In this document: piece by piece, positions 1 through 44,471 of the stretch
Layout: each line of letters begins with the position of its first letter
How positions within the stretch are numbered: the stretch's first letter is position 1
NCBI GenBank assembly: GCA_017610305.1
Contig: JAFCCJ010000003.1
Coordinates: 1 to 44,471, forward strand
Direction: 5' to 3'
DNA length: 44,471 nt
DNA from: Candidatus Iainarchaeum sp.
Lineage (GTDB): Archaea > Iainarchaeota > Iainarchaeia > Iainarchaeales > JAFCCJ01
Notes under the pieces: generated by a model
Databases searched by the model: none
What the model saw: only the letters and a program-made list of their open reading frames with translations
Told to the model about the DNA's origin: nothing
Translations under genes and position numbers: made by a program

Positions 1-1179
1 ACAGACTCCGGAACAGGTGCGTCCGGAATTGAAAAGGTTGCCTTCTACAGGAAAGAAGAGGATGCCTGGGTTGAGATTGGTGAGGGAATCGGCGAGGGCG
101 AAAGATATTCCCTTGACTGGAACACATTTAATGCCCCAAATGGCAGGTATTTATTTAAGGCAGAGGTTACTGACAAGGCGGGAAATTTAGATAGTGAGGA
201 ATTCCTGATTAATGTTGAAAATACAGAATTCATCAGGGCCCAGGCAGAAACGGCGATTTCTAATGCAGAATCAGACAGGAACGCCACAAATGAATTTGTC
301 ATGAATCTGGCAAACCAGAATATCGATTCCAACAAGCTGGCGGAATTTCTTTCATGGGCGGATTCAAATGTGCTAAAAGCTCAGGACCTTTATGAAAGGG
401 GTTTTTATTTTGAGCGGGCTAAGGACCACGCAGAAACAGCCACAGAAATGTACCTCGGGGCTAAAGAAAAAGTTAAGGCAGAGAGCTATAAAACCGTAAA
501 GAAGGTATTTGATGATGAGCAGCTTATTCAAGTGCTTAACTCTGCGGGGCTGCAAGAGCATCTGCAGGAAGATTCTGCGGCACTGATTAAGAGATTCCAT
601 GCGGAACGAAAAATGAGAGTCCTAAAAGTTACGGACTTTGGCGAAACATATTATCTTGCCAATATTGTAATTTCAATTGAAAACAACGACAGGGATGAAC
701 TTAACATAAATATAATAGAAATTATTCCCAAAGAAGTGGTAGAAAATATCGAAGCAATTGAAACAAGCACCCCCTTCGATGTGTTAAAAGGGGATCCGAT
801 AATTGTATTCTCTCCTGAAACTATTCTCTACGGCAAACAGGCGGAAATCAGTTATGGTTTTGGGGGAGTCATGGATAAAGCAGCAGCTGATGCCCTTATT
901 GCTAGAGAGCTTGCCGGCAAATACACCGCCCCACCGATCTTTCTTGACTCATCTATAGAGGTAACCCCGTCCACAATATCGGCACCGTTGTTTGACATAG
1001 ATCTTTCAGGGATTTTATCAGGAGCCGATCTAGGCATTGTACTTATTGCCGGCGTCGTTATCATAATTTTTGTGATTGTTGTGGTTGTGATTGTCGTTGC
1101 GCTGATTATAGGGATTTTCTTTTTCATGAAAAGCAGAAAGAACTCAAGGCAAAAGGATCTGAAAGACTTTTTAAGGTGA
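1..1179 (+). CDS. C-terminal part of a membrane-anchored surface protein with an Ig-like domain
   Basis: The reading frame is open from base 1, so the start lies outside the window; 392 residues are visible. The first ~65 residues look like a bacterial-type Ig-like domain (a VAFYRKE strand, an LDWNTF strand, an NGRYLFKAEVTDKAGN strand). A helical, charged stretch follows, then a beta-rich part, then one long hydrophobic helix at about residues 339-376 and a short basic cytoplasmic tail (KSRKNSRQKD). This reads as an extracellular protein with a C-terminal membrane anchor. The stop overlaps the GTG start of the prenyl synthase gene, so the two are probably translationally coupled. The function is unknown; surface adhesion or structure is inference. 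Confidence 0.8.
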   Translation, partial: TDSGTGASGIEKVAFYRKEEDAWVEIGEGIGEGERYSLDWNTFNAPNGRYLFKAEVTDKAGNLDSEEFLINVENTEFIRAQAETAISNAESDRNATNEFVMNLANQNIDSNKLAEFLSWADSNVLKAQDLYERGFYFERAKDHAETATEMYLGAKEKVKAESYKTVKKVFDDEQLIQVLNSAGLQEHLQEDSAALIKRFHAERKMRVLKVTDFGETYYLANIVISIENNDRDELNINIIEIIPKEVVENIEAIETSTPFDVLKGDPIIVFSPETILYGKQAEISYGFGGVMDKAAADALIARELAGKYTAPPIFLDSSIEVTPSTISAPLFDIDLSGILSGADLGIVLIAGVVIIIFVIVVVVIVVALIIGIFFFMKSRKNSRQKDLKDFLR

Positions 1180-2240
1180 AAATTTTGAGCCTTGACAAAT
1201 ATCTCAAAAAATCCGCCTCAACAACCGACAAGGCCATTGAAAAGGTACTGCCAAAAAAAGCAGGGAAGAAATGGCTTGAGCAGATTGTGGGCAAAACAAG
1301 ATTTCAACTGGATTCCAAGGCAATAAATAACTCTGTTTCAAAACCAATCTGGGACTTTCTAAAACGTGGCGGAAAGAGATGGAGGCCCGCACTAATGCTG
1401 CTTTCAATCGGGGCGGTTGGGGGGAAACCATCAAAATTCAGGGAGTTTACCGCAATTCCGGAACTAATCCATACCGGAACAATAATAGTTGATGATGTGG
1501 AGGACAACTCAACCATGAGGAGGGGAAAGCCCTGCCTGCACTGCCTTTATGGCACAGACCTTGCAATTAACGACGGAAATCTCCTTTATTTTCTCCCGCT
1601 TTCACTTGTTTACAAAAACAGCAAAATTCCAAACAAGACCAAGGCAAGCATTTATGATTTTTATGCCGAGGAACTGATGAAGCTTTCCCTTGGGCAGGCT
1701 CTTGACATTTATTGGCATCAGGGCCACGCGAAGAAAGTTACAGAAAGTCAATATATGCAGATGTGCGAATTCAAGACAGGAACCCTGGCGAGATTTTCCG
1801 CGAAGCTTGGCGCCCTGCTTGGTGGCGGGCGCGAAAGACAAATTACGGCTCTTGGAAACTTCGCGGCAATGATTGGCGTCGGTTTTCAGATTCAGGATGA
1901 TATTCTTAATATTGCCCCCTCCAAAGGCTGGGGAAAGGAGATTGGTGATGACATAAGCGAGGGCAAAAGAACATTACTGGTTCTTCACACACTGAAAAAG
2001 GCCGGCCCAAGAGACAGGAAAAGGCTCCTGAAAATACTGGATATGCAGACCAAAAACAGGAAACTTGTAAAAGAGGCAATTGCATTAATTAAAAAATATG
2101 GTTCAATTGATTACGCAAAAAAGAAAGCAAAAAAACTCGTAAAGGACAGCTGGGAAGAACTGGATTCTGTGCTAAAAGAAAGCAGTTACAAAAAAAGGCT
2201 TAAAGAATTTGCCGATTTTCTGATAGACCGGGAGATTTAA
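1176..2240 (+). CDS. Geranylgeranyl diphosphate synthase (trans-polyprenyl synthase family)
   Basis: It elongates allylic prenyl diphosphates with IPP, supplying the C20 chains of archaeal ether lipids. The 354-residue protein has the family motifs in order: GKRWRP (66-71), first Asp-rich motif DDVED (106-110) followed by MRRG, KTG (200-202), and second Asp-rich motif DDILN (241-245), then GDD and EGKRTL. The last Asp of the second motif is Asn here; the two leading Asp that bind Mg/IPP are kept. The start is GTG, overlapping the previous stop as GTGA. The N-terminal ~35 residues are longer than usual. A GGGP synthase at 21526 uses the expected product. The exact chain length made cannot be read from sequence. 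Confidence 0.9.
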   Translation: MKILSLDKYLKKSASTTDKAIEKVLPKKAGKKWLEQIVGKTRFQLDSKAINNSVSKPIWDFLKRGGKRWRPALMLLSIGAVGGKPSKFREFTAIPELIHTGTIIVDDVEDNSTMRRGKPCLHCLYGTDLAINDGNLLYFLPLSLVYKNSKIPNKTKASIYDFYAEELMKLSLGQALDIYWHQGHAKKVTESQYMQMCEFKTGTLARFSAKLGALLGGGRERQITALGNFAAMIGVGFQIQDDILNIAPSKGWGKEIGDDISEGKRTLLVLHTLKKAGPRDRKRLLKILDMQTKNRKLVKEAIALIKKYGSIDYAKKKAKKLVKDSWEELDSVLKESSYKKRLKEFADFLIDREI

Positions 2241-2250
2241 TTAAAATCCC

Positions 2251-2991
2251 CTAAGCATCCTCATATTCTTCCTCAATTTTATGGATGGTTACTCCCTTCT
2301 CACTAATTTCTATCGGGTGCAAGTCCTCTGAGTGATGTGTTGCTCTCATTTTTCTGATGTGCATGGTTCTGTTGGACTGTGTCCCAATACCCATGTAATG
2401 CAGAACAATCACGCCATCAACAACATATTCCTCCACACCATACTTCCCATACTTATTAGCGCCCTCCTGAATCTCAGAGGTAAGTATTGAGGTAACGCCA
2501 ATACGCATAAGCAAATAACTGAGTTTTAAAATGGCCTTCCTTATCTCGTTTGAATTTTCAAAGTTGAAACCAAGTGCAGGAATTGAATCAATAACAACCC
2601 TCTTTGCCCCAATCCTTTTTGTCACATGCATTATTTCCAGGAGCAGTTTATCAAGGTCAAAGCCTGTTGCAGGCATTGAAAATTCTTCCTCCGAAGGAAT
2701 TCCGATCTTTGCAATGCTCCCATCAATAATCTGAAGCATATTTTCCTCTTCAAGCTTTCTCAAATCCCAGCCAAATCTGGTTACGTCCTGCCTTATGAGG
2801 TCAGGCCTCTCATCTAAAGTTACATAAACCCCTGGCTCAGAAAACATCTTTGCCCCGTTGTAAAGATACTGCATTGAAAGAATGGTCTTCCCTGTTCCGC
2901 AGGCACCGGAAACAAGAATGGTTCTCCCCTCAGGAAAACCCCCCTCCATTAGTTCATCCAAGCCCTTAATGCCTGTAGCTATCCTTTTCAA
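2251..2991 (-). CDS. Single-domain KaiC-like RecA-family ATPase
   Basis: The product is a 246-residue RecA/KaiC-fold ATPase of the kind common in archaea. It begins KRIATGIKGLDEL, has Walker A GACGTGKT (29-36), a downstream DERPD acidic segment, and Walker B ending RVVIDS. I chose the TTG at 2989-2991 because a GGTGAT Shine-Dalgarno lies just before it and the resulting N-terminus matches the family; upstream TTG and GTG codons in frame fall in or before the Shine-Dalgarno. There is only one KaiC domain, so this is not a clock protein. Such proteins are thought to act in signalling or motility regulation, but no partner is visible. The promoter diverges from the CARDB/ABC operon. Confidence 0.85.
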   Translation of the reverse strand: MKRIATGIKGLDELMEGGFPEGRTILVSGACGTGKTILSMQYLYNGAKMFSEPGVYVTLDERPDLIRQDVTRFGWDLRKLEEENMLQIIDGSIAKIGIPSEEEFSMPATGFDLDKLLLEIMHVTKRIGAKRVVIDSIPALGFNFENSNEIRKAILKLSYLLMRIGVTSILTSEIQEGANKYGKYGVEEYVVDGVIVLHYMGIGTQSNRTMHIRKMRATHHSEDLHPIEISEKGVTIHKIEEEYEDA

Positions 2992-3023
2992 AAAAATCAC
3001 CAAAATAAATTAACACTAACTAC

Positions 3024-3031
3024 TATTTATA
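3024..3031 (-). promoter_or_regulatory. TATA box of the KaiC-like gene
   Basis: TATAAATA on the minus strand lies 33 nt before the TTG start at 2991, which leaves a short leader containing the GGTGAT Shine-Dalgarno. Confidence 0.6.
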
Positions 3032-3119
3032 CCTAATTGATGGGTGAATTGTTCCCGTAATTCAAGTTTAACAGGGTAAAAACAAAAAACAGCAGAATTA
3101 ATTACGAAAAGAATCACAA

Positions 3120-3127
3120 TTATAAAT
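3120..3127 (+). promoter_or_regulatory. TATA box of the CARDB/ABC-exporter operon
   Basis: TTATAAAT sits about 44 nt before the ATG at 3171. A GTGAGGTG Shine-Dalgarno lies at 3155-3162, giving a leader of roughly 20 nt. Confidence 0.6.
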
Positions 3128-3170
3128 CTTTAGATGTTATTAATATGCGGTCATGTGAGGTGCGTATGCG

Positions 3171-4406
3171 ATGAATAAAAAGATTTTAATTTTGTTTTCA
3201 ATTTTGCTGCTTTCGGTGGCGGTTTCAGGGGCGGACATTGACCGCTTGCTTAAGGTAAATAATGATTATTCCTATTCTCCCTCAAACCCCTATGTCGGGG
3301 ATGTTATAACGCTAAATGCCTCAATTGAGAATGTCGGCAACAGAAACGCCGCAACCGGTATAAAGGCCGAACTCTTCCTTAACGGCAATTACTTTGAGTC
3401 GATTGATATTGTGGAGGAAATAGAAAGCATCCCCCCAGGCCAGACAGCCCCAATATTTTTCCAGTATAAAATTAAGGATAACGCCTATACCGGAATTTAC
3501 AAATACAACATAAACCTTAGCTTTTTCAATGGTCAGCAGGACATAGAATACACCTACGACCTAAATCTCTTTGTGACAGAATGTTATGTCCTCGATATTG
3601 AAAATATTTCGCTTGACAATTACGCCCCGCACATAGGGGAGAGGTTCAATGTTAGTGCAAAGGTGAAAAATACCTGCTTCAACAATGTTCGCGACGTTAT
3701 CGTTGAGCTTGAACCCGTGACAAATTCAACTTTCGACCCATTTATCCTGCGCTCAAGTTCAACAATCAGACTCCCATTAATAGGGCCAGGGGAATCCAAG
3801 CAGGTTTCATTCTCCCTTCAGCCAGGCGAGAACACAGATCCCGGGCTGTATGTTTTCAGCATAGGCGCAAATTGCGTTGACTGCACACAGGTTTATTCAA
3901 ACAATTTCTCCTTTGAGGCAAAAGGCGAGCCAGCCCTCATCTTCTCAGGGATAGAGATTTCGGTGAACAGCCCGCTTGGGGACAAAAGAATAATGCAGGG
4001 AATGCCCTTTTCACTTTCAGTCCAACTGGACAATATTGGCACAGAAACCGCGAAAAAAATTGCAGTGAACATAGATGTTGATGGCGGCATAACAGGCGTA
4101 ACAGAATCATATATTGGAAACCTTGATGAAGACGATTCAGGGGCGGCAATATTTGACCTTGACACCTCCCTGTTTGCAGAATCAGGGGAGCATGTGGCAA
4201 CCATAACTGTTTCATACCTTGATGAAATGGGCGAACCACAGGAATTCTCCCAACCATATACAATTTATGTGGCTGAGCAGCCGCCAACCTCCCCGCTAAT
4301 ATGGATTTTAATCCTTATTTTGTTAATTGTTGTGTTGGTGATAGCCTACTTCATAATCAAGATGGTTCTGAGGCAGCTGGCAATAATTAAGTCACAGTCG
4401 CGATGA
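3171..4406 (+). CDS. Secreted CARDB-type repeat protein with C-terminal membrane anchor
   Basis: The 411-residue protein has a signal peptide (about 1-20, basic start then a hydrophobic core ending SVAVSGA). About three beta-sandwich repeats resembling CARDB/COG1361 S-layer domains follow, with recurring segments such as LNASIENVGNRNA, VSAKVKNTC and LSVQLDNIGTETA. A C-terminal hydrophobic helix spans about 372-397 with a short basic tail. It is the first gene of an operon with two FtsX-type permeases and an ATPase, and its stop overlaps the next start by 4 nt. Its location outside the membrane and this coupling suggest that it is the external subunit of the exporter. That role is inference. 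Confidence 0.8.
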   Translation: MNKKILILFSILLLSVAVSGADIDRLLKVNNDYSYSPSNPYVGDVITLNASIENVGNRNAATGIKAELFLNGNYFESIDIVEEIESIPPGQTAPIFFQYKIKDNAYTGIYKYNINLSFFNGQQDIEYTYDLNLFVTECYVLDIENISLDNYAPHIGERFNVSAKVKNTCFNNVRDVIVELEPVTNSTFDPFILRSSSTIRLPLIGPGESKQVSFSLQPGENTDPGLYVFSIGANCVDCTQVYSNNFSFEAKGEPALIFSGIEISVNSPLGDKRIMQGMPFSLSVQLDNIGTETAKKIAVNIDVDGGITGVTESYIGNLDEDDSGAAIFDLDTSLFAESGEHVATITVSYLDEMGEPQEFSQPYTIYVAEQPPTSPLIWILILILLIVVLVIAYFIIKMVLRQLAIIKSQSR

Positions 4407-5539
4407 TTAAATTATCATTCCTTAACCTGTTCAGGAGAAAGAGCAGGACCTTTCTTACCCTGCTTGCAATAGCGGTAGGTGTGGCATCAATAATTGTCCT
4501 GGTTTCCCTTGTGGACGGGGTTGTTGCTGACTTTACCGAAGTTTTTGAGCAGTTTCAGGGGCTCATAGTTCTGGAAAAAGGCGCTGCTGATGTTCCCTTC
4601 TCCAAACTTGACCGTTCCTTTGAGCATAAGCTGGAAAAAATAAATGGCGTGAAAGTTGCAATACCTGAAATATGGGTCCTGCCTAATAAAATTGATGGCC
4701 AAATACCAGAATTTTCCCTTGCAACAGTCATGGTTTATGGCCTGGACCTGGATAAATATCATGTTTCCTCAGGGTCTGGCTGGATTGCAGAGGTCGAGAA
4801 AGGCAGTTTTATAAGAAACAGCGACACCGATAGCGTTGTAATTGGAAAAAAAATTGCAGAGGATTATGATAAGTTTGTAGGTTCTGTACTTGACATAGAC
4901 GGTAAAAAATATAGGGTAAAGGGTATTTTTGCCGGGCAATCAGAATTCATTGAAGGGGTAATTGTAATGCCGCTTGAAGCCGCCCGCGAATTGGCTGATT
5001 TGGATGCGGATAAGGTAAACAGCTTTACAGTAGGCCTTACTGACCCGAGCAAAGATAAGCAGATTGCGGAACAAATAGAATTCATTTATAGTGATGATTT
5101 GCAGGCGCTTTCAATGTCACAATACTCTGAGCAGTTTGGCGAGATCTTTGGGAGTTTAAGGCTGCTGGTATGGGCAATAGCCGCAATAGCGGCAGTTGTT
5201 GCAGGAGTCGGCATAATAAACACGATTCTCATGAGCATTTTAGACCGCACTGCGGAAATCGGCACATTAAAGGCAACTGGATGGACCAATGAAAATGTTT
5301 TCATGATGATAATGTATGAGGCACTTTCAATAGGCATTTTAGGGGGAATAATTGGCCTGATTTTAGGATTTATGGTTGACCTGTTTTTGGCATCTATTTT
5401 AAACATAAATTTCCTGATTACAGTCCCCCTTCTGTTGCAGGCCTTTTTGTTTGCATTGTTTATAGGCCTTATTGCGGGAATTTATCCCGCTTATAGGGCA
5501 GTAAAACTTGATCCAATAGAAGCTATAAGGAGTGGTTGA
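4403..5539 (+). CDS. ABC transporter permease, MacB/FtsX type (first copy)
   Basis: The 378-residue membrane subunit has the MacB/FtsX layout: an N-terminal transmembrane helix after a short basic start (about 17-38), a large extracytoplasmic domain (about 40-240), then three C-terminal helices beginning with AIAAIAAVVAGVGIINT. It ends with the usual AGIYPAYRAVKLDPIEAIRSG motif that docks to the ATPase. It overlaps the CARDB gene by ATGA and is followed directly by the ATPase gene. It probably pairs with the second permease (6248-7399) as a heterodimer. Family members move lipids, lipoproteins or peptides, or transmit mechanical signals; the substrate here is unknown. Confidence 0.9.
   Translation: MIKLSFLNLFRRKSRTFLTLLAIAVGVASIIVLVSLVDGVVADFTEVFEQFQGLIVLEKGAADVPFSKLDRSFEHKLEKINGVKVAIPEIWVLPNKIDGQIPEFSLATVMVYGLDLDKYHVSSGSGWIAEVEKGSFIRNSDTDSVVIGKKIAEDYDKFVGSVLDIDGKKYRVKGIFAGQSEFIEGVIVMPLEAARELADLDADKVNSFTVGLTDPSKDKQIAEQIEFIYSDDLQALSMSQYSEQFGEIFGSLRLLVWAIAAIAAVVAGVGIINTILMSILDRTAEIGTLKATGWTNENVFMMIMYEALSIGILGGIIGLILGFMVDLFLASILNINFLITVPLLLQAFLFALFIGLIAGIYPAYRAVKLDPIEAIRSG
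5172..5223 (+). repeat. 52-bp exact repeat, copy 1 (inside permease 1)
   Basis: This stretch, coding for the start of the second membrane helix, is identical in every base to 7017-7068 in the second permease. The flanks diverge at once on both sides. Confidence 0.9.
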
Positions 5540-5540
5540 A

Positions 5541-6233
5541 ATGATTGTTGCTGAAAATGTCACCAAAGAATACAAAATGGGCGAGGTAATTGTCCGTGCC
5601 TTGGCAGGGGTTTCAATTAAAATTGAAGAGGGGGATTTTGTAGTTATAGTTGGCCCAAGCGGTTCTGGAAAGAGCACATTAATGCACATACTTGGCGCAT
5701 TAGATAAACCAACTGCGGGAAAGGTATTAATTGACGGGGAAGACATTTCTGAAATGGATGATTGGGAGCTTGCAATGCTGAGAAGGAAGAAGATTGGCTT
5801 TATTTTCCAGAATTTCAATCTAATTCCCACACTTAATGCACTTGAAAATGTGGTAATTCCAACAGAACCCCTACCCGGAGATAAAACAAAATATGACCAG
5901 AGAGGAATTGAGCTCCTGAAAATGCTTGGCCTGGGCGATCGCCTATTGCACAAACCAAGTGAACTCAGTGGCGGTCAAAGGCAAAGGGTTTCTATTGCAA
6001 GATCCCTGATAAATAATCCTGAAGTGATTTTTGCCGATGAGCCCACAGGAAACCTCGATACCGTAACCGGCAACCACATAGTTGAAATAATGAGAAAACT
6101 CAATAAGGAAGAAAAAAAGACATTTGTAATAGTAACCCATGACCAAAGCCTTTTGGATTATGCAAACAAGCAGGTTTTCATCAGGGATGGAAAGATCGAG
6201 AAACAAACAAAAAAGAAAATAATTAAGAACTAG
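5541..6233 (+). CDS. ABC transporter ATP-binding protein, LolD/MacB type
   Basis: The 230-residue ATPase subunit shows Walker A GPSGSGKST, a Q-loop (GFIFQNFNLIP), signature ELSGGQRQRVSIARSL, Walker B VIFADEPTGNLD and H-loop VTHD, all in the order and spacing of the LolD/MacB/FtsE group. I chose ATG at 5541, with the AGGAG Shine-Dalgarno 8 nt before it; an in-frame GTG at 5532 would add three residues. It lies between the two permeases, overlapping the first one's end only if the GTG is used. It should power the exporter made of the two permeases. Confidence 0.92.
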   Translation: MIVAENVTKEYKMGEVIVRALAGVSIKIEEGDFVVIVGPSGSGKSTLMHILGALDKPTAGKVLIDGEDISEMDDWELAMLRRKKIGFIFQNFNLIPTLNALENVVIPTEPLPGDKTKYDQRGIELLKMLGLGDRLLHKPSELSGGQRQRVSIARSLINNPEVIFADEPTGNLDTVTGNHIVEIMRKLNKEEKKTFVIVTHDQSLLDYANKQVFIRDGKIEKQTKKKIIKN

Positions 6234-6247
6234 ATTAGGTGAAGAAT

Positions 6248-7399
6248 ATGCTGGGAATAGCTTTTTCAAATATAACAAAAAGCAAGACACGCACACTTCT
6301 CTCACTCATTGGAATCATTATCGGAGTGGCGGCAATCATTATAATGGTTGCAACAGTGCAAGGCCAGCTTGAAGAGGTTCAGGAGGCAATCTCCAATGTG
6401 CAGGGCATTAGAATTGCGCCGGCAAATCTCCTTCAAGCTTTTGTGCCAAGCATGGATATTGAATGGGTCGATAAGCTTGAATCAATAAGGGGCGTTAAGG
6501 TGGCGGTTCCTATTATTTCTGGAATGTTGACCTCAGTAGACGGCAAAGACCTAATGTTAATGCCGCTCAAGTTTATTGCTCCAGACCCTTACAGGCTTTC
6601 AAAGGCAGGTGATGTAGGAATCGGCGGAGAGGTTCCAAGAAATCAGGGAAGGATGCTGGAAGCAGGGGATACAGGCGTGGCAGTAATAGGTTCTGTCATA
6701 GCTGATGATTATGGTAAATCTGTTGGAAGCACGATAAAGCTCCAGGAAACAAAATTCCGGGTTATAGGCATATTTTCTTCAGGCTCTGCCCTTTTGGACA
6801 CCCTTATTCTGATAAGTTTGGAAGACGGCAGGGAACTTTTGAAGGGGGATAATGACAAGGTAAGTGCCTTTGTGGTTGCTGCAAATAATCCTGAGGAAGA
6901 GTCAAAAGTAGCAAGGCTAATAGAGTTCAGGTATGGGGAGGAGGTTACTGCAATTCAGACCAACAGCCTTGCAGACCAGTTTGGCGAATTTATTCTTATT
7001 TTTGAGGCATTGGTTGGGGCAATAGCCGCAATAGCGGCAGTTGTTGCAGGAGTCGGCATAATAAACACAATGCTGATGAGTGTTGTTGAAAGATTTAAGG
7101 AGATTGGTGCCCTGAAGGCAACAGGCTGGAGCAACGATAATATTTTGAAAATGGTTCTCTATGAATCAATTTTGATTTCCATTTTAGGGGGGCTAATCGG
7201 AGCCATAATTGGCGTTTCAATTTCAATTTTGATTGATGTTGGTTTTGGGCTTAGAGTTTCTTTCACCTTGGTTGGGGTGCCTTATTTATTGGTTGTAATT
7301 GCATTTCTTTTTGCGGTTTTCATTGGCCTTATTGCAGGCTTATATCCGGCATGGATTGCATCGAAAATGGACCCAATTGACGCATTGAGGGCAGAATAA
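6248..7399 (+). CDS. ABC transporter permease, MacB/FtsX type (second copy)
   Basis: The 383-residue permease has the same layout as the first copy: an N-terminal helix (about 14-34), a large external domain, three C-terminal helices and an ending AGLYPAWIASKMDPIDALRAE. I chose ATG at 6248 with AGGTG 6 nt before it over GTG at 6239. The external domains of the two permeases have diverged, but one 52-bp block (7017-7068) is identical, which points to gene conversion or very strong constraint. No separate membrane-fusion protein is present; the CARDB protein may take that place. The gene ends where relA, on the other strand, ends, with no gap. Confidence 0.9.
   Translation: MLGIAFSNITKSKTRTLLSLIGIIIGVAAIIIMVATVQGQLEEVQEAISNVQGIRIAPANLLQAFVPSMDIEWVDKLESIRGVKVAVPIISGMLTSVDGKDLMLMPLKFIAPDPYRLSKAGDVGIGGEVPRNQGRMLEAGDTGVAVIGSVIADDYGKSVGSTIKLQETKFRVIGIFSSGSALLDTLILISLEDGRELLKGDNDKVSAFVVAANNPEEESKVARLIEFRYGEEVTAIQTNSLADQFGEFILIFEALVGAIAAIAAVVAGVGIINTMLMSVVERFKEIGALKATGWSNDNILKMVLYESILISILGGLIGAIIGVSISILIDVGFGLRVSFTLVGVPYLLVVIAFLFAVFIGLIAGLYPAWIASKMDPIDALRAE
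7017..7068 (+). repeat. 52-bp exact repeat, copy 2 (inside permease 2)
   Basis: Identical to 5172-5223. It encodes the AIAAIAAVVAGVGIINT helix segment. Confidence 0.9.
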
Positions 7400-9295
7400 T
7401 TACCTTGACACTTCCAGAACGCCCTTAACAGAATTTAGTTCAGAAATCACTTTATCCAAATGTTTAAGGCCGCTGATTTTCAGCCCAAACCTGCAATTAA
7501 TATATCCCGTTTTCACAGACTTTGCATTTGCAGAAGTTACATTTATTTTGTTCCTGGAAAATACGGACAAAAGATCGCTGAGCATTCCAATCCTGTCCTC
7601 CCCCCGCACTTTCAACTCAACAGCATAATCTCCCCTGGTCCCAAGGCCCCAATCCACCTTAACCCCCTTCCTTATATTCTCCTTACCAAGCTCCTCGCAG
7701 TCCGTTCTGTGCACAGAAATCTTTCTTTTGGTGGTTATAAATCCGGTTATTTCATCTCCGGGAACAGGGCTGCAGCATTTTGCAAGTTTTATCTTACGGT
7801 CATGCTTTTTAATTGTAATTGCCTTAACCGGCTTATCCTTAATCCTGGGTTTCTTCACACTCAAGTGCAGCCTTTGCCTTATCTTATTTTTTGCCTTTGA
7901 GGTATTTACAAATCCTAACCAGCTTGTCTTTGGCTGCTGTTTAGCGGAAGTTATTATTTCCACAAGGTCGCCATTGTCAAGCTCATGGTTTAATGCAACC
8001 GCCTTTCCATTAACCTTTGCCTGTTGGCAGCGGTCACCAACCTCAGAATGCACGGCATATGCAAAATCCAATGCAGTCGCGCCTGTCGGAAGCTCAACAA
8101 CCTCCCCTTTTGGGGTTAGCGTAAATATATCGCTCTCAAAAAAGTCCACCTTAAGGGAACCGACCTCCCCGCCCTTTGACTCCTTTCTCCATTCCAGAAG
8201 CTCCCTCAACCAGGTCAGTTTCCGGTCATATTTATCCTCTTTTGCCCTTCCCTTGTAGAGCCAGTGCCCGGCAGCCCCGAATTCAGATATCTGATGCATC
8301 TCTTTAGTTCTTATCTGAATCTCAATTGGCTTTCTCCCAGGGCCTATGACTGCAGTATGCAGCGACTGGTAAAGATTTGACTTAGGTTTTGCTATATAAT
8401 CATCAAATTCCCCCGGCAATGGTTTCCAGAGAGAATGAATTATGCCCAAAATCTCATAGCACCCCTCAACCGAGTCGGTTATCACCCTTATTGCACTAAG
8501 GTCATAGATTTCCTCGAATGAACTGTTCTTCCTTTGCATCTTGTTGTAAATGCCGTAGACGTGTTTTGCCCTACCCTCAATTATTACACTTATTTTCCTT
8601 TCCTTTAATTTTTTTTCTAAGATAGATTTTGCCTTAGCAATCTCCCTTAATCTTTCCCGTTCCCCCCCCTTTATTTTTTTCTGGAGGCTATTGAAAACAT
8701 CCGGGTTAGAATTCTTGAGCCACAAATCTTCAAGTTCTGACTTAATTTGCTGGACCCCAAGCTTATGGGCAAGTGGCGCATATATTTGGTCTGTTTCCTC
8801 AAGAAGTATTTTTTGTGATTCTTTAGGGATGACCTCGAAACACCTCATATTGTGCACCATATCTGCCAACTGAATAAGCACCAGCCTAAGGTCCTTGGTC
8901 ATCGCAAGAATTATTTTTTTTGTCTGTTCCGTTCCCTGTTCCATGTTTCCCGAGAGGTAACTAAACATAAACTTGTCAAGCTCGGTAACGATGTTTGCCA
9001 CCTCACCACCCACCGCTTCGGAGATTTCCTTTTTACTTGTGCCATGGCTAATGACATTATGAATCAGTGCGGCGGCAACAGTTATTGAATCAGCATTTAC
9101 CGAAATCAAAATTTTTGCAACTTCTAAATTGTGCCACATCAATGGCCTGCCCCCGAGGTCCAATGCCCCGCTAAGCTTTTTGATTCCAAAATCATAGGCC
9201 CGTTCCAACAGAACCATATCTAATTCAGGACTGGATTTAGCCAGCTCCCTGAGATCCCCCTTCTTATCCAATTCTCTAATCTCTGCAGACGCCAT
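7400..9295 (-). CDS. relA: RelA-type long RelA/SpoT homologue, (p)ppGpp synthetase with degenerate hydrolase domain
   Basis: The 631-residue protein has the full bacterial layout: HD hydrolase domain (about 25-190), synthetase (about 230-350), TGS (388-450), zinc-finger-like CC domain (C507, C508, H529, C533) and ACT (556-631). The synthetase keeps D265, YQSLHT and E325 in EIQIRT, so pyrophosphate transfer from ATP to GDP/GTP is likely. It carries EFDD (296-299), the EXDD signature of monofunctional RelA, where bifunctional Rel has RXKD. In the HD domain H55, H79 and D145 remain, but the HD pair is H79-N80 and the ED pair is S83-H84, so hydrolysis is probably lost. Long RelA is rare in archaea, so transfer from bacteria is likely. 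The start is ATG with no clear Shine-Dalgarno and may be leaderless. Confidence 0.93.
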   Translation of the reverse strand: MASAEIRELDKKGDLRELAKSSPELDMVLLERAYDFGIKKLSGALDLGGRPLMWHNLEVAKILISVNADSITVAAALIHNVISHGTSKKEISEAVGGEVANIVTELDKFMFSYLSGNMEQGTEQTKKIILAMTKDLRLVLIQLADMVHNMRCFEVIPKESQKILLEETDQIYAPLAHKLGVQQIKSELEDLWLKNSNPDVFNSLQKKIKGGERERLREIAKAKSILEKKLKERKISVIIEGRAKHVYGIYNKMQRKNSSFEEIYDLSAIRVITDSVEGCYEILGIIHSLWKPLPGEFDDYIAKPKSNLYQSLHTAVIGPGRKPIEIQIRTKEMHQISEFGAAGHWLYKGRAKEDKYDRKLTWLRELLEWRKESKGGEVGSLKVDFFESDIFTLTPKGEVVELPTGATALDFAYAVHSEVGDRCQQAKVNGKAVALNHELDNGDLVEIITSAKQQPKTSWLGFVNTSKAKNKIRQRLHLSVKKPRIKDKPVKAITIKKHDRKIKLAKCCSPVPGDEITGFITTKRKISVHRTDCEELGKENIRKGVKVDWGLGTRGDYAVELKVRGEDRIGMLSDLLSVFSRNKINVTSANAKSVKTGYINCRFGLKISGLKHLDKVISELNSVKGVLEVSR

Positions 9296-9388
9296 AGATA
9301 TATTCTAAATGCGGCATTTTTTTAGGTCTTTTCATCCCCCGTTAGATATATATATTACTTCGATATTTAGTTCAAACTGGGGAATTAT

Positions 9389-10087
9389 TTGGATTTTTTG
9401 GTTATTCTGTTCGCGTTAGTCCTTACAGCAGTCCACTATTTCTCAGGAGTCTATTCAAAACCCATTGAAAAATGGCATTCGAAAATCATTTCCTTCTCAG
9501 CAGGGCTGTTTATTGCGTTCATTTTCCTTTACATTCTCCCTGAAGTTTTCGCAGGTGTTGAAATTCTGGGTGACACCATATTTCTCCTGCTTTTGCTGGG
9601 ATTTGTTATTTTCCATGTTGCCGAAAAATATATCTACCAGCATGTAAAAAACAAGGATGAGATGCTAAAAGACCTGGCAGGGATACACACCATGGGATTT
9701 TTCCTCAACCATTTTGTTGTTGGCATGCTCCTTTACTTTTCCACAGACCCTGATAAGGGGATTTTGGGAATCCTTGTTTTCCTCCCTCTCCTCCTCCACA
9801 CCCTCTCCTCGTCCCTCTCCCTCAACCACATCGACAGGCATTTCAACAGCAGACCACTTTCAATTTTAATTGCATTTTCCCCCGTATTTGGTGCCCTGTT
9901 TGCGATGTTGTTGCAGATTAATGTGGGAGTCCATTACACCTTCTATTCCTTTGCGATAGGCGCCCTTCTTTACATAGTTGTGCGGGACATGCTTCCGCAG
10001 AAAGGCGAGGGAAAACCAATATTTTTCATTATCGGATTGGTTATAAGTGCGATTCTTATCTTTGGCATTAATGGCCTGTCACTGTAA
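9389..10087 (+). CDS. ZIP-like divalent metal transporter (probable)
   Basis: The 232-residue polytopic membrane protein has about seven or eight hydrophobic helices. Helix four carries IHTMGFFLNHFVVGM, with His and Asn-His spaced like the metal site of ZIP transporters. A later helix has LLLHTLSSSLSLNH. The C-terminus GALLYIVVRDMLP resembles the last helices of ZIP proteins. The usual HNxxDG and HExPHE motifs are not intact, so transport of Zn or Fe is only a family-level guess. The start is TTG, with a GGGGA Shine-Dalgarno ending about 6 nt before it; an ATATATATA promoter element lies near 9345-9353. It diverges from relA. Confidence 0.6.
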   Translation: MDFLVILFALVLTAVHYFSGVYSKPIEKWHSKIISFSAGLFIAFIFLYILPEVFAGVEILGDTIFLLLLLGFVIFHVAEKYIYQHVKNKDEMLKDLAGIHTMGFFLNHFVVGMLLYFSTDPDKGILGILVFLPLLLHTLSSSLSLNHIDRHFNSRPLSILIAFSPVFGALFAMLLQINVGVHYTFYSFAIGALLYIVVRDMLPQKGEGKPIFFIIGLVISAILIFGINGLSL

Positions 10088-10148
10088 ATTTCTTCGGTTT
10101 TGCATAAAGAATTAAATTCCTTTCCCAACCATAAGATTCTGTGATTAT

Positions 10149-10820
10149 ATGAAATTACCTGTCCTTTTTTTAAACTTCAAAACATATGAGCAGGGAACGG
10201 GCAAAAAGGCGCGGGAACTTGCAAAAATTGCCGAGGCAATCGCAATGGAAACAGGCAAATCAATAGCCCTGGTTGTGCAGGCAGCAGACATCCGGATGCT
10301 TGCTGAAGCGGTTGACCTTCCGATTTTTGCCCAGCACATAGATCCAGTATCCTATGGCTCGAATACCGGGAAAATTCTCCCTGAAACAGTTAAGGAAGCA
10401 GGTGCAATAGGGACAGTTATAAACCACGCTGAGAACAAGAGAGACAATAAATTTGTTGAGGATGCTGTGAAAAGGGCAAAAGAAACCGGCCTAACTGTTA
10501 TGGTTTGTGCCGAAACAACTGAAAGGGCAAAAGAAGTTGCCGCCTTCTCCCCGCAATTTATCGCTGTTGAACCCCCTGAACTTATTGGCGGGGTTATTTC
10601 AGTTTCAACCGCTAAGCCTGAAATAATTTCTGATTCAGTTGAGGCGGTAAAAGAAATCAATTCAGAAATAGACTTGATAACCGGTGCAGGGGTAAACTCA
10701 ACAGCAGATGTCGAAAAGAGCACCGAGCTCGGCGCCAAAGGCGTATTTGTGGCATCAAAAATCCTGAAAGCCGATGACCCGAAAAAAGCCATTGAAGAAT
10801 TAGTCGCAGGATTCAAGTGA
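10149..10820 (+). CDS. tpiA: Triosephosphate isomerase, archaeal type
   Basis: It interconverts dihydroxyacetone phosphate and glyceraldehyde 3-phosphate. At 223 residues it has the short archaeal length. Catalytic residues are visible: N9 and K11 (LNFKTYE), H93 (INHAE) and E141 (AVEPPELIG). The phosphate-gripping GAGVNS and GVFVAS segments follow near the C-terminus. A GTGAT element lies just before ATG. The stop TGA forms part of the AGTGAT Shine-Dalgarno of the next gene, so expression with the DsbA-like gene is probably linked. Confidence 0.96.
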   Translation: MKLPVLFLNFKTYEQGTGKKARELAKIAEAIAMETGKSIALVVQAADIRMLAEAVDLPIFAQHIDPVSYGSNTGKILPETVKEAGAIGTVINHAENKRDNKFVEDAVKRAKETGLTVMVCAETTERAKEVAAFSPQFIAVEPPELIGGVISVSTAKPEIISDSVEAVKEINSEIDLITGAGVNSTADVEKSTELGAKGVFVASKILKADDPKKAIEELVAGFK

Positions 10821-10824
10821 TTCA

Positions 10825-11463
10825 ATGTCTAAATTCAAAAGGCTAAAAACGGAAGAGGAGAAACCGCTCCAGATTTGGAATTATATCCCTATTGTATTAA
10901 TTATTTTGATTGCGGCATTTCTATTATGGTATTTTACCAATAGCCCGGGCATCGACCTCACACCATATCTTGAAAACGAACCAACATTAGGTTCAGCAGA
11001 CGCAAAAGTGACAATTGTTGAATTCTCCGATTTTGAATGTTCTTTTTGTGCAGCTGCTGCCTCAACTGTAAGGCAGGTTGTTAATGAATATGATGGAAAG
11101 GTAAAACTGGTTTACAAGAATTTTCCCATCCCATCCCATGACGATGCAATGGCCGCCGCCGAAGCCTCTGAATGCGCCTATGACCAGGGAAAATTCTGGG
11201 AATACCATGATAAACTCTTCGAGAACCAGGGAAATCTTGGGATTGCGAGTTTGAGGCGGTTTGCCAATGAAGTAGGCCTGAATGAGCGGCAATTTATTGA
11301 TTGTTTAGGTTCAGGGAGCAAGAATGTCGAGGTTAATGGCGACATTTCCCATGGCAAGATTGCGGGAATCACAGGAACCCCGGCTTTTTTCATAAATGGC
11401 AAAAAACTTCCGAACAATTCTATAGAAACATTTAGAGCCGTAATTAATCAGGAATTGGGCTAA
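10825..11463 (+). CDS. Membrane-tethered DsbA-like thiol oxidoreductase (CSFC)
   Basis: The 212-residue protein has a basic N-terminus, one transmembrane helix (about 18-37) and an outward-facing thioredoxin-fold domain of the DsbA/BdbD group. The active site is C72-S-F-C75 in FSDFECSFC. The cis-proline loop GTPAFFING is present near residue 180. A DsbA-type helical insert holds a further Cys pair (ECAYDQG and DCLGSG). It likely forms or exchanges disulfides in exported proteins. It lies 4 nt after tpiA and 142 nt before a second paralogue. Confidence 0.9.
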   Translation: MSKFKRLKTEEEKPLQIWNYIPIVLIILIAAFLLWYFTNSPGIDLTPYLENEPTLGSADAKVTIVEFSDFECSFCAAAASTVRQVVNEYDGKVKLVYKNFPIPSHDDAMAAAEASECAYDQGKFWEYHDKLFENQGNLGIASLRRFANEVGLNERQFIDCLGSGSKNVEVNGDISHGKIAGITGTPAFFINGKKLPNNSIETFRAVINQELG

Positions 11464-11605
11464 ATTAACCAATTAACGTTATATAGTAATCCTTATATAT
11501 TACCTCGACCCCTAATTAATAAGCCGAAATACGTTCTAAATCATTGGCTTTTTAAATATTTATTAAAGGAATAAATAAAGATTACTTTTTGGAGGGGAAA
11601 TCAAA

Positions 11606-12379
11606 GTGAGTGATGAAAAAGGGACATTTAATGAAAATAACTTGCTTCCAATAAGCATTGTAATTGCTTCGCTTATTGTTGCAGGAACAGTTTTTATGGT
11701 TGGAGGAAATCTATCCGGCCAGATAACAGGTTTAACAGTCGCAATAGATTCTATTGAGGTTACTGGAGGAGGGGACTCAGGAGATTCAGGAGCAGTTGTT
11801 GTTCCGCCAAAAAATGATGGTGACAGTGGCAATGACACCCCGCCCGTACCGCCGCCAACAGCAGATGTAGGAGAGCTTGTAGATGATGACGATGCTGTAA
11901 GGGGCCCAGAGGACGCAAAGATAACAATAGTTGAATTTTCCGACTTTGAATGCCCTTTTTGTGGCAGGGCAATTCCTGTCGTGGAACAGGTTATGGAGGA
12001 ATATGAGGGAGACGTTAAGTTGATTTTCAAGGACTTCCCACTAAGTTTCCACCAGAATGCACAGAAGGCCGCAGAGGCTGCAGAGTGTGCCGGAGAGCAG
12101 GACCAGTACTATGAGTACCATGACGTGCTCTTCGACAACCAAACCGCGCTGTCAATTTCGGATTTGAAGCAGTATGCCGCCGATTTAGGGCTGGATACTG
12201 AGGCTTTCAACTCATGCCTTGATAACGGGGATATGGCTGCAGAAGTGCAGGCAGATTTCGCAGCAGGACAGGCGGTAGGAGTAAGCGGAACACCGACATT
12301 CTTTATCAATGGACAGAAGATTGTTGGGGCTCAGCCATTCTCTGCATTTAAGCAGATAATTGACGCAGAACTTTCATAA
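11606..12379 (+). CDS. Membrane-tethered DsbA-like thiol oxidoreductase (CPFC) with flexible linker
   Basis: The 257-residue paralogue of the preceding protein has one N-terminal helix (about 14-34), then a Gly/Asp/Pro-rich linker (about 53-92), then the DsbA-like domain with C116-P-F-C119 and the GTPTFFING cis-proline loop. The linker would let the catalytic domain reach away from the membrane. The start is GTG, with GGAGGGG 8 nt before it. The upstream gap (11464-11605) holds an AT-rich promoter region including TTTAAATATTTA, so it probably has its own promoter. A hairpin and T-rich tract follow the gene. Confidence 0.9.
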   Translation: MSDEKGTFNENNLLPISIVIASLIVAGTVFMVGGNLSGQITGLTVAIDSIEVTGGGDSGDSGAVVVPPKNDGDSGNDTPPVPPPTADVGELVDDDDAVRGPEDAKITIVEFSDFECPFCGRAIPVVEQVMEEYEGDVKLIFKDFPLSFHQNAQKAAEAAECAGEQDQYYEYHDVLFDNQTALSISDLKQYAADLGLDTEAFNSCLDNGDMAAEVQADFAAGQAVGVSGTPTFFINGQKIVGAQPFSAFKQIIDAELS

Positions 12380-12386
12380 GTGAATA

Positions 12387-12428
12387 GGGGCATAAAAACC
12401 CCCGTTCTCTTTCTTTTTCTCTTTTTTT
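12387..12428 (+). terminator. Hairpin plus T-rich tract after the DsbA-like gene
   Basis: GGGG (12387-12390) can pair with CCCC (12399-12402) across a CATAAAAA loop, and is followed by about 25 nt made almost only of T and C. The T-tract alone could stop archaeal RNA polymerase. Confidence 0.6.
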
Positions 12429-12482
12429 CGTCATCATTAATATTATATATTTATCATACTCAATTTTTGTGAGGTGAAGCAA

Positions 12483-12716
12483 TTGAACGTAACAGTATAT
12501 TCAACATCAACATGCCCTTATTGTCAGATGGCAAAAGAATTCCTTAAGGAGAACAATATTGAGTTTCAGGAGGCCGATGTTTCTGCGGACTCTGAGAAGC
12601 TCAAAGAGATGGTCGATAAGTCAGGCCAGCAGGGAGTTCCTGTTCTCGATATAGGTGGCAAAATAATTGTCGGATTTGACAAGGGAGCTATAAAAGAAGC
12701 CCTTGGCCTCAAATGA
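12483..12716 (+). CDS. Glutaredoxin-like protein (CPYC)
   Basis: The 77-residue single-domain glutaredoxin/NrdH-like protein has the active site C11-P-Y-C14 and the cis-proline GVPVLDIGG. It carries the typical AKEFLKENNIEF helix and strand. I chose the TTG at 12483 because GAGGTG lies 6 nt upstream; an in-frame GTG at 12474 lies inside that Shine-Dalgarno. It would pass electrons to cytoplasmic disulfide substrates. It forms a pair with the next gene, 18 nt away. Confidence 0.85.
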   Translation: MNVTVYSTSTCPYCQMAKEFLKENNIEFQEADVSADSEKLKEMVDKSGQQGVPVLDIGGKIIVGFDKGAIKEALGLK

Positions 12717-12734
12717 CTTTTCAGGATTGATTCT

Positions 12735-12995
12735 ATGGCTGTAATCGTATATACTCTGCCTAATTGCCCGACCTGCAATCTGGCAAAAGAATTCCTCAAG
12801 GAAAACAATGTGGAATTTGAAAGCTATGATGTAATCGAGAACAAGGAAAGGGCAAAAGAAATGGTGGAGAAAAGAAGGTCAGTAAGAACTGATGATGATA
12901 GGGACGTTCATTTTCCGGTTATTGATGTAAATGGTAAAATTCTAAATGGTTTCTCGGCAGAAGAATTGGGTGAAGCGCTGGGCCTGAACAAGTAA
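12735..12995 (+). CDS. Glutaredoxin-like protein (CPTC)
   Basis: The 86-residue glutaredoxin fold has C11-P-T-C14, the same helix AKEFLKENNVEF as its neighbour, and a cis-proline in HFPVIDVNG. A charged insert (about residues 47-58, KRRSVRTDDDRD) separates the helix from the cis-proline strand and is absent from the CPYC paralogue. The close match to the previous gene marks a local duplication. The start is ATG, with TTGAT a few bases before it. Confidence 0.85.
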   Translation: MAVIVYTLPNCPTCNLAKEFLKENNVEFESYDVIENKERAKEMVEKRRSVRTDDDRDVHFPVIDVNGKILNGFSAEELGEALGLNK

Positions 12996-13016
12996 TTCTA
13001 AAGGAGCACACAAATA

Positions 13017-14183
13017 ATGCCTGACATATATGAAGAATCGGTTGCGTTGCACAGGAAGCACAAGGGAAAGCTTGAGGTAAACTCAAAGCTTCCGATAAAA
13101 ACAATGAAGGATCTCTCCCTTTGCTACACCCCTGGAGTCGCACAACCCTGCAGGCTTATTGCCGAAAAGCCTGAGGAGGTGTTTTCCCTGACAATGAAAG
13201 CCAATATGGTTGCTGTTGTAAGTGATGGTTCGGCCGTTCTTGGTCTTGGAAATATTGGTCCTGAAGCGGCGCTCCCTGTTATGGAGGGGAAGGCTGCATT
13301 GTTCAAAGAATTTGCAGGAGTCGACGCATTCCCAATATGCCTGAATACGCAAAATCCTGAGGAAATAGTTGATGTGGTGAGAAAAATCTCGCCCGTTTTT
13401 GCGGGAATAAACCTTGAGGACATTTCAGCTCCCAGATGCTTTGATGTCGAATCCAAACTCCTTGATTTAGGAATCCCTGTTTTTCACGATGACCAGCACG
13501 GAACCGCAATAGTGGTTCTTGCGGCGATAATTAATGCCTCAAAAGTCATAGGAAAGGAGATTCCTGAAATGAGTGTTGTGATAAATGGCGCAGGTGCAGC
13601 AGGGACTGCGGTCGCGGAGGCCCTGCTTAATTACGGGATAAAAAATATTGTCGTGTGTGACAGCAAGGGGATAATTTCAAAAGACAGGGAAGGCTTGAAT
13701 TCCTACAAAAAAGAACTTGCGGAAAAAACAAATCACTCAAACTTAACAGGGGACCTTTCTGTTGCGGTAAAGGGCATGGATGTTTTTATCGGCGTTTCCA
13801 TAGCAGGGGCATTAAAGAAAGAAATGGTGCAAACAATGAACAAAAACCCAATTATTTTTGCCATGGCAAACCCAACCCCTGAAATAATGCCTGATGAGGC
13901 AAGAGATGCCGGTGCGGCAGTTATTGGGACTGGGAGAAGCGATTTCCCAAACCAGATAAACAATGTTCTTGCCTTTCCGGGGATTTTCCGTGGTGCAATA
14001 GACGCAAAGGCAAAAGAGATTAATGTTGAAATGAAGCTTGCGGCGGCAAAGGCCCTCGCTTCATATGTGAAAGAGCCAAAGGCGGAAATGATTCTTCCCG
14101 ACCCCCTTGACAGGGGCGTTGCTGAGGCGGTTGCAAAGGCGGTTGCGGCCGCAGCCGAAGAAACAGGCGTTACAAGGAAATGA
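13017..14183 (+). CDS. NAD(P)-dependent malic enzyme
   Basis: It decarboxylates malate to pyruvate with reduction of NAD(P). The 388-residue protein is of the short bacterial/archaeal type. Visible residues are Y37 in LCYTPGVA, K92, the metal ligands E134-D135 in NLEDISAPRCF and D159 in FHDDQHGTAIV, the Rossmann loop GAGAAG (191-196), and GTGRSDFPNQINN near 315-327. The start ATG follows AAGGAG by 9 nt. The adjacent ferredoxin gene might share a redox role, but the two have separate signals. Pyruvate supply to central metabolism is the likely function. Confidence 0.95.
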   Translation: MPDIYEESVALHRKHKGKLEVNSKLPIKTMKDLSLCYTPGVAQPCRLIAEKPEEVFSLTMKANMVAVVSDGSAVLGLGNIGPEAALPVMEGKAALFKEFAGVDAFPICLNTQNPEEIVDVVRKISPVFAGINLEDISAPRCFDVESKLLDLGIPVFHDDQHGTAIVVLAAIINASKVIGKEIPEMSVVINGAGAAGTAVAEALLNYGIKNIVVCDSKGIISKDREGLNSYKKELAEKTNHSNLTGDLSVAVKGMDVFIGVSIAGALKKEMVQTMNKNPIIFAMANPTPEIMPDEARDAGAAVIGTGRSDFPNQINNVLAFPGIFRGAIDAKAKEINVEMKLAAAKALASYVKEPKAEMILPDPLDRGVAEAVAKAVAAAAEETGVTRK

Positions 14184-14226
14184 CAAGCTTTAAATTGATT
14201 GAATTTGTATTTATTTTGGTGATTGA

Positions 14227-14421
14227 ATGGCTTTTGAAATAACACATGAAAGGGACAAGTGCATTGGCTGCGGGACCTGTGTTGCAATCTGCCCTGATAA
14301 TTGGGAGCTGAAAGAGGATGGCAAGTCCTCTCCAAAGCAGACATCTCTTGAGGAAGTCGGCTGTAATAAGGATGCGGAAGAAAATTGCCCGGTTAAAATA
14401 ATCCATGTGGCAGAAGTGTAA
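14227..14421 (+). CDS. Single-cluster [4Fe-4S] ferredoxin
   Basis: The 64-residue electron carrier has likely cluster ligands C12, C15, C18 (CIGCGTC) and C54 (CPV). The other two Cys, C22 and C46, are placed like the disulfide pair of the Pyrococcus ferredoxin. GGTGAT lies directly upstream of the ATG. An AT-rich TTTAAATTG element near 14190 is a possible TATA box. The partner oxidoreductase is not in the window. Confidence 0.92.
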   Translation: MAFEITHERDKCIGCGTCVAICPDNWELKEDGKSSPKQTSLEEVGCNKDAEENCPVKIIHVAEV

Positions 14422-14435
14422 GAAAACCACCTTTA

Positions 14436-14870
14436 TTATTTCAGAGTATGTGAAATTATTGCAGGGCAAACCCTAGTTACCCCATCCATCTTTGAAACCT
14501 TCTCTTCGATGAAATCGGTGAGTGTGCGATTGTCCTTTATCCAAATCTCAGCCATAATCATATGGTCGCCGGTTGAGGTTGAGAGCGATTTAATTTCATC
14601 AAATTCCGCAATCTTTTTCGCGACTTCGAGGAATTTATCGGGCGCTGTGTCCAAACCAACCAATGCAACAGTGTTGAAGCCAAGCTTTTTAGGGTCAAGG
14701 ACAACACAATATCCCTTGATGATTCCTTCCTTTTCCAGCTCCCCGACCCTTTTCCTTACGGTTGATTCACTGACATTTAGAGCCTTTGCTATGGCAGTAA
14801 ATGCAACCCTCGCATTCTTCTCCAGCATATTGATTATCTGGAAATCCCGGTCATCAAGAATATAGTTCAT
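14436..14870 (-). CDS. Lrp/AsnC-family transcription regulator
   Basis: The 144-residue protein has an N-terminal winged helix-turn-helix (about 1-60, with VSESTVRKRVGELEKEGII as recognition helix and wing) and a C-terminal ligand-binding (RAM) domain with STGDHMIMAEIW. These proteins form dimers to octamers and respond to amino acids. A TATA element (ATATATATAAATTTA, 14890-14904) lies about 25 nt before ATG, so the mRNA is probably leaderless. Spaced inverted repeats in the divergent promoter to the repair operon may be its own binding sites. Confidence 0.92.
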   Translation of the reverse strand: MNYILDDRDFQIINMLEKNARVAFTAIAKALNVSESTVRKRVGELEKEGIIKGYCVVLDPKKLGFNTVALVGLDTAPDKFLEVAKKIAEFDEIKSLSTSTGDHMIMAEIWIKDNRTLTDFIEEKVSKMDGVTRVCPAIISHTLK

Positions 14871-14884
14871 AGTAAAAGCAATTC

Positions 14885-14961
14885 ACGAAATATATATAAA
14901 TTTATCACTAATTTCGTTATTATTTCATAAAAGTTCGTTAATAATTTAAATATTTTCGAAC
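14885..14961. promoter_or_regulatory. Divergent promoter with two spaced inverted repeats
   Basis: ACGAAAT (14885-14891) mirrors ATTTCGT (14911-14917), and GTTCG (14933-14937) mirrors CGAAC (14957-14961). The first pair brackets the regulator's TATA element, and the second brackets TTTAAATA (about 14945-14952), the likely TATA box of the ogg operon. The placement suits autoregulation by the Lrp-like protein. Confidence 0.5.
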
Positions 14962-14984
14962 CCAGTTGCTTTATCGTGGTTTAA

Positions 14985-15599
14985 ATGATAGAAAAAGACA
15001 TTTCCTTACTCAGGCAGAATTACCGCCAGAGGAAGGAAGAAATCAGGAAAAGGCTTGAGGAATTTTCAAAGGTAAAGGGGAGTGGCGTTTTCTACGAACT
15101 TTGCTTTTGCCTTCTCACCCCGCAGTCAAATGCCAAGGGCTGCGATGCCGCAGTAAGAAGGCTTAAGGCACAGGGATTTTTCAAAAAGGACATTGACCCA
15201 AAAAAACAGGTTAAACCAATAAGATTTTACAACAACAAATCAGCATATCTTATTCACGCAAAAAATAACTACCCTGAAATAAAGTCCAGGATTAATTCAA
15301 TTGAAAAATCATCCGAACTCAGGGAATGGTTAGTTAAAAATGTAAAGGGTTTTGGATACAAGGAGGCAAGTCATTTCCTCCGTAACACCGGCCACAGAAA
15401 TCTCGCAATTTTGGACAGGCACATCATGAAAAATCTTTTCAGATTCGGGGTTATTGATGAGATTCCGAAATCACTCACGGCAAAAAAATACCTTGAAACT
15501 GAAAAGAAATTCCGTAAATTTTCAGGCAGGATTGGAATCCCGATGGATGAACTGGACTTGCTTTTCTGGAGCATGGAAACCGGGGAGATTTTCAAATGA
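14985..15599 (+). CDS. ogg: 8-oxoguanine DNA glycosylase/AP lyase, archaeal Ogg2 type
   Basis: It removes oxidised guanine from DNA and nicks the abasic site. The 204-residue protein fits the Ogg2 family. The helix-hairpin-helix is VKGFGYKEASHFLRNTG, with catalytic K126 and D144 (AILDRH), in line with the M. jannaschii enzyme. It is the first gene of an operon whose reading frames overlap: its stop overlaps nth by ATGA. The ATG is about 35 nt from a TATA-like element and lacks a Shine-Dalgarno. Confidence 0.92.
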   Translation: MIEKDISLLRQNYRQRKEEIRKRLEEFSKVKGSGVFYELCFCLLTPQSNAKGCDAAVRRLKAQGFFKKDIDPKKQVKPIRFYNNKSAYLIHAKNNYPEIKSRINSIEKSSELREWLVKNVKGFGYKEASHFLRNTGHRNLAILDRHIMKNLFRFGVIDEIPKSLTAKKYLETEKKFRKFSGRIGIPMDELDLLFWSMETGEIFK

Positions 15600-16252
15600 A
15601 GGGCGGAAAAGAAATATCCGGCATAGTAACCGGGATTAAAAAATTCCTTGGCAAAACCAAACCAATAATATCCTACCAAAATCCGTTCAAGGTCCTAATT
15701 GCAACTGTCCTAAGCGCAAGGACAAGGGATGCAAATACTGCAAAGGCCGCAAAGAGCCTTTTTTCGGAATACAACAACCCTAAAAAATTGGCAAACGCAA
15801 GAACGAAAGATATTGAGAAACTGATAAGGGTGAGTGGTTTTTACAAAACAAAAGCAAAACGAATAAAGGAATTAAGTAATGTGTTGATTATGAATTTTGG
15901 GGGAAAGGTTCCCGATAATTTAGAAGATTTGGTTTCCCTTCCAGGGGTCGGAAGAAAGACGGCGAACTGCGTTCTGTGCTATGCATTCAATATTCCCGCA
16001 ATAGCGGTGGACACGCACGTCCATAGAATTTCCAATCGTTTGGGTTTGGTTAAAACAAAAATCCCCGAGGAAACTGAGAAATCTCTTTTGGAAACACTCA
16101 CAAAGAGATACTGGCTTGACATCAATGAATTAATGGTTAAGTTCGGCCAAAAAATGTGCCTCCCACGTTCCCCGAAATGCGGAAAATGCCCTATCAATTC
16201 TTATTGTGATTATTATGAAAATATTTATTTGCCTGAAAAAGGAGGGGCCTGA
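15596..16252 (+). CDS. nth: Endonuclease III (DNA glycosylase/AP lyase)
   Basis: It excises oxidised pyrimidines. The 218-residue protein has helix-hairpin-helix LPGVGRKTANCV with catalytic K121 and D139 (VDTHVHR), and the [4Fe-4S] loop C188-x6-C195-x2-C198-x5-C204. It overlaps ogg by 4 nt and the following glutaredoxin by 1 nt (TGATG), so the three are probably translated together. Confidence 0.96.
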   Translation: MKGGKEISGIVTGIKKFLGKTKPIISYQNPFKVLIATVLSARTRDANTAKAAKSLFSEYNNPKKLANARTKDIEKLIRVSGFYKTKAKRIKELSNVLIMNFGGKVPDNLEDLVSLPGVGRKTANCVLCYAFNIPAIAVDTHVHRISNRLGLVKTKIPEETEKSLLETLTKRYWLDINELMVKFGQKMCLPRSPKCGKCPINSYCDYYENIYLPEKGGA

Positions 16253-16488
16253 TGATTGAGATATACCAATTAGAAGAGTGCGGTTACTGCAGAATAGTAA
16301 GGGCAAAGCTTGCAGAACTTAGAATAGAATACAAAACCCACGATGTTCCGAGGGATAAAAATGACAGGGATGAAGTCGATAAGATTTCCGGCCAAAGGCT
16401 TGTGCCTGTGCTGGTTGACAGGGAGAATGGCATAGTGCTTTCCGATTCCGAAAAGATAGTTGAATATCTGAAAAAGAATTACGGGTAA
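16252..16488 (+). CDS. Glutaredoxin/GST-N-like protein (CGYC)
   Basis: The 78-residue thioredoxin-fold protein has C10-G-Y-C13 and the cis-proline RLVPVLVDRENG, then SDSEKIVEYLKKNYG, as in the N-terminal domain of glutathione transferases and in glutaredoxin-3-like proteins. It lies inside the base-excision-repair operon directly after the Fe-S enzyme Nth. A role in keeping repair enzymes or their clusters in the right redox state is inference from position only. Confidence 0.85.
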   Translation: MIEIYQLEECGYCRIVRAKLAELRIEYKTHDVPRDKNDRDEVDKISGQRLVPVLVDRENGIVLSDSEKIVEYLKKNYG

Positions 16489-16492
16489 AAAA

Positions 16493-17416
16493 ATGGGAAT
16501 AACTCTGCCAAAACCCCTGGAAGAAAGAATGCAAAAACTGCTTGGTAAGGACTTTTTGCAGTTTATTGACGCAATCCAGGATAAGCCAGTTAGGGCAATA
16601 AGGCACAACACCCTAAAATGCGGCAAAAGTGAAATGCTAAAGGAACTTTCTTTGGAGGGGATAACCGCAAAATCATTTCCTGCAATAAAAGGCGCATTCC
16701 TTGTGCAGGAAGGCGTTAGGTTTAGCGAACTTGATTCCCATAAAAATGGACTTTATTTTGTGCAGGACCTTGCTTCAATGCTCCCCCCGATAATACTCAA
16801 ACCCGTCCCTGGCGAAAGGGCACTTGACCTTGCCGCCGCACCAGGGGCAAAGGCAACCCAAATTGCGGCGATGATGGAAAACAAAGGAATACTCTTTGCG
16901 GTGGAATCAAACAGGAACAGGATGAATTCACTTAGATTCAACATTAAAAAATACAGGGTAACCAATACGCTTGCAGTTTCCGGAAATTTCCTGGCCCAAA
17001 AATTTCCTGAAAAATTCGATAGGATTCTTGCGGATGTTCCCTGTTCGGGGGAAGGAATAATCGCAAAGGATAAGGCAGTTCTTAAAATCTGGAGTGAAAA
17101 AAGAATCAAAAAAAATGCAAAGCTGCAGAAAAAGCTGCTGCTGAAAGGATTCTCGTTTTTGAAAAAAGGAGGGACACTTGTTTACTCCACCTGCACCTAT
17201 GCCCCTGAGGAAAATGAGGAAGTTATACAGCATTTGATTGACAAAAGCGAGGATGTGGTAATTGAAAGGATTTCGTTAAAAGATTTAAATTTCCACAAAG
17301 GGCTCGCCAAATGGAGGGACAAAAAATTTACTTCCGACATGAAAAACTGCGCAAGAATTTATCCGATGGATTTCAATTCCGAGGGCTTTTTCATCGCGAA
17401 AATTTCCAGGAAATAA
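16493..17416 (+). CDS. NOL1/NOP2/Sun-family RNA m5C methyltransferase
   Basis: It methylates cytosine-5 in tRNA or rRNA using S-adenosylmethionine. The 307-residue protein has an N-terminal RNA-binding part with RHNTLK, SAM motif I DLAAAPGAKATQ (112-123), motif IV DVPCSGEG with C184, and motif VI YSTCTYAPEENE with catalytic C234. No PUA domain is seen at the C-terminus. It is the last gene of the ogg operon, 4 nt after the glutaredoxin. Whether the target is tRNA or rRNA cannot be told from this sequence. Confidence 0.93.
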   Translation: MGITLPKPLEERMQKLLGKDFLQFIDAIQDKPVRAIRHNTLKCGKSEMLKELSLEGITAKSFPAIKGAFLVQEGVRFSELDSHKNGLYFVQDLASMLPPIILKPVPGERALDLAAAPGAKATQIAAMMENKGILFAVESNRNRMNSLRFNIKKYRVTNTLAVSGNFLAQKFPEKFDRILADVPCSGEGIIAKDKAVLKIWSEKRIKKNAKLQKKLLLKGFSFLKKGGTLVYSTCTYAPEENEEVIQHLIDKSEDVVIERISLKDLNFHKGLAKWRDKKFTSDMKNCARIYPMDFNSEGFFIAKISRK

Positions 17417-17830
17417 CTATTTATTTTTCAGGATTTTTTTGATTTCAGTTAAATCTGCCTGAATTTCCCCAATTTCCCTCTCGGCTTTTCTGTTGATATA
17501 GTAGTCCCTTTCGGCCTTTGTCCTGTCCCTATGCATCTGCCTGTTCTGGCTCATGAGTATTACTGGCGCCTGTATTGCCGCAAGGCAGGAGAGAGCTAAA
17601 TTAAGCAGGATAAAAGGAAAGGGGTCAAATGCATTTTCATTGGTCAGATAAAATATATTTATTGCCATCCAGACAATAAGAAAAAAGAAAAATATCAGGA
17701 TAAAGGTCCAGCTTCCACCGAACTCCGCAATGGCATCTGCAGCTTTCTGGCCAAGTGTCCGTTTCTCCCTGGCAGGATGGTCCAAATCAATGTAATGGTG
17801 CTTCCCAGTATCCTTTGGCTTTTGGTTCAT
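17417..17830 (-). CDS. DUF1003 membrane protein
   Basis: The 137-residue protein has the DUF1003 signature: ADAIAEFGGSWTFI leading into two transmembrane helices (about 40-61 and 71-92), then SQNRQMHRDRTKAERDYYIN and a charged coiled-coil tail. The family is widespread, and its function is not established. The gene ends exactly where the methyltransferase gene on the other strand ends. A TATTTAAATA element about 33 nt upstream of ATG suggests a leaderless transcript. Confidence 0.9.
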   Translation of the reverse strand: MNQKPKDTGKHHYIDLDHPAREKRTLGQKAADAIAEFGGSWTFILIFFFFLIVWMAINIFYLTNENAFDPFPFILLNLALSCLAAIQAPVILMSQNRQMHRDRTKAERDYYINRKAEREIGEIQADLTEIKKILKNK

Positions 17831-17879
17831 AAAATCTATTATATTAACCCTTGCTCTTATTTAAATATTTCCTCAGGCC

Positions 17880-18827
17880 CTAAATATCTTCAATCCCATT
17901 TTCCGTAACCCGGTATATCGCCTCACCATCAGGAAGTGACGGTGAATCCACAAGCTTTGCAACCCTCTTGTCCTCCCTGCTCTTTCTCAGATAGAGCCTG
18001 GTTTTTGATGCATGCCCGACAATATTTCCCCCAATTGGCGCAGTAGGGTCGCCGAACAGAATGTCCGGCCTTGACATCACTTGGTTGGTTACGAGAACCG
18101 CAACATTATTCATCTCTGCAAGCTTCTGCAATGTTCTCATATGCAGGTTAAGCTTCTGCTGCCTGTCAGCCAATTTTCCCCGTCCTGGGAATTCAGACCT
18201 GAACTGGGCAGTTAAGGAGTCAACAATAACAAGCTTGATATTCTTCTCATTCACCATTTCAGCCGCCTTGTCTGCCAGCAGCATTTGATGGTCGGCATTA
18301 TAGGCACGCGCAACGAAGATATTTTTCAACACTTCCTCCGGCTTAAGCCCCTGCTTTTTTGCAACCTGCACTATCCTTTCAGGCCTGAAGGAATTTTCTG
18401 AATCAATGTAAAGGACATTCCCGCCCAACCCCCCCTTTTCAACAGGAAGCTGCGTAGTCACCGCAGTCTGAAAGCACCACTGGCTTTTTCCTGAAGCCAT
18501 CTTTCCGTAAATTTCAGTAATTGACTGGGTTTCTATTCCCCCGCCAATAAGGGTATCAACCTCTTTAGAGCCTGTTGTTATTCTTCCAACAGTTTTTCTC
18601 CTTTCCGCCAGCTTATCGGCCGACTCAAAACCCATCTCAAGCGCATCTCTTGCGGCTTTTATGGCTTTTTCTCCAGTCCCATCCCCTAAACCAGCAATCT
18701 CCTTTAATTCCATTGGAGACGCTACCGCAACATTCTCCAAAGATTTATATCCTGCAGAAAATAGTTTTTCGGCCGCGGCCGGACCCACACCAGGCAAATC
18801 CTTAACTTCAGTAATCTTCTTTCCCAT
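17880..18827 (-). CDS. radA: DNA repair and recombination protein RadA
   Basis: It is the archaeal Rad51/RecA recombinase. The 315-residue protein has an N-terminal helix-hairpin-helix domain (LPGVGPAAAEKLFSAGY), polymerisation motif FESA (67-70), Walker A GKMASGKS (108-115), Walker B LVIVDS, and the L2 region ending GGNIVGHASKTRLYLRKS. The Walker A is GKMASGKS, not the common GEFGSGKT, which leaves the P-loop Gly-Lys-Ser intact. ATG at 18827 is fixed by AGGAGGAGAT just upstream and by the family's N-terminus; the frame stays open to 18899 but that part is leader. A structured leader precedes it. Confidence 0.96.
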   Translation of the reverse strand: MGKKITEVKDLPGVGPAAAEKLFSAGYKSLENVAVASPMELKEIAGLGDGTGEKAIKAARDALEMGFESADKLAERRKTVGRITTGSKEVDTLIGGGIETQSITEIYGKMASGKSQWCFQTAVTTQLPVEKGGLGGNVLYIDSENSFRPERIVQVAKKQGLKPEEVLKNIFVARAYNADHQMLLADKAAEMVNEKNIKLVIVDSLTAQFRSEFPGRGKLADRQQKLNLHMRTLQKLAEMNNVAVLVTNQVMSRPDILFGDPTAPIGGNIVGHASKTRLYLRKSREDKRVAKLVDSPSLPDGEAIYRVTENGIEDI

Positions 18828-18899
18828 ATTATCTCCTCCTGTGAAGGTCGGTGTTTGGGGAACACCTTTTGAGATAGGTTTCCCCCTGACTGCCTTCAC
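18828..18899 (-). promoter_or_regulatory. radA 5' leader with competing hairpins
   Basis: In the RNA, GTGAAGG at the 5' end (18899-18893) pairs with CCTTCAC (18847-18841) directly before the AGGAGG Shine-Dalgarno. Inside it, GGTGTT (18866-18861) pairs with AACACC (18855-18850). A competing stem, GGGGAAACC (18885-18877) with GGTGTTCCCC (18866-18857, one bulged G), uses the same bases and cannot coexist with it. Confidence 0.5.
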
Positions 18900-18921
18900 T
18901 CATACTAATTAGATTCAGCCC

Positions 18922-18929
18922 TTTATAAA
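18922..18929 (-). promoter_or_regulatory. TATA box of radA
   Basis: TTTATAAA lies about 26 nt before 18900, which places the transcript start at the outer stem of the leader. Confidence 0.55.
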
Positions 18930-18945
18930 TAGTTTTGGAGGTGGG

Positions 18946-19042
18946 TTTCCGGTGCGAAACCCCTATCCGGGTTTACGGGGCCATCCCTGCTTTGCATCCT
19001 GTTGGGCGCACGCAGGGATATTGCTCGGGCTTCGCCCTCGCT
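18946..19042 (+). repeat. Fourth copy of the hairpin-trailer element, without a tRNA
   Basis: After TTTCCGGTGCG (18946-18956) comes AAACCCCTATCCGGGTTT (18957-18974), nearly the same as the first hairpin behind tRNA-Gly(UCC). A CCCTGC...GCAGGG stem follows, then ATTGCTCGGGCTTCGCCCTCGC, which matches the end of the trailers behind tRNA-Gly(CCC) and tRNA-Gly(GCC). No tRNA can be folded upstream. It lies just before the promoter of the next gene. Confidence 0.7.
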
Positions 19043-19079
19043 AAAACTTTAAATACCAGTTTGGACTTATTTGTGTCAA

Positions 19080-19403
19080 ATGAAGAAAGAATTTTTTATC
19101 CTCAAATCTTTCCTGAAGATATTTGTGATTTTAATTGCAGTGATTATCGGGGCAATCGTAATTATTACTATGCTGACAACTATCCCTGATGTCCCGGAAG
19201 ATATGAAAATACTCGCCAATGCTAAAATCGAATGTTTAAATCAATATTACGACGAGGCCTCCTGTAAAGCAGATGCTGATGGGTTTGGTAATTTTGGTGG
19301 CGACAAATGGAAGATTGCCTGTTGCTGGTATGTTGAAGAAGAAGCGTGTTTTGCCAAAAAATATTATGGGGAAACAATTCCTTCTCCTCTTGAGAACTGC
19401 TAA
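19080..19403 (+). CDS. Small membrane-anchored Cys-rich exported protein
   Basis: I do not recognise the family. The 107-residue protein starts with two Lys and has one long hydrophobic helix (about 11-34), then a soluble part of about 70 residues with six Cys (52, 62, 81, 82, 90, 107), including a CCW pair and a C-terminal Cys. This spacing suggests disulfides formed outside the cell, for which the two DsbA-like proteins in this window could serve. A TTTAAATA element about 28 nt before ATG supports a leaderless mRNA and this start. Its end touches the end of the RPA gene. Confidence 0.7.
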   Translation: MKKEFFILKSFLKIFVILIAVIIGAIVIITMLTTIPDVPEDMKILANAKIECLNQYYDEASCKADADGFGNFGGDKWKIACCWYVEEEACFAKKYYGETIPSPLENC

Positions 19404-20702
19404 TTACCCAATCCTACTAACAACAACCTCATCATCACCATACATATTTTTCTTTACCCTGCCAATAATTGTAATTTCCTTCTCCTTTAATTTCGGCAGT
19501 AATTCCTCAACAATATCCTCAGGGTTTTTCCTTTCAAGTAGCTCCCTGAACTCATTGTTATCCAAACCCAGCAATTTCTCCCCATCCCCGCCAAAACCAA
19601 CAACCCCGATGCTTGCGGTGTCGTCTTCAACCTCCACCTTAACCAATGCCTTCTTTTTTGGAGTTTTAACCTCTCCACACTTATCGCAAATGAAATTCTC
19701 CCCCAACGAAGAAACAGATTTCCCGCACTTATCGCAAACAAGATAATGCAGTTTCCCGGCTCGAATTTCAGAAATCTTTCCGATGATTTTAACCATCTCA
19801 TTTCCCACAATCTGGTTAATTTTCTTCCCCTCCACCTCTTCAGCACACAATTCCGCCAGGGCAGGCATTTCCCTTTTCGGGTTTTTCAGAATCCTCGCCT
19901 TCCAGCCCAAATTCAATTCAACCCCCTGCAGCCCTTCCTTTGCATAGGCCCCCTCGATTTTTATCAAATCGCCGACATTCAATTCCCTCAACACATCCAC
20001 CATCTCATTCCAAACAGCGGCCCTGCACCTTCCCTTTTCATCGGCAAGCATAAAATTCCCGACCTTTCCTGAACCCTTTTCAGAACTGAACTCCCTGGCC
20101 TCAAAGATTGCGGCAATCCTTGCAACAACATCAACATCCCCCAAACCCACAACCAATTCATTTAGCTTTAAACTTTTTGATTCAAGTTCGGCAAGTTCCA
20201 TCTTCTGCTTCTCATCCAGCAACAATTGCCCGCCCCGCCCCAAATTCAGCTGCAGTTTATCATTGAATGATTTAGTATAACATCCCTTCAGCATAATTGT
20301 GGAGCCGCGCTCAATCTTAAGGTCATTTAATTTATCCACATCATCATTCCAGATGGTTAATCTCATTTCCCCGGAATCGTCATCTATGATAAGGCTGCAT
20401 AATTTTCCTGTTTTCCCGTCCTTCTCAAAACTCTTCGGCTGGAAAATCTGCTTTGCCCTGACAATTAGCGAGATGCCGTTCATCCCCTCTTCCAGATCAG
20501 AAATTTTCTTCCCCTTGCTGCTGCCTTCAGAAAGCCCAATCCCCATCTCTTTTGCAACCATAAATGCCGCGCCCTGCTCGCTCAGCAAACCGGAGAATTT
20601 TTCCATCTTTTCGGAGATTTTTTCTTCTGCCTCTTCCTTACTTTTGCCTGCAGAAACAATCTTTTGGATAATCTCCTCTTTTGATTCAAGTGAAGGGTTC
20701 AT
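19404..20702 (-). CDS. Replication protein A, large subunit (OB-fold ssDNA-binding)
   Basis: The 432-residue single-stranded-DNA-binding protein has an N-terminal helical segment (about 1-50), two or more OB folds with recurring segments SGEMRLTIWNDD and KGRCRAAVWNEM, and a zinc finger with two CDKCG knuckles (about residues 335-355). A C-terminal OB-like region follows. This is the euryarchaeal RPA41-like layout. It coats ssDNA in replication and repair and would work with RadA, encoded nearby. The ATG is preceded by TTGAT. A single-OB relative lies at 30016. Confidence 0.9.
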   Translation of the reverse strand: MNPSLESKEEIIQKIVSAGKSKEEAEEKISEKMEKFSGLLSEQGAAFMVAKEMGIGLSEGSSKGKKISDLEEGMNGISLIVRAKQIFQPKSFEKDGKTGKLCSLIIDDDSGEMRLTIWNDDVDKLNDLKIERGSTIMLKGCYTKSFNDKLQLNLGRGGQLLLDEKQKMELAELESKSLKLNELVVGLGDVDVVARIAAIFEAREFSSEKGSGKVGNFMLADEKGRCRAAVWNEMVDVLRELNVGDLIKIEGAYAKEGLQGVELNLGWKARILKNPKREMPALAELCAEEVEGKKINQIVGNEMVKIIGKISEIRAGKLHYLVCDKCGKSVSSLGENFICDKCGEVKTPKKKALVKVEVEDDTASIGVVGFGGDGEKLLGLDNNEFRELLERKNPEDIVEELLPKLKEKEITIIGRVKKNMYGDDEVVVSRIG

Positions 20703-20824
20703 TTTTAATCAACAGCCTGAAATATTTTGAAACTGAAATATTCTAAAGGGGGTATGTTATGTAGAAGTTATTCCCTTAACAAGCTTTTTAAGATATTTCG
20801 CCCTCTCTTTTTGAGTGATTTTGC

Positions 20825-21475
20825 TTGTTTGAGGAGGTTTTTCCCAATTTATTTGCTTTTTACGCAACCGATTACAGTGCGAATTCCTACCTTTTAGTGG
20901 GCAAAAAGACGGTTTTAATAGACACAGGGTTAAAATCAGGGGGGCCTGCATTAAAGGATTCTTTAGCAGCTGTTGGATTTGCGCCTGAGGACATCGATTC
21001 GCTACTCCTAACACACGGCCATTCTGACCATTTTGGCGCCTCATATCTCTTTCCAAATGCCGAGATATATATGCACAAATTTGATGCCACCTATGTGAAT
21101 ATCAAGGACGTAATATTCACTGCCTCGGCAAGGCTCAATAACCTTTATTTTCCCAGAATCACCAAAAATTATGAAATTGATTCCCTTATTGATGTGGCCC
21201 CCTTTAAACTGAGGGTTATAAGCACTCCAGGGCATACTAAGGGAAGTATCTGCCTGTATGAGGAAAAAAGCAAATTCCTTTTCAGCGGGGACACCATTTT
21301 CAGCGGTTCTGTGGGCAGGCATGACCTCCCCAGCGGAAGCAAATTAGAGCTTATTGATTCCTTAAAAAGGCTGCAAAAACTGGATTTTGACTATCTTTTC
21401 CCAGGCCATGGATTAATGCTAAAAGAGGGGCAGGAAGAGAACATTAAAATGGGGATTGAGCTGCTTTCCCAGTGA
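20825..21475 (+). CDS. Metallo-beta-lactamase-fold hydrolase, glyoxalase II-like
   Basis: The 216-residue protein has the metal motif THGHSDH (63-69), a later His in STPGHTKGS, an Asp in FSGDTIF and a final His in FPGHG, the full binuclear metal set. It resembles glyoxalase II and related thioester hydrolases; the substrate is unknown. The start TTG at 20825 is supported by an AGTGAT Shine-Dalgarno a few bases upstream and a TTTTTAAGATA element about 35 nt upstream. The stop lies just before the promoter of the GGGP synthase gene. Confidence 0.88.
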   Translation: MFEEVFPNLFAFYATDYSANSYLLVGKKTVLIDTGLKSGGPALKDSLAAVGFAPEDIDSLLLTHGHSDHFGASYLFPNAEIYMHKFDATYVNIKDVIFTASARLNNLYFPRITKNYEIDSLIDVAPFKLRVISTPGHTKGSICLYEEKSKFLFSGDTIFSGSVGRHDLPSGSKLELIDSLKRLQKLDFDYLFPGHGLMLKEGQEENIKMGIELLSQ

Positions 21476-21525
21476 TAAGGATTTTTATAAATCTATCCTA
21501 CCAAATAATATTGAAGGTAATCTAT

Positions 21526-22314
21526 ATGACGAAGCATTTTGGGCAGTTCTATAAGAGAATGGTGGATGACATTTCCGAACTTGGAGGATTAACCTTTTTG
21601 GTTATTGATCCCCCAAACCAGTCGCCAGAGATAGCCGGCAGGACAGCAAAACTCGCTGAAGAGGTTGGCGTAAACGCAATTGCGGTCGGGGGAAGTGTTG
21701 GTGCCCAGGGGGAATTATTGGATGGGACAATTTTACAGATAAAAGAAAATTCTTCGCTTCCTGTTGTGCTTTTCCCTGGAAACATTGCAACCATTTCCAA
21801 ACATGCAGATGCAATTTATTTTATGTCAATGCTGAATTCGCTTGACCCCTATTACATTTCCGGCGCGCAGACAGTTTCCTCAATGCCGATAAAAAGATTG
21901 GGCCTTGAGCCAATCCCGACCTCATACATAATAGTTGAACCTGGAAGGGCAGTTGGCTGGGTTGGAAGGGCGAAAATAATTCCCCGGGAACTTCCCTATC
22001 TTGCGGCAGCAACTGCTTTGGCCGGGGAGTTTATGGGAGCGCATACTTGTATTTTGGAGGCAGGCGGAGGAGCACCCTCTCCGGCACCTATTGAGATGGT
22101 GAAAATGGTAAAGGACACAATCAACATACCCTTAATTGTCGCAGGCGGGGTAAGGAATGAGAAGTATGCCTATGATACAATAAGGGCGGGTGCTGATGTA
22201 ATCCATGTTGGAACCGCAATTGAGGAAACAAGTTCTGATTTAAAAGCCGCAAAATCCAAACTCACAAAAATAACCTCCGCAGTCAAAAAGGCGGGGAAAG
22301 AAAAGTTGAAGTAA
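21526..22314 (+). CDS. Geranylgeranylglyceryl phosphate synthase
   Basis: It joins sn-glycerol-1-phosphate to geranylgeranyl diphosphate, the first committed step to archaeal ether lipids. The 262-residue protein shows the family motifs: FLVIDPPNQ, VGGSVGAQG, VVLFPGN, FMSMLNS, SYIIVEPGRAVGWVG, LEAGGGAP and LIVAGGVRN. I start it at ATG 21526, since GAAGGT and a TTTATAAAT promoter element lie between it and the upstream gene; the frame is open further upstream, but that would pass through the promoter. It works downstream of the GGPP synthase at 1176. Confidence 0.95.
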   Translation: MTKHFGQFYKRMVDDISELGGLTFLVIDPPNQSPEIAGRTAKLAEEVGVNAIAVGGSVGAQGELLDGTILQIKENSSLPVVLFPGNIATISKHADAIYFMSMLNSLDPYYISGAQTVSSMPIKRLGLEPIPTSYIIVEPGRAVGWVGRAKIIPRELPYLAAATALAGEFMGAHTCILEAGGGAPSPAPIEMVKMVKDTINIPLIVAGGVRNEKYAYDTIRAGADVIHVGTAIEETSSDLKAAKSKLTKITSAVKKAGKEKLK

Positions 22315-22323
22315 CTCTGATTT

Positions 22324-22533
22324 TTATTTTTGCCTTTGTTCAAGCCAACTTTTTAAATGAGGCACATTCCTAAAACGAAATTCTGAAGCAACAGATCGTA
22401 ATGTTTGTGGAGAAGGATTTTTACCAAGAGATTTTAAAATTTGAGACATATTTCTAGTTCCCCTAGAACCATACCTTGCAATAAAAGCTGCCTGAGTGCC
22501 AGTTGTTGGTTTTTTTCTCTGAAGCAATCCCAT
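22324..22533 (-). CDS. Small basic hypothetical protein
   Basis: I do not recognise it. The product is 69 residues, rich in Arg, Lys, Gln and Ser, with no membrane helix or Cys, and ends in RNVPHLKSWLEQRQK. Two adjacent ATG codons (22536 and 22533) follow GGGTGA; the second has the better spacing. Its start overlaps the stop of the epimerase gene, so the two are coupled. The charge suggests nucleic-acid binding, but that is a guess. Confidence 0.55.
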   Translation of the reverse strand: MGLLQRKKPTTGTQAAFIARYGSRGTRNMSQILKSLGKNPSPQTLRSVASEFRFRNVPHLKSWLEQRQK

Positions 22534-22538
22534 CATTT

Positions 22539-23453
22539 TCACCCAATTAATTTCTCCTCTTTCATCTCTTTAAGCATTTCCTTTATTCCCTGCTCGGTGG
22601 AGTACTTCGGTTTCCAGCCCAGTTTTTTGATTTTTTCGATTGAATAGTTTCTCTCCCTGACAACCCTTTTCACATGTGCAGGGGTGAGTATTGTTTTCCC
22701 GCCCAGGATTTTTGATTTCAGCAATGAGAAATATGAAAGTATTTTGGCAACAGGGTAGGGAATGCTCCCAACAGTTTTCTTAATTCCCAGTTCCTGGTAA
22801 ATTATTTCATAAACCGCCCTCAATTTCTTCCCCCCGTCCTCGGCAACAATGTAAATCTCGCCGCTGCTTTCCTCCCTGTCAATGGCAAAAGCAATTGCGC
22901 TGACCAAATCATTCACATATATCATTTGCCATGAATTCTTTCCGCCCCCGACCAAGGGAAAGCCGCGCTGTATAAATCTCACAATTTTCCTCCAGTATTT
23001 GTTGTTCCCGTAAACAAGAGCGCTACGCAGAACCATCACAGGCATAATTTCCTGATAACTTAAAACCGCCTTTTCGGCCTTGGCCTTGCTTTCCTCATAT
23101 TTTGTTTCAGGATTCACAGGAGTTTTCTCATTTGCCCGCCCCTTTAATTTTCCCATCACTCCGCAGGAGGAAAGATGAATAAATTTGCCAACCCCTGCCT
23201 TTGTGCTTGCCTCGAGAAAATTTTTCGTCCCATCAACATTTATTGAAAACAAGTCAGGTGAATTTTCATCCAGTTCTGCGGCAAGGTGAACCACTGCATC
23301 AATGCCCTTTACAGCTTCCCTTGCCTGTTTGGCGTCCCTAACATCCATTTCAAGCTCGCGGGAAAATTCCTTAATTTTGTGCCCCTTCTTATTCAGTGCC
23401 ACAACCAGCCTTTTTCCCACAAAGCCCCCTGAACCGGTGATTAAAACATTCAT
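22539..23453 (-). CDS. NAD-dependent epimerase/dehydratase (extended SDR)
   Basis: The 304-residue extended short-chain dehydrogenase/reductase has Rossmann loop GSGGFVG (7-13), acidic site MDVRD, VVHLAAE, catalytic Ser in HLSSCG, and a Y-x3-K pair in KYEESKAKAE. The C-terminal half is substrate-binding. It resembles nucleotide-sugar epimerases and 3-beta-HSD-like enzymes, so the substrate is open. An AT-rich box (CTTTTAATAAG) 25 nt from the ATG suggests a leaderless mRNA and seems shared with the divergent rtcA-like gene. Confidence 0.88.
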   Translation of the reverse strand: MNVLITGSGGFVGKRLVVALNKKGHKIKEFSRELEMDVRDAKQAREAVKGIDAVVHLAAELDENSPDLFSINVDGTKNFLEASTKAGVGKFIHLSSCGVMGKLKGRANEKTPVNPETKYEESKAKAEKAVLSYQEIMPVMVLRSALVYGNNKYWRKIVRFIQRGFPLVGGGKNSWQMIYVNDLVSAIAFAIDREESSGEIYIVAEDGGKKLRAVYEIIYQELGIKKTVGSIPYPVAKILSYFSLLKSKILGGKTILTPAHVKRVVRERNYSIEKIKKLGWKPKYSTEQGIKEMLKEMKEEKLIG

Positions 23454-23472
23454 ACATTTCTTTGGATTGAAT

Positions 23473-23483
23473 CTTATTAAAAG
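23473..23483. promoter_or_regulatory. Symmetric AT box shared by epimerase and RtcA-like genes
   Basis: CTTATTAAAAG lies 25 nt from the epimerase ATG (23453) and 29 nt from the rtcA ATG (23507). It reads as a TATA element on both strands, and the 53-bp gap holds no other candidate. Confidence 0.5.
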
Positions 23484-23506
23484 CTTTTTTTGTCGAAGGA
23501 ATTAAT

Positions 23507-24529
23507 ATGATTGGTATTGATGCCGCCCCTGGAGGGCAGGTTTTTAGGACCTCAATAGGCCTTGCGGCACTTACAGGGAAGGAGGTTGAAATAAGGAATA
23601 TCCGTTCGAAAAGGCCAAATCCTGGTTTAAGGGCACAGCATCTAACTGCACTACAAACAGTGGCAAAAATGTGCAATGCAACTATTGAGGGGGCATCCAA
23701 AGGCTCTGGAACGGTAAAATTCTCGCCCGGGCAATTGAAAGAAACCGCTCTGAAAGTGAATATAGGGACGGCAGGTTCAGCAACGCTACTTTTACAATCC
23801 GCAATGTTTCCTGCACTGAAATCCGAAAATAAGTTGCGGGTGAATGGAGGCACTGATGTTGAATGGAGTCCGCCCTTTGCATATCTGGATAGGGTGCTGC
23901 TCCCTGTCCTGAATTCAATCGGGTGCAATTTCTCCGCTGAATTAGTGAAAAGGGGCTACTACCCAAAAGGCAATGGAATAATTTCCTTCAAATCCTCTCC
24001 CGCAAAACTTCCCCTCAAACCGCTGAACATCACTAAAATTGAGGATATTGAAATAATCAAGATTTTCTCCCACTCAGCATCCCTGGCTGCCGATGTCGCA
24101 AGAAACCAGATGATTGCCGCGAAAAAAGAACTGTTGCCACTTAATGCCGATTTTGCCGAATGCATTGAAACCAAAGAGAACAATGAAACCATTGGTTCGG
24201 GCATTGAGCTCTTTGCCCAATTCCCCTCAAGGGTTTTTATCGGCGCAAATGCCCTTGGAAAAAAAGGGCTTCCAGCCAACGAGGTTGGCAAAAAAGCGGC
24301 GAGAAAATTAATTTCTGAGCTGGAAAAACAAAGCCCTGTCGACAAACACCTTATGGACCAATTAATTCCTTTTATGGCGCTTGCAAAAGGTAGGAGTGAA
24401 ATAGCCTGCACAGAAATAACTGAGCACACAAAAAACAATATTTCGGTGTGCGAAAAAATTCTAGGTGTTAAATTCGAAATTGAAAAAGATGAAAGAAATA
24501 TTTCTGTTGAGGGAATTGGTTTCAAATAA
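23507..24529 (+). CDS. rtcA: RNA 3'-terminal phosphate cyclase-like protein
   Basis: RtcA converts RNA 3'-phosphate to 2',3'-cyclic phosphate with ATP. The 340-residue protein keeps RPNPGLRAQH (36-45), RGYYPKGNG (149-157) and the adenylated His H281 in DKHLMDQLIPFMALAKG. The N-terminal glycine-rich loop, usually DGSxGEGGGQ, is reduced to DAAPGGQ, so the conserved Glu and several Gly are missing. Activity or substrate may therefore differ from classical RtcA. The ATG is leaderless, 29 nt after the shared AT box. The end abuts ribD on the other strand. Confidence 0.9.
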   Translation: MIGIDAAPGGQVFRTSIGLAALTGKEVEIRNIRSKRPNPGLRAQHLTALQTVAKMCNATIEGASKGSGTVKFSPGQLKETALKVNIGTAGSATLLLQSAMFPALKSENKLRVNGGTDVEWSPPFAYLDRVLLPVLNSIGCNFSAELVKRGYYPKGNGIISFKSSPAKLPLKPLNITKIEDIEIIKIFSHSASLAADVARNQMIAAKKELLPLNADFAECIETKENNETIGSGIELFAQFPSRVFIGANALGKKGLPANEVGKKAARKLISELEKQSPVDKHLMDQLIPFMALAKGRSEIACTEITEHTKNNISVCEKILGVKFEIEKDERNISVEGIGFK

Positions 24530-25603
24530 TCAGTTTGCCTTGACTTTAATAAAAACATCAGGCCCGATTGTTTTAAATTCTGCGTTTTCGAACTCAACCC
24601 ATTTTTTCAGTTTAATGCCGCTGAAAACATCCAAACCCCTGCCTATAATTTTAGGTGAAATGAAGAAATAGAATTCATCAACAACCCCTGCTTTAATTGC
24701 AGAGGCATTAAGTGCTGCTCCGCCCTCAATCAAAACACTTTGAATGCCCATTTTAACCAATTCCTTCATCAGTCCATTAAAATCAACAACCCCTTCACGT
24801 TCCTTTACAATAACCGGCAATGCCCCCATCTCCATAAGCTTCTGCATCCTTGCCTTTGGCGCCCTTTTGGTTGTTGCAACAACCGTAAGCCCCTTTTGCT
24901 TCAGTATCTTTGATTTAAGCGGAATCCTGCCGTTGGTATCAAGAACAACCCTCACCGGATTTCTCCCGCCCTTAATCCTGCATGTAATTTTCGGGTCATC
25001 CCTCACCACAGTGTTTATCCCGATCATTACTGCATCAAACCTGTTACGCATTTTTTGAACCAGGTTTCTGCTTTCTGCAGAGGAAATCCATTTGCTTTTC
25101 CCGCGTTCATTGGCAATCTTCCCGTCAAGGCTTATTGCCGCCTTTAGTGCCACAAAGGCGGTGCCGCTTTTTATGCGCTTGAAATAGAATTTGTTAAGTT
25201 CAATGGCTTCCTCAAGTTCAATTAATTTTGTTTTGATTTTCGCCTTTTTTAATATTTTTTCCGAATTGGCGCATGCAACAGGGTTAGGATCTTTTGATGC
25301 GAAAACAACCGTCTTAATCCCTGCCTGAATTATTGCCTCGGTGCAGGGCGGGTTCTTTCCATAATGGCAGCATGGCTCTAAAGAAATGTACAGTGTTCCT
25401 CCCCTTGCCCTTCTCCCTGTCTTTTCAAGTGCAACAACTTCCGCATGCCTTCCCCCGAACTTTTTATGGTGGCCCCTGCCGACAACTATTCCTTTCTTTA
25501 CAACAACAGCCCCAACTAATGGATTTGGCGAGACCTTCCCAATACCTTTTCTTGCGAGTTTTACTGCTTCAAGCAGGAATTTTTTATCATCACTCACACC
25601 CAT
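24530..25603 (-). CDS. ribD: Bifunctional pyrimidine deaminase/reductase RibD
   Basis: It carries out two steps of riboflavin synthesis: deamination and reduction of the ribosylamino-pyrimidine. The 357-residue protein fuses an N-terminal cytidine-deaminase-like domain (NPLVGAVVV, zinc ligand H53 with catalytic E55, zinc Cys C78 and C87 in the PCCHYGKNPPC segment) to a C-terminal RibD/DHFR-like reductase (ALKAAISLDGKIA, GINTVVRDDP, LIEGGAALNAS). This fused form is typical of bacteria; most archaea make the reductase as a separate protein. I chose ATG at 25603, 5 nt after GTTGAT. No other riboflavin gene is in the window. The prepilin peptidase lies 11 nt upstream. Confidence 0.93.
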   Translation of the reverse strand: MGVSDDKKFLLEAVKLARKGIGKVSPNPLVGAVVVKKGIVVGRGHHKKFGGRHAEVVALEKTGRRARGGTLYISLEPCCHYGKNPPCTEAIIQAGIKTVVFASKDPNPVACANSEKILKKAKIKTKLIELEEAIELNKFYFKRIKSGTAFVALKAAISLDGKIANERGKSKWISSAESRNLVQKMRNRFDAVMIGINTVVRDDPKITCRIKGGRNPVRVVLDTNGRIPLKSKILKQKGLTVVATTKRAPKARMQKLMEMGALPVIVKEREGVVDFNGLMKELVKMGIQSVLIEGGAALNASAIKAGVVDEFYFFISPKIIGRGLDVFSGIKLKKWVEFENAEFKTIGPDVFIKVKAN

Positions 25604-25614
25604 AAAAATCAACT

Positions 25615-26460
25615 TTAGAAAAGCAGCATTTCAATCACATTTGGATACAATAGCACAATCAAAACCCCTGCAAAAATAAATGGGGCAAATTTCGGGAGGT
25701 TTCTGTAAACCGCAATCTCGCCTATTTTCAACTCTTTTAGTTTCTCAATTTCCTTCTTTCCGATAGTTTTCTTTATACCCAGCCCTGCCTTTTTCGCAAT
25801 TTCAGAATCAATAAACTCAAGGGCTACAAGTTCGTCCTCCTCAAGTTTATCCAATGAAACCGTCTCCAGATTGAATTCTTTCCTGATTCCCTTTTCCAGC
25901 GCAAGGCGAATTAAAACAATCAGCATTAAACTTCCCATGAAAAGGACAAAGTTTATTGAAACCCCGAACTGCATAATGAGATAGAAGTAAACCACAAGAA
26001 ACAAGGCAAGAACCCCACCCATAATGAACCCATTTTTATTGTAATCAAAATCTATTCCCTTTCGCACATATTTAATAATGTAATAAATTGAGTTGAACAA
26101 AACAGCAAGTGCTATTCCAACAAACAAAACCCCGGCAATAAATGGTGTGTCGGTTTCGCCAAGATAGGGGATAATAAAATTCCCCTGCCCGAAAAAAGGC
26201 ATTAGCAATGCAATTCCGGTTAACAGCTTCACATCCCCCCCGCCAATCTGCCCTAAGAAGTAAAGAAGATATCCTCCCCCAAAAACAGCTGCCGCAATGA
26301 TAAAGGCATTCAAATTAAACTCAATCAGGCTGAATAAAATCCCGATTGCAATCATCGGGTATGTGATATAATCATTTATCAAACCAGTTTTTGTGTCTGT
26401 ATAGGCAGCAGCCGCAGACCCCAAAACCAGAACAAAAATTCTGAAAATCAGCAATTCCAT
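25615..26460 (-). CDS. Archaeal prepilin-type aspartic peptidase (A24 family)
   Basis: The 281-residue polytopic membrane peptidase cleaves class III signal peptides. Catalytic Asp are D22 (YTDTKTG) and D76 in the GGGD motif. It has about six or seven helices and a cytoplasmic insert rich in Glu and Lys (about 190-245) before the last helix. A pilin-like protein with the QGSLEY cleavage motif is encoded at 35183, a plausible substrate. GTTTAAAAC about 28 nt upstream of ATG suggests a leaderless mRNA. Assignment as FlaK-, PibD- or EppA-like cannot be decided here. Confidence 0.9.
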   Translation of the reverse strand: MELLIFRIFVLVLGSAAAAYTDTKTGLINDYITYPMIAIGILFSLIEFNLNAFIIAAAVFGGGYLLYFLGQIGGGDVKLLTGIALLMPFFGQGNFIIPYLGETDTPFIAGVLFVGIALAVLFNSIYYIIKYVRKGIDFDYNKNGFIMGGVLALFLVVYFYLIMQFGVSINFVLFMGSLMLIVLIRLALEKGIRKEFNLETVSLDKLEEDELVALEFIDSEIAKKAGLGIKKTIGKKEIEKLKELKIGEIAVYRNLPKFAPFIFAGVLIVLLYPNVIEMLLF

Positions 26461-26494
26461 GTTATAATTTGCTATTGAATGGTTTTAAACTTAA

Positions 26495-26767
26495 TCAGTA
26501 ATTCGATTTAGTTCTGACGCGTTTTTTAGGAAACTCTGGTCTGTCCATTTTGTCTAACATCCGATTAATAATGTATTCTTCAATATCTGCTTCAGTAACA
26601 CTAACTTCTTCAGCGGAAACCCCCGTTTTCTTAGCTTTCCATTCCGCGACCCATTTAGTATTAATATGCTTAGGCCTTTCTGCCTTCCCCACCGTATTTT
26701 TTGACCTGCCTTGCCGTGGATCTTTTTTCTTGTTAAATTTATTTCTTCCAGGTCGCTTCCTACCCAT
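26495..26767 (-). CDS. Small basic hypothetical protein
   Basis: I do not recognise the family. The 90-residue protein has a strongly basic N-terminus (GRKRPGRNKFNKKKDPRQG) and an acidic helical C-terminal half with a small basic tail. ATG at 26767 follows GGTGAT by 4-6 nt; the upstream in-frame GTG is part of that Shine-Dalgarno. The Shine-Dalgarno overlaps the srp54 stop, so both come from one mRNA. Coupling to srp54 and its charge would suit a ribosome- or RNA-associated role, which is inference. Confidence 0.65.
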   Translation of the reverse strand: MGRKRPGRNKFNKKKDPRQGRSKNTVGKAERPKHINTKWVAEWKAKKTGVSAEEVSVTEADIEEYIINRMLDKMDRPEFPKKRVRTKSNY

Positions 26768-26772
26768 AAGCA

Positions 26773-28116
26773 TCACCTAATCCTCATCTTCTTTTTCCTG
26801 CCGAAACCTTTCATCAGTTTCTCCAGGTCCATTCCGCCCTTTTTCTGCATCTTCTCCAAATCAATCTTTGCCATTTTCTTAGCCATCTTTTCCATGACCT
26901 TGTATTGCTTTAGCAATTCCCTTACATCCGCCTCCTTTTTCCCTGAGCCTTTTGCAATCCTCTGAATCCTGTTCTTGTTCAAAAGTTCCGGCTCTTCCTT
27001 TTCCTTAGCGGTCATGGATTCCATAATAACCTTAAAGCCATCAAGCTTTCCCTCGCCCAATTCCATCATTTCCTTCGGGACCTGCTGGCCCAATCCAGCC
27101 ATGTCCATTACCTTATCCAAAGGGCCCATCTTCCTTGCGGCCTTCAATTGGTTGTAAAAAATTTTCAGGTTAAATTTACCCTCCATAAAGGCTTCGGCAT
27201 TTAATTCCTCTGCCTCAATTTCCTTAACCTTCTCCAGCAAACCCTGCAAATCACCATAGCCCATAATTCTCGAAAGGAACCTTTGCGCGTCAAATGCCTC
27301 CAGATCCGCTGGCTTTTCCCCAGTGCCGATGAAAATAACCGGCGAATCTGTCTCACTGCAGGCAACCAATGCCCCTCCGCCTTTTGCCGAACCATCCATT
27401 CTTGTGAGGATAACTCCATTGACTCCGATAGAATCATGGAATGCCTTTGCCTGCTTTTTAGCAAGCTGCCCGATATCCGCGCCCAAAACCAGCCATGTGT
27501 TGTCCGGCTTCAGAGTCCCGCCTATGGCGACAACCTCTTTTTTCAGTTCAGAATCCAGCGCACTTCTTCCTGCAGAATCAACAATAACCAAATCCTTGCC
27601 CTTGAATTCCTTCATCCCTGCCTCAACAATTCTTGCGGCATTCTTTTCCTTTTTATCCCCGTAAAAATCAATCTTAACTTTTGATGCAAGCTGCATCAAT
27701 TGTTCGTATGCGGCGGGCCTGAATGCATCTGCCCCAATTAGGCCAACTTTCAGCCCGCGCGTTGAATAGTATTTGGCAAGCTTTGCGGCGGTTGTGGTCT
27801 TTCCAGAACCAAATAGCCCCACCAATAAAATCCTTTCAGGTTTTTCAGGGGCATTTCCCTCACCGCCCAATTTCTCGGCAAGCAAATCATAAGTAGTTTT
27901 AATCACATGCTCCCTTCGATTAATTCCCTTAGGGAGATCCTGAAATGCGGCATCCTCAATTTTTTTGCTTATTTCAAGAACCAGTTTAACATCAACATCG
28001 CCGGAGATCAGCGCCCTTTGCAGTTCCTTGACTGCTGCTTTGACGGTCTCCTTATCAAGAACAGAGGAATTTCTGATTTTTTCAATTGCTTTCCTTAAAT
28101 TTTCTCCCAATCCCAT
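26773..28116 (-). CDS. srp54: Signal recognition particle GTPase SRP54
   Basis: It binds signal sequences and 7S RNA and hands ribosomes to FtsY. The 447-residue protein has an N domain (about 1-85), a G domain with P-loop GLFGSGKTT, DAFRPAA, DSAGR and TRMDG, and a Met-rich M domain (about 295-447, FNLKIFYNQL to the basic end GFGRKKKMRIR). AGTGAT lies just before the ATG, and a TATATAT element sits about 25 nt further up. The receptor gene ftsY lies at 30966. Confidence 0.97.
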   Translation of the reverse strand: MGLGENLRKAIEKIRNSSVLDKETVKAAVKELQRALISGDVDVKLVLEISKKIEDAAFQDLPKGINRREHVIKTTYDLLAEKLGGEGNAPEKPERILLVGLFGSGKTTTAAKLAKYYSTRGLKVGLIGADAFRPAAYEQLMQLASKVKIDFYGDKKEKNAARIVEAGMKEFKGKDLVIVDSAGRSALDSELKKEVVAIGGTLKPDNTWLVLGADIGQLAKKQAKAFHDSIGVNGVILTRMDGSAKGGGALVACSETDSPVIFIGTGEKPADLEAFDAQRFLSRIMGYGDLQGLLEKVKEIEAEELNAEAFMEGKFNLKIFYNQLKAARKMGPLDKVMDMAGLGQQVPKEMMELGEGKLDGFKVIMESMTAKEKEEPELLNKNRIQRIAKGSGKKEADVRELLKQYKVMEKMAKKMAKIDLEKMQKKGGMDLEKLMKGFGRKKKMRIR

Positions 28117-28192
28117 TCAATCACTTCTATATAGATATATAAGATTTAATAAAGAAAATATAAAAATAGAATAAAATGAAAAAAGAAGAGAC

Positions 28193-28342
28193 TTATTTAG
28201 TCTCTATCTTTTTGGTTCTGAAGTTGGCAAAAGGCCTGTATTTGGTCTTTGTCCATGCCTCTGGCTGCTTCTTCCTGAGCCTAAATTCCTCAGCAAGCAA
28301 TTTTAGCCTGAGTTCTTCAGTAGGTTGTATAGTAACTTCCAT
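28193..28342 (-). CDS. Small basic hypothetical protein after the TRAM gene (49 aa)
   Basis: I do not recognise it. The 49-residue product is basic (MEVTIQPTEELRLK at the start, NFRTKKIETK at the end) with a central EEFRLRKKQ helix. Its ATG lies 8 nt after the stop of the TRAM-protein gene, and a GTGAG sequence precedes it, so it is probably co-transcribed. The basic charge contrasts with the acidic tail of its neighbour and could allow pairing, which is inference. Confidence 0.55.
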   Translation of the reverse strand: MEVTIQPTEELRLKLLAEEFRLRKKQPEAWTKTKYRPFANFRTKKIETK

Positions 28343-28350
28343 TAGACTCA

Positions 28351-28836
28351 CTACTCCGTTTTTTCTTCCTCAGTTTCAGTGGCTTCTGCCTTTTCTGATT
28401 CTTCGGTTGCCTCTTCCTTTGCAGGTTCGTCCTCTGAAGCCTCTTCAGATTCATCTTTGGAATCCTCAGATTTTTCTGCCTCTTCGGAATCTGCTTCGGT
28501 TTCCTCAGCATCTTCCTCTGCAGGTGCCTCTTCTTCGGTTGCCTCTTCTGTGGCTCCCTCTTCAGAAACTTCCTCATCTGCAGCTTCAGCAGGTGCTTCT
28601 GTGCTCTCTGAATCTCCGACAACCTCGCCGAAAGAAACCTTTCCCCTGACAGCTGTGATTTTTACCTGTACCTTATCACCGCTTTTTGTGCCAGGAACGA
28701 TAACAACGAAACCCTCAATTTTTGCGATTCCGTCGCCCTTCTCTCCGACGCCGATTATCTCCATTTCCCTGATTTCCCCTTCCTTAAGTGGGGGGTCTTT
28801 TTCGAACCTTTTGGTATTGTATTTACTAAAACTCAT
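28351..28836 (-). CDS. TRAM-domain protein with long acidic tail
   Basis: The 161-residue protein has residues about 15-75 forming a TRAM RNA-binding domain (GEIREMEIIGVGEKGDGIAK, then GFVVIVPGTKSGDKVQVKI). Small TRAM proteins in methanogens act as cold-induced RNA chaperones. Residues about 78-161 are a low-complexity tail of Glu, Asp, Ala, Ser and Thr, which single-domain TRAM proteins do not have. I start at ATG 28836 because AGGAGG lies 9 nt upstream; the open frame further up has no better signal. The tail could autoinhibit RNA binding or recruit basic proteins, which is inference. Confidence 0.85.
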   Translation of the reverse strand: MSFSKYNTKRFEKDPPLKEGEIREMEIIGVGEKGDGIAKIEGFVVIVPGTKSGDKVQVKITAVRGKVSFGEVVGDSESTEAPAEAADEEVSEEGATEEATEEEAPAEEDAEETEADSEEAEKSEDSKDESEEASEDEPAKEEATEESEKAEATETEEEKTE

Positions 28837-29079
28837 TTGAATCCAATCCTCCTTGATAGGCAACCAATGCAACCAATCCCATGCAGGCAAATCCGGGCTT
28901 AAAAAGCAGATTTAATGCTAAGAACCAGTTATTTCAATTAACCTTATTTCATTATTTTATTTCCTCAAATTTGAGTGTTATGTATTCATTGGCCGTTTAA
29001 GTCCTTTTAAAGGCTTCGGTCGCTGATTCAGCCCCAAATTCAGCAAAATAATAAATATTTGATGGAACCTTAGTTTTCT

Positions 29080-30009
29080 ATGCCTAAAGAATTTGATTGG
29101 CCAGTTATGAGGGACACTATGAGGGCACTTGCTCATGATTCAATGCAACCATTAGGCATTGTCAGTTCATCCTTAGCGTTACTTAAAGAGAAATACCCAA
29201 ATTCGAAATTAGATAGGCTTTATAAGGAACTTCATTTAGCGATAGATGCAATTCGGGAAGTACACATTAACTTTGGCGAATTTAGGAGGGCGGATGAGCA
29301 ACCATCCGAACTAGAACTGAAAAGAACCATAGTTCAATACAGAAAGCAGCTTGCAGAGGCGGATAAAAAACTGTTTTCAGTTTTTGATGGATTTAAAGTA
29401 TTTCACGACCAACACAAGCAAGAACTGCGCAGCAAGACGGAGAAAGAGATTAACAACTTGTTTTATGGCGAACGGGAGTATAAGTCTCAATTTTCGTCAA
29501 AATGGCTTGGCAAGAAAATGCCTGTACGTTTAAAACAGCAAAATATGCATAAGTTTCTTGATTGGTTTCTTAAGCAGAAATTTGTGGACAGGGACGGAAA
29601 CGCAGTAAAAATAGAGTTTTGGGGAAAGGATGTGGGGGAAGCAACTTTTGATGGTAAACTACTATATCGCTCCCTTCATAACCTTGTTACCGATTCACTG
29701 AGCCACACCCCTGGCAGGCCAATCTATATTTCCTTGAATCGGGAGAAAGGAAAGATTATGATAGGAGTCACAAATGAGGGTCCGAATCTCAAAAAGCATG
29801 AAATTAAGAAAATAGGAAAAGTCCGTTTCACAAGGGCAATGCATGACCCAAAAAGAGGCTATGGCAAAATTTCAAGTAGGCTGATTACCGAAGCCATGGG
29901 CGGAAAATTCAAAGTAGACAATTCGCACTTCGGCCCAAGGCTTTCAATGACCTTTCCAGTGGCAAAAAGTAAAAGCCCTACTCCCGTAAGAAGGAGAAGA
30001 GCAGCATAA
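29080..30009 (+). CDS. Histidine-kinase-like protein, soluble and orphan
   Basis: The 309-residue protein has no membrane segment. An H-box-like AHDSMQPLG (H19) sits in a helical N-terminal region, a long coiled region runs from about 80 to 150, and a GHKL-type ATPase domain follows: N-box SLHNLVTDSLSHT (N201), a weak G1 region TNEGPNL, and a G2-like RGYGKISSRLITEAMGG. The usual DxGxG is replaced, so nucleotide binding may be altered. The C-terminal tail is basic (RRRRAA). No response regulator is nearby. AATAAATATTTG about 25 nt upstream of the ATG suggests a leaderless mRNA. Confidence 0.7.
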   Translation: MPKEFDWPVMRDTMRALAHDSMQPLGIVSSSLALLKEKYPNSKLDRLYKELHLAIDAIREVHINFGEFRRADEQPSELELKRTIVQYRKQLAEADKKLFSVFDGFKVFHDQHKQELRSKTEKEINNLFYGEREYKSQFSSKWLGKKMPVRLKQQNMHKFLDWFLKQKFVDRDGNAVKIEFWGKDVGEATFDGKLLYRSLHNLVTDSLSHTPGRPIYISLNREKGKIMIGVTNEGPNLKKHEIKKIGKVRFTRAMHDPKRGYGKISSRLITEAMGGKFKVDNSHFGPRLSMTFPVAKSKSPTPVRRRRAA

Positions 30010-30015
30010 AATAAA

Positions 30016-30303
30016 CTATTCCAAAACAGTTAATTTACCGTTTTTGCCTGTGCCTACTTGAATCTGGCCCTGGTATTCGCTGCACCAGCCTTCTTCAATC
30101 TTGACCTTATCTCCCTCTTTAACCTGCTCGGTCTGCTCATTCCAAAGGGTCATCTTTACTTCGCCAGTATCATCCTTCAGGGCGGCATTTGCCACTTTTC
30201 CGCTTCCCCTATCATTTGCGAAGCTCCTTACTTCCCCAATGGATACAATTTCCCCCTCAAGGGAGTCAATAGCCGCTTTTGCCTTTAATTCATTAACCTT
30301 CAT
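30016..30303 (-). CDS. Single OB-fold ssDNA-binding protein
   Basis: The 95-residue single OB-fold protein of the RPA/SSB-like type has SIGEVRSFANDRGSG, TGEVKMTLWNEQ and VKEGDKVKIEEGWCSEYQGQIQ, closely matching the segments in the large RPA encoded at 19404. It may be a minimal SSB or a partner of RPA. The ATG follows AGGAGG by 6 nt. A TTTATAATC TATA element lies near 30348 on the same strand. Confidence 0.85.
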   Translation of the reverse strand: MKVNELKAKAAIDSLEGEIVSIGEVRSFANDRGSGKVANAALKDDTGEVKMTLWNEQTEQVKEGDKVKIEEGWCSEYQGQIQVGTGKNGKLTVLE

Positions 30304-30501
30304 CGTTCTACCTCCTAAAAAAAGAACTTATCCATTTAGGTCAGAAACGATTATAAAGGTTTTTTCTTCTCAGGGAGCTAAATGGGCTATTGTTAATGGA
30401 TAATCCCGGAACAAACCTGCAAATCCTTGAAGCAAACATATTTTCCACCTCCGGAAAAAGTGAGTTCAAGGCCTTTTTAAAGAACAAAGGAAGGGACCTC
30501 G

Positions 30502-30540
30502 TTTCCGGTGCGGATTTGCCTTATGGTTATTTCCGGTGCG
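30502..30540 (+). repeat. Two copies of an 11-bp repeat
   Basis: TTTCCGGTGCG occurs at 30502-30512 and 30530-30540, and again at 18946-18956. The second copy covers the last codons of the gene on the other strand; the first is just beyond its stop. Confidence 0.6.
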
Positions 30541-30913
30541 GTTTTAAGAAATAGAAAGCCACTGCAGATATTGCCACTATTGCCAAACCCACAAGGCCAT
30601 ATGTCAACAAATTCACCAATTCCTCAGAAACATAAAACCCGCATAAATCTGCCCTGTAAGCTTCCCCAAAATAATGTTCGGGATTTTCTATGTGCGTTTC
30701 CCTCATTATCCCCGTTACCTCGGATCCGCAGTCGTGTTGAAAGTGCTCGCCCCCATATGGCGCCATAGAATAAACTTTGTTTTTGTATATGTAAAGGCAT
30801 GCCTCCCCTTCTGCTTCAACCTCCTCCCTCGTCATACATTCCGCTTCCTCAGCAAAAACAAAGGGGGAAATTAAAACAAAAACCAAAAAAACCAATATAA
30901 TTAATTTTTTCAT
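30527..30913 (-). CDS. Small exported membrane-anchored protein with four Cys
   Basis: I do not recognise the family. The 128-residue protein has a signal peptide (about 1-21, ending FVFAEE), a soluble acidic part with four Cys (26, 39, 62, 91) and several His, then a transmembrane helix (about 103-123) and a short basic tail, KPHRK. The four Cys in the exported part could form two disulfides. I start at ATG 30913 over an upstream frame extension, since the signal peptide begins there and an ATAAATA promoter element lies about 30 nt upstream. Confidence 0.7.
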   Translation of the reverse strand: MKKLIILVFLVFVLISPFVFAEEAECMTREEVEAEGEACLYIYKNKVYSMAPYGGEHFQHDCGSEVTGIMRETHIENPEHYFGEAYRADLCGFYVSEELVNLLTYGLVGLAIVAISAVAFYFLKPHRK

Positions 30914-30965
30914 TCCCAAGAATAAGTGCAAAACTAGTATTTATGATTATGTAATTTTGTGGAAA

Positions 30966-32084
30966 TTAAGAAATAATCCTATCTAGAATATATTCCGGCT
31001 TGAATTCCACCAAATCCTCATACCTTTGCCCTGTGCCGATAAACACAATCGGCTTTTTCAATTTATACAAAAGTGAAATTGCGGTTCCGCCCTTTGTGTC
31101 GGTGTCAATTTTAGTTAAAACAAATCCATCCAAACCCAAATGCTTGTCAAATTCAGTTGCCTGGTTCAAAAGAGCCTGCCCGGTAAAAGCCTCGCCAACA
31201 TATAATTTCAAATCAGGCTTTGCAACCCTGTTGATTTTCTCCAATTCACCCATCAGATTTTTGTTGGTTTCCTGCCTCCCTGCAGAATCAATCAAAACAA
31301 CATCGATCTTTTTTGCCTCGGCAGCCCTCACAGCATCAAATGCAACTGCTGCAGGATCCGCACCATACTGGTGCTTTATAACCCGAACTCCCAATTTTTC
31401 AGCATGGACCTCAATCTGCTCAATGGAAGCGGCACGGAATGTATCGGCAGCTGCCAAGATACAAGTAATATTCCTCTCCTTAATTGCATGGGCAATTTTC
31501 GCAATAGAAGTGGTTTTCCCCGCACCATTAGGCCCCAGAAACATAACAACAAACGGCTTCTTCTTTTCAGCCATCCCGAAAAAATCAATTTCTTCAGTGG
31601 AAATCATTGATGAAAGAACTTCCTTAATCTCCTCTTTCAAAAAAGCAGTAACATCCTTCCCCCTCGGAACTTTCTTGCCCACTAACTGCTCCTTTAATTC
31701 AGTAATCAATTCAGCGGCGGTTTCCTGCTCAACATCCGCCCCCAAAAGCGAAAGCTCAAATTCATCCAAAAAATCAGATAAATCCTTTTCCTCAATTTTT
31801 ATTTCCCCTGAAATAAAACCCTTAATCTTGCTCTTAACAGAAACCTTTGCCTTTAGTTCCTTTTCTTCCTCTCCCCTGACTTCCCTCAATTTTTCCTCAG
31901 GGGCCCTAACTTCCCCTGCGCTGGCTTCAACATATTCTTCTTCAGTTGCCGCAGGCTCTTCCTTCTCATAAACAGATTCTAATTGTTCCTCTCCCCCAAC
32001 AGCTTCTGCTGGCTTCTTTTCCTCAAGCTTTCCGGTTAGTTTTTCGGCAAAGGAGCCAATCTTTTTCTTAAGCAGGTCGAACAT
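30966..32084 (-). CDS. ftsY: SRP receptor FtsY
   Basis: It is the GTPase receptor that docks the SRP-ribosome complex at the membrane. The 372-residue protein has an acidic, low-complexity N-terminal A region (about 20-75), an N domain (about 80-165) and a G domain with P-loop GPNGAGKTTS, DTFRAAS, DSAGRQETN and TKIDTD. I chose ATG at 32084; GTG codons just upstream form a GTGGTG stretch that may be the Shine-Dalgarno. It is the last gene of the S19e ribosomal operon, 45 nt after prefoldin alpha. Confidence 0.95.
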   Translation of the reverse strand: MFDLLKKKIGSFAEKLTGKLEEKKPAEAVGGEEQLESVYEKEEPAATEEEYVEASAGEVRAPEEKLREVRGEEEKELKAKVSVKSKIKGFISGEIKIEEKDLSDFLDEFELSLLGADVEQETAAELITELKEQLVGKKVPRGKDVTAFLKEEIKEVLSSMISTEEIDFFGMAEKKKPFVVMFLGPNGAGKTTSIAKIAHAIKERNITCILAAADTFRAASIEQIEVHAEKLGVRVIKHQYGADPAAVAFDAVRAAEAKKIDVVLIDSAGRQETNKNLMGELEKINRVAKPDLKLYVGEAFTGQALLNQATEFDKHLGLDGFVLTKIDTDTKGGTAISLLYKLKKPIVFIGTGQRYEDLVEFKPEYILDRIIS

Positions 32085-32129
32085 TTGCACCACTAGACAA
32101 CTAATGAATCAGAGGAAAAAAGGAAAAAT

Positions 32130-32558
32130 CTATTTATTGGCTGAAGCAATGCTGCCCACGGCCTTTGAGAGATTATCCAGATTTTTGTATGTTTTCTGAA
32201 TCTCCTTTTCAGTCAATGAAAGATTCTTCTCAACTCCCTCAAGCCTTTTCCCCATCTCTTTAATGGCATTTTCAGGAGTATAATCTAGCATCACATTTCC
32301 AGGGAGGTTTAACTGAACTTTCTCCAGTTTATCAATATTTACATCAATAAGTGCCCCTCCCCCAAGCGGAATTTTAACGGCCTGACCCTTCTTGGCTTTT
32401 GAAAGGACTTTCAGGGCATCTATTGCGCCCCTTGTTTCATTAACAGCTTCACGCATATCATTAAATCTCCGGTTCAATTGTTCCATCTTTTTCTTTTCGG
32501 ACTCAAAAATTCCGGCCAATTGCTGCGGATTTATCTTAATTTCTTTTGGACTTTCCAT
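32130..32558 (-). CDS. pfdA: Prefoldin alpha subunit
   Basis: It is a subunit of the hexameric chaperone that binds unfolded proteins. At 142 residues it has the family layout of two coiled-coil helices (about 10-55 and 95-140) flanking a beta hairpin with VKIPLGGGALIDVNID. GGAGG lies 9 nt before the ATG. Adjacent to the LX gene with no gap and followed by ftsY, as in many archaea. Confidence 0.92.
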   Translation of the reverse strand: MESPKEIKINPQQLAGIFESEKKKMEQLNRRFNDMREAVNETRGAIDALKVLSKAKKGQAVKIPLGGGALIDVNIDKLEKVQLNLPGNVMLDYTPENAIKEMGKRLEGVEKNLSLTEKEIQKTYKNLDNLSKAVGSIASANK

Positions 32559-32774
32559 TTACTTCGCCTCCGACAATTTCATCTCATTTATTTTAATGAC
32601 CCTTCTCTTCAGTTTATGCTTTGAGCCCATCAATGCAAATAAATTCTCCTTCGCGGTTCTTTCATTAAATCCAAAAACTAGCTTTGTGAATGTCTTCTCT
32701 ATGCCCTTATCTACAAATGTTCCGCTGGCTTCAAACGTTTGCTGTTTCAGTTCTTTCGTCTCTTTCTTTGCCAT
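32559..32774 (-). CDS. rplX: Ribosomal protein LX (L18a/L20 family)
   Basis: The 71-residue archaeal large-subunit protein has ASGTFVDKGIEKTFTK and ALMGSKHKLKRRVIKI, the diagnostic LX segments. GAGAGGGGA lies a few bases before the ATG. It directly abuts the prefoldin gene and starts 1 nt after the aIF6 stop, the usual aIF6-LX-prefoldin order. Confidence 0.9.
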   Translation of the reverse strand: MAKKETKELKQQTFEASGTFVDKGIEKTFTKLVFGFNERTAKENLFALMGSKHKLKRRVIKINEMKLSEAK

Positions 32775-32775
32775 C

Positions 32776-33432
32776 TCATTCCCCTCTCAATCCTTCATCA
32801 ACCCTTATCAGCTCATGCCCCGAGGTATTTGCCCCGACAACAGCAGCCTTGCTATTTGCGAGAATATCATTCCCCACAAAAGGGTCGCCGTAATTTAATG
32901 TGGTTGAGCTCCCATTAACCCTGAAAAACTTTTCAAGTTCCGAAAACTCACCCTTTCCAATATTAGGGTGCACAATAAAGCCTTTATTTGTTACTGTAAG
33001 CGCAGCCCCGGGCAAATCAAACCCTGCAACTTGTTTCTGCAAAAACTCAACCCCGAAAAAATCCTGCATCTTATCAACAACCTTTTTTCCAATAAGTGGT
33101 GAGGCAATTCCCCCATTTTCATTCAGTGCAACAAGGTTTCCAAGTGCGCTTGAATGCAGCGAAATTACCTCCAATCCATTATCCTCAAATTTTTCAATCT
33201 CCTCTTTCTCCGTAAAATATGGCAAAACAAATTTCTTTCCCAAACCCGCAACAAACACCCCTATCAATGAACTGCTTGCAACAGAAACATTAAATATTTC
33301 CACATCCAATATTTTGAAATTTTTAACTTCCTTTTCCTCAACCCTGTTTGGAAGCAGTAAAACATCATCGGTTGCAACGCAAAAAACCCCCAAAAAAGGG
33401 CTAGCATTGACAGTTGATTTAACTATCTCCAT
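32776..33432 (-). CDS. Translation initiation factor aIF6
   Basis: It binds the 50S subunit and keeps it from joining 30S prematurely. The 218-residue protein has the fivefold pseudosymmetric repeats typical of IF6, seen as recurring segments SPFLGVFCVATDDVLLLP, SSLIGVFVAGLGKKFVLP and LGNLVALNENGGIASPLI. It lies between L31e and LX, the conserved archaeal gene order. Confidence 0.95.
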   Translation of the reverse strand: MEIVKSTVNASPFLGVFCVATDDVLLLPNRVEEKEVKNFKILDVEIFNVSVASSSLIGVFVAGLGKKFVLPYFTEKEEIEKFEDNGLEVISLHSSALGNLVALNENGGIASPLIGKKVVDKMQDFFGVEFLQKQVAGFDLPGAALTVTNKGFIVHPNIGKGEFSELEKFFRVNGSSTTLNYGDPFVGNDILANSKAAVVGANTSGHELIRVDEGLRGE

Positions 33433-33440
33433 TATTTACC

Positions 33441-33890
33441 CTACTTTCTCTTGATTGCCGCCTTTTCAGCAGCCCTTTCCCTTTCCTTTTTGTCGGCCTT
33501 TTTCTTGTCTTCCTCGTCCTTAACTGCCTTCTGGGCATCCGTCATGGCATCTTCCTTGCCCTTCTTATCTTTTTCTTCCTTCTTTTTCTTCTTCTCTTTC
33601 TCCTTATCGGCCTTTAATTTCTTGTCATTTGCCAGTTCCTTGCTTCCCTTGGCATAAACCCTTAAAATCTCCCCATCCTTCCAGAAAACAACCTCTAGTT
33701 TTCTTGGGGGGTGATGTGATTTTTCCAGAATAATCTCATTCAAATCATTGCTAATCAAAACCTTGTCCATATGGGTGTGCTTTGTAGCAAATCTCCTCAC
33801 AGCTGTCACAGCCTTTCTTGACCTTTTTGTTTTTGGGTTGTTGAAAACCTTTCTCAACGGAATTATATATTCTGCCTCTTCCCCTTTCAT
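33441..33890 (-). CDS. rpl31e: Ribosomal protein L31e with long charged C-terminal tail
   Basis: The 149-residue protein has an L31e core in residues 1-88 (EYIIPLRKVFNNPKTKRSRKA, AVRRFATKHTHMDKVLIS, RKLEVVFWKDGEILRVYAKG). The usual archaeal protein is about 90 residues; here a 60-residue tail rich in Lys, Glu and Ala follows. ATG at 33890 sits 5 nt after AGTGAT; the in-frame GTG upstream is part of that Shine-Dalgarno. Confidence 0.93.
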   Translation of the reverse strand: MKGEEAEYIIPLRKVFNNPKTKRSRKAVTAVRRFATKHTHMDKVLISNDLNEIILEKSHHPPRKLEVVFWKDGEILRVYAKGSKELANDKKLKADKEKEKKKKKEEKDKKGKEDAMTDAQKAVKDEEDKKKADKKERERAAEKAAIKRK

Positions 33891-33895
33891 AAAAA

Positions 33896-34171
33896 TCACT
33901 TCCTGCCCTTGTCTCCTCTCTTAATGGTCTTCTTCTCTATCTTCCCGGACTTGACAGGCTTCTTGTTCTTAATCTTACCCTGCTCAACCTGCTTCTTCTT
34001 AAACTTCATCCCTAAAGCTGTGCTTCTCCAGTGCCTTTTCTGCCTTCTGTTCCATATTCTTTTCCCGGCCTTTTGCATAATCCAGACAGGCACATTGGTC
34101 AGCCCTGCACCGACCTCTTTTCTTGCCGCTGTCAGGAATTCCTTCTTTTCTTCAGTCTTGTTTCTTGCCAT
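33896..34171 (-). CDS. rpl39e: Ribosomal protein L39e with extensions
   Basis: The L39e core is VPVWIMQKAGKRIWNRRQKR followed by HWRSTALGMK. At 91 residues it is longer than the usual ~51: the N-terminus has an EEKKEFLTAARKEVGAGLT segment and the C-terminus a Lys-rich tail of about 35 residues. In other archaea L39e lines the peptide exit tunnel, so the tail must leave that site or fold on the surface. The start ATG lies 5 nt after AGTGAT. Confidence 0.88.
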   Translation of the reverse strand: MARNKTEEKKEFLTAARKEVGAGLTNVPVWIMQKAGKRIWNRRQKRHWRSTALGMKFKKKQVEQGKIKNKKPVKSGKIEKKTIKRGDKGRK

Positions 34172-34176
34172 AAAAA

Positions 34177-34497
34177 TCACTTTCTTTTAATGTTGATTTC
34201 TTTTTTTGCGCCCATTTTTGAAAGCAAATCCTTTAACTCAGCATCACCCATCTTGCCCTGCAGCCTCTTTGCCTGCACAAAGTAAAGCAAGGCCTGTGAC
34301 ACCTTGAGATAAAGTTCCTGGTTAACCAATTTCACATTATTCAGCCTTGTCCTTGCCTCATCAGTCAGAACTTTCCTCAGAACCGCGCTAAGTTGGGCCT
34401 CAGCCTCCACCTGTCTTTGTTCTTCAGTATTTTGCTGGGCATATTGCTGTTTTAGTTCCTCCATCTTCCTTTTGCGAATCTCATCTTCTTCATTCAT
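34177..34497 (-). CDS. PDCD5/TFAR19-family DNA-binding protein
   Basis: The 106-residue helical protein of the PDCD5 family has EEDEIRKRKMEELKQQYAQQ, then the conserved core LRKVLTDEARTRLNNVKLVNQELYLKVSQALLYFVQ and a basic tail. Archaeal members bind DNA weakly; their cellular role is unclear. I chose ATG 34497, overlapping the S19e stop by 8 nt, as the family N-terminus starts there. Its place between S19e and L39e is conserved in archaea. Confidence 0.92.
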   Translation of the reverse strand: MNEEDEIRKRKMEELKQQYAQQNTEEQRQVEAEAQLSAVLRKVLTDEARTRLNNVKLVNQELYLKVSQALLYFVQAKRLQGKMGDAELKDLLSKMGAKKEINIKRK

Positions 34498-35071
34498 TTG
34501 ATTTTTCCTCTTTCTTAGGTGCTTCCTTCTTCTTCTCAGCACCCTCTTTCTTGGCCTTTTCCTTGTCATCCTGGCCCTTTAGGGCTTTTTTGACCTCTGC
34601 GGCAGCCTCGTCCTTTATCCCTTTATTAAGTTTCAATTCCTTCACAATAGGCTTTCTGTCCTTAATCTTAACTGCAACTTCCTTGGCTTTCTTTGCAAGG
34701 AATGATTCCCCCTTGGCGGAAATTCCCCTGCCTTTCTTAGCCTTCTTAATCAGCCCCTCTTTTTCCAGTGCCTGCAAACAGGCCCTTACAACTTTCCCGG
34801 AGGCCTTCTTGAACTTCTCAGGCCTTACGCCCCTGTTCCTCTTTCCGCCGTAATAAGTCCTCAAAGATTCAGTTCCAACAGGCCCATCCTTGTAAACTCT
34901 GTAAAGTATGCTTGCCGCCCTTACATAAAACCAGTCAGGTCTAAGAGGAGCTCTTTCCCTATGGGCTCCGCTCTTTACCCATTTAATAAAATCAGGCTGC
35001 TGTAATGTTGCCTTAAATTCTTCTGCAACGCCATCAATAAGCTCTGTTGCTGGTACATCGTAAATTCCCAA
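34490..35071 (-). CDS. rps19e: Ribosomal protein S19e with charged C-terminal tail
   Basis: The 193-residue protein has an S19e core in residues 1-145 (MGIYDVPATELIDGVAEEF, RPDWFYVRAASILYRVY, LRTYYGGKRNRGVRPEKFKKASGKVVR). The last ~45 residues are a Lys/Glu/Ala-rich tail not needed for the fold. The start is TTG, with GAGGTGAT upstream. It opens the eight-gene ribosomal operon ending in ftsY, and its leader can fold. Confidence 0.94.
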   Translation of the reverse strand: MGIYDVPATELIDGVAEEFKATLQQPDFIKWVKSGAHRERAPLRPDWFYVRAASILYRVYKDGPVGTESLRTYYGGKRNRGVRPEKFKKASGKVVRACLQALEKEGLIKKAKKGRGISAKGESFLAKKAKEVAVKIKDRKPIVKELKLNKGIKDEAAAEVKKALKGQDDKEKAKKEGAEKKKEAPKKEEKSNE

Positions 35072-35123
35072 TCAATCACCTCTCCTTTCGGAGTTTCTTT
35101 GTTCAAGCGCAATTTGCGCGAAC
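35072..35123 (-). promoter_or_regulatory. Leader of the S19e operon with stem-loops
   Basis: CTCC-GAAA-GGAG (35093-35082) is a small tetraloop hairpin whose 3' arm merges into GGAGAGGTGAT, the Shine-Dalgarno region. Upstream of it, the inverted repeat GTTC..GCGCAA-T-TTGCGC-GAAC (35101-35123) forms a longer stem. Both would lie in the mRNA leader if transcription starts at the AT-rich box near 35140-35175. Confidence 0.45.
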
Positions 35124-35182
35124 GCCAAAAAAAGCGTTTTACTATTACATAAATTTCCTTAATAAGCTTTAAAAAGCCTTCC

Positions 35183-35716
35183 TTAGGCTGCTTTGAGGAT
35201 TAGGCCATCCATATAGCAGTCACCTGACGCAGTAACTTCAATAGTATTTGTAGCTAGGATGCAGTCATAACTCTGTTTCTCATATTTTCCCCCTATTGTC
35301 TCCCCGCCGGTAAATGTGCAATCAGAGATAGTTACTCCTGTACAAGTTCCGGATTGGGCGTTTTTAACCCATATTCCTGCTTTGGCTTCCCTTCCAACCA
35401 TAATTTGCAAATGTGAGCCTGTCTGCGTTGTGGTCCCCCCATTCATATGAAGCGCCTGGGCATTGAAGTAAGAATCAGTGACTATGGATCCCCCTACGAA
35501 CTCAGCAGGTGATCCACCTGGCGGATCCTCAAAACTCCCGTCTTTAATCTTCGAGCCTGTGCTAACCTGTTGCCAGAGGACATCCCTGAATGTGGTATCG
35601 GTGTTGTCTATTCCCCCGCCCGAAATTACATAAAGCAGGGTGATAATTACCACTCCCACCATAACGGCTCCGCCAATAAGCAGCAGATATTCCAGCGAAC
35701 CTTGTGCCTTGCTCAT
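35183..35716 (-). CDS. Pilin-like protein with class III (QxSxEY) signal peptide
   Basis: The 177-residue protein begins MSKAQGSLEYLLLIGGAVMV, an archaeal class III signal peptide: short basic part, QGSLEY at residues 5-10, then a hydrophobic helix to about residue 34. The mature part is Gly/Thr-rich, probably beta-folded, with four Cys (about 124, 132, 150, 167). The peptidase at 25615 could process it. The type of surface structure is unknown. GTTAAATACT about 29 nt before ATG suggests leaderless expression. Confidence 0.82.
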   Translation of the reverse strand: MSKAQGSLEYLLLIGGAVMVGVVIITLLYVISGGGIDNTDTTFRDVLWQQVSTGSKIKDGSFEDPPGGSPAEFVGGSIVTDSYFNAQALHMNGGTTTQTGSHLQIMVGREAKAGIWVKNAQSGTCTGVTISDCTFTGGETIGGKYEKQSYDCILATNTIEVTASGDCYMDGLILKAA

Positions 35717-35758
35717 GACTAATTAATAGAATTCAAGAAGTATTTAACCCTTTCCCAT

Positions 35759-36052
35759 CTATTTCCTGGTTTTTCTGACAGCGCCGCATTCAAGGCATTT
35801 AATCTCAAGAATTTTCCCGGAAACAGTCTCTTTTGAATTCTTCCCTTTTTTCAGAAATGCCCCGCATTTTTTGCAGAATTTTGTTTTCAGTTCTGCGGGA
35901 ATAGTGACCCTGTTTTTTGTGCCAATCTTCCTCGCCAGTTCAACATATCTTTTGCTCCTTTCCGGATGTTTAGGAAACTCCTTTTCAGCAAGTTCAAACA
36001 GGCGATAAACCCTTTCCAGGGAAATTTTCTGTACCGGTGAATTCTCCCTCAT
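35759..36052 (-). CDS. rnp4: RNase P protein subunit Rpr2/Rpp21
   Basis: It is a zinc-binding subunit of archaeal RNase P, which trims tRNA 5' ends. The 97-residue protein has an N-terminal helical region (LERVYRLFELAEKEF, SKRYVELARKIG) and a zinc ribbon with FCKKCG and IKCLECG. Three tRNA genes lie within 4.5 kb downstream on the chromosome. The ATG has no clear Shine-Dalgarno; TTTTTAAATTTG about 20 nt upstream may be its promoter. Confidence 0.9.
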   Translation of the reverse strand: MRENSPVQKISLERVYRLFELAEKEFPKHPERSKRYVELARKIGTKNRVTIPAELKTKFCKKCGAFLKKGKNSKETVSGKILEIKCLECGAVRKTRK

Positions 36053-36067
36053 AATATCAATCCAAAT

Positions 36068-36565
36068 TTAAAAATGCATAGGCCTTCTATTATTTTTTAT
36101 GATCGATGCTGATGGTTTCTTATATTTGTCTTTAGGTTTTACGGAGTTTATTCCCAGTCCAGGCCTTTTAGATCCACCCTTCTTACCTTTTACAATATCC
36201 TTTATGTTAATCAACTTCTCCCTTACCATCTCTTCCTCGATCGTTAGAATTCTTCGTGGCTCCACGGCGATAGCCCTTTCCCCCTCTAACTGCACGCTTA
36301 AAAAATCTGCAATCTCAGTAGCACTAAGTTTGTTGTGATATTTCAAAACAGTTCTTCTTAGGCGTGCCTGTAACCAATCACTAATTTCAATTAAGGTTTC
36401 AAGCTTAATCCTAACACTTTTTGCCCGGTTTCCGCCCCTATAAAGCATAAGCCCCTTAAAAAGAATTTTTTGGATTGACTTAGGCGTTGACCTTCCAGAA
36501 TGTTTCAAAATAGCATGAATAATAGTCTCAAAATTAGGCTCACTTATTTTTTCCCATCGTTTCAT
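36068..36565 (-). CDS. Hypothetical basic protein
   Basis: I do not recognise the family. The 165-residue soluble protein has no Cys and no membrane helix. The first ~120 residues look helical (SDWLQARLRRTVLKYHNKL, LSATEIADFLSV); the last ~40 are basic and probably disordered (KGKKGGSKRPG, KPKDKYKKPS). It starts about 18 nt after the end of the hairpin trailer that follows tRNA-Gly(UCC). RNA binding is a guess from charge. Confidence 0.7.
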   Translation of the reverse strand: MKRWEKISEPNFETIIHAILKHSGRSTPKSIQKILFKGLMLYRGGNRAKSVRIKLETLIEISDWLQARLRRTVLKYHNKLSATEIADFLSVQLEGERAIAVEPRRILTIEEEMVREKLINIKDIVKGKKGGSKRPGLGINSVKPKDKYKKPSASIIKNNRRPMHF

Positions 36566-36582
36566 ATTAAAACCTTCTTTTT

Positions 36583-36643
36583 GGCGAGCGTAGCGAGCAT
36601 AGCCTCCCGAAAGGGGCTATTCCGTCAACCCGAATAGGGGTTG
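36583..36643 (-). repeat. Hairpin trailer behind tRNA-Gly(UCC)
   Basis: On the minus strand, 2 nt after the tRNA: CAACCC/GGGTTG stem (36626-36643), ATAGCC/GGCTAT stem with a CCCTTTCGGG centre (36598-36620), then GCTCGC-TAC-GCTCGC (36583-36597). The same order of elements follows the other two glycine tRNAs. Confidence 0.7.
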
Positions 36644-36645
36644 GA

Positions 36646-36758
36646 TGCAGCCGCCGGGATTCGAACCCGGGTCAAGAGCTAACCTCTTCCTTTTTGCAAA
36701 CTTTTTGCCGGCAAAAAGGTTTTGGAAGGCTCTGATCCTACCACTAGACCACGGCTGC
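36646..36758 (-). tRNA. tRNA-Gly(UCC) with a 42-nt intron
   Basis: The acceptor stem GCAGCCG/CGGCTGC, D-arm with TAGTGGTAG and T-arm CCGGG-TTCGAAT-CCCGG are all intact, with discriminator A and no encoded CCA. Anticodon stem AGAGC/GCTCT closes a 7-nt loop CTTCCAA once the intron (36681-36722) is removed, giving anticodon TCC. The mature length is 71 nt. An AT box lies 31 nt upstream. Confidence 0.92.
36681..36722 (-). other. tRNA intron at position 37/38
   Basis: The 42-nt intron lies directly after A37. CTTC of the exon pairs with intron GAGG, flanked by 3-nt bulges CAA and TTA in which the cuts fall after the second base, a slightly relaxed bulge-helix-bulge. The intron itself forms CCTTTTTGC/GCAAAAAGG. 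Removal would need the archaeal splicing endonuclease, which is not in this window. Confidence 0.85.
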
Positions 36759-36784
36759 CTTGCCTAATATCTGTAATTCAGGAA

Positions 36785-36794
36785 TATTTAAATA
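36785..36794. promoter_or_regulatory. Palindromic TATA box shared by tRNA-Gly(UCC) and a membrane-protein gene
   Basis: TATTTAAATA is a perfect 10-bp palindrome. Its centre is 31-32 nt from the tRNA 5' end (36758) and 27-28 nt from the ATG at 36817, the expected TATA distances in both directions. Confidence 0.55.
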
Positions 36795-36816
36795 CTTCAT
36801 TGGTTCTAATAACTCC

Positions 36817-37761
36817 ATGCAATACGCGAATATCCTAAAGGATGCTTTTAGTTCCCTTAAATACGGAAGTACCTGGCTTTATGCTGTGGCATTTCTAATA
36901 GCAATGACAATCTATTATGTCCTGTACTTTGCAATAATATTTGGCACAGTGATTAATCCTCTTGTTTTGTTGTTAATAATTCCCCTCCAAATACTTCTTA
37001 TCCTGGCTATGATTTTTATTGCGGCCCGTATAGTGTTAAAGGCTCTCAAGATATTTGGTTTGCCGACAGCAGCTTTCGACATTGTTAAATTTCTAAAGCT
37101 GTTTCTTTTGTCAATAGTTGTGGCCGTAATTTCCATATTGTCGCTAATAATTATCATCGGCATTCCCGGATGGATTGTTTCGATTCTTCTTGGAAGCCCT
37201 GCAGATATGTTGGTGCAGGTAATTCTGTTCATTGTTTGGAGTATCGTAGTTGCTTACTTGGCGCTAAGGTTTTTCCTCTATATGGCAATTTTTATTTCAA
37301 AGGATATTGGCATTATAGGCGCCCTTAAAGAAAGCTGGAATGTGACAAAAGGAAATATCCTAAGCATTATCGTTGCACACATATTATTTTTCATAGTTCT
37401 TTTCGTCCTCATGATTGTTTTATCCGTAATAGCAGGAATATTATTTTTCATAGTGACAATAATTACAGCCATAATTTCAGCGGCGATAGGGGACCTGACA
37501 ATCGCCTTTATTTTGGTTGGTTTACTCTACCTGATTTTAATTCTTGTAATGTCTGTGATTTGGGGTGCCCTTGTAGTCGTCCAGACCTATTTCCAGGTTG
37601 CAATCTATAGGGATTTGTTGGGAGGCAGATCTTCCCCACAAACCCAGTCAGAAATCCAGAAACCACAAGCCTCTAGAGCTCAAAAGCCGGCGGCACAAAA
37701 GCCAATTTCCCAATCGGGAAAATCTCAAATTTCAGGCTTGCGCAGCTCAAGAATGCCCTAA
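36817..37761 (+). CDS. Polytopic membrane protein of unknown function
   Basis: I cannot name the family with confidence. The 314-residue protein has about six long hydrophobic helices up to about residue 265 and a Ser/Gln/Lys/Pro-rich cytoplasmic tail (about 270-314). The motif GIIGALKESWNVTKGNILSI before the fourth or fifth helix resembles archaeal and bacterial membrane proteins of the glycerophosphodiesterase-membrane-domain type. I start at ATG 36817 (MQYANILKDAF); an upstream in-frame ATG at 36760 would overlap the promoter of the divergent tRNA. Confidence 0.7.
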   Translation: MQYANILKDAFSSLKYGSTWLYAVAFLIAMTIYYVLYFAIIFGTVINPLVLLLIIPLQILLILAMIFIAARIVLKALKIFGLPTAAFDIVKFLKLFLLSIVVAVISILSLIIIIGIPGWIVSILLGSPADMLVQVILFIVWSIVVAYLALRFFLYMAIFISKDIGIIGALKESWNVTKGNILSIIVAHILFFIVLFVLMIVLSVIAGILFFIVTIITAIISAAIGDLTIAFILVGLLYLILILVMSVIWGALVVVQTYFQVAIYRDLLGGRSSPQTQSEIQKPQASRAQKPAAQKPISQSGKSQISGLRSSRMP

Positions 37762-37849
37762 AATTTTTAAGGCCTTTTTTGTAAATACTCCAATTAATCT
37801 GATTCCAAAGGAAAGGGTTTTTAATTAAGTGAATCTAATTATAGATTAG

Positions 37850-38482
37850 ATGCCAAAAGGAAAATTTGTAGTTTTTGACGGGCTGGACGGCTCAGGCAAG
37901 GGAACAATCCTGAAAAAGATAGCGGATTATTTGGTTAAGAAAGGCATTCCTAAAAAGAATATCCTTTCCACCAAGGAACCAACAGATGGGGAGTATGGAA
38001 AGAAAGTGAGGGAACTGCAGCGCAGTGATTCATTGCCTGAGGAAGCCGCCCATGAAATGCTTGATTACTATGTGAATGACCGAATTGAGCATCTGGGCAT
38101 GGAAATAATCCCTGCCCTGAATAAGGGAAAAATCGTTTTATGCGACCGTTACAAATACTCGACAATAGTTTACCAATTTGCACAGGGCCTCCCCCTGGTT
38201 GAACTAATCCGTTTGCATGAAAAGATGCTGGTTCCGGATTTAGTGCTAATTTTTGATGTCCCCTCAGAAATAGCGCTGGAAAGGATAGTGAAGGACAAGA
38301 ACAGGGACTTGATTGAAAAGTTCGAGAAAAAAGACTTTCTAGATAGGGTAAGAAATAAGTTCCTGGATTTGCCCAATTTCATACTCGGCGAAAACATAAA
38401 AATAATAGATGCCTCAAAACCAGTTGATGATGTGTTTGAGGAAACCAAAAGCGAAATCGACAAGCTACTGAAACTTTCATAG
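37850..38482 (+). CDS. tmk: Thymidylate kinase
   Basis: It phosphorylates dTMP to dTDP. The 210-residue protein has P-loop GLDGSGKGT (11-19), the substrate segment TKEPTDGEYG, and CDRYKYSTIVYQ with the DR motif. The P-loop ends GKGT where most family members have GKST. It ends in the LID and a C-terminal helix. TTTTAATTAAG about 28 nt upstream of ATG suggests a leaderless mRNA. The HD-domain gene starts 9 nt after its stop. Confidence 0.93.
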   Translation: MPKGKFVVFDGLDGSGKGTILKKIADYLVKKGIPKKNILSTKEPTDGEYGKKVRELQRSDSLPEEAAHEMLDYYVNDRIEHLGMEIIPALNKGKIVLCDRYKYSTIVYQFAQGLPLVELIRLHEKMLVPDLVLIFDVPSEIALERIVKDKNRDLIEKFEKKDFLDRVRNKFLDLPNFILGENIKIIDASKPVDDVFEETKSEIDKLLKLS

Positions 38483-38491
38483 TGACAAGCA

Positions 38492-39076
38492 ATGCCTCCT
38501 AGAAGAACACAGAGAAAAATATCCGTGTGCAAAATAACTGAACCAATGGCTGATGAATTTTTCTGGAATCATAACACGCCCCCCAAAGTAAAGGTCCACT
38601 CAATCGCTGTCAGTAGGCTTGCCAAAAATCTTGCTGAACAAGCGGTAACGAAACCAAAGCTAAAAATGGAAACAACTCCTGAGCACTTATACTTTGCTGG
38701 TTTGTTGCACGATGTCGCAAAAAACCCGGGAAAAAGGTCAAATGACTTTGATCCCGAACACTCTTGGAAGGGGGGAATGGCATTGTTTAAGGCCGATAAA
38801 GAGGTCGCAAAAATCGCAGGTTATCATGATTTTTTGAATTTTGCAAGATCCGACCTCTCATTTGACCAGAAATTACTTATTTACTGCGATTTGCGGATAG
38901 TGGGGGGAAAAACCGTTACCCTAAGCACAAGAATTAATGCAATCATAAAAAAATGGAAAAAAAGCCCCCGATATAAAATCTGGGCGGAAGAAGTTAAAGA
39001 AGCAAAAAGCCACGCATTTGCATTTCAAAGATTGCTGGAAGAAAACGGAATCAAAATTAATTCAAAGATCCACTGA
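38492..39076 (+). CDS. HD-domain phosphohydrolase
   Basis: The 194-residue protein has an HD metal-binding set: H36 (VHSIAVSRLAK), H73-D74 (LLHDVAKNPGK), H90 (PEHSWKGG), H112 (YHDF) and D133 (YCDLRI). Family members hydrolyse nucleotides or phosphodiesters, and some resemble the hydrolase half of RelA/SpoT. It lies 9 nt after tmk, which favours a nucleotide substrate, though this is inference. A GTGA lies just before the ATG. Whether it could remove (p)ppGpp, given the dead hydrolase of the RelA in this window, is an open question. Confidence 0.82.
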   Translation: MPPRRTQRKISVCKITEPMADEFFWNHNTPPKVKVHSIAVSRLAKNLAEQAVTKPKLKMETTPEHLYFAGLLHDVAKNPGKRSNDFDPEHSWKGGMALFKADKEVAKIAGYHDFLNFARSDLSFDQKLLIYCDLRIVGGKTVTLSTRINAIIKKWKKSPRYKIWAEEVKEAKSHAFAFQRLLEENGIKINSKIH

Positions 39077-39082
39077 TTTTCT

Positions 39083-39147
39083 GCGAGGCTAAAAGCCGAG
39101 CAAGGCCCCCCGAAGGGGGGTGCCTTGTCAACTGAGGCTTCAGTTGA
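39083..39147 (-). repeat. Hairpin trailer behind tRNA-Gly(CCC)
   Basis: Directly after the tRNA on the minus strand: TCAACTGA/TCAGTTGA stem (39128-39147), then CAAGGC-CCCCC...GGGGG-GCCTTG with a CTTCG tip (39101-39127), then TCGGCTTTTAGCC and GCGAGG complement (39083-39100). Confidence 0.75.
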
Positions 39148-39148
39148 A

Positions 39149-39219
39149 TGCAGCCGCCGGGATTCGAACCCGGGTCAGAAGCTTGGGAAGCTCCTATGCT
39201 ACCACTACACTACGGCTGC
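39149..39219 (-). tRNA. tRNA-Gly(CCC)
   Basis: The acceptor is GCAGCCG/CGGCTGC with discriminator A, T-arm CCGGG-TTCGAAT-CCCGG, and anticodon stem GGAGC/GCTTC with loop TTCCCAA. Length 71 nt, no intron, CCA not encoded. The AT box at 39243-39253 lies 29 nt upstream. Confidence 0.94.
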
Positions 39220-39242
39220 ATCATAAAACTTTCCCACGAAAG

Positions 39243-39253
39243 CAATTTAATTG
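39243..39253. promoter_or_regulatory. Symmetric AT box shared by tRNA-Gly(CCC) and the MFS gene
   Basis: CAATT-T-AATTG is symmetric about one base. Its centre is 29 nt from the tRNA 5' end and 26 nt from the ATG at 39274. Confidence 0.5.
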
Positions 39254-39273
39254 TTTTATTTAGTGTTTTATCA

Positions 39274-40404
39274 ATGGACGAGCTAAAACTGATTTATCTG
39301 ATCAATTTCCTGCGAAGAATCTTCATATTCTCCACACAATTCTACCTCCCCTTTTATTTCCTTGAACTGGGATTCAATGGTTTGGAGGTGGGAATCCTCT
39401 TTGCCCTGTTTGCAATCCCCTCACTCCTAACAACCCTTCCCACAGGCCTGCTTAATGACAGGTTTACGGTAAAAAGATTAATCTTCGTAGGCCTGCTGAT
39501 GCTTATGGCCCATTACATAGGCCTTGCACTGATTAATTCCTTTTTTGGCATGGCAATACTCCTTTTCATCGGGGGACTGGGAAACAACATCTCTGAAACC
39601 TCAATAAGCTCATTTGTCCTGAAAAAGGTAAAGGGCGAAAAGGGAAAGGAATTCAGCATTTACACCTCGGCAAATTTCCTCGGCGTTGCGGCAGGCTTCC
39701 TGATAGGGGGAATTCTTCTCCAGTTCATTCCCTTTACAACAGTTTTCTGGATTATTGCCGCACTTTATTTTCTGCTCCTGTTCCTCACATTCCCGCTTTC
39801 AGAAACAATTTTCCACAGCGAGAAATTGGGAAAATACAAATCAGATTTGCTCAACCGCAATGTCCTTGTTTTTGCCCTGATCCTCTTCCTCTTCTCCCTC
39901 CACTGGGGGGCGGAAAGGGTCTCCTATTCCCCGTTCTTAAGGGAGGTGCTGAACCTAAACTTCTTTGAATCCGCAATTTATATGACCCTCCCGCTAATTG
40001 CACTTGCCGCGGTTGTGCTTCTCCTCGGGAGGAGAATCGATAAAGTGAAAAGTGTGAGAAAATATTTCTTTGCGGCAATCTTCCTAAGTGGCGCCGGGCA
40101 TATAGCAATGACAATCCCTGATTTGGGAATTTCATTTATTTCCCGAGTAATCCATGAAATCGGGGACGGGGTTCTTGATCTTGTTGTGCTTATAGGGATC
40201 GCAAAGCTTTTCAAAGATGCAAGAATCGGGGGCAATTCCTCATTCATTTTTTTGATGGCAACAACAGGTTTATTTGTAGGCTCCCTAATTTTCGGTCCAA
40301 TAGCAGAAACCTATGGCCATTCAATGCCCCTAATCATTTCAGGAATTATTTCATTAGTTGCATTGGTGATTGCATTCTTTGGAATGGACTGGATAAAGAA
40401 ATAA
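39274..40404 (+). CDS. Major facilitator superfamily transporter
   Basis: The 376-residue protein has 11 or 12 hydrophobic helices and MFS features: TGLLNDRFTVKR between helices 2 and 3 (loop motif A position), GGLGNNISE, and a central cytoplasmic loop near residues 170-195. The substrate is unknown. I start at ATG 39274 (MDELKLIYLINFLRR); the frame is open back to 39148, but that would run through the tRNA-Gly(CCC) gene and its promoter. The mRNA is probably leaderless. Confidence 0.85.
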   Translation: MDELKLIYLINFLRRIFIFSTQFYLPFYFLELGFNGLEVGILFALFAIPSLLTTLPTGLLNDRFTVKRLIFVGLLMLMAHYIGLALINSFFGMAILLFIGGLGNNISETSISSFVLKKVKGEKGKEFSIYTSANFLGVAAGFLIGGILLQFIPFTTVFWIIAALYFLLLFLTFPLSETIFHSEKLGKYKSDLLNRNVLVFALILFLFSLHWGAERVSYSPFLREVLNLNFFESAIYMTLPLIALAAVVLLLGRRIDKVKSVRKYFFAAIFLSGAGHIAMTIPDLGISFISRVIHEIGDGVLDLVVLIGIAKLFKDARIGGNSSFIFLMATTGLFVGSLIFGPIAETYGHSMPLIISGIISLVALVIAFFGMDWIKK

Positions 40405-40412
40405 ATTAATTA

Positions 40413-40472
40413 GCGAGGCTTAAGGCCGAGCAATCCCCGAAGGGGAGTCATGTCAACTGGAATGGCAGTTGA
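40413..40472 (-). repeat. Hairpin trailer behind tRNA-Gly(GCC)
   Basis: On the minus strand, directly after the tRNA: TCAACTG/CAGTTGA stem (40453-40472), TCCCC/GGGGA stem with a TTC tip (40434-40446), and TTGCTCGGCCTTAAGCCTCGC (40413-40433). Confidence 0.75.
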
Positions 40473-40473
40473 A

Positions 40474-40544
40474 TGCGACCGCCGGGGGTCGAACCCGGGT
40501 CAGAACCTTGGCAAGGTCCTATCCTACCACTAGACTACGATCGC
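40474..40544 (-). tRNA. tRNA-Gly(GCC)
   Basis: The acceptor is GCGATCG/CGGTCGC with one G-U pair and discriminator A. T-arm is CCGGG-TTCGACC-CCCGG, and anticodon stem GGACC/GGTTC with loop TTGCCAA. Length 71 nt, no intron, CCA not encoded. ATATTATA at 40565-40572 is the probable TATA box. Confidence 0.94.
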
Positions 40545-40602
40545 CTTAATTAGATAAAAAAGCTATAATATTTTTCTGAAAGGAAAGCCTTTAAAACAAA
40601 TT

Positions 40603-42318
40603 TCAGGCCCTCTTCCTCAGAAAAAAGAGTTGCTGCACTATTACCATAGCAATTATTCCCACAAGAACCCCGATTCCTATGAACGTAAGCCATTGCCTAC
40701 CAAGCAATTCCTCAATTAAGTTTTTTGGCTCGGGTTTTGGCGGCATTTCCCCATTTTTGAAAATCTCGAGGGAATCGTCCTCCCCTATCTCAATCCTGTA
40801 AATTTCCGGAGTGGTTGCGCCTATTTTAAGGTAGATGCTCCCGGGAACAAAATTATTGAAGGAATAGGAAAATGTTCGCCTTCTCTTTCCCGGGACCAAC
40901 TCCTCATACTCCGTAAACTTCCCTGAATAATTCAGCTCGATTGGAATACTGCCATCATTCAAACCGCTGTTGTAGAGTGCAATCTTAATGGTCAGGCTCT
41001 CCTCATCGATGGATGGAATAATGTCCTCCACCTCGATTAATGCCTCCACCTGCTGCCCGGCATAATAGGGATAAACATCAATGCCCCCTGAAAAATTCTG
41101 GTCCATTCCCTGCAAACTAAATGAATAGCGTTTCTTGAAACCATCATCCCCCTCCAGCGGAGCATAGATTTCCCAGGAAATTGTTTTGCTTTCTAGTGGT
41201 TTCAGCCAAACCATCCTCTTTTTGTCACCAAACTCAAAATCCTCGTGCATTGAAAGGCTTAAAGGATAGATGATGTGCTCCCCTGTTTTATTTTCAATAA
41301 CTGCATTGATGTCAAATAGCTGGTTTAGATAAAGGAAATCAGGCGCAGAAATTTCCATAGATGTAATCCCCTCAAAGAATTCAACAGAATTTATTTCAAC
41401 CTCGGGCTCATGAAGCTGGGTTGAGACAGTTATCGGCCTTCTGCTCCTTAATGTAACAATAAGGTTTATCGTCGCATTTGCATCGATTTCTTTTGCCAGT
41501 GAAATATGGGTCCCGTCAAGATAGCCCGCCTCACCATATGTGGAATCCACCCCAACCCATTTATCCCCTGCCAGTGCCTCAATCCAGCCATGGTTGCCGA
41601 ATTTCTCCCCGTCAAAACTGATTCCTGAAACATATCTTGCAGGAATTCCCTTAATCCTCAGGAATGCCGCACTGAGATTTGCGAATTCATCACAAACCCC
41701 CCTCCTGCTCAGATAGGTTTCCTTCGCACTCCAGGTCCCCTCATAGTAATCATAATCATACTCAATATTCCTGTTTACCCATTCAGTAATATCCCGCATT
41801 GCAAGAATTCCCGAGTCAGATGCAAATTCCAGGTCTGCCTTTTGAATTAGCTCTGAGTCATTGGATTCAATATGCTTGGTATTCCAGGTGAATTTCTGCA
41901 GCGATGGAATAATCTCGACAGGGATGCTGAAATCATCCTTAATTCCCGGCAATGATTCTGTAACCAGGTCGGCATTTATCTCAACCGTAAAGTCCCGGCT
42001 ATCTTTGAATCTTTGTAAATCACTAACATCAAATGCGGCATACCTGTTCCCGTTGTCAATTTCATGCCTTGGCCTGAAAACCTCGTCGCCGATAAGCAAT
42101 TTCTCATCAATATTGGTTATGCGGTGGTCCAAGGTGTCGGAAAAGGTGAGCATATTCACAATCATCAGGTCGCCATTTCCAATATCTCCCTCAATAGTTC
42201 CTGTGGCACGTAATTTTACGGAGACATCAATTGATTTTACCTTGTTTGGCGCAAATGCATAAGTGTTAATTGAAAGCGTCAGAAGCAAAAGCAGGATAAT
42301 GGCAATTGATTTCTTCAT
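40603..42318 (-). CDS. Exported membrane-anchored transglutaminase-like protein
   Basis: The 571-residue protein has a signal peptide (about 1-22) and a transglutaminase core with the Cys-His-Asp triad C209 (RRGVCDEFANLS), H243 (GNHGWIEAL) and D258 (WVGVDSTYG). Two or three beta-sandwich domains follow (about 315-530), then a C-terminal helix (about 543-565) and a basic end (FLRKRA). It probably acts outside the cell as a protease or cross-linking enzyme. ATG at 42318 overlaps the stop of the upstream gene as ATGA, and the signal peptide starts there, so the longer open frame is not used. Confidence 0.88.
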   Translation of the reverse strand: MKKSIAIILLLLLTLSINTYAFAPNKVKSIDVSVKLRATGTIEGDIGNGDLMIVNMLTFSDTLDHRITNIDEKLLIGDEVFRPRHEIDNGNRYAAFDVSDLQRFKDSRDFTVEINADLVTESLPGIKDDFSIPVEIIPSLQKFTWNTKHIESNDSELIQKADLEFASDSGILAMRDITEWVNRNIEYDYDYYEGTWSAKETYLSRRGVCDEFANLSAAFLRIKGIPARYVSGISFDGEKFGNHGWIEALAGDKWVGVDSTYGEAGYLDGTHISLAKEIDANATINLIVTLRSRRPITVSTQLHEPEVEINSVEFFEGITSMEISAPDFLYLNQLFDINAVIENKTGEHIIYPLSLSMHEDFEFGDKKRMVWLKPLESKTISWEIYAPLEGDDGFKKRYSFSLQGMDQNFSGGIDVYPYYAGQQVEALIEVEDIIPSIDEESLTIKIALYNSGLNDGSIPIELNYSGKFTEYEELVPGKRRRTFSYSFNNFVPGSIYLKIGATTPEIYRIEIGEDDSLEIFKNGEMPPKPEPKNLIEELLGRQWLTFIGIGVLVGIIAMVIVQQLFFLRKRA

Positions 42319-44471
42319 TTGGACACGCCTTTCTCGAGTAACTTCCCAATCCATGCCCTAATGTTCTTCCCCAAAAAGCCCAGTACAAGGAGCATGACAA
42401 TCTGAATTATCAGGACAGCTACTGACGCAATCGAACCGACAAACACATACAAAAGTGCCGGAACTGCACCGAAAAGTATTGAGAATATAATCCTGCTGCC
42501 AAATCTCACAATCCGCAAAGGCATGTTTTCCATGTCCTTTACGGCAGGGATGAAATAACTGGCCTCAATAAATGCCAGTATCGTAATCAGTATATATGCC
42601 ATTATGAACAGCAGAGCAAAGAGCAGATTCTCCTTAACCAAGTCATCATCCAGAATAATTACTGTCTGGTCCGGCAGCACGAAAACTGTTTCAGATTCCT
42701 TGCGTCCGTGGAAATTTTTCTCCAGAATATATTTTCCAATGCTGACATTAAGCAATATCTGGCCGGCTTCCCTCACCTGGAAGGTCAATTCCCCATATTC
42801 ATCAGATTCCATCTCCTGCTCCCTTCCTGACTCATATATTACCTTGACCTTGAAAGGCATTTTTTTGCCGCTTTTCCCATTAAACAAAACAATGCGCTGA
42901 TTATCGCCAATTTTAACAGTTGAGCTGTAGTCGATGCGCCAATTGTTGCTTTGTGCATCCAATGGGTCAGTGCCCTCCTGAACCTCATCATAATCATTTA
43001 CCAAATCCCCGTCAGTATCCTCGTGATAGAGGTCAGTCCCTATCTGTAATTCATCCCAATCGTTCAGGCCTTCGCCGTCAGTGTCCAACTGTTTTAGCGT
43101 TTCCTCGTCCAAATCATCTGTTGAAACACACCTGCCGCTAACACAATGGGTGCCTTTATTGCACTCCCTGATGAATTTCTCCTTGTCGTTGCAGTCCCTA
43201 TCTTTTGGAACCCCGTCACCATCTTCGTCATTTGGGTCTCTCTCCCCCCCAGTTCCTGGTGAGCCTGAATACTGCTCTGGCGGATTGCATCCCGGCCTTG
43301 GTGTGTTCATGCAGTATGATGTTGGCAATCCCTGATTAAAGCATTCGTCTATTGTACAATCGTTACTATCAATACAGCCTCCTGAATCAAAGCAGGCAGG
43401 GCTTACACAAGATCCACTGCTGCAAACTTCCAAAACACCGCACACAACATCACTTGGGCAGGTTGAGCAGTCCTCTCCAGAATCAATAGAACCATTTCCG
43501 CAGTCTGCACCACAATCATCATCCTCTCCGGAGGTACATCCAGCTGGGCAGACCCCATCGTCATCACCACACACTGCGGCAACATTTTCGCACAATGCCT
43601 CACAACTTAATGGGTTTAAACAGGTATCAATTGTTGCCGGATTTCCGTCATCACATGCGGCATCATCCGCACAGGGGGCCGTACGCACATCAGAACAGCA
43701 AAAACCATCCACATATGCGGTGCCTCCACAGTCACATCTTGAGCTAATTTCGCCCTCAGGGCATATTTCGCATGCAAGGTCCTCGCCTTCACAATCCTGA
43801 TCAATCCCATCAAGGCAAATTTCAGTGGTGGGGTCGATTGAACCTGTACAATCTCCCCAAAGGCCGGCATTGCATGATTCTAGCCCCTCGATGCATGCAC
43901 CCACATCAGTTCCACAGGCCCTTGTGACATCATTGTCTATTGTCCCATCACAATCATTATCAAGGTTGTCGCAGGTTTCATCAACAGGCTCAACACTCCC
44001 CTCACAAACCCCCCAACTGCCGGCTACACAGTCCTGGATACCTGTGCTGCACTCCCCCGCATCAGTTCCGCAACTTTGGGTGTCAGGTGCTATACAAGGA
44101 CAACCCTCATCAGTTTCCCCATCACAGTCATTGTTTAGGCCATCACAATTGTCTGGGAAGATTTCCTCTGAAACAAAATCAGGACCATAATCACACGGGC
44201 TCCAGCCATCACTCCCGTCACAAGTCCTGTTGGATGTTGCCCCGGCACAAACACCCTGACTTAGGGGACAGGAAGGTGCTGTCAAATCCTCATCAACTGG
44301 CCCATCACAATCATTGTCCAGACCATCACAGAATTCGTTTGATGGCAATATTTCTCCTCCGCAACTAGACCATTCACCACTAACACAATACCTTATTCCT
44401 TGTTCACACACCCCGACACTGCTTCCACATGCCTCGCTTGCGCCAAATTCACATGAACAGCCTTCATCTAT
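42315..44471 (-). CDS. MopE-repeat surface protein, 5' end outside the window
   Basis: 718 residues are visible and the frame is open to the window edge. The N-terminal part has four or more modules of about 50 residues, each with a CDGLDNDCDG-type acidic Cys motif, as in MopE, the methanotroph surface protein that binds copper. A Cys-rich middle follows, then Asp-rich calcium-type repeats (DTDGEGLNDWDE, DTDGDLVNDYDE), a beta domain, and three or four C-terminal membrane helices (about 620-705). It is coupled to the transglutaminase gene by a 4-nt overlap. Metal or calcium binding at the surface is inferred from these motifs. Confidence 0.85.
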   Translation of the reverse strand: MDEGCSCEFGASEACGSSVGVCEQGIRYCVSGEWSSCGGEILPSNEFCDGLDNDCDGPVDEDLTAPSCPLSQGVCAGATSNRTCDGSDGWSPCDYGPDFVSEEIFPDNCDGLNNDCDGETDEGCPCIAPDTQSCGTDAGECSTGIQDCVAGSWGVCEGSVEPVDETCDNLDNDCDGTIDNDVTRACGTDVGACIEGLESCNAGLWGDCTGSIDPTTEICLDGIDQDCEGEDLACEICPEGEISSRCDCGGTAYVDGFCCSDVRTAPCADDAACDDGNPATIDTCLNPLSCEALCENVAAVCGDDDGVCPAGCTSGEDDDCGADCGNGSIDSGEDCSTCPSDVVCGVLEVCSSGSCVSPACFDSGGCIDSNDCTIDECFNQGLPTSYCMNTPRPGCNPPEQYSGSPGTGGERDPNDEDGDGVPKDRDCNDKEKFIRECNKGTHCVSGRCVSTDDLDEETLKQLDTDGEGLNDWDELQIGTDLYHEDTDGDLVNDYDEVQEGTDPLDAQSNNWRIDYSSTVKIGDNQRIVLFNGKSGKKMPFKVKVIYESGREQEMESDEYGELTFQVREAGQILLNVSIGKYILEKNFHGRKESETVFVLPDQTVIILDDDLVKENLLFALLFIMAYILITILAFIEASYFIPAVKDMENMPLRIVRFGSRIIFSILFGAVPALLYVFVGSIASVAVLIIQIVMLLVLGFLGKNIRAWIGKLLEKGVSK

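Follow-up and report, generated by a model that had tools for sequence, protein, structure and literature searches.

A predicted split stringent-response system of two reciprocally reduced long RSH proteins in an archaeal order

The terms [hS] and [Hs], for long RSH proteins in which only the synthetase or only the hydrolase site is intact, and the precedent for such proteins in Moraxellaceae are found in Atkinson et al. 2011 (PMC3153485) and in the paper on the structure of A. baumannii SpoT (PMC9974481). Hydrolysis by A. baumannii SpoT is abolished when Y51, E82, D83 or N147 is substituted (PMC9974481). In E. coli RelA, H432 of the TGS domain stacks between C74 and C75 of the uncharged tRNA, and P411 and K412 contact A76; two further domains, ACT and the zinc-finger-like RIS, bind the ribosome at bridge B1a (PMC4974054). 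In archaea, (p)ppGpp has been sought and not found in those tested (Haloferax, Sulfolobus; PMC8646023), which have no RSH genes. RelA/SpoT genes of bacterial origin have been reported in DPANN by Li et al. 2021 (PMC8407392), who name Diapherotrites (69.0%), Woesearchaeota, Pacearchaeota and Nanoarchaeota.

The window considered here is the whole stretch of 44,471 nucleotides of contig JAFCCJ010000003.1 from Candidatus Iainarchaeum sp. On its minus strand it carries an ORF (7400..9295) for a full-length RelA/SpoT homolog of 631 aa. This protein, of the type called S below, is a long RSH predicted to be a synthetase-only stringent factor ([hS]). We propose, with a probability of roughly 0.8, that the gene supplies half of a stringent-response system whose two activities are divided between separate proteins. 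The ancestor of the archaeal order would have acquired a bacterial bifunctional Rel, the acquired rel gene would have been duplicated, and the two copies would have lost opposite activities, leaving S as the maker of the alarmone and a second protein, H, as its remover.

The window protein and its active sites

The window protein has the HD, synthetase (SYNTH) and TGS domains of the long RSH superfamily in that order, and scores 585.6 bits with NCBIfam TIGR00691, above the cut-off of 499.2. A first-pass annotation of the window had listed all five RSH domains, and all were recovered, four by Pfam and the zinc finger by its residues. They are, all on the minus strand, a degenerate pseudo-hydrolase HD_4 domain (PF13328, residues 34-181, 8753..9196), the RelA_SpoT synthetase domain with every checked catalytic position retained (PF04607, residues 241-350, 8246..8575), the TGS domain (residues 392-449, 7949..8122), the zinc finger or RIS core with C507, C508, H529 and C533 (residues 507-533, 7697..7777), and the ACT (RRM) domain (PF13291, residues 555-631, 7403..7633). 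The predicted model (mean pLDDT 82.6) has its best structure matches with 5iqr (RelA), 6yxa (Rel) and 7qpr (SpoT), and its predicted fold is that of the solved Rel, RelA and SpoT.

RSH genes of the order were identified by phmmer and aligned with 81 bacterial sequences, giving 59 S and 34 H proteins for comparison. The individual residues picked out in the annotation (H55, H79-N80, S83-H84, D145, D265, EFDD at 296-299 and E325) are all in place. In the hydrolase domain, HNVISH (residues 79-84, 9044..9061, minus strand) stands where active hydrolases read HDxxED: S83-H84 replace ED, N80 replaces D, and L52 replaces Y. Aligned with A. baumannii SpoT, the window protein has L52, S83, H84 and N149 at the positions of Y51, E82, D83 and N147. 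All four of these essential residues are retained together in 0/59 S and in 31/34 H. Each S protein keeps between 0 and 4 of six hydrolase positions, and since the ED pair is missing from all 59 S proteins of the order, the window protein counted, its loss is not attributable to sequencing error or chance. In the synthetase domain, all 7 checked residues are intact in 59/59 S; among them the catalytic Glu E325 (8321..8323, minus strand), equivalent to E323 of Rel_Seq, is present in 59/59 S and 0/34 H. At the level of motifs, the predicted state of the window protein is therefore the one that had been proposed for it, with synthesis on and hydrolysis off.

The EFDD motif (residues 296-299, 8399..8410, minus strand) had been read as confirmation of a monofunctional enzyme, and this reading did not survive comparison. 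The EXDD form varies within the order, with the first Glu in 23/58 S and the third-position Asp in 39/59, and two bacterial Rel proteins of Thermomicrobiales, Chloroflexia (L136, L176) carry EFDD together with an intact HD/ED hydrolase motif. Because the motif is variable in the order and occurs beside intact hydrolase motifs in bacteria, EFDD alone does not mark a monofunctional enzyme, and as proof of a synthetase-only protein it is ruled out. Long RSHs with a degenerate hydrolase pocket were also seen outside beta/gamma-proteobacteria, in Dehalococcoidia (L165) and Geobacteraceae (L162).

The partner protein, the sensor domains and gene neighbourhoods

One further RSH gene was recovered when the window's own genome (1.24 Mb in 89 contigs, 89% complete) was searched; it lies on contig C26 (9951-11405; L002:1492-2946) and encodes an H protein of 484 aa. 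Its hydrolase domain is intact (VHP, LLHDVLEDT, LADKLDNM). Its synthetase domain is dead: PLKFYIST is found instead of PIEIQIRT, so that the catalytic Glu equivalent to E325 is gone, and the IRV-motif Arg (R270-equivalent) and the YQ of the G-loop are also missing. This H, which has no zinc finger, is the mirror image of the window S. Profile searches of the 89% complete assembly matched PF04607 twice and PF13328 twice, and gave no further RSH synthetase or HD_4 domain. Within that completeness, the genome holds one predicted alarmone maker and one predicted remover. The annotation had argued that a synthetase alone would need another enzyme to remove the alarmone, and H on C26 is the candidate for that enzyme.

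The two types also differ in the parts that read the ribosome and tRNA. In the window protein, P395, K396 and H416 have spacing identical to that of P411, K412 and H432 of E. coli RelA, and these residues, like C507, C508, H529 and C533, are among those expected of a ribosome-activated stringent factor. In S as a whole, the TGS Pro is kept in 59/59, the Lys in 52/59 and the His in 59/59, and the C-C-H-C of the zinc finger is present in 58/58, the remaining S sequence ending early. Of the contacts that E. coli RelA makes through ACT, S has only some (D675 is D or E in 54 S, R739 is lost), and many bacteria are alike in this. In H, the TGS His is found in 3/33 and the Pro in 6, and the zinc finger is missing in 34/34. 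Retention of TGS, CC and ACT, which the annotation had raised as a condition, is thus supported for S by residue conservation: the predicted maker has retained the putative ribosome- and tRNA-reading parts, and the predicted remover has shed them. Under the proposed mechanism, the TGS, zinc finger and ACT of S would recognise uncharged tRNA when it is bound to stalled archaeal ribosomes, and S would synthesise (p)ppGpp, which H would then remove, its ribosome-reading parts no longer present.

In 25/34 loci, H comes immediately after argS, the gene for arginyl-tRNA synthetase, and in the same orientation, with gaps of -32 to +118 bp or overlapping. The linkage is found in every H-bearing family but f8, and on C26 of the window's genome (L002/L103) the two genes are 20 bp apart. 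If H is co-expressed with an aminoacyl-tRNA synthetase, this would fit a translation-linked alarm. On the far side of H from argS, leuS or alaS is often found.

S has different neighbours. Upstream of the window gene is a divergent triosephosphate isomerase (TPI) gene (10149..10820, plus strand), which is found upstream of S, on the opposite strand, in 38/61 S loci. The convergent neighbour on the other side is a MacB-type permease gene (6239..7399, plus strand), which occurs at 11/61 S loci and is context only. A KaiC-like ATPase gene (PF06745), absent beside the window gene, is directly downstream of S on the same strand in 40/61 loci (e.g. L073:3503-4636, L016, L018), and its product is a possible partner of S.

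The best PDB match of the window protein and many of its genome matches are bacterial, as would be seen if the contig or the gene were bacterial contamination. The window, however, contains genes for RadA, replication factor A, SRP54 and FtsY, which bear out the archaeal host, about 60 genomes of the order carry orthologs of S and have neighbouring genes in common (TPI in 38/61), and the proteins form a clade separate from bacteria (see below). Contamination is contradicted by these observations and can be set aside for practical purposes. Elsewhere in the window, a riboflavin-biosynthesis ribD gene (24530-25612, minus strand) scores best with a bacterial-type fused model, and may be a second bacterial import.

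Distribution and reciprocal conservation in the order

RSH genes were found in 64/87 genomes of the window's phylum. Set against the 69.0% reported for Diapherotrites (PMC8407392), this frequency suggests that the phylum is Diapherotrites/Iainarchaeota, and so probably one of the DPANN groups named in that paper. All 64 genomes belong to the order of the window, which was represented by 75 genomes with the window's own counted. No RSH gene was found in 12 genomes from other orders of the class, nor in 57 genomes elsewhere in archaea, where the matches were only to the TGS domain of other proteins. Two further archaeal phyla, in neither of which a positive control lies, gave no RSH match.

The hydrolase and synthetase sites of the two types are conserved in opposite ways across the order. 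H proteins have all six hydrolase residues in 34/34 and, as in SpoT[Hs], lack the synthetase Glu (0/34, with Lys in 32); the Arg is also found in 0/34. The bacterial comparison proteins have both active sites intact, with few exceptions. Pairwise identity in the hydrolase versus the synthetase domain is 26 versus 44% in S, 48 versus 38% in H and 55 versus 54% in bacteria. Opposite conservation together with the reversed identities argues that random decay is not the cause; by this footprint, each copy is held to one job. It could still be supposed that a transferred rel gene is simply decaying and that neither S nor H functions any longer, as each copy has one degenerate domain and the S gene of one genome, G020, is in frame-shifted pieces. 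Against this, the other domain of each type is strictly conserved over more than a dozen archaeal families, the genes are intact, and their places in the genome are conserved, making relics a very improbable explanation.

Several divergent or shorter RSH-related proteins were seen in the order. Family f4 alone has a diverged RSH of 463 aa with a degenerate hydrolase motif (L065 and L066, in G038 and G003), in which neither ACT nor the C-terminal zinc finger was matched. Short stand-alone RelA_SpoT-like proteins of 206 and 322 aa (L068 1797-2414 in G016, and L071 1731-2696 in G004) are possible small alarmone synthetases. A genome without an RSH synthetase match has an HD_4 protein of about 200 aa (L205, G029:C8:55793-56017), which is a possible small alarmone hydrolase.

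H co-occurs with S in 33 genomes, and in G041, where H is partial. The sole other case is G020 (L069, G020:C102), the genome with the frame-shifted S gene, which may be a pseudogene or reflect assembly errors. S also occurs without H, in family f10 (9/9 genomes), in family f14 (4/4) and in others. This one-way dependence of H on S is the behaviour expected of a remover. In two near-complete S-only genomes, G012 (97% complete, 2 contigs; L021) and G013 (99%, 1 contig; L003), S is present and there is no other HD_4 protein. A hidden small HD_4 hydrolase was rejected for those S-only genomes that were checked, as the PF13328 search returned only S itself. The S-only lineages count against the proposed pairing; in them, S may be weak, or another hydrolase may act.

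That several S-only genomes have no recognised hydrolase would also be consistent with S catalysing some other pyrophosphate transfer, such as synthesis of a pppApp-type alarmone or the modification of the tRNA CCA end that toxSAS carry out. The variability in S of the EXDD/RXKD position, reported to set GDP/GTP preference (PMC3153485), points the same way. On the other side, the synthetase residues common to bacterial Rel are kept in 59/59 S, the long regulatory C-terminus is retained, and H, with its complete (p)ppGpp-hydrolase pocket, is confined to genomes that have S, whether intact or broken. We regard a different transfer reaction as improbable, and retain (p)ppGpp as the predicted product of S.

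Descent and relation to known systems

A maximum-likelihood tree of the region from HD to TGS was built for 27 S and 23 H proteins together with 40 from bacteria, the bacterial comparison set having been chosen by likeness to S. Each group falls on one side of a branch with strong support (S 99/96, H 100/100, sampled bacteria 100/98). Three separate groups are the pattern expected if one bacterial Rel entered, was duplicated and split its jobs. If the root is assumed to lie among bacteria, S and H are sisters, and a single transfer followed by duplication would be indicated. In the 32 genomes that have both proteins, S and H distances are correlated (Mantel r 0.81, 0/5000 permutations; r 0.38 for distant pairs), which is the expectation under shared inheritance.

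The single-domain trees are less clear, as S and bacteria are not separated, and with HD or SYNTH by itself the bacteria do not come out together. This leaves some room for two separate bacterial transfers, for example of one RelA-like and one SpoT-like gene, a history that would not alter the division of labour between S and H. The AU test also leaves a clade of S plus E. coli RelA standing (p 0.12 and 0.39), although the best trees place the archaeal proteins apart. In the tree of the N-terminal region, however, all 40 bacteria are on one side in 100% of bootstrap trees. H scores 315 bits with B. subtilis Rel and only 130 with the hydrolase-only A. baumannii SpoT, and S scores equally well with Rel and RelA. 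The relatives of H that are carried on plasmids, at 34-38%, are Rel/SpoT of the ordinary kind. Two transfers are thus a possible but less favoured history, and derivation of H from a Moraxellaceae-like SpoT is unlikely given the difference in scores. Phage origin was also considered and set aside: the matching "phage" records are short and unannotated, with 38-41% identity, and several resemble host DNA.

The description of the window protein as RelA-type can be kept as a statement of likeness. As a statement of kinship it is not upheld by the best trees, and the AU values above stop short of rejecting it. With the NCBIfam RelA equivalog PRK10872 (GTP diphosphokinase) the protein scores 419 bits, below the cut-off of 728. 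In the best trees, the dead hydrolase and EFDD are likely to have arisen independently of RelA.

In its fullest form, the single-transfer reading is of a native archaeal stringent response, in which S senses uncharged tRNA and makes (p)ppGpp and H, co-expressed with arginyl-tRNA synthetase, clears it, the duplication and reciprocal loss having taken place inside archaea as an independent repeat of the Moraxellaceae split. We give this fuller version an even chance. We know of no archaeal alarmone receptor. As a make-and-break pair is under clear opposite selection in an archaeal order, the pathway is very probably used, and a starvation alarm so far regarded as bacterial may operate in archaea too. 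Three questions become testable with this pair: whether a RelA-type sensor can be activated by archaeal ribosomes, on what (p)ppGpp acts in cells whose RNA polymerase is archaeal, and whether independent duplications of an ancestral two-way enzyme lead to the same kind of split.

Among known systems, the bifunctional Rel[HS] of most bacteria has the same domain order and gives the closest sequence matches, but has both active sites intact, whereas each archaeal copy has lost one. E. coli RelA, representing beta/gamma-proteobacteria, resembles the window S in that its hydrolase is dead and its synthetase intact, and in having EFDD, the P/K/H of TGS and the residues of the zinc finger. It differs in that EXDD is not order-wide in S, and in that the partner of S is hydrolase-only while that of RelA is the bifunctional SpoT. 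MESH1 and other small alarmone hydrolases share the HD fold and hydrolase pocket of H; H, unlike these enzymes, retains a pseudo-synthetase and a TGS domain. The main text of Li et al. 2021 (PMC8407392) lumps synthesis and hydrolysis together and does not describe two oppositely reduced paralogs, and no description of the split pair was found in the open-access literature. Moraxellaceae RelA[hS] and SpoT[Hs] (PMC9974481) are likewise two long RSH paralogs with opposite pseudo-domains, and are alike in overall fold to the predicted models. The archaeal pair differs from them in its host, in an H that is without a zinc finger and usually without the TGS His, in the argS linkage, and in that the sequence of H resembles Rel more closely than it does A. 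baumannii SpoT. What appears to be new is the combination of two paralogs with opposite losses, a sensor kept only in the predicted maker, fixation across an archaeal order and a predicted remover tied to argS.
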